A DNA stretch of 64,000 nucleotides from Mesoplasma coleopterae. GTDB lineage: Bacteria; Bacillota_I; Bacilli_A; Mycoplasmatales; Mycoplasmataceae. Under the pieces are notes generated by a model. The model did no database searches, was not told where the DNA came from, and saw nothing but the letters and a program-made list of their open reading frames with translations. Every line of letters begins with the position of its first letter. Position 1 is the stretch's first letter. The stretch covers positions 62,001 through 126,000 of the forward strand of contig NZ_CP024968.1 in the NCBI RefSeq assembly GCF_002804245.1, written 5' to 3'. Both the position numbers and the translations under genes were made by a program. Of the stretch, positions 1 to 64,000 are shown one piece after another.

Positions 1-997
1 TGAATTTTTAATTCCAGCATATAGAAGAAATGAAATGTTGAATTCATTTGTTAAACCAGAACTTAAAGACTTATCAGTAACTAGAACTTCATTCTCATGA
101 GGAATCCCAATTAAGGAAAATCCAAAACATGTTGCTTATGTTTGACTAGATGCACTTACAAACTATATAACAGCGTTGGGATATTTACAAAATGATGACT
201 CCAATTTTAAAAAATTTTGAGAAGATGAAAATACTGAAATTTTACAATTAGCAGGAAAAGAAATTATTCGCTTTCATTCAATTTATTGACCAATAATTTT
301 GAAATCTTTAGATCTACGTCAACCAACACATTTGTTAGGACACGGATGAATTTTAAGCAAAGACACAAAAATGAGTAAATCATTGGGAAATGTTATTGAC
401 CCAATTGAAATGATAAATAACTATGGGGCTGATGCGCTAAGATTTTATATAGGTTATGAATTGCCCACAGAAAAAGACGGTAACTTTACAGATGAGTTGT
501 TTATTGAGTCATTCAATGCACACTTAGCAAATAACATCGGTAACTTAATATCAAGAACTAACCAGATGATTACAAAATATTTTGATGGTTTTGTAGACAC
601 TACAGATGTTCAGTATGATAAAGAACTAACAGAAAAAGGCATTCAAACAGTTAGTCAATATATTAAAAACATGGATGAATATAAAATTAGTGATGCAATT
701 AGAAATATTTTAGACTTAGGTAACGCATGTAATAAATATATTGAAGAGAAAACACCATGAAATTTAGCAAAAGAAGAAAACTTTTCAGAACTAAAAAATG
801 TTATGGCAACATTACAACGTAATATAACAATCATGACTTATTTACTAAAACCAATTTTAGTTGAAAACTACGAAGATATGATTGAACAAATAGGATTAAA
901 AGATTTTGAGTTATCATTTGAAAAAATAATTAATTGAAATGAAATAGTATTTAAAAAACTAGGAGATAAAAAAATAATTTTCAAAAGAGTGAATTAA
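1..997 (+). CDS. metG: Methionyl-tRNA synthetase, 3' part (5' end outside window)
   Basis: Charges tRNA-Met with methionine in the cytosol. The reading frame is already open at the left edge (first full codon at position 2), so only the last 331 residues or so are seen. The class Ia KMSKS loop lies at 368-382, preceded by a GHGWILSKD-like stretch typical of MetRS. The C-terminal part is the helical anticodon-binding domain and stops without a fused tRNA-binding (Trbp111-like) domain. Several in-frame TGA codons (for example at 98, 143 and 758) must be read as Trp. A terminator follows directly. Confidence 0.95.
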
Positions 998-1020
998 TGA
1001 CTTTAAAAGTCATTTTTTTA
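996..1020 (+). terminator. Rho-independent terminator after metG
   Basis: An 8-bp perfect stem (aatgactt/aagtcatt) with a 3-nt loop is followed by a run of Ts. It begins on the metG stop codon. Confidence 0.85.
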
Positions 1021-1123
1021 TTACTTAAATTAATTCAGCTATTCCCTTTATAGACAATGAGAGTATAATATTAATAGGAATATTTTTTATTTTTTTATGT
1101 TATTTTTGAAAAATTTTCCAAAA

Positions 1124-1139
1124 TTGTAAAAATTTACAA
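1124..1139. promoter_or_regulatory. Palindrome upstream of nox, possible operator
   Basis: A 7-bp perfect inverted repeat, TTGTAAA-AA-TTTACAA, lies 54 bp before the nox start in an otherwise very AT-rich leader. The half-site resembles that of the NADH-sensing repressor Rex (TTGTGAA-N4-TTCACAA), but here the total is 16 rather than 18 bp, so the regulator is unknown. It could also be a transcribed hairpin. Confidence 0.35.
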
Positions 1140-1193
1140 CACATATTGGATATTTATTCCAATTTTAAAAAACTAGTAAGAGGAGTTATAAAT

Positions 1194-2552
1194 ATGAAAG
1201 TTATTGTTTTAGGTACTAATCATGCAGGTACAACTGCTGTTAGAACATTAAAAAGACTTAACCCAGAAATCGAAGTTACTACGTATGATAGAAATGATGT
1301 TATTTCATTTTTAGGATGTGGAATTGCATTATGGGTTAAAGGTGAAGTTAAAGATCCTAATGGATTATTTTATGCAACACCAGAAATTTTAGAATCAGAA
1401 GGAATCAATGTAAAAATGAAACACGAATGAGTTTCAATTGATGCTGACAAAAAAACTGTTTTAATTAAAAATTTAGAAACAGGTGAAACATTTGAAGATA
1501 ACTACGATAAAGTAATCGTAGCAACAGGTACATGACCTTTATTACCACCAATCCCAGGATTAGACTTAAAAGGTGTACAAATTTGTAAAAACTATGACCA
1601 TGCTAAAAAAATACAACAAGCAAATTTAGATGATTCAATCAAAAAAGTTACTGTTGTAGGAGCTGGATATATTGGAGTTGAATTAGTTGATGCATTTGTA
1701 GCACATGGTAAAGAAGTTACATTAGTAGATTTTGCTGACAGAATTATGCCAGTTTACTATGATGCTGAATTTACAAAACATGTTGAAGACAGAATGGAAA
1801 AAGCAGGAGTTAAATTAGCTTTAGGACAAGGTGTTAAAGAATTCAAAGGTGTTGATGGAAAAGTTACTCATGTTGTAACTGACAAAGAAGAAATCGCAAC
1901 TGATTATGTAATATTCTCAGTTGGAGTAGTTGCTCAAACTAAACAATTAGAAGGTGTTGTTGATTTAAATGACAGAAAAGCAATTTTAACAAATGAATAC
2001 TGTCAATCATCAAACCCAGATATTTATGCAATTGGTGACTGTTCAACAGTTTTCAATAAAGCATTAAACATGGAAATGCCAATTCAATTAGCAACAACTG
2101 CAGTTAGAACTGGTATTCTTGCAGCAGCAAATATTGTTAATGGAAATAAATTAGCATCACCAGGTTTCACAGGAGCAAATGGTATTGAAGTATTTGGATT
2201 CAAAATGGCTTCAGCTGGTGTAAGTGAAACAAGTGCTAAAAAAATGGGATTAGATTATGAAGCAATTTTATTATCTGATTCAGATCGTCCAGAATTTATG
2301 TCAACTTATAAAGAAGCTTGAATTAAATTAGTATGAGACAAAAAAACAAGAAAAATTATTGGAGCTCAAGTAGCTAGTGAAAACAACCATACAGAAATTA
2401 TGTACATGCTTTCATTAGGAATTCAAAAAGAATTAACTATTGATGAATTACCATTAGTTGATATTTTCTTCTTACCTCACTTCAATAAACCTTACAACTT
2501 TGTTACATTAGCAGGTTTAGAAGTTTTAGGATTAAACTACTTTAAAAAATAA
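1194..2552 (+). CDS. nox: NADH oxidase (water-forming, CoA-disulfide reductase family)
   Basis: Flavoprotein that oxidises NADH with O2, regenerating NAD for glycolysis and pyruvate dehydrogenase. The product is 452 residues, the usual length. The N-terminal FAD-binding strand starts VIVLGTNHAGT. The redox-active cysteine sits in FLGCGIALW (about residue 42), as expected for the single-Cys Nox/CoADR group. A second dinucleotide fold VVGAGYIGVE and an FAD motif YAIGDC follow, then the dimerisation domain. The ATG at 1194 is preceded by AAGAGGAG; an upstream in-frame ATG at 1146 has no such site. The downstream lplA begins 1 bp after the stop, so the two are probably co-transcribed. Several TGA codons encode Trp. 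Confidence 0.93.
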
Positions 2553-2553
2553 A

Positions 2554-3558
2554 ATGATTAATCTATTTATTTCAAAATCAAATGATCCAGCTTATAACTT
2601 AGCTGTTGAAGAGTATTTAACTTACCAATATTCAACTAATGACCCTATTTTGTATATATGACAAAATAGCAATACAATTGTTGTTGGTAGAAATCAAAAT
2701 ACTTATGCTGAAATTAACATTGCTGAAGCAATGAAAGATGAAGTAAAAATTATAAGAAGAAATACAGGTGGAGGAACAGTTTTCCATGACATGGGAAATG
2801 TTTGTTATTCACTTATTGTCAATAATGACAAAAACTCTCAATCTAACTTTGAAATTGCATTACAACCAATCATTCAATATTTGAGAAGTGAAGGTTTAAA
2901 TGCTAATTTCTCAGGAAGAAATGACATTGAAATTGATGGATATAAAATTTCAGGAAATGCACAATTAAAAAATATGACTAAAATTCTTCAACACGGAACA
3001 TTATTGTTTGATGTTGAATTACCAAGAATTTTAAAATATTTAAATGTAGATCCAGAAAAAATTAAACATCAAAAAGTTAAATCAAAACCAGCTAGAGTTG
3101 CTAATATAAAAGCGATTATGGGTGAAAAAAATAAAGAAATTGAATTAAACGATTTTATAGAAAATGTAATTAATAGCTACACTAAAAATGAAGAAGTTAA
3201 ATGAATAGAATTTACTGAATCAGAAAAAGAAAGCATTAATGAATTGTTCAATGACAAATATTGTTCAAGAGAATGAACATTTGCTAAAAATGAAGATTTT
3301 GAAATTTCAAATAAAAAGTATCTAGAAACAAAAGGATTAATTGAAATAAAAACAAATGTTGATAAAGGTAAAATTACTAACATTAAAATTTATGGTGATT
3401 TTCTTGGTTATACAGGTACAGAAGCACTAGAATTTGCACTAATAAAAACTGATTATGATTATCATGCAGTAAAAAATATTTTAGATAAGTTTTCATTAAA
3501 AGAAATTTTTGGTGATAACTTTGAAGCTGAAGATATTTTAAATTTATTATTCAATTAA
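2554..3558 (+). CDS. lplA: Lipoate-protein ligase A
   Basis: Attaches scavenged lipoate to the lipoyl domains of pyruvate dehydrogenase, encoded just downstream here. The 334-residue product has the LplA core: NTIVVGRNQN near the start, RRNTGGGTVFHD (the lipoate/ATP-binding RRxxGGG motif) and ISGNAQ. A C-terminal accessory domain follows, so it should carry out both activation and transfer. The start lies 1 bp after the nox stop; pdhA begins 14 bp further on. The position between nox and pdhABCD ties lipoylation to the complex it serves. Confidence 0.93.
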
Positions 3559-3572
3559 GAAAGGAAAAATAT

Positions 3573-4685
3573 ATGAAATATATCGGAAAATTTGATCCGC
3601 AAAAAGATGAAGTTGTTCGCGTAATGGATAAAGATGGTAAAATCATCAATCCTAAATTAGCACCATCTATTTCAGATGAAGAATTAATTAAAGCGTATTC
3701 AATTATGAATCTTTCAAGAAGACAAGATGACTACCAAAATAAAATGCAAAGACAAGGAAGATTATTATCTTTCTTAAGTTCAACAGGACAAGAAGCTTGT
3801 GAGGTTGCATATACAATGGTAATAGATCCAAAAAATGATTTTTTTGTTTCAGGATATAGAAACAATGCAGCATGATTAACAATGGGTCAAACTGTTAGAA
3901 ACATAATGTTATACTGAGCAGGAAATGAAGCTGGAGCAAAAGCACCAGAAGGTGTTAATTCATTACCACCAAACATTATCATTGGTTCACAATACTCTCA
4001 AGCAACAGGTATTGCTTTTGCAGAAAAATACCAAGGTAAAAAAGGTGTTGCAGTTACTACAACTGGAGACGGTGGAATGAGTGAAGGAGAAACTTATGAA
4101 GCTATGAACTTTGCTAAGCTACATGAATTACCAGTTGTGTTCGTTTGTGAAAACAATAAGTGAGCTATTTCAACCCCAACTGTTGAACAAACAAAATCAT
4201 TAAATATTGCAGTTAAAGCAATTGCAACAGGAATGCCATCAATTAAAGTTGATGGAAATGACTTTTTAGCAAGTTATGCAGTTGCAAAAGAAGCTGTTGA
4301 ATTTGCAAGAAGCGGAAATGGTCCAGTATTAATTGAATTTGATACATATAGACTTGGAGCCCACTCTTCATCAGATGCACCAGATGTATATCGTCCAAAA
4401 GGTGAATTTGAAGATAGAGTTCCTTATGAACCATTAATAAGATTAAAAGCTTATATGATAGCAAAAGGAATTTGAAGTGAAGAAAAACAAACAGCTTTAA
4501 ATGAAGAACAAGACAAACATATTGCAGCTGAATTTGCTTGAGTAGAACAAAATAAAAACTACCCAATCGAAGATATTTTCAACTACCAATATGCAGAATT
4601 AACAGAAGATTTAAAAGATCAATTAGCAGAAGCAAAAGAATTCTTTGCTAAATATCCAGAAACTAAAGACGGAGGACACCACTAA
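3573..4685 (+). CDS. pdhA: Pyruvate dehydrogenase E1 component, alpha subunit
   Basis: TPP-dependent decarboxylation of pyruvate, with PdhB. The 370-residue product contains the TPP/Mg motif GDGGMSEGETYEAMNF and then ENNKWAIS, as in branched E1-alpha subunits. It starts at ATG 3573 after AGAAAGGA. The last A of its TAA stop is the first base of the pdhB ATG, a 1-nt overlap suggesting translational coupling. Confidence 0.96.
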
Positions 4686-5674
4686 TGGCAGTTATTAATA
4701 ATATTAAAGCAGTTACTGAAGCACTTGATGTTGCAATGGACCGTGATAAAAACGTTATTGTTTTTGGTGAAGACGTTGGTTTAGAAGGTGGAGTTTTCAG
4801 AGCTACTCAAGGACTACAACAAAAATATGGAATTGAAAGAAGTTTTAATGCTCCAATTTCAGAAGCAATGTTTGCAGGTGTTGGATTAGGAATGGCAATG
4901 AATGGTATGAAACCTGTTGTTGAATTACAATTCCAAGGATTAGGATTACCAGCATTACAAAACGTTATTGCTAATATTTCACGTATGAGAAATAGAAGTC
5001 GTGGTAAATGAACAGCACCTATGGTTATTAGAATGCCAATGGGTGGAGGTATTAGAGCCTTAGAGCACCACTCAGAAGCTTTAGAAGCTATCTTTGCTCA
5101 TATTCCAGGTATTAAAACAGTTATGCCTTCAACACCATATGACACAAAGGGTTTATTACTAGCAGCAATTGAATCACCAGATCCAGTTATTGTTTTAGAA
5201 CCAACTAAGTTATACCGTGCATTTAAACAAGAAGTACCAGATGGATACTATACAGTTCCAATTGGTGAAGGTTATAAAATTCAAGAAGGAAATGATTTAA
5301 CAATCGTTACTTATGGAGCACAAACAGTTGACTGTATGAAAGCTGTTGAAATGATTAAATCAACTCACCCAACAGCCTCAATTGAATTAATTGACTTACG
5401 TTCAATTCAACCATGAGATAAAAAAATGGTTATTGAATCAGTTAAAAAAACAGGAAGATTATTAGTTGTTAGTGAAGCAGTTAGATCATTTGGTGTACCT
5501 GCAGAAATTATTGCAACAGTTAATGAAAATTGTTTTGACTCATTAAAAGCACCTTTAGCAAGATGTACTGGATATGATGTTGTTATTCCTTATGACAGAG
5601 GGGAAGGATTCCACCAAGTGAACCCACAGAAAGTTGTAGAAGCAATTAAAAAAGTGCTTGACTACAAATTTTAG
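4685..5674 (+). CDS. pdhB: Pyruvate dehydrogenase E1 component, beta subunit
   Basis: Partner of PdhA in the E1 heterotetramer. The 329-residue length is normal. Diagnostic stretches are FGEDVGLEGGVFRAT, RMPMGGGIRALEHHSEA and the C-terminal transketolase domain (IELIDLRSIQPW, TGRLLVVSEA). The SD lies inside the end of pdhA (GGAGGACACC). TGA encodes Trp twice. Confidence 0.96.
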
Positions 5675-5694
5675 TAGAGAGGAATTAGAATAAT

Positions 5695-5928
5695 ATGTTT
5701 AAAGTAAAATTTGCTGATATTGGAGAAGGGCTTACTGAAGGAAAAGTAGCAGAAGTTCTTGTTAAAATGGGGCAAGAAATAAAAGAAGGAGATGCTTTAT
5801 TTTTTGTTGAAACAGATAAAGTTAACTCTGAAATTCCAGCACCTGTTGGTGGAAAGATTGCAAACATTTTAATTTCTGAAGGACAAGAAATTAAAGTTGG
5901 TGATGTAGTTATTGAAATTGATGATGGA
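5695..5928 (+). repeat. Lipoyl-domain coding repeat (second copy at 6979-7212)
   Basis: The first 234 nt of pdhC and of pdhD differ at only three positions, two of them in one Met/Leu codon. The linkers that follow still encode similar residues ([14 protein letters not shown]) but with diverged codons. The sharp fall in identity just after the domain points to recent gene conversion or strong homogenisation of the domain DNA, not just protein-level constraint. Confidence 0.9.
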
Positions 5929-6963
5929 TCTGGAGCAGCTGAAGCAACACCTGTTGCTGAAGTTAAAACAAAAAATGAACCAATTGAAGAAAATGCTTCA
6001 GTTGTTGGTTCAACACCAGTTTCAAATGATGTTATTGCTTCAAGAGCAACAACAAATACTACTGCAGAAGTTTCAAATAGTGGAGTTAAAGCAACACCAT
6101 TAGCAAGAAAAATTGCAGCTGATAAAAAAATTGATTTATCAACAATTAAAGGAACAGGTCCACATGGAAGAATTTTAGTTTCAGACTTAGATTCAGCACC
6201 AGTTGCTGCTTCAAATGCAAGTACTGCTTCTAAAACAGCTATGAAATCTGTTGAAATTGATGCACCATTATCATGAGATTCAATTCCAATGAACGGAATA
6301 AGAAAAGCTACTGTTAAGGCAATGGTTAAATCTCATTCAGAAAATGCAGCATTTACAGGAATGAAAAATATTAATATTACTCCAACATATGAAATGCGCG
6401 CAATGTTAAAAGATGGATGTGAATCAAAAGGAATTAAATTGACTTATTTAGCATTCATTGTTAAAGCCGCTGCTAAAGTATTAGAGGAAATGCCAAATAT
6501 TAATGTTCGTATAGATGCAGAAAATAATGCAATCTTACAAGTACACAATATCAATATAGGTATTGCAGTTGATACTGAAAAAGGATTAATGGTTCCTGTT
6601 ATTAAAGGAGCTAACCACTTATCAGTATTTGAAATTGCTAACAAAATTGGTGAATTAGCTAAAAAAGCTAGAGACGGTAAATTAGCTATGACTGAAATGA
6701 AAGATGCAACTTTTACAGTTTCAAACTTTGGGTCAGTTGGTTTAGATTACGCAACACCAATTATTAATTCACCTGAATCAGCTATTTTAGGAGTAGGTAC
6801 AATGACAAAAACACCTATCTTTGTAAAAGATGAAATTAAAGCAGGTTGAATCATGCCATTCTCAATGACATGTGATCATAGAATTATTGACGGTGGAGAT
6901 GCCGGAAGATTCTTAATGAAAATAGAAAATTATTTAAGTAATCCAGCATTACTATTAATGTAA
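5695..6963 (+). CDS. pdhC: Dihydrolipoamide acetyltransferase (PDH E2)
   Basis: Core of the pyruvate dehydrogenase complex; transfers the acetyl group from the lipoyl arm to CoA. The 422 residues hold one lipoyl domain (about 1-77, lipoyl Lys42 in ETDKV), an Ala/Thr-rich linker, an E1/E3-binding domain (TPLARKIAADKKIDL to GRILVSDL, about 135-170) and the catalytic domain ending with the active-site motif DHRIIDGGDAGRF. The SD AGAGGAATTAG precedes ATG 5695. The lipoyl-domain DNA is almost identical to the start of pdhD (see the repeat entry). Confidence 0.96.
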
Positions 6964-8787
<1,824 letters not shown>

Positions 8788-8788
8788 T

Positions 8789-9757
8789 ATGTATTCAGTA
8801 GAACAAATAAAAAAAATTCTAGTAAATTCAGATCATAAAAAAACTATTGTATTACCTGAAGGTGAAGAACCTAAAATTCAAGAAGTAGCTAATACACTTG
8901 TTAAAGAAAATATTTCAAAAGTTATTATGCTTTTTCAAAAAACTGAATCAATTCCAACAACTTTAGATTCAAAAATTGAAGTTATTGCAATTGATGAATT
9001 GGATAAAGAACCTTTAATCCAAAAATTTATGGATTTAAGAAAAGACAAAACTAATTTTGAACAAGCCACAAAATTAATGGGGCAAGCAAACTATATTGGT
9101 GCAATGTTAGTTAAAATGGAAAAAGCTGATTGTATGCTATGTGGTATTACATATACAACAGCTGATACTATTAGGCCAGCATTGCAAATCATAAAAACTT
9201 CACCAAATGTTGCTTTAGCAGCTAGTGTGTTTATTATGAACAAAGGTGAAGAAAATTACTTCTTTACAGATTGTGCATTAAATTTAAAACCCACAAGTCA
9301 ACAATTGGCTGACATATCAAAAATGACAGCAAAATTTGCTCAATCATTTGATGTTAAAAATCCTGAAGTTGCTTTATTAAGTTACTCAACAGCAGGATCA
9401 GGGGCTGGTGAAGACGTAGTTCGTGTTAAAGAAGCTGTTGAATTATTAGACTCTCAAACAGTTGATTTTAATTATGCTGGAGAAATTCAGTTTGATGCGG
9501 CTTGAGATAAAGAAATAAGAGATAAAAAATTTAAAGATTGTAAATTAACTAAACAAACACCTGACGTGTTTGTGTTCCCTGACATTAACGCAGGAAATAT
9601 AGGTTACAAAATTGCTCAAAGAATGGGTGGCTACGAAGCTATCGGTCCATTCATCCTTGGATTCAATAAGCCAGTTAATGATTTAAGTCGTGGAGCTACA
9701 TTAACAGATATTATGAATACAGCTATTATTACAATTTATCAAGCATTGGAGGCGTAA
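8789..9757 (+). CDS. pta: Phosphate acetyltransferase
   Basis: Converts acetyl-CoA and phosphate to acetyl phosphate, the step between PDH and acetate kinase. The 322-residue length matches the short class I Pta. Recognisable stretches are IVLPEGEEPKIQE near the N terminus, LLSYSTAGSGAG and, after an in-frame TGA (Trp), VFPDINAGNIGYKIAQR and GPFILGFNKPVNDLSRGAT. The start is 1 bp after pdhD; ackA follows after a 2-bp gap, so pdhABCD-pta-ackA is probably one transcript. Confidence 0.96.
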
Positions 9758-9759
9758 TT

Positions 9760-10950
9760 ATGATTTTAGTAGTTAATGCAGGAAGCAGTTCAATTAAATT
9801 TAGATTATTTAATGATTTAGATAAAAACAATCCAATTGATATTCTTGATGGTTTAGCAGAAAGAATAACTGTTGATGGTGCAGTTTCATTTAAATATGAA
9901 GGCAAAAAATATGAATATAATGTTGAATTACCAAATCATGAAGTAGCAATTAAGTTTATTTTAGATAAATTAATTGAATTAAATATTATCAGCAATGTAG
10001 ATGATATAAATGCTGTAGGTTTTAGAGTTGTTCATGGTGGAACAATAAGTAAATCTTCAATTATAGATCAAAAAGTTTTTGACACAATTAAAGATGCAGT
10101 TAAATTAGCACCATTGCATAATCCAGGGGCTATAACAGCCATTGAGGCCATTGAAAAAGTTATGCCTAAGGCTAAATTGGTTGCATGTTTTGATACAGCA
10201 TATCATCAAACTTTAGCTGAAGAACAATATCTATATGCTGTTCCATATTCTTGATATAAAGAACATGGTGTAAGAAAATATGGTTTTCATGGAATTAGTT
10301 ATCAATACATTGCAGAAAAAATGTCAGAAGTTTTAAACAAACCTAAAGATAAACTTAACCTTATCGTTTGCCATTTGGGAAACGGTGCAAGTATAACATG
10401 TATTAAAAACGGTAAATCATTTGATACAACAATGGGATTAACTCCTCTCGCTGGTGTAATGATGGGTACAAGAAGTGGTGATATTGATCCATCAATTATT
10501 GAATACATGTGTAAAGAATTAAAAACAGACGTTTCAAAAATAACAAATATATTAAATAAAGAATCAGGTCTATTAGGTTTAAGTGGTAAATCAAGCGATA
10601 TGCGTGATGTAACTGGTGGATATTTTAAAGGTGATGAAGATTACAAACGAGCACTTAATAAATATACTCAAGTTGCAGCTGATTACATTATCAGATTTGC
10701 TAACTTATTAGGGCGCGACATTGATGGAATTGTATTTACAGCCGGTGTTGGTGAAAATTCAATCCACACAAGACAATTTATCTTAGAAAAATTGCCTTTA
10801 TTAGATATTAAAATTGATACTGCAAAAAATGATGAAAGCTATGGAGATTATAAATACATCTCATCAGCTGATTCAAAAATTAAAGTATTAGCAGTTAGAA
10901 CTAATGAAGAGTTAATGATTTGTAAAGACACAATTAACTTAACTAAATAA
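9760..10950 (+). CDS. ackA: Acetate kinase
   Basis: Makes ATP and acetate from acetyl phosphate and ADP, the substrate-level phosphorylation that ends this pathway. The 396-residue product shows the acetokinase signatures VNAGSSSIKF at the N terminus, GFRVVHGG, KYGFHGISYQYI and HLGNGASIT. SD GGAGGCG lies in the end of pta. A strong terminator abuts the stop. Confidence 0.97.
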
Positions 10951-10984
10951 GATAAAAAAATAGCCTAAAGGTTATTTTTTTATC
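10951..10984 (+). terminator. Terminator of the pdh-pta-ackA operon
   Basis: A 15-bp stem (gataaaaaaatagcc with ggttatttttttatc, one G-U pair) around a TAAA loop starts right after the ackA stop. Confidence 0.9.
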
Positions 10985-11021
10985 TTTTAAATTATAATTA
11001 TTAATAATGAAGAGGTAAATA

Positions 11022-11822
11022 ATGAAAAAAGTATTATTTATAGGTTTAGGACATATGGGCTCAGCACTTGTCAAAGGAATATTAAAAAACCCTAATAATG
11101 GAATAGAAGTTTTTGGTTATGACGTTATAAAAGAAGTTCAAGAAAAAGCCTTAAAAAATATTAAGGGCTTAAACTTTTTGAATGATATTAGTGATATTGA
11201 AACTAAAGACATTGACTTTATTGTAATCGGGACTAGACCAATTGATGTAGAGCCACTATGTAAAAAAATTGATGAATTGAATATTAATGGTAAAACAATA
11301 ATTTGTATGGCAAATGCAGTAACAATTGATACAGTTCAAAATTGCTTTAAGCAAAATGAAAATGTATCAGTTATTAGAATGATGCCAAATATGAATGCAT
11401 GTATACAAAAATCAGTAACAGCTTTAGCTACAAAAAATGCGTCCGATGAAAAAATGAATTTTGTTAGAAAAATGTTTGAACTTTGTGGAATTGTTGAAAA
11501 CGTTAGTGAAGACAAATTTGGAACATTAACAGCTATTTCAGGTTGCTCACCATCTTATATAATTTCTTTTTATAAAGCAATGACTGATTATGCAATTGCT
11601 AATGGTTTTGAAAAAGAACAAGCATTTAGAATAATTGAAGAAGCTATAATTGGTAGTGTAATCAATGCTTCAAAATCCGAAGTAACATTAAGAACTATGG
11701 TAGATCAGATTTGTGTACCAAACGGTTCAACAATTGAGGGACAAAAAGTTCTAGATAATAAAGGTTTTGAAAATATAATTAAAGAAGCATTAACAGAAGC
11801 ATGTAAAAAAGCTGTTTCCTAA
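11022..11822 (+). CDS. proC: Pyrroline-5-carboxylate reductase
   Basis: NAD(P)H-dependent reduction of pyrroline-5-carboxylate to proline. The 266 residues begin with a Rossmann motif GLGHMGSALVKG and contain the C-terminal helical region ending VCVPNGSTIEGQK, close to the ProC signature (typically a P-G-S/G-T pattern). No proA or proB lies in the window, so its P5C may come from elsewhere. SD GAAGAGGT precedes ATG 11022. It has its own short upstream region after the ackA terminator. A weaker annotation would be a generic P5CR-family reductase. Confidence 0.85.
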   Translation: MKKVLFIGLGHMGSALVKGILKNPNNGIEVFGYDVIKEVQEKALKNIKGLNFLNDISDIETKDIDFIVIGTRPIDVEPLCKKIDELNINGKTIICMANAVTIDTVQNCFKQNENVSVIRMMPNMNACIQKSVTALATKNASDEKMNFVRKMFELCGIVENVSEDKFGTLTAISGCSPSYIISFYKAMTDYAIANGFEKEQAFRIIEEAIIGSVINASKSEVTLRTMVDQICVPNGSTIEGQKVLDNKGFENIIKEALTEACKKAVS

Positions 11823-11858
11823 AATATTTCAGTCTATTTTAAAATACTTTTTTATTAC

Positions 11859-12425
11859 TTATAAATTTTTAATTTTTTTAGCAGGTACACCTGCATATAT
11901 TGAATTTTCTTCTGCATTCTTTGTCAAAATTGCTCCAGCTGCAATAATAGTATTTTCACCAATTGTAACTCCTGGAAGAATTGTAACTCCAGAACCAATC
12001 CAAGCATTTTTTCCAATAACAACTCTTTGTGGATAAATAATATGTCTTTCATTAGGCTTGATACCGTGGTTTAACGTTGCAATATTTACATTCATTCCGA
12101 TTAAAGCTCCATCATGAATTTCAATGCCCCCTCGATCTTGAAAGTTACAATTTTTATTAATAAAAACATTCTTCCCGATTTGAATATTTTTTCCATAATC
12201 TGTATAAAAGGGTAGAAAACATCTAAAGCTTTCATCAAGTTTTTGATCAGTTAAGATTTCAAATTGTTTTAAAATCTTTGCTTTATCAGAAAGTTGATTT
12301 AATTTAACTAACTGTGATTGTGATTCTATGGCCATTTCATCCATTCATCTCGCTATCTCTGGTTTTTTCATATTAATTGGCTCATTATTGGTTCTTGTAA
12401 AATTTATATATTCTTTTCTATTCAT
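11859..12425 (-). CDS. Maltose/galactoside O-acetyltransferase-like hexapeptide protein
   Basis: 188-residue left-handed beta-helix acetyltransferase (LacA/Maa/NodL group), expected to use acetyl-CoA. The N-terminal mac domain (EIARWMDEMA, residues 24 onward) is followed by hexapeptide repeats: IGKNVFINKNC, IGMNVNIATLNHG with the catalytic-type His, VIGKNAWIGSGVTILPGVTIG and the end GVPAKKIKNL. The start at 12425 is reached only by reading an in-frame TGA as Trp and has the SD AGAGGTG. The acceptor is unknown; a sugar is likely. Confidence 0.85.
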
Positions 12426-12474
12426 TAATTCTTTGCACCTCTATATATAAAAATTAAAGCACAAAATATTCTAA

Positions 12475-12521
12475 AAAGATAAAAATCTACTTTCTATTAA
12501 GAAAAGTAGATTTTTATCTTT
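12475..12521 (-). terminator. Terminator downstream of the first azoreductase gene
   Basis: A 19-bp perfect inverted repeat (arms 12475-12493 and 12503-12521) with a 9-nt loop. On the minus strand it is followed by a short T run. It separates the azoreductase gene from the acetyltransferase gene. Confidence 0.9.
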
Positions 12522-12573
12522 GACTTAGCAATTTGTTTATAATAATTTGTAATTTATTTTTTGTTTTTAAAAT

Positions 12574-13173
12574 TTAAAACTCTTTAGCTGCCTCAATTAA
12601 TTTCGGAATAATTAACGAAACAATTTCTTTTGGAGATTGTGTACTTAATGGTTCAACTTTAACTCCTGCCAATAAAATTGGTTCAGCAACTGTTGCACCC
12701 ATAAATTCTCACGTACCTTTTAAGTAAGCAACATGATCGCCTCATGGGTATCAGCCTTTTGGTGCACCTTGAGTCGCAAGAATTTGAACTTTTAATTTAT
12801 CTAACAAACCAATGCTTGCACCTTTTGTTGCATACTTATAAGAAAAAGTTTGGTTTGCTAAAGCGATATGATCAATGTAGTTTTTTAACATTCCAGAAAC
12901 ATGGAAATTATACATTGGTGCGATAACTAATAATTTATCAACTTCTTTTAATTGGTTGATGTATTTCATTCCTTCTTCTTCATTTCAATATGATGAAAAT
13001 GTTTCGGTTGTTAAAACGTTTGTTCCAACAATAGATTTATTTAAATCTAATTCAATAATTTCATCGCTTGGATTATTTTTTTTATATTCTTCTAAAAATA
13101 TTTTTGCCATTTCATGTGAATTTGATTTTTCACTTGGGATAACAGAACCGTTTATAACTAATAATTTGCTCAT
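12574..13173 (-). CDS. FMN-dependent NADH:quinone oxidoreductase / azoreductase (copy 1)
   Basis: Flavodoxin-fold enzyme of the AzoR family (older name AcpD), which reduces quinones and azo compounds by two electrons. The 199-residue product begins [15 protein letters not shown], an FMN phosphate loop, and has the FMN-ring motif [19 protein letters not shown], as in AzoR. Three TGA codons are Trp. Start at 13173 with SD AAAGGAGAA. A paralogue of the same length lies at 15906-16505. Confidence 0.88.
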
Positions 13174-13259
13174 AAAAATATTCTCCTTTTTTATTATTTT
13201 AATTATATCACTAAAAGTTTATAATCAATATTATGAAAACTACTGAGAGGGAAATAAGA

Positions 13260-14060
13260 ATGTTAAAAGATAATAAAATTTTTGATGCTCATATTCATTT
13301 TAATGATGATTATAAATATAACGATGAAATGATACATCCAATGATAAAAGAAGCAATAGAAAATGAAGTTGAAGGATTCTTATGTGCGAGTTTTGATATT
13401 AAATCAAGTTTAAAAGCAATTGAACTTTCAAAGAAATATGAAGGTATTGTTTTTGCTGGAATTGCAATACATCCAAATGATGTATCAAAGACAGATTTAT
13501 TAGTTTTAGAAACATTAGATGAACTTGCTAAAAATAAAGAAGTTATCGCAATAGGGGAAACTGGGCTTGATTATTTTTACACTAAAGAAGATGCAGAGCT
13601 TCAAAAACTATTTTTTAAAAAGCATATAGAAATAGCTAAAAAACATAATAAGGTTTTACAAATTCATATAAGAGATCATGTCAATGTTTTTGAAGCTTAT
13701 GATGATGTAATTGAAATCTTAAAAGTTTCAAATTTACAAAAAGTTGTAATTCATTGTTTTTCAGCAAATGCTGAATATGCTCAAAAATTCTTAGATCTAG
13801 GTTGTTATATTAATATTGGTGGCGCTGTAACATTTAAAAACGCCAAAGCACTTCAAGAAGCTGTCTTAAATATTCCTTTAGAAAAAATGTTGATTGAAAC
13901 AGATGCTCCATACTTAACACCACATCCTCATAGGGGGCAACTAAATGAGGCTAAATTTATTAATCTAACGGTTGATAAAATTGCAGAATTAAAAAATACG
14001 AAAAGAGAAGAAGTTATTAAAATTACAACTCGTAATGCTAAACTAATTTTTAATATTTAA
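13260..14060 (+). CDS. TatD-family metal-dependent hydrolase/DNase (copy 1)
   Basis: TIM-barrel amidohydrolase-fold nuclease. The 266 residues carry all TatD motifs: DAHIHF, AIGETGLDYF, QIHIRD, HCFS and ETDAPYLTPHPHRG. The start at 13260 is favoured because GAGAGG lies 9 bp before it. A second in-frame ATG at 13233 sits almost at the predicted transcription start (TATAAT at 13220-13225) and would give a leaderless product nine residues longer. A second TatD gene follows in the same orientation 45 bp downstream. Confidence 0.9.
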   Translation: MLKDNKIFDAHIHFNDDYKYNDEMIHPMIKEAIENEVEGFLCASFDIKSSLKAIELSKKYEGIVFAGIAIHPNDVSKTDLLVLETLDELAKNKEVIAIGETGLDYFYTKEDAELQKLFFKKHIEIAKKHNKVLQIHIRDHVNVFEAYDDVIEILKVSNLQKVVIHCFSANAEYAQKFLDLGCYINIGGAVTFKNAKALQEAVLNIPLEKMLIETDAPYLTPHPHRGQLNEAKFINLTVDKIAELKNTKREEVIKITTRNAKLIFNI

Positions 14061-14105
14061 AAAAGTTTTATAATTAAAGAGTAAGAGAAAAAAGAGGATT
14101 ACATA

Positions 14106-14897
14106 ATGGCAGGAGTATACGATACACATTGTCACTTAAATGACAATATTTATATTGAAAATGAAATTACAAGTAGCGAAATGGCATCAGAGGCCAAGAA
14201 AAGTGGTGTAGACATCATTAACAATGTTGGATATGACATTAAATCATCAAAAGTAGCATTAGTACAAGCACAAAAAAATAAACATGTTTGAGCTTTAGTT
14301 GGAATACACCCAACTCACGCACAATTCTTTACTGACGAAGCTTATAATACTTTAGAAGTATTAGCAAATGCTGATAAAGTTGTTGGAATTGGGGAAACAG
14401 GTTTAGATTACTCAAGGGGTAATGAATACAAAAATCAACAAATTGCAGGTTTTACTAAACAAGTAAAATTAGCTAAAAAAATGGATTTACCATTAATGCT
14501 TCACGTAAAAGATACAGAAGGCTCAATTGATGCTTATAATGACGTTTTAGCGATATTAAAAAAAGAAAAATACTTCAAAGCAGTTTTACATGCTTTCAAC
14601 CAAAGCATTGAAGTTGCTCAAATGTTTATTGAAAAAGGTGTTTTAATTTCAATCAATGGTCAAGTAACTAGAGATAAAAATCTTAAAAAAGTTGTTATAG
14701 ATTTACCAATGAATAGCATTGTTGTTGAATCTGATGCGCCTTATGATACACCAAAACCATACAATAAAAAGACTAATGCGCCAAAATATTTACCATTAGT
14801 TGTTGAAGCAATTGCAAATATTAAAAAAATGAACAGATCTGATGTAGCAGAAATTACAAGGGATAATGCACTTAGATTGTTCTTCCCAAAAAGATAA
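14106..14897 (+). CDS. tatD: TatD-family metal-dependent hydrolase/DNase (copy 2)
   Basis: 263-residue paralogue of the gene just upstream, with DTHCHLND, GIGETGLDYS, MLHVKD, HAFN and ESDAPYDTPKP. The HCF motif of copy 1 is HAF here. Read through one TGA (Trp) near 14289. SD AGAGGATTAC precedes ATG 14106. The two copies are well diverged, so the duplication is old; which of them is the housekeeping TatD cannot be told from sequence. Confidence 0.9.
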
Positions 14898-14924
14898 AAA
14901 AACTTAGCAAAAGCTAAGTTTTTT
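14897..14924. terminator. Bidirectional terminator between tatD copy 2 and the Cys-rich gene
   Basis: Twelve-bp stem (aaaaacttagc-type arm, loop AAAA, then gctaagttttt) lies in the 28 bp between two convergent stop codons. Confidence 0.88.
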
Positions 14925-14925
14925 A

Positions 14926-15036
14926 TTAGTCACATGAACATTCGCTCATTGTGCAATTACAATCTTTGCATGTGCAACCATCTTTTGTACAATCCGCACA
15001 ATTGCAAGTTTTACAAGTACATTTATTATCTGACAT
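14926..15036 (-). CDS. Metallothionein-like small Cys-rich protein (36 aa)
   Basis: A 36-residue ORF with 11 cysteines, at positions 6, 8, 11, 13, 16, 21, 23, 26, 28, 33 and 35. The spacing repeats: CTCKTCNC is followed by CTCKDCNC, then ECSC. It has no aromatic residues or histidines, as in metallothioneins, so binding of Cu(I), Zn or Cd in a thiolate cluster is likely by composition; homology to a named family was not tested. SD TTGGAGG lies 6 bp before the ATG, which with the clean stop against a terminator supports a real gene. It is divergent from the RHH/Cys gene at 15148. Confidence 0.8.
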   Translation of the reverse strand: MSDNKCTCKTCNCADCTKDGCTCKDCNCTMSECSCD

Positions 15037-15084
15037 ATAAACCTCCAAGGAAATATTCCTTAATTTAATAATAACACCAAACTC

Positions 15085-15110
15085 AAAATATGTATATAAA
15101 ATATGTATAT
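15085..15110. promoter_or_regulatory. Perfect 13-bp tandem repeat between the divergent Cys-rich genes, probable operator
   Basis: AAAATATGTATAT occurs twice with no spacer. Repeat 1 (15085-15097) covers the -35 region expected for a minus-strand promoter with TATTAT at 15073-15068. Repeat 2 (15098-15110) covers the -35 region expected for the plus-strand TATAAT at 15125-15130. RHH repressors often bind tandem half-sites cooperatively. A separate 6-bp inverted repeat, aaggaa-ata-ttcctt, lies at 15047-15061 in the predicted leader of the 36-aa gene. Confidence 0.55.
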
Positions 15111-15124
15111 ATAAGTTTTTAGGG

Positions 15125-15130
15125 TATAAT
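15125..15130 (+). promoter_or_regulatory. -10 element of the RHH/Cys-cluster gene
   Basis: A perfect TATAAT would start transcription near 15137, giving a leader of about 11 nt that just accommodates the SD AGAGGT. Confidence 0.6.
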
Positions 15131-15147
15131 AAATTTAAGAGGTAAAC

Positions 15148-15468
15148 ATGAAAAATAAGGAATTTGAAATAGTAAATAAATTTGGTGGCAAACCAGTCAA
15201 TATTTATTTGAATGATGAAACATTAATACTAGAAGAATTATTTGAAAAAAAATATAATCAAAAACCAAATAGATCAAAAATTTATAAGGAATATTTAAAA
15301 AAACAGTTAGATGAAGAATTAATAAAGAAAGTAAAAGAATTTGATAAAAGTACGTGTGATTGCTGCAAAAGAGACTATTCCTTTACTAAGAAACAAATGT
15401 ATTTGTGTAATGAAAAATTAAACAAAGAAACATGTATTGTTTGTCATGACTGCATAACAAAAGAATAG
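15148..15468 (+). CDS. Putative ribbon-helix-helix protein with C-terminal Cys cluster
   Basis: 106-residue protein, not recognised as a named family. Residues about 15-50 (PVNIYLNDETLILEELFEKK, then NRSKIYKEYLKKQL) fit a ribbon-helix-helix DNA-binding fold: a short beta strand, a helix, an N/S-rich turn and a second helix. The C-terminal third has seven cysteines: CDCC, one in YLCNE, and CIVCHDC. These could bind metal. Divergent orientation from the 36-aa Cys-rich gene, with a tandem repeat between, suggests an autoregulated metal- or thiol-sensing repressor. Function is inferred, not shown. Confidence 0.6.
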   Translation: MKNKEFEIVNKFGGKPVNIYLNDETLILEELFEKKYNQKPNRSKIYKEYLKKQLDEELIKKVKEFDKSTCDCCKRDYSFTKKQMYLCNEKLNKETCIVCHDCITKE

Positions 15469-15493
15469 AAGATTTTTTTCACTTCTATTTTTT
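15464..15493. terminator. Bidirectional terminator between convergent genes
   Basis: Eight-bp stem aatagaag/cttctatt with a 10-nt loop and a T run. It includes the stop codons of both the RHH/Cys gene and the DUF24 gene. Confidence 0.75.
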
Positions 15494-15790
15494 ATAGTTT
15501 TCATTTCCTCATTCTGTCATTTGATCTAAAATGGGTTTTAAACTCTGACCTAAAGAAGTTAGTGAATATTCAACCTTAGGAGGAACAACAGGATAAACTT
15601 TTCTATGAATAAGGTTGTTTTCTTCTAAAAATCTTAAATTTGTTGTTAATACTTTTTGACTTATTCCGCTTATCTTTTTTTCCAGTTCATTAAATCTTCG
15701 TGTACCAAATGAAAGCTCTCTTATTATTAAGATTACTCATTTTGATTTAATAAAATTTAACGTATATTCTAGTGGGCAAAATTGTTCCAT
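15485..15790 (-). CDS. HxlR/DUF24-family winged-helix regulator
   Basis: 101-residue MarR-like regulator seen only when TGA is read as Trp (KSKWVILI and MTEWGN). It matches the DUF24 pattern closely: an N-terminal CPLEYTL with the conserved sensing Cys at residue 5, the helix-turn-helix [19 protein letters not shown] and a wing [13 protein letters not shown]. subtilis YodB and HypR in this family sense quinones or diamide through that Cys and control azoreductases or nitroreductases. Here the gene is divergent from an azoreductase, so the same role is likely. The ATG at 15790 has only a weak SD. Confidence 0.85.
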
Positions 15791-15810
15791 AATTCCTAAC
15801 TTTCTTTTTG

Positions 15811-15877
15811 GTAAGTATATAACATTTTTGTATGTACTTACATTTATATGTGCTTTATATTATTATATACATGTATA
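15811..15877. promoter_or_regulatory. Inverted repeats between DUF24 regulator and azoreductase 2
   Basis: Two candidate operators lie in this divergent intergenic region: GTAAGTA (15811-15817) with TACTTAC (15835-15841), and the perfect palindrome TATACATGTATA (15866-15877). DUF24 regulators commonly bind inverted repeats with GTA/TAC cores. Which of the two is used cannot be decided from sequence. Confidence 0.45.
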
Positions 15878-15905
15878 CATAAAATACAAAATAGAAGGTA
15901 ACAAA

Positions 15906-16505
15906 ATGAAAAAAATATTAGTAATTAACGCTAGTGTTTCTCAATTAAATAATTCTGATTCATTAGCAATGTCAAACATGTTTATAGAAGAATACAAAAA
16001 AATAAATCCAAGTGATGAAATCATTAGATTAGATTTAAACGAAACTCGGATGTCACAAAAAACATTAACAAGAAATAATATATCTGAATACTTTAATCAG
16101 GAAGATTCATTTAATTTCATAGAGCAACTAAAATCAATTGACAAGATTGTTTTGAACTTTTCAATGGTTAACTGAGGAATTCCAGCAATATTAAAAAATT
16201 ATATTGATCACATCACAATTGCAAACTTAACATTCACTTATAAAGGTTCAACTGATGGTAATGCTATTGGATTACTTTCAAATATTGAAAACATTCAAAT
16301 ATTGGCAACAAAAGGTGGAACTGGAACTCCAAATTCAGCATTCACAGAACATGTGAAAAATATTTGAGAATTTTTAGGAGCTAAAGTTCAAAATCCAATC
16401 ATTATAAATGACATGATGGATATTCCACCTTACGCAGAGCAAACACCTATTGCTAACTTAGAAAAAGTTAAAAATGATATATTAAAAGCTGCAAAAAAAT
16501 TCTAA
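15906..16505 (+). CDS. FMN-dependent NADH:quinone oxidoreductase / azoreductase (copy 2)
   Basis: 199 residues, the same length as copy 1 and alignable throughout ([41 protein letters not shown]). The FMN-ring motif is FSMVNWGIPAILKNY, with NWG where copy 1 has NFH. The ATG at 15906 follows GAAGGTAACAAA; upstream in-frame starts lie in the operator region. Divergent from the DUF24 regulator, which probably represses it until quinone or disulfide stress. Confidence 0.88.
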
Positions 16506-16514
16506 TTGAATACG

Positions 16515-16549
16515 AAAAATGGAACAAGCAAAGCATGTTCCATTTTTTT
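16515..16549. terminator. Terminator between convergent azoreductase 2 and ABC-F genes
   Basis: Twelve-bp stem aaaaatggaaca/tgttccattttt with a 9-nt loop. It reaches the stop codon of the ABC-F gene on the other strand. Confidence 0.9.
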
Positions 16550-18086
16550 ATCCTAAAATATCTTCGAAGTCTAAAACTTTATCAGCTCATTGAGTTTCAA
16601 AGTTGATATCGTGAGTTGTAATTAAAACTGTACCTTCAAATGCCTTAATTGCATCTAATAAAGATTCTTTTGCAAGGACATCAATGTGGTTAGTTGGTTC
16701 ATCAAGAATAAGTAAACTACTTGGTTCTAAACTAAGAGCAGCTAGTCTAACTTTGGTTTGTTCTCCCCCAGAAAGTTCTTTCATTTTGTTCATCATTAGT
16801 TCACTTTTTATTCCGAACATACCGATTTTTGCTCTAACCTCACCAGGCGTCATTTGAGGATATCTTGTTAGTAAATAACTAACAGGTGTTTCATGATCTT
16901 CAAAGTCATCAATTTGGTGGAAGAAGTTTGTGAAAACACCTTGTCCAATCTCAACAGATCCGTTAATTTTTTCAATTTCACCAGCAATTGTTTTAAGGAA
17001 AGTTGTTTTACCAATACCGTTATAACCTTTAACAATACATTTTTCACCTTCTCTTAATTCAAAAGTTAATGGTTTTGTTAAAGCAAAATCATACCCAATT
17101 TCTAATTTTTCAGCTTTGACAATAACAGTAGAACTAGGTCTTCTATATTTGAAATGCATATTTGGTTTAGCAGTTACTTTTCTAGCGTCCATTACATCAA
17201 TTTTTTCTAATTGCTTTTGTCTTGATTGTGCACTACGAGCAGTTGAAGCTCTAGCACCATTTTTAGCTATGTATTCTTTAAGTTTTGATATTTGACCTTG
17301 TTGAGCTTCACGAGCTCTATCATATTGCTCAGCACGTAATGCTGATAGCTCAACATATTTATCATAGTTTCCAACGTATCTAACAATTTCTAAATTTTCA
17401 ATTGCGTAAATGACATTTACAATTCTATTTATAAAATCTCTATCATGAGAAACAACTAAAAAAGCATTTTCATAATTTTGTAAGAATGTAACTAATCATT
17501 CAACTTGTTCAACGTCTAAGAAGTTTGTAGGCTCATCAAGTAAAATAAAGTCGTCATTTTTTAATAATAATTTAGCAAGTAAAATTTTTCCTCTTTGTCC
17601 ACCTGAAAGTGAACCTAATGGTCTTTTAACATTATCTGGTTCAATACCTAAACCAGCAACTAAATTTCCAATTTGTTTATCAATACTATCAAAGCCTTTA
17701 ATATTTAATTCATCTTGTAATGCTAATGCTTTAACAAGTTCTTCCTCTTTATATTCAATAGCCATATCTTCATAAATTTTATTGATTTGTGCTTCCATAT
17801 CAAAAAGATATTTAAATGCATCTTTTAAATACTCTTCACCAGTAATATTCATATCAACTTCCTGGTGTTGATCAAGATACCCAATTTTAGCTTTTGGATG
17901 TCATTCAACATTTCCATGATCTGGAACTATTTTTTGAGCAATAATATTTAATAAGGTTGTTTTACCAGCTCCATTTGGCCCTAAAAGAGCAACGTGTTCA
18001 CCCTTGTTGATTCGCATGTGTGATTCCTCATATAATTTTTTACCACCATTTTGGTGTGATATATTTTCTAATAATATTAAACTCAT
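16548..18086 (-). CDS. ABC-F family ATP-binding protein (ribosome-associated type)
   Basis: 512-residue soluble protein with two ABC domains and no membrane segment. Domain 1 has Walker A GPNGAGKTT, signature SGGQRGK and LLDEPTNFLD; domain 2 has GYNGIGKTT, SGGEQTK and LILDEPTNHID. This duplicated layout, with a linker between, is that of ABC-F translation factors (EttA/Uup/YbiT/YfmR types), which act at the ribosomal E site. The start is taken at 18086 (AGGG about 7 bp upstream); a GTG at 18095 is in frame. It could give drug tolerance, but sequence does not show this. Confidence 0.9.
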
Positions 18087-18144
18087 TATTTTCACCCTAT
18101 CTATCTAAAAACTAATAATAATTGTATCAAATAATTAAAAATAA

Positions 18145-18162
18145 AAAAGGCACACGCCTTTT
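18145..18162 (-). terminator. Terminator downstream of the first PAP2 gene
   Basis: Seven-bp stem aaaaggc/gcctttt with a 4-nt loop, followed by a T-rich run on the minus strand. Confidence 0.75.
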
Positions 18163-18181
18163 AGAAAGTCAATATACTATT

Positions 18182-19303
18182 TTATTTATGTCTATCTGCA
18201 ATCTTATCAATAATTTTACCATTAACAACAAAGCATAGCAGACACATTGCAATTGAAAATGAAGTATCTGAAATCCAATGAGTTCTTGAAACTATTTGTG
18301 TATATTGCATCATATTTATATGAATGAATCATACTGCTAATGTGCTCCACATTATTCAGTTTATTTTTCTGCCCTTTTTCTCGTTGAAAAAGAAATATCC
18401 GGCATACAACATTGTAAAACAAGAAATCATATGACCAGATGGAAAGTCTTGATTTCATCATCCTGCAGTACCACTACCTCTTGGAATAAATAAATCCCCA
18501 ATGTTTCCAAAAAAATCATTTATTTGTCATCAATTTAAATATTCTACTCCAGAAACTACACCTGTTTTTGGATCATAAAGTCCTCAAGATTTAATTGTGT
18601 ATCCATAACTTGTTCAATATTCAGCTCATTCGGGTTTCATGGCATTTGAATTAAATATATTTTCAAAATCAACGCTATAAAAATAAGGTCTACCAAAAAT
18701 AATTTTCATTGAATAAACAATTAAACTTGTAACGGCAAATGCAACAAAAGCTTTTACAGCGTCTCTCTTGTATCCAGACTCAATCAAATCTTTACGATTT
18801 GAAAATTTAAATCTTAAATATCAGAATGCAAAACCAAAACAAGTTGTCTCTATTAAAAATAAAACAATTAAGATTTTTTGTCTGATACTGTATGATTCTA
18901 AAAATCATCCACTGATCCCAACACCAAATCCATCATCAATTTTTGTTGTATTTACTATTTGACTTATGTTGAATGTAAATCAAAATATTGCTCAGCTAAT
19001 ATAATAAACAAATAATATTCCAGTTCATAATTTGTTTCTTTTTTCTATTCTCATTATTTCAACTCAAACAGCTACAATAATAAAAACAAATAAATATGAT
19101 TGTGTCATACCGGCCTCTTCATATATTCAAACAATAATTTTAAAACTAAAATTATCCATTCCTTTTGCAAATCAAGTATTTATTTCCATATCATAAATGC
19201 TAGACATAATAAATGAAGCTATTGTAAACAACATAAAAGCACTAAATAATATTTTTAAAATTAAATAATTTTTATCTTCATTTTTTCTTATAAACATTTT
19301 CAT
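18182..19303 (-). CDS. PAP2-family membrane phosphatase (copy 1)
   Basis: 373-residue polytopic membrane protein visible only with UGA as Trp. PAP2 motifs are KIIFGRPYF (motif 1 variant), DFPSGH (motif 2) and SRTHWISD (motif 3, His/Asp pair). The family dephosphorylates lipid or isoprenoid phosphates. About six hydrophobic helices and a long extracytoplasmic loop between motifs 1 and 2 are evident. Two in-frame ATGs (19303 and 19297) are possible; SD support is weak for both. A relative with the same layout lies at 52901-54310. The substrate is unknown. Confidence 0.8.
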
Positions 19304-19322
19304 CACCAAAAATAATTTTACA

Positions 19323-19357
19323 TAAAAAAAAGAAAGTTACTTACTTTATGTAACTTT
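19323..19357 (-). terminator. Terminator spanning the end of the 5'-3' exonuclease gene
   Basis: On the minus strand, an 8-bp perfect stem aaagttac/gtaacttt with a 9-nt loop precedes a long T run. The exonuclease stop codon (19346-19348) lies in the loop. Confidence 0.8.
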
Positions 19358-20272
19358 TCTTTTAAGGCGTCTTTCTCTTGATTCATTAGCCGTTCTTTCA
19401 ACATCAGCAACGTAAGCTCACATTTTATGTTTTTTCAAAAATTTAATTAAGCCATATCAATCCACTCTTATAGGTTTTAAATTAATTCTACCAATAGGTA
19501 AGCGGTCCTGAATTGTTGTTATTTTTTTGTTTGTTAAAATTAAATCTTTGCTTTCAATTATTCTTTTAGCAACGTTTTTATTAATATTTTCAATATTTTC
19601 GATGATTTCTTCTACATTTTTATATTTTTTAAGTAATTCAATTGCTTGAGCATAGTGTAAGTATCTAACACCCTTAATGTTGTCACTCGGATCACCCATT
19701 AATGCTTTTATATCTGCTACTTGATTTGGATAGCACCCAAATTTTTCAAATACTTTTTCAGAGTCAACAATAATATGTTCATCATCTTTACTACTATTGG
19801 TAATAACTTTTGTATTCTCACCAATAAGTTGAAAGATATCTTTATCATTTGATAATATGTGAACATTATAATCAAGCTTTGTAGCTATTCTATTAATTGT
19901 TCCAATTATGTCATCAGCTTCATATCTTGGCATCTCATATCAAGTAATATTAGCCGCTGTTAAAAATTCTCTAATGATTTGTTTTTGTGGAACTAAATCT
20001 TCAGGAGTTTCTTTTCTTTTTGCTTTATATTCTGGGTATAATTCTCGACGTCAACAACCCTCATCCATGTCTAAAGTAACAATGATGCTGTAGTAGTTAT
20101 TTTTCTTTACTAATTGATTAATTTTTGCAACAAAAGTGTAAATTGCATTTATTGGAATACCTTCTCTATTTGTTGCTAATTTTTTTCTCTTAAGAGTTCC
20201 GTAGTAACCCTTATGTAGCAAATGATATCCGTCGATAATTAATATCGTGCGTTTTTCATTTAATGTATTCAT
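19346..20272 (-). CDS. 5'-3' exonuclease (Pol I N-terminal / FEN-like domain, stand-alone)
   Basis: 308 residues corresponding to the 5' nuclease domain of DNA polymerase I without the polymerase. Motifs are ILIIDGYHLLHKGYYG, TLDMDEGCWRRELYPEYKAKR, PRYEADDIIGT (metal-binding acidic cluster), ILSNDKDIFQLI and ALMGDPSDNIKGV (helix-hairpin-helix). It would remove RNA primers and flaps at Okazaki junctions. Two TGA codons in the first half split the frame if read as stops. SD AAGGA lies 10 bp before the ATG. Confidence 0.9.
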
Positions 20273-20431
20273 TTTTTCTAAATCCTTACAAGGAAATTAT
20301 ATCATACTATGCAAGTTAAACAAAAATATAGTTAATTAAGTAAATGCATGATATCTTCTATCTGATTTTTTATTGCATTTAAGTCAAAAACACATTTGCT
20401 TTCTTCAAATTTTTTATTAATTATTTCAATA

Positions 20432-20893
20432 TTATTTTTTGTTAAGGAAAGTTTCTATTTCCTTTATATTATTTATTTTGAAAGAAATGGATAGATTGTT
20501 AATTTCTTTAATAGTTTCAAACTCAGCATTTTTAACAATACTTGCTGCACTAGAAGTGTAAGCTCTTGCCAAAGGGCCAGCACCTAATTTAACACCACCA
20601 AAATATCGTGTTACTAAGATACAAATATTTGTTAAATCATTTTTTTCAATAACGTTAAATATTGGTTTTCCTGCAGTTCCTTTTGGCTCACCATCATCGT
20701 TATAGCCACCAAAAACAACTTTTGTTCCTATTTTGTAAGCGTAGCAATTATGTCTTGCATCATTAAGAGAAAAGTCACTTAAAAACTGATCTAATTCTTC
20801 TTTTGAATTTACTTGTGCAGTAGTACAAATAAATTTGGATTTTTTAATTTCAATTGTTTCTGAGTAAACTTTTTTGCTTTTAATTGTTTTCAA
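20432..20893 (-). CDS. YigZ/IMPACT-family protein, C-terminus lost by an apparent frameshift
   Basis: The intact part is the UPF0029/IMPACT N-terminal domain (DARHNCYAYKIG, DDGEPKGTAGKP, TRYFGGVKLGAGPLARAY). The frame ends at TAA 20434-20432, right after a six-A run. In the next frame the sequence continues at once as protein-like codons for about 33 more residues (NIEIINKKFEE to HLLN) and stops at 20332. One A fewer would give a normal 186-residue YigZ. The start is taken as TTG 20893, with AAAGGAG 9 bp upstream; an ATG at 20929 lies upstream of the predicted transcription start and is unlikely. The family's biochemical role is poorly known. Confidence 0.75.
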   Translation of the reverse strand: MKTIKSKKVYSETIEIKKSKFICTTAQVNSKEELDQFLSDFSLNDARHNCYAYKIGTKVVFGGYNDDGEPKGTAGKPIFNVIEKNDLTNICILVTRYFGGVKLGAGPLARAYTSSAASIVKNAEFETIKEINNLSISFKINNIKEIETFLNKK

Positions 20894-20918
20894 AGTGCTT
20901 TTCTCCTTTACTAAATAG

Positions 20919-20924
20919 ATTATA
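20919..20924 (-). promoter_or_regulatory. -10 element of yigZ
   Basis: TATAAT on the minus strand predicts a transcription start near 20912, downstream of the ATG at 20929 and upstream of the SD. It thus supports the TTG start. Confidence 0.55.
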
Positions 20925-20979
20925 ATCATTATAATAATTAAAGTTAAAAATTATATTTAGTAATTTAATAGGAGGCAAA

Positions 20980-23811
20980 ATGGCATCAGATAAAAGTTTA
21001 CTTCGTATGTATGGAAAATATGCAAATGAAATTCTTTCATTAGAACCAGAAATGAAAAAACTTGCAAATGAAGATTTTGCAATCAAAACTCAAGAATTCA
21101 AAGATAGAATAGCAAATGGTGAACATGTTGATGATTTAGTTGTTGAAGCATATGCTTTAGCTAGGGAAGCAGCAAATAGAGTTTTAGGTTTAAATGCTTA
21201 TAAAGTTCAATTGGTTGGAGCAATCATTTTACACTTTGGAGATATTGCAGAAATGAGAACTGGGGAAGGTAAGACACTAACAGGATTATTCCCAGCTTAT
21301 CTAAATAGTTTAACTGGTAAAGGTGTTCACATTGTTACAGTTAACGAATATTTATCAAGACGTGACTCTGAAATAAATGGTCAAGTTTTTGACTTTTTGG
21401 GAGTAACAGTCGGATTAAATGGAACTAGAATGCCTAAACATTTAAAAAGAGAGGCTTATCATGCAGACATTACATATACAACAAATGCAGAATTAGGATT
21501 TGATTACTTAAGAGATAACATGGTTATTGATAAAGACCATAAAGTTCAAAGAGAGTTAAATTTTGCAATTATTGATGAGGCCGACTCTGTTTTAATTGAT
21601 GAAGCAAGAACACCTTTAATCATTTCTGGTGGAAGTTCATCAAGAATTAACTTATATAAAGCAGCTGATGAGTTTGCTCAAAAAGTTAATGAAAAAGAAG
21701 ACATTGATATTGATTTAGAAACAAAACAAGTTTACTTAACAGAAACTGGTATGAAAAAAGCTAAAGATTTCTTTTCATTAGATAATCTTTTTGCTTTAGA
21801 AAATACTGAAATATTCCACTTGATCTTAAATGCATTAAAAGCACATTTTACTTTTAAAGAGGGTGTTGAGTATACTGTTGCTACTGGAGAAGTTGAATTA
21901 ATTGATCAATTTACTGGTCGTATTTTAAAAGGTCGTGCTTATTCAGATGGTTTACAACAAGCAATTCAAGCAAAAGAGAAAGTTGAAATTGAAGAAGAAA
22001 CGACTACATTAGCAACTATTACATACCAAAACTTTTATCGTTTATATGCTAAACTTTCAGGTATGACTGGGACCGCTAAAACTGAAGAAGAAGAATTTAT
22101 TAAAATTTATAATACTAGAGTTGTTGTTTGTCCAACTAATAGACCTGTTATTAGAAAAGATGAAGCAGATTATACATTTGGTACAAAGCATGCAGCTTTA
22201 AAAAAATTAATTGAAGATATTAAAAGTGTAAATAAAATTGGTAATCCTATTCTTGTTGGTACTACTAGTGTTGAATCATCAGAACAAATTGCAAGATACT
22301 TAGAAAAGGCTGGATTACACTTTGAAATGATTAATGCTAAAAATCACGATAGAGAAGCTGAGATTGTTTCACAGGCTGGGCAAAAACATGCAATTACATT
22401 AGCAACAAACATGGCTGGTCGTGGGACTGATATTAAACTAAGTAAAGAAGTCAAAGAACTTGGTGGTTTAGTTGTATTTGGCGTTGAACGAAATGAAGCA
22501 AGACGTATTGATAATCAATTAAGAGGTAGAAGTGGACGTCAGGGAGATCCTGGTATGTCAAGATTTTATATTTCTATGGAAGATGACTTAATGATTCGTT
22601 TTGCATCTCCTAGAGCAAGAAAAAGTTTCTTAAGTTTAGGTGATGAACACATTAAATCAAAATTCTTTACAAGAGCAGTAACAAATGCTCAAAAAAAACT
22701 TGAAGGATTGAACTTTGATCAACGTAAAAACGTTTTAGATTACGATAATATTTTAGCTCAGCAACGTGAAGCTATGTATGCACAACGTGATTCTATTTTA
22801 TGGGCAGAAAATTTAAAAATAGTTATTAAAAAATTACAAATAACAGTAGCATATGAATTGATAGAAGAAAATTCAGAAATTATTCATGGTGAAAAAACTC
22901 TAAATGCTGAAAAATTATTAAAGGCTATTGATGGAAAACTTGTTGCACACAAAAGATTTGTTGCAAAAGATTTCTATAATAAAGAAAAAATGAATTTAGC
23001 TGTTCAAATAGCAGAAGCAATGTTGGAATTCTACAAAGCTAGAGTTATTGATATTCCTGATGATGTTGTTCTTCAAATGGAAAGAAAAAACATTTTAACT
23101 TCATTTGATAAATATTGGACAAGACATATAGATATTGCTTCAAAGCTAAAAGCTGGTATTTATTTACAACAATATGCTCAAAACAACCCATTAGCTGTAT
23201 ATGTAGAACAAGCAACTGAATTATTTAACAAAACAAAAATTTCCATTGCTTCTGAAGTAGTAGATACGCTTTCAAAAATTATTTTAAGAGATCCTGAACA
23301 AGTTGTTGAACCTGAAAAAATTGAAATTACTGATGAAATAATTGATGATATTTTAGAAACAACTGGATTAACAAAAGCAAATATTAACAATAAAGATATA
23401 AATGCTAAATTTGATGAGTTAATTAGCAAAGCAACTAATCAAAATGATATTAAAAAGTTGTCTATTCAAAGAGATATTATGTTAGGTCTTGTTATTGAAA
23501 TTCAAAAACGAAGAGAAAATTCAGGAAATCAAACAGTAAATCTTGGTAAAGATGAAATTGATCAAATGCTTGGAATGTTAAACATTGAAAATGTTGGAAC
23601 AATAACTAGAGAAGAAATACTTTCTAAATATGAAGAAAAATTAAAGACATGCACTAATGCAGAAGAAAAAAAACTTGTAAATATAGCAAGAGATGTAATT
23701 ATTGCATTGCATGAACAAATTGAATTAATTAAAAAAGATGCAGGCTCTTTGAAATCAGTTATCGATGATGACAACGATGGTGGAGAGATTGCCAAAACAA
23801 GAATTGGTTAG
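20980..23811 (+). CDS. secA: Protein translocase ATPase SecA
   Basis: Motor of the Sec export pathway, working with SecYEG (secG and secE are also in this window). The 943 residues include the DEAD motor: MRTGEGKTLTG (Walker A), TNAELGFDYLRDN, IIDEADSVLIDEART (Walker B), GMTGTAKTE, TNMAGRGTDIKL and RGRSGRQGDPG. The C-terminal zinc-binding tail of many SecAs (CxCxSGxxxxC) is absent; the protein ends in an acidic stretch, DDDNDGGE. All Trp codons are UGG, so the frame has no TGA. SD TAGGAGG precedes ATG 20980. Divergent from yigZ. Confidence 0.97.
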   Translation: MASDKSLLRMYGKYANEILSLEPEMKKLANEDFAIKTQEFKDRIANGEHVDDLVVEAYALAREAANRVLGLNAYKVQLVGAIILHFGDIAEMRTGEGKTLTGLFPAYLNSLTGKGVHIVTVNEYLSRRDSEINGQVFDFLGVTVGLNGTRMPKHLKREAYHADITYTTNAELGFDYLRDNMVIDKDHKVQRELNFAIIDEADSVLIDEARTPLIISGGSSSRINLYKAADEFAQKVNEKEDIDIDLETKQVYLTETGMKKAKDFFSLDNLFALENTEIFHLILNALKAHFTFKEGVEYTVATGEVELIDQFTGRILKGRAYSDGLQQAIQAKEKVEIEEETTTLATITYQNFYRLYAKLSGMTGTAKTEEEEFIKIYNTRVVVCPTNRPVIRKDEADYTFGTKHAALKKLIEDIKSVNKIGNPILVGTTSVESSEQIARYLEKAGLHFEMINAKNHDREAEIVSQAGQKHAITLATNMAGRGTDIKLSKEVKELGGLVVFGVERNEARRIDNQLRGRSGRQGDPGMSRFYISMEDDLMIRFASPRARKSFLSLGDEHIKSKFFTRAVTNAQKKLEGLNFDQRKNVLDYDNILAQQREAMYAQRDSILWAENLKIVIKKLQITVAYELIEENSEIIHGEKTLNAEKLLKAIDGKLVAHKRFVAKDFYNKEKMNLAVQIAEAMLEFYKARVIDIPDDVVLQMERKNILTSFDKYWTRHIDIASKLKAGIYLQQYAQNNPLAVYVEQATELFNKTKISIASEVVDTLSKIILRDPEQVVEPEKIEITDEIIDDILETTGLTKANINNKDINAKFDELISKATNQNDIKKLSIQRDIMLGLVIEIQKRRENSGNQTVNLGKDEIDQMLGMLNIENVGTITREEILSKYEEKLKTCTNAEEKKLVNIARDVIIALHEQIELIKKDAGSLKSVIDDDNDGGEIAKTRIG

Positions 23812-23812
23812 A

Positions 23813-23846
23813 ACTAAAACACTAGAGCAAACTCTAGTGTTTTAGT
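23813..23846 (+). terminator. Terminator after secA
   Basis: A 15-bp perfect stem (813-827 with 832-846, within 23 kb numbering) and a CAAA loop separate secA from uvrB. The T-rich part lies inside the 3' arm. Confidence 0.85.
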
Positions 23847-23873
23847 CATTAAACAACCACGGAGGTAATACAA

Positions 23874-25877
23874 ATGAAATATATAAGTGATAATAAATTT
23901 GATTTAAAAAGTAATTTCAAGCCTGGTGGTGATCAACCAAAAGCTATTGAAAGTCTTTTAAAAGGTTTAAAAGAAAATAAAAAACATCAAGTTCTTTTAG
24001 GTGCTACTGGAACTGGTAAAACATTTACAATGGCTAACATTATTAAAGAAATTAATAAGCCAACTTTAGTTTTGGCTCATAATAAAACTTTAGCAATGCA
24101 ACTTTATTATGAGTTAATGGAGTTTTTCCCAAATAATAGAGTTGAATATTTTGTATCGAACTTTGATTTTTTTCAACCAGAAGCGTATAAACCAGCAACA
24201 GATTTATACATAAATAAAGATGCAAGAATAAATATGGAACTTGATATGTTAAGAATGAGTGCAATGAATGCATTATCAATTTCAAACGACACAATTGTTG
24301 TTGCTTCTGTTGCTGCAATTTATCCGTCGCAAGATCCAGTTCAATATGCATCAAGTTTTTTTGAACTAAAAACAGGTCAAAAGTTTTCAAAAAGAGAATT
24401 ATTAACATATTTAGTAAAAACAGGTTATACAAGAAATGATGTAGAAAATTCTCCTGGAACATTTAGTGTAAAAGGTGATGTTATAAAGGTTGTTCCGGGT
24501 TGATCAATGTCAGCCATGTATCGTTTCTCTTTATTTGATGATCATATTGAAATGATTGATATGTTAAATATTATTACTGGAGCACTAATTGAAAGAATAT
24601 CAACAGTTACAATTTATCCGGCACAAGCTTACGTGACACCTGAAGATAAATTAAAACAAGCTTGTTTAAATATTAGAGAAGAGTTAGCAGTTAGACTTAA
24701 AGAATTGAATGATGAAGGTAAATTATTAGAAGCTGAAAGACTAGATCAAAGAACAAGATATGATTTAGAAAGTTTAGAGGAATTTGGTTTCTGTAGTGGA
24801 ATAGAAAATTACTCTGCGCATTTAGATTTTAGATCACCAGGAGAAACTCCTTATTCATTATTAGATTATTTCAAAGGTGATTTTTTAACTATTATAGACG
24901 AGTCACACATAATGATCCCTCAAGTTAGGGGAATGTATAATACCGATAGAAGTAGAAAACAAACACTCGTTGAATATGGTTTTAGACTACCATCAGCTTT
25001 AGACAATAGACCTTTAAATTTTGAAGAATTTACTGGAAAGCTTAAACAGGTTATTTATACTTCAGCAACTCCTGGTGATTACGAATTAGACTTGGTTAAT
25101 CATGAAGTTGTTGAGCAAATAATTAGACCGACAGGTTTATTAGATCCTGTAATTGAAGTTAAAAAAACTGAAGGTCAAATTGAAGATATAATTGAGCAAA
25201 TACATGAAAGAAGAAAAGTAAACGAAAAAGTGTTTATTACTACATTAACAATTAGAATGAGTGAAGACTTAACAAGTTACTTACAAGAAAGAAATATTAA
25301 AGTAGCCTATTTACATTCGGAATTAAAAACACTTGAAAGAAGTGAAATTTTAAACGATCTTAGACGTGGGGTTTATGATGCAGTTGTTGGGGTTAATTTA
25401 TTACGTGAAGGTTTAGATTTACCAGAAGTAAGTTTAGTATGTGTTTTAGATGCAGATAAACAAGGTTTTTTAAGAAATACAAAATCTCTTATTCAAACTG
25501 CTGGTAGAGCAGCCAGAAATGCTAATGGAAAAGTAATTTTTTATGCTGACACAATTTCAACATCAATGCAAGAAGCTATGGATGAAACAAACCGTAGACG
25601 TGAAATACAACAAGCATACAATAAAGAACATAACGTAATTCCAGTTACAATTACAAAAAAAATTAGTCAATCAACTTTAAGCGAAGCAACTAAAAAAGAA
25701 CTTGAGAATATTAAAAAACAAAAAACTGCAAAAGGTAAAAAAGAAGCATATCAAAAAACAATTGATGATATTAGAACTGAAATGATTCAGGCAGCTAAAG
25801 AATTAGATTTTGAAAAAGCTGCGGTTTTAAGAGACACAATTATTGAATTAGAAGCTAAAAAAAATGAGGTAAAATAA
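23874..25877 (+). CDS. uvrB: Excinuclease ABC subunit B
   Basis: DNA damage verification helicase of nucleotide excision repair. The 667 residues show GATGTGKTFTMAN (Walker A), the beta-hairpin region around YYDYFQPEAY-like FDFFQPEAYKPATDLY, DESHIMIPQ, TSATPGDYE, GVNLLREGLDLPEVSLV and a C-terminal UVR motif (DFEKAAVLRD). One TGA (Trp) lies near 24501. SD CGGAGGTAA precedes ATG 23874. The TAA stop overlaps the uvrA ATG by one base. Confidence 0.97.
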
Positions 25878-28726
25878 TGGAAAATAAAATAGTAATAAAA
25901 GGTGCTAGAGAAAACAACTTAAAAAATGTTAATTTAGAAATACCTAAAAATAAATTAGTTGTTTTCACAGGATTAAGTGGTAGTGGTAAGTCATCATTGG
26001 CCTTTGCCACAATTTATGCTGAAGGTAGAAGAAGATACATTGAATCACTTTCGGCTTACGCAAGACAATTCTTAGGTGGAAATGAAAAACCTGATGTTGA
26101 TTCAATTGAAGGTTTAAGTCCTGCTATCTCAATTGATCAAAAAACTACATCTCATAACCCTAGATCAACTGTTGGTACTGTAACAGAAATCTATGATTAT
26201 TTAAGATTGCTTTATGCAAGAGTTGGAACACCTTACTGTATTAATGGACATGGTCAAATTCATGCTGCATCAATTAAGGAAATAATTAACAATATAAAAA
26301 ATACAACTGAAGAAGATGAGCAAGTTTATGTTTTATCACCAGTTGCTAGAGATAAAAAAGGTACTCATAAGGATTTATTAGCAAAATTATTAGCAGAAGG
26401 TTTCATTAGAGTTTTAATTAATGGTGAAATCAAAATGTTAGAAGAAGAAATTATTTTAGATAAAAATCAAAGACATAATATTGATATTGTTGTAGATCGT
26501 TTAATTTATCATAATGATGATGAAGTACATTCAAGACTTTTCTCAGCAATTGAAATAGCTTTACAATACTCAAATAGCTTAGTTAAAATCAAATACCCAC
26601 AAACTGAAAATAAAGAAGATAATTTATTTTCAAATTCATACTCATGTAATGTTTGTGGATTTAATATTCCAGAATTAGAACCAAGGTTATTTTCATTTAA
26701 TGCACCTTTAGGAGCATGTGGTGATTGTGATGGTTTAGGTGTTAGATTAGTTTCTGATCCAGAACTAATTATTCCTGATAAAACTTTATCAATTAATCAA
26801 GGTGGAGTAGTTTACTTCAAAAACTTTTTAAATACAGATAATCTAGAATGACAAAAATTTAAAATTCTTTGTGATTACTATTACATTGATATGAATTTGC
26901 CAATTGAACAACTAACTGATAAACAGATTAAAGCAATACTTAGAGGTAGTGATGAACAAATCGAAATTAAATTACTAAGTAGTAGCGGAAGAAGATATGA
27001 CTCATATGATTTTATTGAAGGTGTTGCGGACTTAATTCAAAGAAGATATTTTGAAACAAAATCTGAAGAAATTAGAAAATGATATACAAAGTTTATGTCA
27101 TCAAGTGTTTGTCAATCTTGTGATGGAGCAAGATTGAATCCCACAGCTTTATCAATCAAAATAGCAGACAAAAATATTTTTGATTTCACAAAAATGAGCA
27201 TTCAAGATGAATTAGAATTTATTTTAAATGTTGAGTTAACACAAACGCAAGCTCAAATTGCTAACTTAGTTTTAACTGAAATTACAAATAGAATTAGCTT
27301 CTTAAATGAAGTTGGTTTAGGGTATTTAGATTTAGCAAGAACAGCAACTACTTTATCTGGTGGAGAAGCTCAGAGAATTAGACTAGCAAAACAAATAGGT
27401 AGTCAACTTACAGGAATTTTATATGTTCTTGACGAACCTTCAATTGGGTTGCACCAAAGAGACAACGATAAATTAATTAAAACATTAAAACACTTACGTG
27501 ATTTAGGAAATACTTTGATTGTTGTTGAACATGATGAAGATACAATGAAAACTGCTGATTGAATTGTTGATGTTGGTCCTCAAGCAGGAGAGCATGGTGG
27601 TGAAATTACTTTTAGTGGGACATATGATGAAATATTGAAATCAGATACTATAACTGGTAGATACCTTTCAGGTAAAGAAACAATTCCAGTTCCTAAAAAA
27701 CGTAGAACAGGTAATGGTCAAAAAATTGATATTATTGGTGCTAGAGAAAATAACCTTAAAAATGTTAATGTTTCTATTCCGTTAAATAAATTTATTGCTA
27801 TTACAGGGGTTAGTGGTAGTGGTAAATCTACATTGTTAGAAGACATTATTTACAAAGGAATAAGAAAAAATCTTGCAAGAGAAACAATAGTAACTGGAAA
27901 ATTCAGTAAAATGAATGGATTAGAAAACATTGATAAAGTTATTTTCATTTCTCAAGAACCAATTGGTAAAACCCCAAGATCAAACCCAGCAACTTATACT
28001 GGTGTTTTTGATGATATTAGAGATTTATTTACAAACTTGCCAGAAGCAAAGATTAGAGGATACAAAAAAGGTAGATTTTCATTTAATGTACCTGGTGGTA
28101 GATGTGAGCATTGTTACGGTGATGGTGTAATTACTATTTCAATGCAATTTATGCCAAGTGTAGAAGTTGTGTGTGAAATTTGCGAAGGTAAAAGATATAA
28201 CGACGAAACTTTACAAGTTAAATTTAAAGAAAAAACAATTGCTGATGTTTTAAATATGACTGTTGAAACAGCAGCTGCATTTTTTGAAAACATTCCAAAC
28301 ATCAAGGATAAGTTAGATACTATATTGGAAGTTGGTTTAGGTTATATTAGACTTGGACAATCTGCAACAACATTATCTGGTGGAGAAGCTCAAAGAATTA
28401 AATTATCAACTTACTTATTAAAAAAACAAACTGGAAAAACAATGTTTTTATTAGATGAACCTACAACTGGTTTACATATTGATGATGTAAAAAGATTAGT
28501 TCACGTTTTAAATAAACTAGTTGATTTAGGAAATACTGTTGTAGCTATTGAACATAACTTGGACTTCATTAAAGTTGCTGATCATGTTATTGACTTAGGA
28601 CCAGAAGGTGGAATTGGTGGTGGATTAATTGTAGCTGCTGGAACGCCTGAACAAGTTGCTGACACAAAAGGTTCATATACTGGAGCTTATTTAAAAGGGT
28701 ATTTATATAATGATTTCAGTAGATAA
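25877..28726 (+). CDS. uvrA: Excinuclease ABC subunit A
   Basis: Damage-recognition ATPase partner of UvrB. The 949 residues hold two ABC modules ([12 protein letters not shown] and [14 protein letters not shown]), ABC signatures [11 protein letters not shown] in both halves, and Cys4 zinc sites (CNVCGF with CGDC; CEHC with CEIC). The first zinc element found in many UvrAs near residue 250 is present as the CNVC group. Several TGA codons encode Trp. It overlaps folC by 17 bp. Confidence 0.97.
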
Positions 28727-29816
28727 TTTTTTAATACCAATTCAACAGAGATTTCAAAATGAATATAATTTAGATAAAGTTTTAAAACTATTAAATAATA
28801 TTGAAAAATATATACCAGTAGTAAATGTTGTTGGAACAAATGGAAAAGGAAGTACATCTTTTTTCTTGTCAAAAGGGCTTAAAACAAAATATAAAAAAGT
28901 AGGTTTGTTTATTTCTCCAGCTTTTTTATACCATAATGAAAGAATTCAAATCAATAATCAACCAATAAGTGATGAAAATTTGAAAAAATATATTTCAAAA
29001 GTTGATAATTTTATAAAAGAATATAAGCTAACTTTTTTTGAAATATGAACACTTATAGCTATTATGTATTTTTATGATAATCAAGTAGATATTGCAGTTA
29101 TTGAAGCGGGCATTGGAGGTCTTAAAGACTCAACCAATTTATTTACTAATCAAATAGCAACTATATTAACTTCGGTTTCATTTGATCATACAGAAATATT
29201 AGGTAACACTATTGAAAAAATAATTTATCAAAAAGTTAATATTGCAAAAGACAATACTTTGTTGTTTATTAGTCTAGATAATGCTGAATATAAAAATATT
29301 ATTGAAAACTCAATTACAAATGATGTAAAAATAGTTTACGCAAATAAATATGACAAAGAAAAAATTGAATATCAAAGAGGAAATAAAGGGGTTGTAAAAG
29401 CAGTGCTTGAGTTTTTAGGTGTACAAGATTTTTCATGCTTAAAGTTAACCTCATTAGCTGGAAGATTTACAAAACTTGAATATAAAAATAAAAAAATAAT
29501 AATTGATGGTGCACATAATGTCGATGGCATAAAAGGTCTTATTTCAAGTGTTGAAAATAAAAATGAATGAAGAATTTTATATGGAGCAATTGACGGAAAA
29601 GAACATAGTAAAATTTTAAATTTATTAGATGAAAATTTTAATGATGTTAGTATAACAACTTTTGATTTTCATAAAGCTTGAGACATAAATAAAATTGATC
29701 ATGAAAATAAAGTAAAAGATTGAAAAGAATTTATTGAGTCTTCAAATAAAAATTTAATAATTTGTGGAAGTTTATATTTTATACCATTAGTATATAAATA
29801 TTTAATTGAAAAATAA
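28710..29816 (+). CDS. folC: Folylpolyglutamate synthase
   Basis: Adds glutamate residues to folates to retain them in the cell. The 368-residue Mur-ligase-fold protein has the P-loop [35 protein letters not shown] and [14 protein letters not shown]. The start lies inside the 3' end of uvrA (17-bp overlap), with AAAAGGG upstream. The next gene encodes a membrane protein likely to import folate, which fits folate scavenging. Confidence 0.93.
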
Positions 29817-29831
29817 AAGGAGAGTGATAGC

Positions 29832-30506
29832 ATGCTGTTTTGAGTAACTAACATAATTGCAGTATTGCTAATATTTTCTTTATTTTTTATAGGTATGTTT
29901 ATTGATAAAATACATGCTAAAAAATTTACTGTTAAAAATATAACGTTATTGGGTTTAATAGTCGCACTAAGTATAATACTAACTAATGTAATTGGCTATT
30001 CAATGGTTTTTGGATTTAGGATAATGATAGGTAATTTTATGATTTTCTTTGCTGGAATGGTTTTTGGCCCACTAGGCGGAATAATAGCAGGTTTTTGCTC
30101 TGATTTAGTTGGATCAATGATTAATATAACAGGAACATTTCATTTTGGATTTATGTTATCAAAAATATTTATAGGTTTTTGTGGAGCTTTGGTGTTTATA
30201 TTTAAAAAGAATAATTTTTGATTTATTAAAATGATTTTCTTTTTAATTTTAAGTTTAGCAATTACTAGTTTTCTAATAACTCCGATATGTTTAGTTGCTA
30301 GTGGATTAGGAAGTTTAGCAGCAATTAATTATATTAAAAAAGTTATAATTTTGCCTATTGAGTTACTAATTTTTATTCCGAGTATATATGCTTGTTTGAA
30401 AATATCTAGTTTATTATTGAAAAGCGAAATACAACAGCCTTCTAGACCATGATTTTTAAGGCATGGTGAATTGAAATTTAAAATATCAAAAAGCGCGAAA
30501 AAATAA
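29832..30506 (+). CDS. folT: ECF transporter substrate-binding (S) component, probably folate (FolT-like)
   Basis: 224-residue integral membrane protein with about six helices. Hallmarks of the ECF S family are LGLIVALSIILT, FGFRIMIGNFMIFFAGMVFGPLGGIIAGFCSDLVGS. It would work with the shared EcfA/A'/T module encoded elsewhere. Folate specificity is inferred from its position 15 bp after folC, a recurrent arrangement. SD AAGGAGAG precedes the ATG at 29832. Read through two TGA codons as Trp. Confidence 0.8.
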
Positions 30507-30518
30507 TTCGTGCTTTTT
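30488..30518 (+). terminator. Terminator of the uvrB-uvrA-folC-folT group
   Basis: Twelve-bp stem aaaaagcgcgaa with ttcgtgcttttt (one G-U); the folT stop codon lies in the loop. Confidence 0.85.
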
Positions 30519-30595
30519 ATTTTATTGATCATACTAATATTTTTTTAACTAACAATTATAGTAAAATTATAATAATAAAATAAGGAGTTAAAATA

Positions 30596-31528
30596 ATGAG
30601 TAAATTAACAATAAAAGAATTAGTTGCTAAATTTAATTTTGAAATTATTTCAGGTGCAAGCCACATGAATAGTGAGATTACAGTTTATGGACTGAATCGT
30701 GCAGGTTTAGAATTGACAGGATATTTTAATGAAAAAGAAGATAAGAAACATAAGCGTGCAATTTTAATGTCTTCTAAAGAAAATAATTATATGTCACAGT
30801 TTTCAGACAATGAAGCTTGCGATAAATACAAAAACTTAATTAAAATGGGTTCACCAGTTATAATAATTACACAAAAATTTACAGATGAAAGATTAACAAA
30901 AGTAGCTAAGGAATTAGATTTTCCACTGCTAAAAATTAACTATCCGTCAACAAGTGAACTAACTCAAAAAATATTAGACATTTATGATTTATATTTTGCT
31001 CCAACAGTTGAAGTTCACTCTACATTAATGAATATATTTGGTAAAGGTGTATTAATCTTTGGGCAATCAGGTATTGGTAAATCTGAAGTTTCATTGGAAT
31101 TAATGAAAAAGAACCACTTATTTGTTGGGGATGACAGAATTGTTATTTCAAATAGAAATAGTGAATTATTTGGTAAATCACATGCACTTTTACAAAATTT
31201 AATTGAAGTTAGAGGTATTGGTATTATCGATATTTCTAAAGTTCAAGGTCAACAATTAATAATGCCTGAGACAAGAATACATATGGGAATTGAATTATTT
31301 AAATTCCAAGAAGGTGGAATTGATAATACTGATAGGTTAGGAAATGAATGAACTCAAAAAGATTTCTTAGGAATAAAAATACCATACTTAAGAGTCCCAG
31401 TTAGTGCTGGACGTAACCTAGCAAATATTATTGAGGCAGCAGTTGGTCAACTAAAAGTTAACGAAAGTTCTGATGCTCAAGATATTATAGAATTATTAGC
31501 AAAGAGAAATAGTGAATTAACAGAATAG
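30596..31528 (+). CDS. hprK: HPr kinase/phosphorylase
   Basis: Phosphorylates Ser46 of HPr to control sugar PTS activity. The 310 residues have an N-terminal domain and a kinase core with P-loop GQSGIGKSE (about residue 155), DDRIVI, and EVRGIGIIDIS. One TGA (Trp) at 31352. A TATAAT at 30568-30573 and SD AAGGAG precede the ATG. It heads the hprK-lgt-trxB-lgt-whiA cluster, an order widespread in Firmicutes. Confidence 0.95.
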
Positions 31529-31535
31529 AGGAATT

Positions 31536-33146
31536 ATGTGGGGAACATACGAAAATTATTATAGATGACTTGATTTAAATTATAAATCTCCAGGAGACAT
31601 GCGTCTTCTTTTTGGTCTTGTTCCTGCATATCCTGTATTTATGTTTTTAGGAATTTGCTTAGTAATTTTAGTAACTGTAATTCAAATGAATAAAAGAAAA
31701 ATCCCTTTAAGAGAATTAGAAATAGGAATTTTAATAGTAGTGCCTATAGGAATTATAGGTGGTACTTTTTTTGGGAAGGTGTTTTTGCCAAATTATCAGA
31801 GTTGATCAAATTTTTATAAAGTATTTTTTTTCTGACAACCAGGTATGTCATTTTTTGGAGCTCTTTTATTAGGTTCAGCTGCAGGATTTGGATGATTTTA
31901 CAAGAGAAGCAAAGTAACTCAAATTTCAATGTGAGTTTATTTAGATTTAATTTTGGTAAATGTCTTATTGGGTCATGCATTAGGTAGATGAGGTAACTTG
32001 TATAATCAAGAAATTCTTGGTAATCCAATAAATTACGATAGCATTTCTTGAATGCCAAATTTTATTAAGCAAAGATTATTTTATTTACCAAATATATCAA
32101 ATATTAGAAATATAAATGATATAGACGAAAAATTACCAGATGGTTGATGACTGATGATATCAAGTAACGTTAATTGAGGACAAAATTGAGTTGTTTATGA
32201 AATGGTAGAAGGAAATTTAATTCCAACATCAAGAACTTTAACAGATATTATGCAAGAAGAAATAGTATTCAGACAACCAATTTTCTTAATTGAGGGGATT
32301 GGAAATATAATATTATGAATTGTAATAACTTTTGGTGTGAGAAACATTAATAGGATAAGTAATTTTAAAAATAATCCTTGAACATTATCACCAGAAGGAT
32401 TCCCATGTATATTCAATCCAAAATATAAATCAATCTCAGAAAATAAATTAAAGGATTGATACACATTAGCGCCAATAAAATATAAACGTATTAAAAAAGT
32501 TAGTGAAGAAGGCAATGAATACGAAATTACTATGAGTTTAAAAAGCGTCTGAAATAAAGCATATTATTGAACTGAACCAGATTATGAATCTAACAAGAAA
32601 TTATTTTCTCAAATTGAAGAGTGAAAAAATGACTTGTACAATGCTACTTTAAAATATCAAAATGATAAAAAACAATTTAATATAAAATTAGAAAAAATGA
32701 AAATTGAGTTTAATAAAAAATATAAATTCACAAAACGTAATTCACAAGAAGAATTAAAAATGCAGTATAAAAATAACGTCACTTTGGAAAAACAAAAAAT
32801 CAAGGAAAAACAAATTGAGTTTAAAAATAAATTTTCATTTAGTGAAAGATATTTGGGTGTTAATCCATTTGGAAAAGAACTTGAAAAGGCAAACAACCCT
32901 AATGGCTTTATCGTCACAAGATGTGGAGTTTCTGCTGGTTCATATATATTAGGTTATGGTATACTTAGAACAATATTAGAAACTCAAAGACAAGCAACAG
33001 AATACATGATTCCAAATCATGTAGTTGCTAACTTCTTAGTCTTAAGTTTAATAATTATTATAGGAATGTTTATAATTGTTATGACACAATTTGTTATTCC
33101 ATATAAATGAAGGGAAATTGGATGGTTATATGAAAAAACATACTAA
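31536..33146 (+). CDS. Divergent prolipoprotein diacylglyceryl transferase paralogue with large insertion
   Basis: 536-residue membrane protein of the Lgt family, far longer than the usual ~270-300. The signature GHALGRWGNLYNQE is kept near residue 149. However, the HGG motif (E. coli His103) aligns to SFFGAL, and the hPsqLYE motif (E. coli Tyr235) reads PIFLIEG. Both residues have been reported important for activity. A charged, partly coiled-coil cytosolic insert (about residues 260-460) precedes the last helices. It is read through many TGA codons. Possibly a non-catalytic or altered-specificity relative; the standard-looking Lgt is at 34093. It overlaps trxB by 17 bp. Confidence 0.8.
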
Positions 33147-34065
33147 CGAAAATTTAAAAGACATTTTAATTATTGGTGGTGGCCCAGCTGGTTTAACTGC
33201 TGGGGTTTATGCTGCTAGAGCTGGAATGAAAACTATTATTTTAGAAAAAGAAGCACCCGGTGGAAAAATGGTTAAAACAGATACGATTGAAAACTATCCT
33301 GGCTTTGATAGTATTAAAGGACCAGATTTAGCACTAAAAATGTATATGCAAGTAATTAATCTTGGAGCTGAATTTGTTTATGATGAAGTTATTAAAATAG
33401 AAAAAAATGATGAAACATTTACAGTTACTACTAGAAATGGACAAATAATTGAATCTTTAAGTGTGATAGTTGCAACTGGTACATTAGAGAATAAATTAGG
33501 AATACCTGGGGAAGATCAACTTTATGGAAAAGGTGTCAGTTATTGTGCTGTTTGTGATGGAGCCTTTCATAAAGGGAACCCAGTAGCAATTGTTGGTGGA
33601 GGATATTCAGCAGTTGAAGAAGGAATTTATTTAAGTAAATTTGTAAGTAAATTATATGTTGTTGTAAGAAAAGATCACTTTAGAGTAGACCCAGTTACTT
33701 TATCTAAATTAGAACAACTTGAAAATGTTGAATTTTTAATGAATTCTGTTGTTAAAAAAGTTAACGGAACTGATAAAGTAGAATCAGTTGAGATTGAAAA
33801 TGTTATTTCAAAAGAAGTTAAAACTGTTCCTGTAACTGGCTTATTCCCTTATATTGGAGCAACTCCAGTCACTCAATTTTTAGAAAATCTTAATTTAGAT
33901 AAAAGTGATGGTTATTTAACTGGAGATGCTAAATTAAAATCTAATGTTAAAGGTTTATTCATAGCTGGTGATGTTAGGGATGTTCCTTTGAGACAAATAG
34001 CTATCGCAGCTGGTGATGGAGCTTTAGCTGGTCAAATGGCTGTTAACTATGTACAAGAATTATAA
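33130..34065 (+). CDS. trxB: Thioredoxin-disulfide reductase
   Basis: NADPH/FAD enzyme that reduces thioredoxin. The 311 residues contain [17 protein letters not shown], the redox pair CAVC in [12 protein letters not shown], the NADP fold [10 protein letters not shown] and the FAD motif [21 protein letters not shown]. The ATG at 33130 is favoured over an in-frame ATG at 33091, which lies well inside lgt. The gene starts before the upstream stop, so translation is probably coupled. Confidence 0.95.
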
Positions 34066-34092
34066 TGAATAAATAAGAAAGGCGAGTTGAAT

Positions 34093-35511
34093 ATGAATAT
34101 TAAAGAGTTTAAATTTAATAAAATTTCTTTTGATTTTAAAAGAGATAAACTAAAATGAATTTCAATTGGTTTATGAGCATCATTATTCATTGTTGTAATA
34201 GTTTTATTTTCTGTTTTTTGAGCGACAAAAAATGTAATTTGAACTCAGGAAGATAGTTTTTCAAATTCTACAACCGGTCTTGCGGAAGACCAAATAAGTT
34301 ATGGTGGCATAGCAAAATCATATGGTGGCATAGCGATCTACCCAATGGCAATGACAATGGGTATGTTAGTTGCAATTTTATTTAGTTTGTATAAGTTTTG
34401 GAAGAAAGGACTTGATGTAATTCATCTTTCTATAGGTATAGCTATATGTATTCCTATATCTTTAATGGGTGCAAGTTTCTTTGGTAAATTAAATGCGCAA
34501 TCTCCCGGAGTCAATGCTGGAGGCGTTGGATTTTGAGGGCTTTTTGCATTTTGAGAGCCAGGCATGGCAATTCACGGAGGAGTATATGGAGGATTGTTAG
34601 CAGGAATTATCCTTTTCTACTTCGTTGGCAGAAAAACAAAAACGTCTATGTTAGTTTATGCAGATGCGATTGTGCCTAATATACTTTTAGGTCAAGCTAT
34701 AGGTAGATGAGGTAATTTCTTTAATCATGAAGTTATGGGGGCACCAGTAGCTGTTACATATCATGGTGGAGGATGAAATTTAGGGTCCAACGGAGTTGAT
34801 TGAACTAATGTTCATGATTACTATGGTTGACTGCCAAAATGAATAGGCAGAAATTTAATGGTTAGGGCGGATTCTTCTCAAACCATTAACGGCATTACAT
34901 TTAACAAAGGTGATTTAGTTCAATTATCGCCAATTTTCCTTTATGAGTCATTAAGTTTATTAGCTGCATGATTAATAATAACTTTCATTATTCCTAATAT
35001 AACAAAATGAATAAGCAAAAAACCTTGAAAAGTTGAAACTGGAAAATATAACTATAAATTATCATTTTCAATAAAACAATGATTTATGCCTTGAATTAAA
35101 TCTACAGATGAAGTTCAATCAGGAAGAGATATATGAAATTTAGCGTACTTTAGAAATATTGATGAAAAAGCAAAAGAACAATATTTAATAAGTTTGGAAT
35201 TGGATAGAAAAAAATATTTAAAACCAAAAGAGATTAATAAAGCTAATAAATTGAATGATTATATTTCAACCAAAGCTGGAGTTGAGTGCTTTGCATATTT
35301 CTTTGCATGAAATTTTGTAAGATTTTTCTTAGAATTAAGTAGACCAGATGATCACTTATTTGTTATGTATGATAAGCCATTATCATTATCATTAATTCTT
35401 ATATCATCTATAATAGGTTTAATTGGAATGATTGCTTCGCAGTATTGATTACCAAGTTTAATTAGGAAAAATGGCTATTTATATGAGAAAGAATATTTCT
35501 CACTAAATTAA
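34093..35511 (+). CDS. lgt: Prolipoprotein diacylglyceryl transferase
   Basis: Transfers diacylglycerol from phosphatidylglycerol to the lipobox Cys of prolipoproteins (one is at 58648). The 472-residue product is longer than typical Lgt through an N-terminal extension and loops, but keeps GMAIHGGVYGG (HGG motif), LGQAIGRWGNFFNHE, SPIFLYES (hPsqLYE region) and NFVRFFLELSRPDD. It needs many TGA codons as Trp. SD AAAGGCGAG precedes ATG 34093. A diverged paralogue lies upstream of trxB. Confidence 0.92.
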
Positions 35512-35531
35512 AATAAGAAGGGAGTGAAATT

Positions 35532-36485
35532 ATGTCATTTGCATTAACAGTCAAAGAAGAAGTAATTTCACACACTTTTGATGATGAACTAGGAAAAGCC
35601 TTTTTAGCAGGATTTATTAAGTACAATGGTGACTTAATTTGAAGTTCAGGTAATGAAAAATTAAAGTTAACATCAATCAGTAATAAAATTGCTAGAAGTA
35701 TATTTGGTCTTTGTAAAAAAATGTTTGATGGTCATATTGAAATTTCAGTTTCTCAAACACAAACCTTAAAACAAAATAAAACATTTCAAATAACCTTAAT
35801 AGGTAAAATTTCCGAGTTCTTAAAATCGTTAAATATTTGAGATGAAAACGGAATAAAGGTTATTGAGTTTAAACCTTTAAAACAACAAAAGGATAAAGAA
35901 GAATTAACTAAATTAAAACGTGCTTATATGGCTGGTGTATTTGTTGCAGTAGGTTCTGTTAATTCACCAGAAACAACTAATTATCATTTAGAATTACAAT
36001 TTAAAGATGAAGAGTCAGCAGTTTACGTTATTGCATTAATGAACAAGTATGGTTTTGATTTTAAAATTTTAAAAAGAAATGAGAAGTTATTTATTTGTTA
36101 TATTAAGAAAGCTATAATGGTTTCTGACTTCTTAAAATTTATTGATGCGTATCAAGCTGTCATGAATTTTGAAAATGAAAGAATTATGAGAGATGTTTCA
36201 AACAATGTAAATAGAGTTAATAATATTGATATTTCTAATGAAAAGAAAACCCTTTCTGCTGGTTTAAAGCAAATTGATCAAATAAGTAAAATTCAAGCTA
36301 ATTTAGCAACAAAAAGGCTTTCTGAAAAAGCTGCTTATCTTTGTGATCTTAGAATTCAAAATCCAAATGCGTCTTATGCTGAGCTAACAGAATTGATGAA
36401 CGAGAACGGTTATGAAATAACAAAATCTGGAGTAAGCAATTTATTTAAGATAATTGAAAAATTAAGTTTAGAATTTAAAATTTAA
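35532..36485 (+). CDS. whiA: WhiA-like DNA-binding protein
   Basis: 317 residues: an N-terminal LAGLIDADG-like fold (TVKEEVISHTFDDELGKAFLAGFIK; LKRAYMAGVFVAVGSVNSPE) and a C-terminal helix-turn-helix domain (ANLATKRLSEKAAYLCDLR, NPNASYAELTELM, GVSNLFKII). WhiA proteins bind DNA and affect division in other Gram-positives; recent work in mollicutes links them to ribosomal protein gene control. SD AAGGGAGTG precedes the ATG. Confidence 0.92.
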
Positions 36486-36543
36486 TATTGGACAAAACCA
36501 CTTTTTTAATGTTTAATTGAGATAAGGAAAAGGTGGAAAGAAG

Positions 36544-36780
36544 ATGGAAAAATATGAAAATGAAAATGCACTACTTTTGATAGCTGCTGCAAATTTAAAA
36601 AGAATCAGACATACTAAAAAACTAAGTCAAGAAGAACTTGGCTTTAGGTGTGGTATTTCAAAAAACTATATTTCCGATTTTGAAAGAGGAAAAAGAAATA
36701 TAACTATTAAAGTTTTTCAAAAAATAGTTGAAGGATTAGAAATAGAACCTGAAGAACTGTTAAAAACCCACTCTAAATAG
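36544..36780 (+). CDS. XRE-family helix-turn-helix regulator
   Basis: 78-residue Cro/CI-type DNA-binding protein, essentially one HTH domain: LKRIRHTKKLSQEELGFRCG, then ISKNYISDFERGKRNI, and a C-terminal EPEELLK. No effector domain is present. SD AGGTGGAAAG. Its target is unknown; the terminator begins inside the stop region, so it is separate from secG. Confidence 0.88.
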   Translation: MEKYENENALLLIAAANLKRIRHTKKLSQEELGFRCGISKNYISDFERGKRNITIKVFQKIVEGLEIEPEELLKTHSK

Positions 36781-36788
36781 TGGGTTTT
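36763..36788 (+). terminator. Terminator overlapping the XRE gene stop
   Basis: Ten-bp perfect stem aaaacccact/agtgggtttt, with the stop codon at the start of the 3' arm. Confidence 0.85.
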
Positions 36789-36850
36789 ATAGTATTGAAA
36801 TATAAAATGTAGTATTATTAAATATAATAAAAACAAAAAGGAGATAATTT

Positions 36851-37117
36851 ATGAATTCATCAACAGCGCAAATAATTGTTTTAGTTATAGAGATTGTAGC
36901 TATGATAGTTTCAATAATTATGATTTTAATTGGTATATTTCAAAATAAAAACTCTCAAAGTGGATTAAGTGCATTAAATGGTGGAAATGACGAATTATTT
37001 TCAAATTCAAAAGAACGTGGATTAGATAAAACCTTATCTACATGAATGATGACATTAGGTATTATATTTTTCATAGTAGCACTTGCTGCGTGCATATTAA
37101 CTAATATTTATCTATAA
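36851..37117 (+). CDS. secG: Preprotein translocase subunit SecG
   Basis: 88-residue protein with two membrane helices separated by the SecG linker SGLSALNGGNDELFSNSKERGLDKTLS. Accessory subunit of SecYEG. The last 24 residues are visible only when TGA at 37046 is read as Trp, so a standard-code gene call would truncate it. SD AAGGAG precedes ATG 36851; a TATAAT lies at about 36823-36828. Confidence 0.92.
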
Positions 37118-37141
37118 ATAACCTTTTTAGAAGGAGTTAAA

Positions 37142-40100
37142 ATGAAACTTAAATTAATCCTCAAACAGTCATGAAAAGATTATAAGAACAAGAGTATACT
37201 TTACTTTGTTTTCATAATCTTTTTGACAATTATATTGGGAATTATTCTTGGTATTTTATCGTTTATAACTTTTGCTGAAATGAATATGAAAGATACTCAT
37301 CGATCAAGATATGGTGGACAAATATATGTGCAAAACAATTTAGTTAGTAAAAATTATGTTAGCAATGAAGGTATTAAATTAACAGACAGAAGCATAGTTG
37401 ACGCACAAGGTAAGCTTAATAATTATATTTATAACAATCTTAATTTAGAAACAAAATATAAAATAGGTGCTCAGTATGACGAAATCATTGATGTATATAT
37501 CGATTTAATAGGTCAATATTTTAAGGGGAACATTAAAACATTTAGATATTCTTCATCACAAAAAAAACAGGAATCTTTAGCAAAAATTAACAAACCAGAA
37601 AATTTAACTATTGATATACAAACACTTATTCAAATTAATGAAGATCTTTATAAAAATTTATCATTGATTTCAAGCGAACTTTATATGCTTTACTTATATG
37701 ATGGTTTAAAAGACAAATATACATTTTGATCTCACCCCGTTGAATGAAATATTAAAGATCAGTTTAAAAATAATCTTACATTATCTTTAAACCCAAATTA
37801 TAGAGATAATTTTAGAAATGATGAAGAGTTCAATAAATATTCTGAATTTAATCCTAATGAAGCAAGTAACTTTAAAATTTATAATGAAAAACCTACTTCT
37901 GAATTTTCAATTGAAGATAGAGAAAAAATTTATAAAGGTCAATTTGTTTATACAACCCCAAGATATTTAGAGTTGAATAATTTAAAAATTGGAGATACAA
38001 TAAAAATTTTTCGTAATGAGACTTCATATGATTTTTTAGTTAAGGGTACCATAATGACTCCTTATTTAACAACAATGAATTATGATCAAGGTAAAATGAC
38101 AACTGGCTTACAAGGATATTATTATTTATTAGGTAATAATAGAAAAATTAGTGACAATGAAAATGATTTGAGACTAGATAGCCAAAGATTAAGTTATTCA
38201 ATTTTAAATAAAAATATAAAAAAAGTTAATGAAGATATATCTAATTTCATGAATGATGGTTTTTATTATTCAAAAGAGCTAGATCAAAATGGCAATTTGA
38301 AATCAACTTATTTAAGTACTTTATGAAATGACATTTATAAAACGGATGTATATAGTGTTACATACAATTTGCTTTCAAAAATTTTATTAGTTATTATAAT
38401 TGGTCTGCTTTTAATTATTTTTATTGTTTTTTATTTTATGTGTGAAAATTTTTCAAAGTTAAATAAAGAGACTTATTATAATTTAAAAGCAATGGGTTGT
38501 GGTAATGTTACATTGACTTTAATTTCATCTATATCTGCAATTATTCCTATTTTAATTTCATTTATATTTTCTGTATTCATTTCACTGCCAATTGCCAAGA
38601 TGTTCGCAGTATCAGTAGCTACAGCATATTCTTTTTCATGGCCAGAAGTAATGTTAACTTGAAAATTACTTATTTATACAATAATTATTGTTTTTGGAAT
38701 ATTTGGAATATTTATGCTTAATAACTTTATTGTTATATCTGGTAAGAAAGCAAAAATAAACAGATTTAAAGAAAACAAAAAGCCTTCAAATTTTATTATG
38801 AGTACTAAAAAAATTATTACTCCGTTACCTAGCAGAACAAGAATTGGTTTATCATTTGCTTTATCCAATATAGCAAAAAATATTTATTGCTTTATTATAT
38901 TATCTTTAGTTTTTACGGTAATATTATTTACTTTCCAATTTAATACCTCAGTTAATAAATCAGCTAATTCAATGGTTAGTTTTGCTAGTCCTGAAATTTC
39001 AATAAAATATCAAAGCAGTTCGTGAGATTTTAAAACAAATTATTCGATTGATGAAAAAGGTGAAAAGAAAATCAGTTATGATTTTTCTACTGAGCAAATA
39101 ACAGATTATAAAGAAATTGATGATCTTATTAACGTGTCAGATTATGAAAGTCTAATAGGTATGATAATTAATACGTCATTTGAAAATGTTTCAAATAGTT
39201 TTTATGCAGAAGCTTCAAATTACATGATAACAGGAGAATTTATTTGAAATGTTGCTGAATCAATAAAAACTGAAGAGGAACTAAAAGTTAAAATTATTAA
39301 CCCGTTAATATTAGCTATAAGTATTAATTCACAAATACCACCACAAGAAAAAGAAAAAGTACTAAATTGATTAAAAAATTCTGAAAATCAAAAAACAATT
39401 TGAACATACTATAAGTTACTACAAGATAGAATTTTTAGTTTAAAAACTGATCTTGATGACTTAGGTATTGAACAAGAATCAGTTTTTCCAATTAACTTGT
39501 TGTTTGGAAAAACTGTAATAATACCTGGAACCAAAAACTATTGAAGTTCAAGTGTGAAGTTTTCCAATATTTCTGATGGGAAAACTTGAGGTAGTGCAAC
39601 TTCTGTTGCGGCAAGTAAGCAACAACCCCATAATAATATTCAAACAATTTCTGAATCAAATTCAGCTGCAATTGGTAGCACAATAACAAAAATTAAAATG
39701 CCAAACGGCAATCAAGTTTCAGCATTAAAGGTAGAAGTGGCAAAACCTTTAGCAGACAGATACGGAATGCGTTCTGGTCATACAATGTTAATGAGTGTAG
39801 AATCTTTGAAAACAAATGAAATTTCAGAAGTTAGAATTCCTATCTACATTTCAGGCATAAGAAATGATGATCTTTTAACTAAAAATATATATTTTGAAAA
39901 ATCAGATTATTTTAAAGTTTTAAAAGAGACGCTTGAAAGTAGAGCAACACCATTTATTACACAAACTTATGATAGTGAAGTTTTAAAAAAATCTGAATGA
40001 GAAAGTTATGAAAATCTAATAGATGAAATAATAAATAAATCAGAGTCAAATGACCCTATTGAAAATCAAATTTTAAATAATTCACAATTTTCAAAAAGTG

Positions 40101-40741
40101 ATATACCAGTAAATCTAAGGTATTTAACATTACCTAAAGTTTCTAATAAACTTGTTTACGACTTAGTTAAAGAAGAATCAACTACTATGCAAAGTGATAG
40201 AACAGATTTATTAAGTTATTGAGATAAAGTAGACTCACCAGATAAATTTTGAAGTTCTAAAAATGGTTTATATTTAAATTCACTTTCTAAAGATGTATGA
40301 AACTATAGATTAATTAGAGACGCAATTTTATCTAAAGCTGCTCCATTCCAAAATATTATGAGAACACTTGATCAGTCTTTAGTTGGTATGGTTTTAGCTA
40401 TATCATTAGTTTTGATTTCACTGATTTTATTTGAAAATAAAAATACAATTATTTTATTTAAGTCTCTGGGATATAAAACTAGAGAAATTAACAAGTATCT
40501 TGTTACTGGATACCTGATAGCAGCAATTGGAGCCTTAATCACAGCACTTGTAGTAAACAAATATATTATAGGTTACTTATCACCTGTAGTATATGAAACT
40601 GCCGGCATTTCACTAACATATGTCTTAAGTTATTCTTACATTTTATATGGTGTAATTCTTACTTCAAGTTTTATATTATTAATATTAGGTTCAATTAAAA
40701 TATATACGAAAAGACAAAATCCAAAAGAAGTAATTAAATAA
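37142..40741 (+). CDS. Large FtsX-like ABC transporter permease (1199 aa)
   Basis: Single frame of 1200 codons when TGA is Trp. One N-terminal helix (about residues 20-45) is followed by a ~350-residue extracytoplasmic region. Then come a block of helices (about 405-530), another helix near 580, a second ~450-residue external region and a final three-helix FtsX block (about 1070-1185, VLISLILFENKNTIILFKSLGYKTREI). This two-half MacB/LolE/FtsX-type layout suggests lipid or lipoprotein handling or peptide export. No ATPase gene adjoins it. SD AAGGAG precedes ATG 37142; 24 bp separate it from secG. Confidence 0.82.
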
Positions 40742-40750
40742 GGAGAAAAT

Positions 40751-42097
40751 ATGATTAAAATAAATGAAACAAAAAAAGCTATTAAATTAATAGCGGTAAA
40801 AGATAACTCTAAAAATAAACTAATAAAAGATAAACCAGGACAAATAACTTTAATATCAGAAGATAAAACAGTTTATTTAGTTCTTAAAAAAGATGAAGAA
40901 ACATTTACTGAACAAATTTCAGCGGGTATCAAATCTGTTATTTCAAATTTTGATTTTGATATAGATATAGAAATAGATTCTTTTGAAACAATATGTAAAG
41001 GTACAAAAAAAGAAACAATTATTAAAACAATTTTTGAAACAATTTCGTTTGAAACACACAAAGGTTTATCAATTGCTAAAACAGAAAAAGAAGTAAATTA
41101 TAATTTAGTGTTTACCGGAGATTTTAAAAACTTAATTTCTGAATTAAAAATTATTTGTGAACAAATTAATTATGCTAGAGATTTACAAGACACACCACCA
41201 AACATTGGAACTAGTGAATATTATGCTGAAAAATTAGTTAATGATGCAAAAGGAATAAAAGGATTAAAAGTTACTGTTCTAGGTAGAAAAGAAGCAACTA
41301 AATTAAACATGGGACTATTCTTAGGAGTTAATGCAGGATCAGCTCATGAACCAAGAATTGTTGTTATGGAATATTGTGGAGATTCTTCAAAACCAAAAAC
41401 AGGATTAGTTGGAAAAGGAATTTGCTTTGACTCTGGAGGATATAACTTGAAACCTTCAAATTATATGGAAGGAATGAAATTTGATATGTCAGGAGCAGCT
41501 GTTGTTTTATCAGCAACAATGGCATTAGCAAAAGCAAATTCAAAGGCCAATATTGTAGCAATTGGTATGTTTACAGATAATAAAATTGGTCAAAATGCTA
41601 CTCTACCAGATTCTGTTATTGAATCAATGAGTGGAAAAAAAGTTTTAATTTATGATACAGATGCAGAAGGAAGATTAGTTTTAGCTGATGGTATCAGTTA
41701 TCTAGTTAAAGAAAAAAATGTTGATCAAATTATTGATGCTTCAACTTTAACTGGAACAGTTTTATTTGCTTTAGGGCACAATGCAACAGGAGCTTTTTCT
41801 CATTCAGATGAATTAATTAAAGAATTAAGCAAAGCATCTGAAAAATCAGGTGAAAGATTTTGAAGATTACCAATTTTTAAGGAACATTTAAAACAAGTTA
41901 AAAAAGATGCTGCTCCCTTAGCAGATTTAACAAATGCTTGCAAAGTGAGATACGAGGATTGTTCATATGCTGCAGCGTTCTTAAATGAATTTGCAGAAAA
42001 TAAGCCGTTCTTACATTTAGATATTGCAGGAACAGCAGATAAAGAAAATAAAGGTCAAGGTGTTTTGGTTAAAACATTATTTGAAATGTTGAAATAA
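40751..42097 (+). CDS. Leucyl aminopeptidase, M17 family (copy 1)
   Basis: 448-residue two-zinc aminopeptidase. The C-terminal catalytic domain has VGKGICFDSGGYNLKP and TDAEGRLVLADG. The usual Asn before TDAEGR is replaced (IYDTDAEGR), the only one of the three copies with this change; the metal ligands themselves are kept. It begins 9 bp after the permease stop (SD AAGGAG), so it is probably co-transcribed with it. Peptide breakdown feeds this amino-acid auxotroph. It shares a 131-bp identical tract with copy 2. Confidence 0.93.
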
Positions 42098-42118
42098 AGT
42101 GGGTTTCCACTTTTTTCT
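42096..42118 (+). terminator. Terminator after aminopeptidase copy 1
   Basis: Seven-bp stem aaagtgg/ccacttt with a GTTT loop and a T run. Confidence 0.8.
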
Positions 42119-42150
42119 TTTGTTAACTACTTATTGTTTAGTGGATTAAG

Positions 42151-42159
42151 TGCTATAAT
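42151..42159 (+). promoter_or_regulatory. Extended -10 promoter of aminopeptidase copy 2
   Basis: TGCTATAAT is a perfect extended -10 element about 30 bp before the ATG. It gives copy 2 its own promoter after the preceding terminator. Confidence 0.6.
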
Positions 42160-42188
42160 TTTTTTAAATAGAAAGATGGTATATATTT

Positions 42189-43532
42189 ATGATTACATTA
42201 AATAAAAAAAATCACGATATTAAATTAGTTGCTGTTGGTGACAACAAAACTAATGAGTTTATCAAAGACAGTGCGGGAGCAGTTACATTTATTTCAGAAG
42301 ATAAAACAATCTATTTAGTTATTAAACAAAAAGGATGTAGAATAAAACAAATTAAAGCAGGTTTAAAATCAGCTTTAGCAAATTACAAACAAAATTTAAA
42401 CATTGATTTAGATTCAATTATTAATCAATTAGGAGAAGAAAATAAAGATTTAGTTTTCAATACTGTTTATGAAACAATTTCATTCTTATCACATGATGTT
42501 ATTTCATTTAAAAAAGATTCAAAACCAAACAAAGTTGAATTTAATATTCAAACATCAAAAGATTTCTCAGAATTAGAAACAGCAGCAGTTATAAAAACAG
42601 AATTTATTAACTATGCTAGAGATTTACAAGATACACCACCAAATATTGGAACAAGTGAATATTACGCTGAAAAAATTTCAAAAGATGCAGAAAGCATTGA
42701 AGGATTAAAAGTTACTGTTCTAGGTAGAAAAGAAGCGGAAAAATTTGGAATGGGACTATTCTTAGGAGTTAATGCAGGATCAGCTCATGAACCAAGAATT
42801 GTTGTTATGGAATATTGTGGAGATTCTTCAAAACCAAAAACAGGATTAGTTGGAAAAGGAATTTGCTTTGACTCTGGAGGGTATAACTTAAAACCTTCCG
42901 CATCAATGTTAGGAATGAAATTTGATATGTCAGGAGCAGCAATTATGTTATCAACAACTATGGCGTTGGCAAAAGCAAAAGCAAAAGCCAATGTTGTTGC
43001 TGTAGCAATGTTTACAGATAACAAAATTGGTCAAAATGCAACTTTACCAGAATCAGTTTTAACTTCAATGAACGGTTTAACTGTTGAAATTAACAATACA
43101 GATGCAGAAGGACGATTAGTTTTAGCTGATGGAATGACATATGCTATTAGAGAAAAAGGTGTTGATCAAATTATTGAAGCATCAACTTTAACAGGAGCAT
43201 TAGTAGTTGCTTTAGGAAGTTCAGCTATTGGTGTATTTACTCATCAAGATGAATTATGAAATACTTTTGAAGCTGCTTCATTACAAACAAGAGAAAGAAT
43301 GTGAAGATTGCCAATCTTCGAAGAACACTTAGAAAGAGTTAAATCTGGTGCTGTATTAGGAGACTTATCAAATGCCGTTAAAGGATATGAAGGAAGTTCA
43401 ACAGCAGCTGCATTCTTAAATGAATTTGCAGAAGAAAAACCATTCATCCACTTTGATATCGCTGGAACAGCTGATATTGATGGACGTGGTCAAGGTGTTT
43501 TGGTTAAAACATTATTTGAAGTTTTAAAATAG
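42189..43532 (+). CDS. pepA: Leucyl aminopeptidase, M17 family (copy 2)
   Basis: 447 residues with the canonical signature NTDAEGRLVLADG (about residue 303) and GKGICFDSGGYNLKP (about 222). It is the most standard of the three tandem copies, so it is the likely housekeeping enzyme. It has its own extended -10 promoter. SD AGAAAGATGG is modest. TGA codons at 43257 and 43302 are Trp. Confidence 0.94.
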
Positions 43533-43540
43533 CAAAAAAT

Positions 43541-43569
43541 AATCATAAGTATTCGCTTATGATTTTTTT
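43541..43569 (+). terminator. Terminator hairpin immediately upstream of aminopeptidase copy 3
   Basis: Nine-bp stem aatcataag/cttatgatt, 6-nt loop and seven Ts. Only 17 bp separate the T run from the next ATG, and 8 bp separate the hairpin from the previous stop. There is no room for a promoter between them, so copy 3 must depend on read-through or on a promoter inside copy 2. Confidence 0.85.
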
Positions 43570-43586
43570 AAATAGAAAGAGAATAT

Positions 43587-44936
43587 ATGATAACAATAAA
43601 TAACAAAAATTTGGAATATAAACTAGTTGCTGTTTCAAATAATGAAAAAAACAAAAATATATGCGATAAGGCTGGGTCTGTAACCTTTATTAGTGAAAGT
43701 AAAACATATTTTTTGGTAATTAAGAAAGACTCAATGTCGTATTTAAGACAACTAAAATTAGGATTATCTGATTTTATAAAACAAATTAAAGGTAACACAA
43801 ATATAGATTTTAAAAGCATTATTGAACTAATTAAAGATATTAAAGAAGAAATAATATTTAATGTGATATGCGATGTTATTTTGTTTGAAACTCATAATTT
43901 TGTAACATATAAAAAAGATGTTAAAAATAATCAATACATAGTTAATATTGATTGTTCTAATGAAATGCAAGGCTTATTAGAAGAAAATATTTTAAAAAAT
44001 AAATATGTAAATTATGCTAGAGATTTACAAGACTTTCCACCAAATATTGGAACAAGTGATTTTTATGGTAAAAAACTTTTATCAGATGCTTCAAAAATTG
44101 AAGGATTAAAAGTAAAAGTATTAAAAAATAAAGAATTAAAAGATTTAGAAATGAATCTTGTTTTAGCAGTAAATCAGGGTTCAAATCATGAAGCAAATGT
44201 TGTAGTAATGGAATACAATAATAATCCAAACGGTGAGAAAGTAGCACTTGTTGGAAAAGGGATTTGTTTTGATACTGGTGGATATGACTTAAAATCTACA
44301 ATGTTTATTGAAGGCATGAAATTTGATATGACTGGTGCAGCAATTGTTATGTCTATTGCAATGGCATTAGCAGAAGCAAAAGCAAAAATTAATTTTGTTG
44401 CTATTGGTTTATTTACAGATAACAAAATTGGTCAAAAAGCTGTATTGCCTGAATCAATCATAAGATCAAAAAATGGTTTAACTGTTGAAATTAACAATAC
44501 AGATGCTGAGGGAAGATTGGTTCTAGCAGATGGTATAACATATGCTATTAGAGAAAAAAATGTAGATGTTATTTATGATATTGCAACTTTAACTGGTGCA
44601 ACTGCAATGGCATTGGGTGAATCTGCGTCAGGAGTATTTACAGAGTTTGATGAAATGTGAAATAAGCTAAGCACAGCTTCAAAGTATACAACAGAAAGAT
44701 TTTGAAGATTACCAATCTTTGAAGAACACAAAGAACAAGTACAAAATGATTCAGTTTTAGCAGATTTAACTAATTCATGTAATAAGGGTCCAGGTGGGTC
44801 AACAGCAGCGGCTTTTTTAACTTTCTTTGCAGAAAATAAAAAATTCTTACATATTGATTGTTCAAGAGTTGTAAGAGTTGGATTAAAAGGCCAAGGATAT
44901 ATTGTTAAAACAATGTTTGAAATGCTTAAGAAATAA
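43587..44936 (+). CDS. Leucyl aminopeptidase, M17 family (copy 3)
   Basis: 449 residues, the most diverged copy. It keeps GKGICFDTGGYDLKS and NTDAEGRLVLADG, but the usual FDSGG is FDTGG and several loop residues differ (LQDFPPNIGTSDFYG, NHEANVVVMEY). Expression probably needs read-through of the hairpin before it. The different substrate pocket suggests a changed peptide preference; this is inference. Confidence 0.9.
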
Positions 44937-44986
44937 TTACTGATTTTTTGATATATAATAACTAATAAGAAAATAGAGGAATAAAT

Positions 44987-45655
44987 ATGAAAATTAATAC
45001 ATGAACATTTTACGATGCAAAAGATTTAGTTGACGTACAAATGAACCCACTACTAAGTGGTGATATAGTATTCTTAGTTTTAAGACCTGATATTAATCAA
45101 CCAAATAGATTATTAGGTTTTGGCTTACCAAAAGATAAATCTGCTACCGTAATTGTTGATTTACAAAATAAAGAATTATCTCATGATGATGTTTACGCAA
45201 TATTTAAAGGGAATTTAGGAATTACTCAGTCTCAAAATTTAAAACCAATTGAGATCAATGGTACTAATCTATCAACACCAATTAGATTGGAAAATATAGA
45301 AAAACTGGTTGAAGTATATAATGTGTTCTTTAGAACAGAGTCAATTGAATTTGATACAAATGATTATGCAACTGAAGAAGATTTAGCAAGACCTGACATT
45401 TTTACGGAATTAGATTTTAATAAAATTGCTCTTCCAAATATTTTGCAAAGTTTACAAGCAGGGATGACTGAATATAATAAGCAAATGGAATTCTTGCAAA
45501 AAACTGAAATGCCAAATGAGGAAAGAAAAGATAGAATTGTTTCTCTATCTGTCTTACAGTCTAATCTAATTTTATTTTTTGATAATGCATTAAGAAAACT
45601 AAATAATGTTGTTATTGAACAACAAGAAGAAATTAATAAATTAAAGAACAAATAA
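44987..45655 (+). CDS. Conserved-looking hypothetical protein, 222 aa
   Basis: No family recognised. A soluble acidic protein: the N-terminal half looks alpha/beta (WTFYDAKDLVDVQMNP, GDIVFLVLRPDINQPN), the C-terminal ~90 residues are helical and end in EQQEEINKLKNK, a short coiled coil. No signal peptide or membrane segment. The start at 44987 is upstream of an in-frame TGA (Trp) and has the SD TAGAGGAA; starting at 45041 would lose 18 residues. It lies between the aminopeptidases and purA without operon signs. Confidence 0.8.
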
Positions 45656-45741
45656 AATTAACAGGATTATAAATAACTATTTTATATAATAAATATTTTA
45701 ATATATAATTAAAAAGTAATTTAAAGATAAAGGAGTTATTA

Positions 45742-45813
45742 ATGAAGGTTCTTATCAATGTAATAAAAATAAATAGAAGAATATCAAAAATAACTCAAGT
45801 AATACAAAAATAA
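45742..45813 (+). CDS. Leader peptide upstream of purA (23 aa)
   Basis: A short ORF with a strong SD (AAAGGAG, 6 bp before ATG). The product, MKVLINVIKINRR followed by ISKITQVIQK, is basic and has six Ile in 23 residues. Its last codons and stop (806-813 in 45 kb numbering) form part of the 5' arm of the terminator that precedes purA. It therefore looks regulatory rather than functional as a protein. Too short for usual gene calling. Confidence 0.55.
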   Translation: MKVLINVIKINRRISKITQVIQK

Positions 45814-45848
45814 TCTCATTTTGCGCAAAAGTGCATGAGATTATTTTT
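45806..45848 (+). terminator. Attenuator-type terminator 20 bp before purA
   Basis: Perfect 14-bp stem (aaaaataatctcat with atgagattattttt) whose apical part can fold further (GCGC-AAAA-GTGC). The 3' arm ends in a T run. Only about 20 bp remain before the purA ATG, holding the SD, so purA transcripts must pass this hairpin. A ribosome finishing the leader peptide would cover the 5' arm and prevent folding. Confidence 0.8.
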
Positions 45849-45868
45849 TATTTAGAAAAGGATTTTTT

Positions 45869-47158
45869 ATGAGAGAAATAAATTCATTAGTAGTTGTTGG
45901 TAGTCAATGAGGTGACGAAGGTAAAGGTAAAATGACAGATTATTTTGCACAAAAAGCAGATGTGGTTGTCAGATTTGCGGGTGGTGATAATGCTGGTCAT
46001 GTTATAAATTTTAACGGTCAAAAACATAAAGTTACAATCATACCATCAGGAATTTTTAATCCTGAAGTCACAAGTGTAATTGGTAATGGGTGTGTTGTTA
46101 ATTTAATTAACTTAGTTAAAGAATTAGAAACAATTCAAAAAAGTGGAGTTAAACTAGGTAAACTTTTAATTTCAGATAGAGCGCAATTAATTCTTCCTTA
46201 TCACATTTTAATTGATGGTGCTCAAGAAGAAGCCAGAGGCGCTAGAAAGATTGGGACAACAAAAAGAGGTATTGGTCCAACTTATCAAGATAAAGCAGCT
46301 AGACTTGGTATTAGAATAGCAGACATAGAAGAAAAAGATTTTAAAGAAATTTTTAAAGAAATTTTTGATTATCAAATGATGTTTTTAAATAAAATGTTTA
46401 ATGTTGATTCAATTAGTTTTGATAAAACATATTCAGAATTAATGAAAGCTTATGAAGTAATAAAAGATTGCATTACTGACACAGGAATATTTGTTGAAAA
46501 AGCTATTAAAGATGGTAAAAAAGTTTTATTTGAAGGTGCACAGGGTGCTCTTTTAGATATTGATCATGGAACTTATCCATATGTTACAAGTTCAAATACA
46601 TCAGCAAATAATGCATCAACAGGTACTGGTATATCTCATAAATTAATTAATAATACTCTTGGAGTAGTTAAAGCATATTCAACAAGAGTTGGCGCAGGAG
46701 CATTTCCAACTGAATTATTAAACGAAATTGGTGATGGAATTAGAGAGCGTGGACATGAATATGGTTCAAACACAAAAAGACCAAGACGTGTTGGTTGATT
46801 AGATTTAGTAGCTTTAAAACACGCAATCAGAACTTCTGGAATCGATTATTTATTCATAACACTGCTTGATGTATTATCAGGTGTAGATGAATTAATGATT
46901 TGTGATAAATATATTTTAGATGGTAAAGAAATTAATTATATTCCTGCAACAAGTTTAAAACATGAAAAATGTGAAGCTAAATATATTTCAATGCCAGGAT
47001 GAAAAGAGGATATAACTCAAGTTAAATCTTTTGACGATTTGCCATCAAATGCGAAAAAATACTTAAATAAAATTTCAGAAATTTGTGAAATTGAAATAAC
47101 TGGATTTTCAGTTGGTCCAGATAGACTGCAAACTGTAATAACAAAAGAAATAATGTAG
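45869..47158 (+). CDS. purA: Adenylosuccinate synthase
   Basis: GTP-dependent conversion of IMP and aspartate to adenylosuccinate. The 429 residues carry the P-loop-like [60 protein letters not shown] and [18 protein letters not shown] precedes ATG 45869. It sits directly behind the leader/terminator and 17 bp before purB, so the two-step IMP to AMP branch is one regulated unit. Confidence 0.96.
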
Positions 47159-47175
47159 GGAAATTTAGGTTTAAT

Positions 47176-48474
47176 ATGATAAAAAGATATTCAGTGAAAA
47201 AAATCGAACAGATTTGAAATGAAAGTAACAAATTAAACGTTTGATTGGACGTTGAAAAAAAAGTGACTTTTGCATGAATGAAATTGAATGTGATTTCTAA
47301 AAATGAATACAATTTAATAAATGATAATGCAAAAATAAATATTGAAAGAATGTTAGAAATTGAAAAAGAAACACGTCATGACGTTGTTGCATTTACTAGA
47401 GCTATATCTGAAACTTTAGGCGCTGAAAAAAAATGAATTCATCTTGGTTTAACATCAACTGATATTGTTGATACTGCTCAAAACAAATTGATTCAACAAT
47501 CGAATGAAATAGTTTTAGAGTCACTAAATAGTTTGCAAAATACTTTAAGAGAAAAAGCTATACTTTATAAAGAAACATTAACAATGGGAAGATCACATGG
47601 TATTTATGGTGAACCAACTTCCTTAGGTTTAAAGTTTTTATTATGATTTGATGAGATACAAAGACAAATAAAAAGATTTTCTTTAGCAAGAGAGCAAATT
47701 GAAGTTGTGAAAATATCAGGTTCAATGGGTAACTATGCAAATTTAGAATTTGAGATAGAAGAAATTGTTGCTCAAGAAATGGGATTAGGAATTGATAACA
47801 TTTCAACACAAGTAACTCAGAGAGATAGACATGCATTTTTAATTAGTGTGTTTGCAAATATTGCTTCTACGCTTGAAAAAATAGCAACTGAAATTAGATT
47901 ATTTCAGAGAAGTGAAGTTCAAGAATGACATGAGGGATTTAAGCCAAATCAAAAAGGTTCAAGCTCAATGCCACATAAGAAAAATCCTATTAGTTCTGAA
48001 AACATAACAGGACTTTCAAGATATTTAAGATCTTTTACAAATACTGCGTTTGAAAACAATGTTTTATGACATGAAAGAGACATATCACATAGTTCAAATG
48101 AAAGGATCATATTTAGTGATGTATTCAATGTTTTGGTTTATACACTTGAAAGATTAAATGAAACACTTAATGATTTAGTAATTGATGAAGACAAAATGTT
48201 AGAACACATAAATTGTCAGTTCAATGTTTTTTATAGTCAACCAATACTTAATTATCTGTTAATTAACTGCGATGAATCAAGAGAAGAAATATATGACTTT
48301 ATTCAGAAGTGTACTTTTGAAACAATGAATAATAAAATTGATTTTAAACAATCATTAATAAATAACAACATAGGGAAATATTTACAAAATATAAGTGTTC
48401 TTGATGAAATTTTTAACATAAACTACTTTATTAGGAATGTTGAAAAAATATATAATAGAACATTAAATAAATAA
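47176..48474 (+). CDS. purB: Adenylosuccinate lyase
   Basis: Fumarate-releasing step that yields AMP from adenylosuccinate. The 432-residue fumarase/aspartase superfamily protein has [40 protein letters not shown] and the loop [16 protein letters not shown]. Many TGA codons are Trp. The SD (TTTAGGT) is weak, as expected if translation is partly coupled to purA. Confidence 0.95.
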
Positions 48475-48508
48475 TTTGATATTATAAAGACAAAAGGGGA
48501 AAATAGAA

Positions 48509-49552
48509 ATGCTTTCAAAGAAGGAAAACGTGCATATATTTGGTTTAACTCAAGGGGTTGAGTTAGCTCAAGAAATTTGTGATATATTAGGAGTAAAAAG
48601 AAAAGAAGTTAAAACTTTAAAATTTGCCGATGGTGAAATTTTAATTGAATCATTAGATTCAGTGAGAGGTAAAGAAATTTTTGTAATTCAATCTACTTCA
48701 ACACCGGTTAATGAAAGCATCATGGAATTACTAATTGCTATTGATGCTTTCAAAAGAGGTAGTGCAGAAAAAATTAACGTTGTAATTCCATATTATGGTT
48801 ATGCTAGACAAGATCGTAAGGCAAAAGGGAGACAACCAATTACGTCAAAATTAGTAGCTGATTTATTGACAAAAGCAGGTGCTGACAGAGTTATGACAAT
48901 TGATATACATTCACCACAATCAATGGGATTCTTTGATGTACCAATGGATAACTTTTACACTGCTCAAACATTAGCGACTGAGATCATAGATACTATCGAA
49001 GTTAAAAACTGAGATCCGGCTAACTGTATTTTAGTATCTCCAGATTATGGAGGAATGACTAGAGTTCACAAAGTTGAATCATATACAGGCGGAGTAACTA
49101 ATGGAATTGCAGTTATTGGAAAAAGAAGACCAGAACCAAATAAAGCAGAGGTTGAGTTTGTTCTTGGGGATATTAAAGACAAACACTGTTTCATTATTGA
49201 TGACATGATTGATACAGGTGGAACAATTATTAATGCAGCTAAAGCTTTAAAAGAACAAGGAGCTAAAGATGTACATATATTTGCTTGTCACGGATTATTT
49301 AATGGTCCCGCAAAAGAAAGAATGGAAGCAGCTATAAGCCAGAATATAGTACAAGAAGTTGTTGTTACTAATACAATTCAATTAGCTGAAGAAAAAAAAT
49401 TCAAAGGATTAAAAGTTATATCAGTTGCACCGTTATTAGCCGAAATGATTGATTCATCAATTAGTCATGAATCATTAACTGAGGTTTATAACAATAAAAA
49501 ACAAATTATTTGAGATAGAGCTCAATGTATTGTTAACAAATTTAAAAAATAA
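48509..49552 (+). CDS. prs: Ribose-phosphate pyrophosphokinase
   Basis: Makes PRPP from ribose 5-phosphate and ATP, feeding nucleotide salvage (purA-purB upstream). The 347 residues include FADGEILIESLDSVRGKEIFVIQS, YGYARQDRKAKGRQPITSKL, the DIHSPQ metal site and the PRPP loop FIIDDMIDTGGTI. SD AAGGGGAAAA. Its C-terminal end needs TGA as Trp (IIWDRAQ). Confidence 0.96.
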
Positions 49553-49566
49553 TTAAGAGGTAAAAA

Positions 49567-50130
49567 ATGAAATTAATAGTAGGATTAGGAAATCACGGTT
49601 CTCAATATGAGATTACACGACATAATGCTGGATGAATAGCATTAGATCAACTTATTGAAAAATATGGTTTTACTCAACAAAAAACTGAACATAACTCAAT
49701 AATTTTCTTTTCAACTATTAATAATGAGAAAGTTCTTTTTGTTAAACCTCAAACTTATATGAATAATTCTGGAATAGCAATTCAAGCAATAATGCATTAC
49801 TATAAAATTGGAATTAAAGATTTAATTATATTGCATGATGAAAAGGATTTTCCTGTAGGTAAAAATCAATTCAAAATGAATGGATCAGCTGCTGGACATA
49901 ATGGAATCAAATCAGTTATTCAATATTTGGGAACTCAAAATTTTAACAGATACAGAATTGGAATTGGTCAACCAGAACAAGGTTGAAAAATAATAGATTG
50001 AGTGCTATCAAAATTTAGATCTGATGAATTAGAAAACATAATATCAACTTCAAGAAATATTTCAGAGTTTGTTAATGAGTGGACAAAAGGTGTAACATTT
50101 CAAAATATAATGAATAAATATAACTCATAG
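49567..50130 (+). CDS. pth: Peptidyl-tRNA hydrolase
   Basis: Releases peptides from prematurely dropped peptidyl-tRNAs. 187 residues; GLGNHGSQYEITRHNAGW holds the catalytic-type His in RHNAG, then KPQTYMNNSG, LHDEKDFPVGK and GSAAGHNGIKS. prs-pth adjacency is common in Gram-positives; here the gap is 14 bp with SD AAGAGG. The usual VxDDLD motif appears as LHDEKD. Confidence 0.95.
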
Positions 50131-50179
50131 TTGTATTTATTTTTTATATATAATAGTAAAATTTATTAAAGGATAGCAC

Positions 50180-50689
50180 ATGAATTTAAAAATAAATATC
50201 TATAATTTTTCAAAGAAGAATAAAAAATGAAATAAAGTATACAAAAAAATTAATCAATTCTATGATTTAAATTTCTTATCTATAAAAGGATTTGGAAATG
50301 AAAATTTAGTAGATGCTGATTTTTTTATGATCATTGTTAATAAAAAAACCAATCTGAAATATGTATTTGAAGTTGCTAAAACATTGCCAAAAAGAGCACT
50401 AGTTGTTTTTGAACAAAAACTTAAAAACTATTCTGACTTTGGTAAACAAAATAATGAAAATATTGACATGCTATTTTTTGAAAATAAAGTAAATGAAAAT
50501 TTTTATAGCGCATTTTTACAAAACTTTATAAAGAATTCTTATTTTAATTCAGAAAACTTATACATTTTTCATAATGAAGTTAAGGATTTATGTGTAGATT
50601 GCATTGAGATTTTCTTTTCAAAAAATATTAGTAAAAATAATCGTTGTAAAAAGAACTATCTTATTTTTAAAGAAGGGGAAATACAATAA
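50180..50689 (+). CDS. Hypothetical protein, 169 aa, coupled to alpha/beta hydrolase gene
   Basis: Not recognised. A basic, Lys/Asn/Phe-rich soluble protein without signal peptide or clear membrane helix; the middle (ADFFMIIVNKKTNLKYVFEV, ALVVFEQKLK) looks alpha/beta. Starts at 50180 (SD AAAGGA) after a TATAAT at 50149-50154; a later ATG at 50327 would leave out 49 residues. Its stop overlaps the next gene's ATG by one base, so the two products are probably made together. Confidence 0.75.
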
Positions 50690-51753
50690 TGAAAAAAATA
50701 AATATTTTTAAAATTGTTTTTAAATTTGTTAAATTCATTCATGGTGCCCTAGAAAAACCTTGTAAACTTTTTACAGGAACATCAAATAAACTAAAAAGAG
50801 AATTAAAATCAATTAATAGAATTTCTAAAATACTTTATAAGAAAAAGGAATTACAATTTAATATACCTTTGGAAAATATAGAAGAAACATCAATAACAAC
50901 CAAAGATGGAATAAAAATTTCTATATCACTTTGCAGAATAAATGATGGTAATAAATGAGTAATTATGAATCATTGATTCACAGGTCATAAGTACTGAATG
51001 TATATTTGAGGAAAACCCTATATGGCAATGGGGTATAATATTTTAACTTATGATCTAAGAGATCATGGTAAAAGTGATAGTGTGAAAGAAATGACATTAG
51101 GTATCGCTGAAACAAGAGACCTGGAAGAAATAATAGATTTCTTAAATAATAGAGTTAAAGATGCATATATTGGATTATTTGGAGTTAGTTTAGGCGCTTT
51201 TATAATAAATAATATTGGAAATGATACACAACTAATTAAAAACAAAAATATTAAATGAGGGATTTCTGATGTTGGTTATATATCTCTAAATAGTTTGCTT
51301 GTGCATTTGCTTTCAAACAGAATGATCAAAATTGCAAAAAGAAAGAAAGATAAGTTAATTGAAAGTTTCTTTAATTATCAAAAATATTTGACAGGTATAG
51401 GTTTTGAAGAATATGATAGTTTAGATAAATTTCAATATCCTGTTTTTCCTTTTAGATATACACATGCAATCACTGATAATACAACCTGTCCTCTAGACAG
51501 TTTAAAATTCTTTTTAAAAAGACAATGCCCACAAGATGAAATAACTATTTATAAAAAAGGTGTTCATGCATTTTCACAAAGAGGGAATTATTATTCAATA
51601 GTAGCAGATAATATGAAATTTGTAGCTAAAATTGAAGGTGAAAATAATCAACTAAAGGAAGCTTATAAAATTATGAATGTTAATAAAAATTCAGGTTTTA
51701 AAAACAAAAAAACAATTGATATTAAAGGCAGCGAAATTACATTTAAAAAATAA
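50689..51753 (+). CDS. Alpha/beta-hydrolase family protein
   Basis: 354 residues. An N-terminal basic helix region (about 1-60) precedes a hydrolase fold: oxyanion-type NHWFTGHKYW, YDLRDHGKSD, nucleophile elbow GVSLGA with Ser near residue 166, and a late His in KKGVHAFSQ. The Asp in DNTTCP may complete the triad. Related mollicute proteins are annotated as esterases/lipases; the substrate here is unknown. Several TGA codons are Trp. Translationally coupled to the upstream gene. Confidence 0.85.
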
Positions 51754-51791
51754 AAACACTTATTTTTCAAAAATGAATGTAAGTGTTTTTA
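51751..51791. terminator. Bidirectional terminator holding two convergent stop codons
   Basis: Perfect 12-bp stem taaaaacactta/taagtgttttta with a 17-nt loop. The 5' arm contains both the hydrolase stop (51751-51753) and the methyltransferase stop (51760-51762 on the other strand). Confidence 0.88.
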
Positions 51792-52503
51792 AATTTAAGT
51801 TCTTAGCATTATTGTAATTTTGTATTGTTTTAATATTTTTAAACTCCAATTCTTCAAGAATATTTTTAAATTCTTCAACACCATATCACCATAGTGTGAA
51901 AGGCTGAATTTCAAATTCAGAATTTCTTGTGTATTCTAACTCAGTGTAAGTTTTTTGGTTTATTCAGTCCATTGAAATTGACTTATTTTTTATTTTTATT
52001 ATGTCACCATTTTCACAAGCAAAATCATACTCATGAATATTTCCTGGTTTGAAAGAAATAGGAAATATAAGATCCAAATAAATTCTTCCATTTTCTGTTA
52101 AGTGAGCTTTAAAATTATTTAAAACCAAAGTTATAATTTCTCTATCTAGTAAACAAAAACTTCCATTTGGCATTATTATTGTTTCAAATTTTAAATCAGT
52201 TTTAAACTCTTTTAAATCAGAAAGTATTAACTCAGATTCCATATTATATTTAATTAAATTTTGCTTATAAATATTTAACATTTGCTCAGAGTTATCTAAT
52301 CCAATAACTTCAATCCCTTTTCTTAAAAGGGGAATTGCCATTCTTCCATTTCCAACTCCAGCCTCTAAAACAATTCCATCTCTTTGAATTAGTTCATTAG
52401 TGTAAAATTGTATGTCTCCATCAATTGATGTTCCTGGTGGTTTTGTTTGATCATATACTAATGAAGATAAACTCCCATAATAATTTTTTTTGTTATTTTT
52501 CAT
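51760..52503 (-). CDS. Class I SAM-dependent methyltransferase
   Basis: 247 residues with motif I VLEAGVGNGRMAIPLL, an acidic residue after strand 2 (VIGLDNSEQML), motif IV IIMPNGSFCLL and the post-motif helix NGRIYLDLIFPIS. The C-terminal quarter lies beyond several TGA codons (Trp). Resembles small-molecule methyltransferases; the substrate is unknown. No SD is visible before ATG 52503, and the predicted transcription start is one base upstream, so the mRNA may be leaderless. Confidence 0.85.
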
Positions 52504-52510
52504 ACTTATT

Positions 52511-52516
52511 ATTATA
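52511..52516 (-). promoter_or_regulatory. -10 element of the methyltransferase gene (leaderless type)
   Basis: TATAAT ends seven bases before the ATG on the minus strand. Transcription would begin at about 52504, next to the start codon. Confidence 0.55.
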
Positions 52517-52900
52517 ATTGAAATTAGTTAAATTAAATTTTAAAAATGATGTAATAATTACATATTTAAAATAAAGTTTTAAAAGAATTATCTAAAAACT
52601 TTATTAAAGTTTGTCATTTTATACTTAAGCCTCAGCAAGTTAAGTGAAAACAATTATTTATAAAAATTTACTACTTTGCAATTAAAAATAAAAAAAAATA
52701 TCAGTTTTAATTGTTGTTTCGCGTAAAAAATTGTGTGTTTATGAAAAAAGATATTATAATTTTAAAAAGAGGAATTCTATCTTTATTTAAACCTTTGAAT
52801 TGTTATATTTACATTGATAGTTTTAAAATACTTATTATTTTAAAATATGTTTATATAAATAAAAAAGGCACTAAAGAAAATAAAATAAGAAGGAAAGAAA
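52517..52900. other. AT-rich intergenic region without a supported gene
   Basis: The only structures noted are a 10-bp inverted repeat (ATAAAGTTTT at 52571-52580 with AAAACTTTAT at 52595-52604) and a second, competing 8-bp pairing of the same arm with 52605-52612. A 65-codon frame from 52711 has no SD and biased composition. The promoter and SD (GAAGGAAAG) of the following PAP2 gene lie at the right end. No tRNA or riboswitch fold was recognised. Confidence 0.5.
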
Positions 52901-54310
52901 ATGAATAATAATTTTGAATTAAAAGAGAAGAAAATTTGAATTAAATTGTATTGATGTACACTGATTATACTTGTTAGTTCTTTATTAATAACAACATTTT
53001 TTGATTACCAAATAACAGATTTTTTTACACAAGGTATGAACAATTATTTTTTAAGACAAATTGTTAATTTTGTAAGTTCTGGTGGTAATTTTGTGATAAC
53101 TATTCCAATAGGGATAATAGTTGCAACAATTTTAGAAACCTTGTATTTTAAATATAAGATAAAAAATAATTTAATTAAATTTGCACCGTATATTTTGTTA
53201 ATAGTTGGTTTGATATTTTTTGGCTCTCTTTATTGTATTCAGAAAGCTTCGTATACATTTTCTGATGATATTAAAAATAATACTTTAAACTCTATATGAA
53301 TTAAGACATTAACAACATGAAAAGAACCAATAATAATATGTTCAATATGAATAATTTTAATGACAGTTATTCTTTCTTATGGAACATTCTTTTTTAGAGT
53401 TAAATTTGCCAGAAGAAGCGACATACTTCAAAACAAATACTGAATTGGTGCACTTGAAATGCTTACTGTTTTTCTAATATCTTATTTTACAGTATTAGTG
53501 TTAAAATTATTTTTTGCGCGACCATTTTATTTCTCAGTTGAATATAGAAATTTATTTGGTATGTCTGATTCAAATGAAATAGAGCATTTATTTGATGGGC
53601 TAACAATTGAAAATTATGCTAATCACCCAGGTGCTAAATTATTAATTGATTTATATTTACAAACTGAAGGTCTTGAACTAAACGATAGCAATTTTAAGTT
53701 GGCAACAGATTGAATGGCTCAAACATTATGGCAAATTCCATATGGTCCCGCACCAGAACCTGTTTGAAGATGAACATATTGATTCATACCAAATATTTTT
53801 TCAAGAGTTAATTCACATACAATTAATGACGGAGTTATTTATTGAAGTTCTCAAGCGTTTAATGGAGATTTTCCTTCAGGACATATAGAATTGCCACTTT
53901 CAATTTTTGGAACATTTTTTATTATAAAAAGAAGCGGTAGTGTTAACTTTAAAAATAAAAAAATATTATTATTTACAATTTTAACTTCAATCATGTTTGT
54001 ATTAACTTTTTTCTTTATGATAGTTTACAGATTTCACTGAATAACAGATATGATTTTTACTCCAATTTTATATTTTGCATTTTTACCTATAGCTTACTTC
54101 AAAACAGAAAGATGAATTTACGCAATAATATTTCGATTTAGTAAAATCAAAAAGGTAATAATAACAGATAATGGTAACAAGACTGAATTTAAGATAGTTA
54201 TAAATAATGAAAATCTTGTTTTTAAAATAAAGAAAAAAGGTAAAAAAGCTTTTAAATACGAGTATAAGATTAAAGCTAAATATCCTAGTCTATTGGTTGA
54301 AAGGATTTAG
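52901..54310 (+). CDS. PAP2-family membrane phosphatase (copy 2)
   Basis: 469-residue polytopic protein with the same plan as the gene at 18182-19303: LKLFFARPFYFSVEY (motif 1), DFPSGHIELP (motif 2) and VYRFHWITDM (motif 3), with a long loop between motifs 1 and 2. A basic cytosolic tail of about 70 residues (KIKKVIITDNGNKTEFK and on) is unique to this copy. Probably acts on lipid-linked phosphates; the substrate is unknown. Many TGA codons are Trp. SD AAGGAAAG. Confidence 0.85.
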
Positions 54311-54327
54311 AGTTATTTAAATTAAAT

Positions 54328-54363
54328 ATAAAAAGCACAGTTTATTATTCCTGTGCTTTTTAT
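54328..54363. terminator. Bidirectional terminator between PAP2 copy 2 and the membrane protein gene
   Basis: Perfect 13-bp stem (ataaaaagcacag with ctgtgctttttat) and a 10-nt loop, with T-rich flanks for both strands. Confidence 0.9.
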
Positions 54364-54368
54364 ATTTT

Positions 54369-54896
54369 TTATTTTATTTTATTTTTGCTTTTTTTCATTT
54401 GGTGTTCCAAATAACTTATTTTAAGCATAATTTTAACAACTCATATTACAATTGCTGCACTAATAGAGTCACACATTATTGAAAGAACTGTTGATATTTC
54501 AGAACCAGTATTTGACTGTTTAAAGAAATCAAATAAGAACAAAAGACTTAGAATACTTAAAGTTAATCCTGCTAAACCAAAGAAAAAACTGTATAAGTCT
54601 AGTCTATTAGCAAATTTTTCTAGTGGTAATATCTTTAAACCTTTTTCAAATTTTCTTTTTAATATAGTTCCACCATATTTAAAAGCGATTATTGCTGTTG
54701 CTGTACTTAATGTATCAAAGCAAACAGTTAATACTGTAAAAATAAATGAAGCTTCTGGATCTGCTTCTCCTCAAGTTTTTGAACTTAAACTTAAAAGACT
54801 CAATATTCCTAGGATAATTCCTATTGTTCCACAAAGTGCACTGATTAGCTCAATTGTTATAAGAATTCTTGTTTCTATTTTTATATTCTTTTTCAT
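54369..54896 (-). CDS. Hypothetical four-helix membrane protein, 175 aa
   Basis: No family recognised. Four hydrophobic segments: ILITIELISALCGTIGIILG (about 10-33), FIFTVLTVCFDTLSTATAII (about 48-70), LYSFFFGLAGLTLSILSLLF (about 95-118) and VLSIMCDSISAAIVIWVV (about 132-155). The helices pair up as two similar hairpins, with a Cys-Asp motif in helices 2 and 4 (VCFDTLSTA and MCDSISAA), suggesting internal duplication. TGA codons at two sites are Trp. Start at 54896; an AAAGGTG lies about 13 bp upstream, but the predicted transcription start is next to the ATG. Confidence 0.75.
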
Positions 54897-54903
54897 AAAA
54901 ATT

Positions 54904-54909
54904 ATTATA
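54904..54909 (-). promoter_or_regulatory. -10 element of the four-helix membrane protein gene
   Basis: TATAAT on the minus strand ends seven bases before the ATG, implying a start of transcription at about 54897 and thus a leaderless message. Confidence 0.5.
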
Positions 54910-54980
54910 CACCTTTAAACTTTTTTTGCATGAATTTGTGTTTTGACAGGCTTAAAGTGGATTTTAATTGTGTAATCTTG

Positions 54981-55061
54981 TATAATATTTTAAGCGAGTT
55001 AATGTACACGGGATTAACTCCTTGGCCCAAAGGCCCAAAGACCAAAAGGAGGACATTAAAA
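54981..55061 (+). promoter_or_regulatory. Promoter and structured leader of the rpsF operon
   Basis: TATAAT at 54981-54986 gives a leader of about 70 nt. It can form a hairpin gttaat/attaac (54998-55018) and a second one in which CTCCTTGG (55018-55025) pairs with CC-AA-AAGGAG (55042-55051), hiding the SD. rpsF leaders in many bacteria bind the S6:S18 complex for feedback control, so autoregulation is likely; the match to that motif was not tested. Confidence 0.55.
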
Positions 55062-55880
55062 ATGTTAAGAAAATATGAAGCAATGTTTATCTTAGACCAA
55101 GATACACAAGATGTTAACGCTTTATCATCAAGAATGATTGATATCATTTCTAAAGATGGAAAAGTAATCGAAAAAAACGATTTAGGATTAATCGAATTTG
55201 CATACAAAATTAACCATAAGAAAAAAGGACACTATTTTGTGATTATAGTTGAAGCTAGTGCTGAAGCTATTAAAGAATTTGAAAGAATTGCAAACATTGA
55301 AAAAAATGTTGTTAGAACTTTAATCATCAATACAGAAAATGAACAAGGTTACGAACAATCAGTTCAATTATCAAAAACTGATATGACTAAATTTGAAGAA
55401 GAAAGAAAAGCAAAAAGAGATTTCAAAAAACCTTTTGTTAAAAAAGAATTTACTAAAACAACTGAAAAAAGAAATTTTGAAAAACCTTTAGAAACAACAA
55501 CTGAAGTTAAGGCTGCTAAAGTTGTTGAAGAAGTTTCACACGAAGAAGCTCATGATTTCGTTTCAAAAATGGAAGAAAAATATAAAGCTCACTTAGCTGA
55601 AACTGTTGAAGAACACGTTGAAGAAGTTGAAGTTAAAGAAACAACTACAGCTAAAAAAGAAACTGCACCTAAAATGTCAGCTGCTGAGAGAGCTAAAATT
55701 GATGGATCACACAATATTGATGAAGAAAGATATGAATTACAAAAATATTCAAACAAATTAAGAAGTGTTGCAATCGAAAAAAACTTATCAAAAAAATTAC
55801 AAGAAGTTAACTTAAGAGATTTAACTAAAAAAGAACTAATCGAATACATGAGAAAAGTTCGTGCTGCATTAGCTAAATAG
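55062..55880 (+). CDS. rpsF: Ribosomal protein S6 with long C-terminal extension
   Basis: 272 residues against about 95-100 in most bacteria. Residues 1-100 are the S6 fold (LRKYEAMFILDQDTQD, GLIEFAYKINHKKKGHYFVI). The tail (about 105-272) begins with basic and Thr/Glu-rich, low-complexity sequence, then an acidic region, and ends with an ordered-looking, helical domain (DEERYELQKYSNKLRSV, LTKKELIEYMRKVRAALAK). An in-frame ATG at 54930 lies before the promoter and is rejected. First gene of rpsF-ssb-rpsR. Confidence 0.93.
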   Translation: MLRKYEAMFILDQDTQDVNALSSRMIDIISKDGKVIEKNDLGLIEFAYKINHKKKGHYFVIIVEASAEAIKEFERIANIEKNVVRTLIINTENEQGYEQSVQLSKTDMTKFEEERKAKRDFKKPFVKKEFTKTTEKRNFEKPLETTTEVKAAKVVEEVSHEEAHDFVSKMEEKYKAHLAETVEEHVEEVEVKETTTAKKETAPKMSAAERAKIDGSHNIDEERYELQKYSNKLRSVAIEKNLSKKLQEVNLRDLTKKELIEYMRKVRAALAK

Positions 55881-55939
55881 TTATATAATCAAAGTAAGAA
55901 AAATATAAGTTCATTGAACTTAAAAAGGAGCAGTAAGCT

Positions 55940-56395
55940 ATGAATCAAGTATGTTTAATAGGAAGAATTACAAAAGACATTGAATTAAGAAATACAACTA
56001 ATGGACAAGGAAAATTTGTTTCATTCACATTAGCTGTTAGTGAATATTCTGGACAAAAAGAAATTACAAACTTTATTCCTTGTTTTGCTTTTAACAACAC
56101 TGCTGAAAATATGGCTAGATTTTTATCAAAAGGAAGTCTAATATCAGTTTCAGGTAGAGTTAATGTTAGAACATCACAAAACGATGGAAAATATGAAACT
56201 ATTGTAACTATTACTGCCGACCGTGTAAACTTTTTAGAATCTGCTAAAAATAGAGGATCAAACAACTCTGTTGAAACAAATTCAAACATCAATTTAGATT
56301 CACCTATTCAAAATAGAACTTCATCTAGTGCATCAAATAATGTGCAAACAGAAGAAATCATTTTAAGCGAAGATGAATCAATTTTATGAGATTAA
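55940..56395 (+). CDS. ssb: Single-stranded DNA-binding protein
   Basis: 151 residues: OB fold at the N terminus (MNQVCLIGRITKDIELR, FTLAVSEYSGQ, GSLISVSGRVNVR), a Ser/Asn/Thr-rich linker, and a C-terminal end ESILWD. The last residues require TGA as Trp. The tail is acidic (SEDES) but lacks the exact DDIPF tip of many SSBs. Position between rpsF and rpsR is classical. SD AAGGAGCAG. Confidence 0.95.
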
Positions 56396-56421
56396 TATAA
56401 ATTAGAAAGGCTACTAAAATT

Positions 56422-56652
56422 ATGGCAATGAAAAAATTCGTTAAAAAAAGAAAAAAAGTTAACTTTTTTGCTAAAAACAAAATTAACTACATCGATTACA
56501 AAGATGTTGAATTATTAAAAAAATTCATTTCAGGAAATGGACAAATCTTACCAAGAAGAATTACTGGTACATCTCCAAAACACCAAAGACAATTGGCTGT
56601 TGCAATTAAAAGAGCACGTCAAATGGCTTTATTACCATACGTAATTGACTAA
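56422..56652 (+). CDS. rpsR: Ribosomal protein S18
   Basis: 76 residues with the S18 signature [19 protein letters not shown] and [22 protein letters not shown]. Binds 16S rRNA next to S6. SD AAAGG precedes ATG 56422; an in-frame ATG six bases later is also possible. Last gene of the rpsF operon, closed by a terminator. Confidence 0.97.
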
Positions 56653-56660
56653 TTAAATCA

Positions 56661-56690
56661 AAAAACCGTCATTTATTGATGGTTTTTTAT
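56661..56690 (+). terminator. Terminator of the rpsF-ssb-rpsR operon
   Basis: Eleven-bp stem aaaaaccgtca with tgatggttttt (one G-U), 5-nt loop and T run. Confidence 0.9.
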
Positions 56691-56790
56691 TTTATCATGT
56701 TTTTTTAAAATGATACAGCAATAGAATATGTTAATTAAAGTAAAGTGATTTATAATATTATTAAGTTTAAAATGACTTAGGAGGTTTTTT

Positions 56791-57234
56791 ATGAAAGTAA
56801 TTTTTTTACAAGACGTAAAAGGACAAGGGAAAAAAGACGAGATAAAGGAAATAAGCGATGGTTATGCAAGAAACTTCTTAATTCCAAAAGGTCTAGCTAA
56901 AATAGCAACTGAAGGTAGTGTAAAAACAGTTAAAAACAGAAAAATTGTTGAAGAGCAAGAAAAAGATTTAGCTATTGCAGAAACTAAGCAATTAAAATCA
57001 TTGTTAGAAGAAATAACATTAAAATTTAAATTGCAAATAAACGAAGGAAAAGCTTTCCATTCAATTTCAAATCAAGATATAGTAGATCAATTAAAAAACT
57101 TATACAAAATTGACTTAGATAAAAGAAAATTTGTTAATTTTAAAAACCTAAATCAATTAGGTTTACATTATATAATTATAAAATTAGGATTTGGTATTGA
57201 AGCCAAATTAAAAGTAGAAGTTCAAGGGGTATAA
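56791..57234 (+). CDS. rplI: Ribosomal protein L9
   Basis: 147 residues, normal length. The N-terminal motif [20 protein letters not shown] and [15 protein letters not shown] are typical; a long central helix and C-terminal domain follow. SD TTAGGAGG. The dnaB start lies 1 bp after its stop, the rplI-dnaB pairing seen in many Firmicutes. Confidence 0.96.
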
Positions 57235-57235
57235 A

Positions 57236-58582
57236 ATGAGCAGAAAAGATATGAGTGAAAATAACTTATATTCAGTCGAAAAGATGGTTTTAGCTATTGC
57301 TATGCATTCTCCAAATGCATTACCTGATATTATGACTGGTTTAGTTGCTGATGACTTTTTAGATTCAACACACAAAATAATTTTTCAAGCAATCACAGAA
57401 TTACACACACAAAGCAAAGAGGTTACTATTAACTCTGTTGCAAATCAAATTGAGAAAAAAGGAAATTTAGAATCAATTGGTGGAATTCAAAGATTGCAAG
57501 ATATAGCTTTAGATTTCTTTTCAGATGAAGGAATTGAAAACTTTATTGAGGATATTTTTTATGCAAGTTCATCAAGAAAATTTGATGCAGCGCTAAGAAG
57601 AGTGCAAAACTTAAGAAGAGAAGAGCAAATGGATATTGAAACATCTATTAATGAAATGCAAAAAGAGTTATTAAAAATTGACCTTAATGCACAAAAAAAT
57701 GATGTTCAAAGTATACATGTTTCAACAGAATCATTGATTAAAAAAATTCAAGAATTAGAAAAGAGAAGTGAAACTTTAACAGGTATTCCAACAGATTTGT
57801 TTGAATTAGACGAAATAACTTCAGGACTTCAAGAGGGTGACCTTATTATTCTAGCAGCTCGTCCAAGTATGGGGAAAACTGCTTTTGCTCTAAACCTTGC
57901 ATACAATGCAGCAAGACATAAAAATGGTGTTGCTGTATTCTCACTAGAAATGCCAGCTGAACAATTAACACAAAGAATTATGACAATGGTTTCAAAAATT
58001 GATTCAAGAAAATTAAGAACAGGTAAAAATATTTCAAAAGCTGAATGAAGTAACTTATTGGCATCTAAAGAAATTGTTTCTCAATTACCAATTTATATTG
58101 ATGATACTCCAGGGATTACTGTTCAACAAATTCAATCAAAGTTATATAAATTAAAGAGAGATCATGACGTAAAATTCTGTGTTGTGGATTACCTTCAATT
58201 AATTAGCTCAACAAATGGATCTGCTGATAGACAGAACGAAATATCAAATATTTCACGTCAACTAAAAAGAGTTGCTAGGGAGTTAAGAATACCTATTGTT
58301 TGTTTATCACAACTTTCAAGAAGTGTTGAAAAACGTGAAGATAAAAGACCTATAATGTCTGACTTACGTGATTCAGGAGCTATTGAACAAGATGCTGATA
58401 TTATTATGTTTTTATATCGAGATGATTATTACAAACATAAAGACGCAAATGAAGAAGAAAACAAAATTGTTGATCAAGTAAGTTCAACAGATTTAATTCT
58501 TTCTAAGCATAGAAATGGTGCAACTGGAACCATCAACATATTATTTGATAAAAGTCATGGAAAATTCATGGATAAAGGATAA
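57236..58582 (+). CDS. dnaB: Replicative DNA helicase DnaB
   Basis: Hexameric helicase that unwinds DNA at the replication fork. The 448 residues have the N-terminal interaction domain, a linker, and a RecA-like core with ARPSMGKTAFALN (Walker A, about residue 210), FSLEMPAEQL, VVDYLQLI (Walker B), SRQLKRVARELRIPI and LSKHRNGATG. One TGA (Trp) lies at 58046-58050. SD AAGGGGT lies in the end of rplI. Confidence 0.97.
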
Positions 58583-58585
58583 TTG

Positions 58586-58610
58586 AAATGGGAGAAATTC
58601 CATTTTTTTT
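58586..58610 (+). terminator. Terminator after dnaB
   Basis: Six-bp stem aaatgg/ccattt with an 8-nt loop and eight Ts. TATAAT at 58613-58618 then starts the next gene. Confidence 0.75.
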
Positions 58611-58647
58611 GTTATAATTATACAAGATATGCTCATAAGGAGGATTT

Positions 58648-60081
58648 ATGAAGAAATTATTATCTATTATTACAGCATTAACTGTAGCAGCATCAGCAAC
58701 TAGCAGTTTAGTGTCATGTAAAGTAATTACAAATGAATTTAAAATTGAAGTCCCTGAATATGAACAGTCATTAAAATATGAATTTAAGGATGGTCAATAT
58801 AAACCAAAAGAGTCATATAAAAATACTGAAGCAGATGTTAAAAAAGCTCTTGATGGTGCAACAGGGACTTTTGCTTCATCACTAGTTACTGATATGATTA
58901 ACTCCTTATTTTTTAATGCTAACTTAAGCGTTACTGAAAACTCAAAAGATATATGACAATATTTATTTAGAACAGATAAAGAAGGTATATATGCTGATGG
59001 TCAATATAGAACTGCTGGTTTCAAGAAAAGTCAAAATGAAGAAATTGATAAATATTATTCAGAAATTACAAATATTACATCTTTATTAGGATTAATGCAA
59101 TATTCAGAATGAACTAATTCAAACTCAAATGAAGTTCAATCATTAGATGAAAGCGGTAAACCATTTGTTTTAGGAAAAGAAACAATAGACTTAATTAATG
59201 AAAGCAATATGTTTGAAAGTTCAAATAATCAAGGTATCACAAATGTCAAAATTAATTCAACTCCAAAATTATATAAAGGAAATATTGGTCTGGCATCTAA
59301 AACAAATAATGGAAGTTCTGACGCCAAAGAAACAGTGTATGAGCCAATTGATATAACAAAAGCAGATTATAATTTTAAATATATTTCTACAGATACAAAC
59401 TATAATGAAAAGACAGCAAAAGAAACTGAAGACAGTAAGGGCACAAAAGGATATGTAGATTACATATCAGGAACTAACCTTTCAGCAGATTTCTTTTCTC
59501 AATTATTAATATCATCACCAGAGGCTGATTCAACTCCTGAATTAGATATTCAAGTTCAAAGAGTTGAAAAGCAATCTGAAACAAGTAAAGAAAACTTCAA
59601 AAAACAAGGCCTAGTTTTAAATTCTGAAAAATCTGAAAAAGATACTGATCCTATTGTGTTCGAATATACTCAAGATGAAAAGGGAAATAGAACAAGTTAT
59701 GCATATGGTTATTCTTTAATACCTTTAGCGCCTGTTAATTTAGAGTTGACATACAATAACAATCGAGATTTAAAAACAGGTGAACCTAAACCAGGAAGCC
59801 AAAATTATAAAATAAATTTAACTATTGATGGACTAAGCGCAGCATTTAAACCAGTTCTAAGTTTTACTTCAAATTTAGATCTAGAGGGTAAAAAAACTGA
59901 TAAAGATGGTATTCCATATGTTGGGTGAAGATTTATGAATTATCAATTCAATTCAAAAAATATTATAGGTTATGATGAAAAAGGAATTCAATTTACTGAA
60001 AAACCAAGTAAAAAAATGACTGCAACAAATAAAAAATTCAATGATTTTAATATTACTGATTTAACATTTGAAAAAGCTTAA
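58648..60081 (+). CDS. Surface lipoprotein of unknown function
   Basis: 477 residues. The N terminus is a lipoprotein signal (KK, hydrophobic ALTVAASATSS, lipobox LVSC, Cys near residue 24), a substrate for Lgt and signal peptidase II. The mature part is hydrophilic, rich in Lys, Ser, Asn, Asp and Glu, with no recognised domain. Such lipoproteins are common on mollicute surfaces. Own promoter (TATAAT 58613-58618) and SD AAGGAGG, with terminators on both sides, so it is a single-gene unit. Confidence 0.88.
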
Positions 60082-60092
60082 TTAAGAATCTT

Positions 60093-60117
60093 AAAAGTGT
60101 CATTTGACGCTTTTTTT
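60093..60117 (+). terminator. Terminator after the lipoprotein gene
   Basis: Nine-bp stem aaaagtgtc with gacgctttt (one G-U), 4-nt loop and T run. Confidence 0.85.
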
Positions 60118-60187
60118 GTTTAAAAAAACAAAAATTATTTAATACAAGTATAATAATATTAAGTATTTTAGCTTGAGAGGAGATATG

Positions 60188-61102
60188 ATGGATAATTTTT
60201 TAAAATGATTAATGTCTGGAAACCATCTAGCATATGCTTCTAGTTTGCTAACATTTTGTTGTTTAACTCTTTTTGGTTTAGGTTCTTTCATATATAAAAA
60301 ATATTTAGTTAGAAAGGGAGAATTATTTATTTCTCCTACTTTTAATACTAAAAATATTACTTACATGGGAATAATGATAGCATGTTCTGTTTCAGTTACT
60401 GTTGTTATTTCATTGGTTGCTCCTATTACTGTTTTTCCACCAATTAGAGTTGCTTTTGAAGGAATTATGATTAAAATAACCGGTATGATTTTCGGACCAA
60501 TAATTGGATTAATTGTTGGATTAATTACAGAGTTGCTAACTATGTTATTTATTCCGTCATTTATTCACCCAGCTTATTTTATAGTAGCTATTGGTTTTGG
60601 TTTTTGAGCAGGTATGGCTTCATTCACATTTAAATTAAAATCTAAACAACAATGAATAACAATTACAATAATTACTCTATTTATAATTGCTGCAACTGCT
60701 TTTTTATACAATACACTTCAACATTTAAGAACTGATGAAAACGGAAATGTTAAATTATTTGGTATACCAGTTAAAAAAGAATTAATTCCAATGCTATTCA
60801 TTATCATGATGGGAGTACTATTATTAATTTGCTATATTATGTGTGGTATTTTTGTTTTATTAAAAAAACAAAAATGATTAGAAATAATTCTTCCAATATT
60901 CCTTATTTGTATAGTTACAGAAATACTAATAACTGTTTTAACTGCTGCTTGAGGTGACGCAGGATTATTAACTTCAAATACAGACGATGGTTATATTAGT
61001 ATGGTTGCTTTAAGGGTAGTTCAAATTCCGTTAAAAATTATTTTCAATACAGCCTTACTATCAACTGTTTATTCGGTTCTAAGACCGCTAATTAAAAAAT
61101 AA
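60188..61102 (+). CDS. ECF transporter S component-like membrane protein
   Basis: 304 residues, about seven hydrophobic segments. The central part matches the S-component pattern: ITYMGIMIACSVSVTVVISL, FPPIRVAFEGIMIKITGMIFGPIIGLIVGLITELL, similar in layout to the FolT-like protein at 29832. Longer than usual, with an extra N-terminal helix and a central hydrophilic loop. The substrate is unknown; its neighbours give no clue. Start taken at ATG 60188 because AGGAG is 5 bp upstream; ATG 60185 would be too close. Confidence 0.75.
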
Positions 61103-61117
61103 TATGAAAGGATCTAT

Positions 61118-62443
61118 ATGAAATTATTTGATACATTAACTCAACAACAAAAAAATATAAATAAAGAAGTTATCAATATATATTCATGTGGTCCAACAAT
61201 ATATGACTATATTCATATAGGTAATGCTAGACCAATAATTCTAATGGATACCTTGATTAGATTTTTAGAATCAAAAGGTATTAAAGTTAATTTTTTACAA
61301 AACATTACAGATATTGATGACAAAATAATTGAAAAAGCATTACAAGAAAATAAAACAGAAAAAGAAATAACAGACAAATACTTGTCTGCGTTTTTACAAA
61401 ACTTAAAAGATTTGAAAATTAGAATGCCTGATAAATTGATTCCCATAAGTGAGAAAATAAATGAAATGAATTTGTTTATTCAAGATTTAGTTAAATTAGA
61501 AGCTGCATACAATGTTGACGGTGATGTTTATTTTGATATACAAAAATTTTCAGATGAATATGGGAAATTATCAAATAAAAAAATAAATGATTTGATTTCA
61601 GGAAACAGAGTAGAAATAGAAAACAAAAAAAATAACCCTTTAGATTTTAGTATATGAAAAAAAACTGAAAAAGGTATAACATTTGATTCTAATTTTGGTA
61701 AAGGTAGACCAGGTTGACATACAGAGTGTGTTTTATTGATAGATGAATATTTTAAAGGTCAAACAATAGACATTCACTCAGGTGGTATTGACTTACAGTT
61801 TCCCCATCATGAAAATGAAAGAATTCAGTTTATAGCGAAGCACGGAAAAGAAATATCTGATATTTGAGTTCACAATGGGCATTTAACTATTAATGGTGAA
61901 AAAATGAGCAAATCATTAGGTAATACAATGACACTTACTAATTTTTTAGCAAATTATAATTCAGATATATTAAGATGAATATTTTTAACAACTTACTATA
62001 AACAGCCATTAAATATAAATGATGATTTGATTGAACAAGCAAATAAATTTATTCAAAAAATAAATAATTTAAGCAAAAAAATAAAACAATTATTAATTGA
62101 AAATAAAATTGATCAAACTAGCCAATTTGACGAAGAAATTATAAAACAATTTAAAATTCACATGGAAAATGACTTAAATACTTCAAGAGTTTTAACTTTA
62201 TTGGAAGACACACTTAAAGATATTAATAAACTTTTATCTTCAAAAGAATTTGATGATTTATTTTTAAAAATAAATTCTTTGAACAACATTTTAGATACAT
62301 TAGGACTTTCAATAAATGTAAATACTTTTGTTTCAAAAGATGACCATAATTTATTTTTATCTTGAAAAAAAATAGTAAACGAAAAAGATTTTGAAAAAGC
62401 AGATGAAATAAGAGAAATTTTAATTAGTAAAGGGATTTTATAA
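61118..62443 (+). CDS. cysS: Cysteinyl-tRNA synthetase
   Basis: 441 residues, class I. Motifs are [17 protein letters not shown] (first zinc Cys and HIGH-like HIGN), GRPGWHTEC and FPHHENE (remaining zinc ligands), and [19 protein letters not shown]. It is followed after 1 bp by rlmB; in Bacillus-like genomes a mini-RNase III gene lies between the two, and it is absent here. Confidence 0.96.
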
Positions 62444-62444
62444 A

Positions 62445-63173
62445 ATGGAAAATTTAAGTTTAATTTACGGGAAACACGCAGTTAAAGAATTTATAAAAAA
62501 ACATCCTAATTTAATTAAAAAAATATATGTTTCAAGTGATTTTAAAATAGATAAATTAAATCATGAATTTCAGATTTTAAAAGTCGACTTGAAGAAAATA
62601 GAAAATCTAGTTGGGAATGAAGTTAATCACCAAGGTGTCGTAGCTGAAGTTAAAGAGTTTAATTACAAACCTTTTGGTGAAGTATTAAAAGAGATGGCAG
62701 ATGATGAACCAAAATTAGTTTTAATTTTAGACCAAATTCAAGACCCGTACAATTTTGGTGCAATAATTAGAAGTTCTAGTTTGCTGGGTGTTGATCAGAT
62801 TGTTATTTTAGATCATAAACAAGTTTTTGTTAATTCAACTGTTGTAAAAACATCAGCTGGAACTGTATATGATATGAATATTAGTAAAGTAACAAATTTA
62901 AGCAATGCAATTAAGGACTTACAAAAAAAAGGTTTTTGAATATATTCAACACATTTAAACTCAGAATCTTGTGATATGAGAAAAGTTGATTTTGCAAATA
63001 AAACAGCCATTGTAATTGGAAACGAACACAAAGGTGTAAGTGAGTTAGTTATGAAAAATAGTGATATGAATGTATTTATACCATCAACTAATACAATAGA
63101 TTCATATAATGCTAACGTAGCCACATCTCTAATTCTATTTCATGTTGCCAATTATATTGGAAAACTTAAATAA
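62445..63173 (+). CDS. rlmB: TrmH/SpoU-family 23S rRNA (guanosine-2'-O-)-methyltransferase
   Basis: 242 residues. N-terminal substrate-binding domain (LIYGKHAVKEFIKKHPN), then the knotted SPOUT domain with motif 1 LDQIQDPYNFGAIIRSS, motif 2 IVIGNEHKGVSE and motif 3 IPSTNTIDSYNANVATSLILFH. In motif 3 the usual SLNVS is YNANVA. Probably 2'-O-methylates 23S rRNA; another RNA target cannot be excluded. One TGA (Trp) at 62937. Confidence 0.9.
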
Positions 63174-63198
63174 TAAATGTATAATAATCATAGTTATT

Positions 63199-63219
63199 AG
63201 GAGGTCAACCTCCTTTTTA
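63199..63219 (+). terminator. Short hairpin with T run between rlmB and rpmG
   Basis: AGGAGG-TCAA-CCTCCT followed by five Ts. It probably ends the cysS-rlmB transcript. The 5' arm looks like a strong SD but is followed by no start codon. Confidence 0.65.
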
Positions 63220-63251
63220 ATTAGACAATGACTTGATTGAGGAGGGTTAAT

Positions 63252-63416
63252 ATGCATAAAACAAAATCTACGAGAAAAATAATTTTAGTATGTGAAGATT
63301 GTTTAAGTAGAAATTATTCGCTGAATAAAAGTAACTTAACTCAAAAAGAACGTTTAGAAATCAAGAAATTTTGCGCAATGTGCAATAAACACACATTACA
63401 TAAGGAAACAAGATAA
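63252..63416 (+). CDS. rpmG: Ribosomal protein L33 (zinc-binding form)
   Basis: 54 residues with the paired cysteines CEDC and CAMC, so the C+ (zinc-containing) version of L33, plus the end [20 protein letters not shown]. The stop overlaps the secE ATG by one base; rpmG-secE-nusG is a common order. Confidence 0.95.
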
Positions 63417-63751
63417 TGGCTAATAAAAAACAAGATCAAGTAATATTAGAAGAAAACAACATTCAAAAAGAAAACTTAGATAAATCTAAGAAAAAGAAAA
63501 TTAAAATTTCTAAAGAAACTAAAAAATCAATCAAAGTCAAAAAGCAAAAAGAAAAGAAAAACTTTAAATTAGCAATTAAAGAATTGCCAATTAAAATAGT
63601 TAAAGAACTAAACAAAATTAAATGATCGGGATGAGATAACCTTAAGAAAAAATACATAATTGTTTTATTATTTATGGTATTTTTTGCAATATTGTTTTTC
63701 TGTATTGGATTAGGTATTGAAGCATTATTTAGATTAATTAATGTATATTAA
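63416..63751 (+). CDS. secE: Preprotein translocase subunit SecE
   Basis: 111 residues: a long Lys-rich N-terminal region (about 1-60), the conserved amphipathic segment ELPIKIVKELNKIKWSGWDNLKKK, and one C-terminal membrane helix (IIVLLFMVFFAILFFCIGLG). The frame passes two TGA (Trp) codons. Completes, with SecA and SecG, the export genes visible here. Confidence 0.93.
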
Positions 63752-63765
63752 AAAGGGGAGAAAAT

Positions 63766-64000
63766 ATGAATAAAGAAGAATTATTAAAATTAGAAGCTGA
63801 AATTTTAGCTTCAAAGGGTCAATGATTTGTTGTTAACTCACAAACAGGACATGAAGAAAAGGTTTTAAATGACTTAAAAAATAAAATTAAAGCTGAAAAA
63901 ATGGAAGATCAAGTTTTTGATATTAAAATTTCAAAGGGTTTAGTTTTAACTAAAACTGGAAAACAAAAAGAAAAAAACTTATTTCCAGGATATTTATTTA
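63766..64000 (+). CDS. nusG: Transcription termination/antitermination factor NusG, 5' part
   Basis: First 78 codons of NusG, continuing past the right edge. GQWFVVNSQTGHEEKVLNDLKNKI is the start of the NGN domain that contacts RNA polymerase; the end seen here, FPGYLF, is the conserved pre-helix motif. SD AAGGGGAG precedes ATG 63766. Confidence 0.95.

Follow-up and report, generated by a model that had tools for sequence, protein, structure and literature searches.

In Escherichia coli, the prolipoprotein diacylglyceryl transferase Lgt is a single chain with seven transmembrane (TM) helices, and residues 103 and 235 both lie in one cavity (PMC4728403). In complementation experiments the variants H103A/N/Q/R/Y and Y235F/L/S failed, Y235T was partly active and Y201F was functional (Mao et al. 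2016, PMC4728403). Residue 235 contacts the C3 group of diacylglycerol (PMC4728403). The cavity and hydrogen-bond residues referred to below are those named by Mao 2016 (PMC4728403) and by Singh 2019 as reviewed in PMC8689077. Around 1,300 genomes with two Lgts are known (PMC13251419). Two Lgt homologues per genome are likewise found in Streptomyces coelicolor and Mycobacterium smegmatis, and the second Lgt of the latter, MSMEG_5408, carries Y26H and N146C and is presumed to be of low activity (both as cited in PMC13251419). A 2026 survey reported that H103 is naturally Y, W or F in the Lgts of some species, that a Bacteroides Lgt carries Y235I and that Lgts from Firmicutes failed to complement E. 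coli (PMC13251419).

The pair of Lgts described here lies in a 64,000-nucleotide stretch of the Mesoplasma coleopterae genome (the window), whose reading frames were taken with genetic code 4. The features are located as follows:

30596..31528, + strand: hprK, HPr(Ser) kinase/phosphatase, which opens the conserved block (TIGR00679, 298.9 bits)
31536..33146, + strand: lgt-UP, the upstream Lgt of 536 aa, hereafter UP (PF01790 97.8 bits, residue mapping, trees, gene order)
32352..32918, + strand: lineage insert in UP, residues 273-461, in the TM5-TM6 loop (alignment, AlphaFold2 model)
33130..34065, + strand: trxB, thioredoxin reductase (TIGR01292, 348.5 bits, above cut-off)
34087..35511, + strand: lgt-DN, the downstream Lgt of 474 aa, hereafter DN (PF01790 98.0 bits, residue mapping)
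35008..35265, + strand: lineage insert in DN, residues 308-393, at the same site as the UP insert (alignment, model)
35532..36485, + strand: whiA, last gene of the conserved block hprK-lgtUP-trxB-lgtDN-whiA (TIGR00647, 207.2 bits; gene order)

All five genes share the + strand and are spaced by about 20 bases or less, or overlap by 17 bases where the trxB ATG reaches into the end of lgt-UP. The same five-gene block, with an identical overlap, is present in Mesoplasma grammopterae (L104). A terminator-like site (30488-30518) and a promoter-like site (30545-30573) lie 5' of hprK, both as consensus matches only. For DN, an ATG at 34093 that follows AAGAAAGGCGAG makes a likelier start than 34087. 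In the genus of M. coleopterae DN has an N-terminal extension (window 34093-34300) with an extra predicted transmembrane helix at residues 21-45, which is absent from most other genera.

An earlier note on this DNA had described two Lgt paralogues flanking trxB, and the PF01790 proteins at 31536-33146 and 34087-35511 bear this out; they are exactly the two of the M. coleopterae genome. Both exceed the Pfam gathering score of 24.9 bits. With TIGR00544, the NCBIfam Lgt equivalog (cut-off 118.9 bits), UP (91.8) and DN (93.8) both remain below the cut-off, and the best stretch of each match ends at the insert. The sole Lgt of another mollicute genome, G012, scores 335.8 with the same model.

Residue numbers are those of E. 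coli K-12 Lgt (L073), assigned by alignment. GRWGN is present in both copies and, as the earlier note had seen, UP reads SFFGAL in place of SFHGGL and PIFLIEG at PxxLYE, i.e. Phe103 and Ile201; DN has His103 and Tyr201. The note had taken the PxxLYE tyrosine for Tyr235, which was a misassignment, as it aligns to Tyr201, dispensable in E. coli, and Tyr235 sits in GY235GAFR239IIVE243FFR246, four residues before Arg239. At this position UP keeps the tyrosine (GYGILR) and DN has lost it to tryptophan (AWNFVR, AWNFVRFFLELSR). The alignment supported the proposed loss of key residues from the upstream copy for His103, but not for Tyr235, and His103 itself is not conserved in sole mollicute Lgts. Judged from the alignment, it is DN that deviates at Tyr235 from what mollicute Lgts usually have. 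The E. coli combination of His103 with Tyr235 is found in neither copy (Phe103/Tyr235 in UP, His103/Trp235 in DN); it is absent from the sole Lgts of some mollicutes as well and is no defining feature of the family. Otherwise, UP retains Y26, R143, N146, E151, G154, R239 and R246, and DN retains Y26, R143, N146, E151, R239 and E243. Where other Lgts have Arg73, both copies carry Ser/Thr, together with Lys at 77. The same feature (window 31764-31778, UP residues 77-81, and 34474-34488, DN residues 130-134) is seen in all relatives, and family f9 has Ser/Thr there too. With GASFFGK replacing GARxxYV and Lys77 standing one helical turn on, the positive charge may possibly have been relocated.

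The pair was followed in 60 genomes of the Mesoplasma/mycoides-group family (f1), and the lgt genes were read in every one of them. A single UP and a single DN were present in each; seeming third Lgt matches were C-terminal pieces of genes already counted. The Lgt signature GRxGN...E151...G154 with R239 and R246 is found in every readable UP and DN, with R246K in the DN of genus g69 as the sole exception. His103 is present in DN of all 60 genomes and Asn236 in every readable DN row. Outside genus g5, UP position 103 is Phe in 45 and Tyr in one of 46 sequences, and the UP of g5 is without this change. G105 is often changed in UP. Tyr235 is kept in 42 of the 46 UP sequences; the four with Y235I are all among the 20 g2 genomes, and E243D occurs in 21/46 (20/20 of g2, one g69). 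In g2, Asp243 throughout together with Ile235 in 4/20 is the strongest sign against full UP activity, and the catalytic network there could be decaying. The divergence of the two active sites that the earlier note had noticed is strong and family-wide (60/60 genomes), and thus not due to chance. Two sequences were irregular: the called reading frame of one UP (G144, L063) begins late, and one DN of g5 (G186, L147) appears frameshifted between the FLYE and WN motifs, with the WN motif intact, which reflects either a sequencing error or a broken copy.

Trees were built with the trait columns excluded. DN forms one clade (100/99), which also holds the second Lgt found in f5 (a family with a further Lgt of its own); UP outside g5 forms one clade (100/99), and UP including g5 also does, with weak support (83/58). 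An f1 clade of UP and DN that excludes the f5 DN was rejected by the AU test (p = 0.005), and the f5 copy may have arisen either by descent or by transfer. Families f9 and f5 both show the order hprK-lgt-trxB-whiA with one Lgt at that place, and UP thus occupies the ancestral position. In most sampled genera DN is flanked by trxB and whiA; in g3 it immediately follows UP, and in g5 and f5 it is unlinked.

Comparison of 46 UP (outside g5) and 60 DN sequences over 241 alignable columns at a purity of at least 85% left three columns that separate the clades: 103 (Phe in UP, His in DN), 198 (Leu, Ile) and 235 (Tyr, Trp). All three are among the E. coli active-site cavity or hydrogen-bond residues (hypergeometric P = 4e-4, a guide only, since the list of 18 cavity residues was drawn up after the pattern had been seen). 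F147 had been a further candidate and was lost when the UP rows rose from 23 to 46. Rough within-genus estimates of dN/dS (dS around 1) were 0.19 for UP, 0.14 for DN and 0.04-0.07 for neighbouring genes; within the copies, on the same rough scale (dS around 1), the insert and core of UP were alike (0.17-0.19) and the C-terminal core of DN was lowest (0.05). Tree lengths over 23 shared genomes were 9.24 for UP and 8.95 for DN. UP and DN are both under purifying selection at similar rates, and neither looks like a decaying gene. The earlier note had proposed a selection check on the two clades; dN/dS, although slightly higher in UP, tree length and retention in 60/60 genomes speak against UP as a decaying pseudogene.

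The insert of about 200 residues described for the upstream copy was found with 189 residues, but it is not a peculiarity of UP. DN carries 86 residues at the same site, families f9 and f5 also have a TM5-TM6 insert, and WNxAYY and NNP-type motifs are common to the inserts of UP, of DN and of the single Lgts of f9. By sequence comparison, the insert is older than the UP/DN duplication. AlphaFold2 modelled the UP insert as a helical hairpin (helices 350-398 and 401-432) with a pLDDT of about 90 over most of the hairpin; mean pLDDT was 79.7 for UP and 79.4 for DN. Structure prediction, as the earlier note had proposed, gave E. coli Lgt (5azb) as the top PDB match of both models (probability 1.00; UP, TM by target 0.48, E 2.8e-3; DN, 0.61, E 2.1e-4), and both copies are predicted to adopt the 7-TM Lgt fold.

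Sole Lgts of other mollicutes have Gln, Glu, Leu, Ile, Met or His at position 103. The one lgt gene of G012 (580,076 bp, f3/g11) encodes Gln103/Ile201/Thr235. Taken together with the variants of the survey, sole Lgts lacking these residues imply that neither the change at 103 nor that at 235, nor both, proves a dead enzyme. Several further observations were made in this sample. The sole Lgts L129, L130, L159 and L161 of f3/g11, with Gln103, Ile201 and Thr235, naturally differ at both supposed catalytic residues. Tyr235 had seemed invariant among Arg73 Lgts (48/48), which reflected a bias to best-scoring matches; Thr235 was later seen in f3/g11 and Trp235 in f8. The single detected Lgt of one f8 genome (L128 in G015, 77% complete) has Leu103, Trp235 and Gly236, and both f8 genomes (77-88% complete) have two Lsp matches each. 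Eight mollicute genomes of 93-97% completeness (G055 and G069 of f3/g28; G078, G090, G096, G099, G128 and G137 of f3/g32) have no PF01790 match, and their Lgt is either gone or past recognition. In G011 and G017 (f11) an Lgt is present with no Lsp (PF01252) match; in the G011 protein (L013) His103 is missing, N149 is replaced by Asp and E151 by Asn.

Concerning the pathway, the searched family members have a single Lsp copy, except for none in one 85%-complete genome and an extra sub-threshold piece in another; thus only the Lgt step is doubled. A lipobox scan of the window identified one clear lipoprotein (58648, +), too few to reveal two substrate classes. In JCVI-syn3A, loci 0818 and 0820 are probably the two lgt genes. 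The trx gene between these numbers, locus 0819, is classed essential. Membranes of M. mycoides contain phosphatidylglycerol, cardiolipin and galactosyl-diacylglycerol (PMC6609329), and with several lipids at hand differing donor lipids are a concrete possibility.

The best-supported explanation, to which we give about an even chance, is that both UP and DN are active Lgts that have divided the substrates between them, UP being the housekeeping copy at the ancestral position and DN the derived one. An old lgt duplication would have led to two prolipoprotein diacylglyceryl transferases sharing the work. UP would function without His103, like other mollicute Lgts, and the DN pocket near the lipid head group would have been rebuilt (Trp235-Asn236) for a different substrate set, either another donor lipid (e.g. 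phosphatidylglycerol versus cardiolipin) or another class of pre-prolipoproteins; the products of both would pass to the single Lsp. In the genomes sampled, a DN-type copy (Trp235-Asn236) was never found without a second Lgt, whereas Lys77-lineage Lgts with Tyr235 occur alone in f9, and this suggests that DN is the copy that became specialised. Retention in 60/60 genomes, purifying selection, the restriction of the separating columns to the cavity, the catalytic residues kept in UP, the ancestral position of UP, the frequency of sole mollicute Lgts without His103, the single Lsp and the 5azb matches of both models argue for two active enzymes; E243D and Y235I in UP, the TIGR00544 scores below cut-off and the failure of the H103 and most Y235 mutants in E. 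coli argue against. Catalytic activity of both copies and the identities of their substrates are what we infer here; the cell probably needs both Lgts, and neither looks dead. The pseudoenzyme of the earlier note, a dead or weak UP acting as partner, chaperone or regulator of a working DN, is unlikely. The exchange of His103 for Phe (45/46) or Tyr (1/46) outside g5, the frequent alteration of G105, the occasional E243D or Y235I and the presence of His103 in all 60 DN would fit it, and the loss of His103 and the appearance of DN beside UP map to one and the same part of the tree, but the residue change and the gene arrangement each represent a single event, which puts this match beyond statistical testing. 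Against it, His103 is missing from sole Lgts elsewhere among the mollicutes, in some of them along with Tyr235, UP keeps R143, N146, E151, G154, R239 and R246 under purifying selection and evolves no faster than DN, with a similar tree length, and DN itself is without Tyr235, a residue whose exchange inactivates the E. coli enzyme.

An obligate heteromer, in which the other chain or contact makes good the group missing from each site and the inserts perhaps hold both chains, seems quite improbable, and we give the same small chance to the wider proposal that lipidation in the Mesoplasma/mycoides group depends on an obligate Lgt pair, each lacking an E. coli-essential residue, acting as a heteromeric or strictly interdependent enzyme. 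The reciprocal differences at 103 and 235 in 46/46 genomes outside g5 (Tyr235 in UP of 42), the neighbouring positions of both genes within a single block in those genera outside g5 that were sampled, the same insert with common WNxAYY and NNP-type motifs and the predicted hairpin of UP would be consistent with it. However, in E. coli a single 7-TM chain is functional and has both residues in its one cavity, DN of g5 and f5 lies far from the other copy, which there lacks the Phe103 change, and single chains without both residues serve elsewhere as sole Lgts. That DN has quit lipoprotein diacylglyceryl transfer and reuses the Lgt fold to transfer some other lipid or acyl group, leaving UP as the sole Lgt, is very improbable. 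Trp235-Asn236, fixed where the E. coli residue contacts the diacylglycerol C3 group, would fit it, as would the fact that DN was never found alone, but the remaining catalytic residues are kept, including His103, Y26, R143, N146, E151, R239 and E243. Slighter still is the chance of plain redundancy or gene dosage, as both copies persist in 60/60 reduced genomes across a deep split and have diverged mainly in the active site.

Natural changes at 103 and at 235 are already known singly, and so are genomes with two Lgts; in a literature search that reached few subscription papers, no report was found of the family-wide pair, the reciprocal active-site divergence or the insert. The Mesoplasma/mycoides group has some of the smallest genomes known and includes Mesoplasma florum and M. 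mycoides, the source of JCVI-syn3A, parents of near-minimal and synthetic cells. A gene pair in every family member signals a requirement for which the papers found give no explanation. UP and DN supply natural variants at the two most debated Lgt residues, which opens the catalytic roles of His103 and Tyr235 to direct tests, and the sole Lgts without either residue suggest that the mechanism based on E. coli is not general.

Compared with E. coli Lgt (5AZB/5AZC), the fold and nearly all active-site residues are the same in UP and DN. UP differs by the lack of His103 and DN by the lack of Tyr235, and both differ by lacking Arg73, by Lys77 and by a TM5-TM6 insert that E. coli does not have. In contrast to the pairs of S. 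coelicolor and M. smegmatis, the pair described here is found throughout a family with reduced genomes, UP and DN each lack a different E. coli-essential residue, and Y26 and N146 are intact in both. Divergent Lgt-like proteins without R143/R239 from Deinococci, Myxococcales and others (PMC13251419) have altered catalytic sets, too, but unlike these, UP and DN have both arginines. The single mollicute Lgts of G012 and f9 share code-4 hosts and the gene family with UP and DN, and that of f9 also shares the hprK-lgt-trxB-whiA order, Lys77 and the insert. They differ from the pair in being one gene, with Gln103/Ile201/Thr235 in G012 and His103/Tyr235 in f9.
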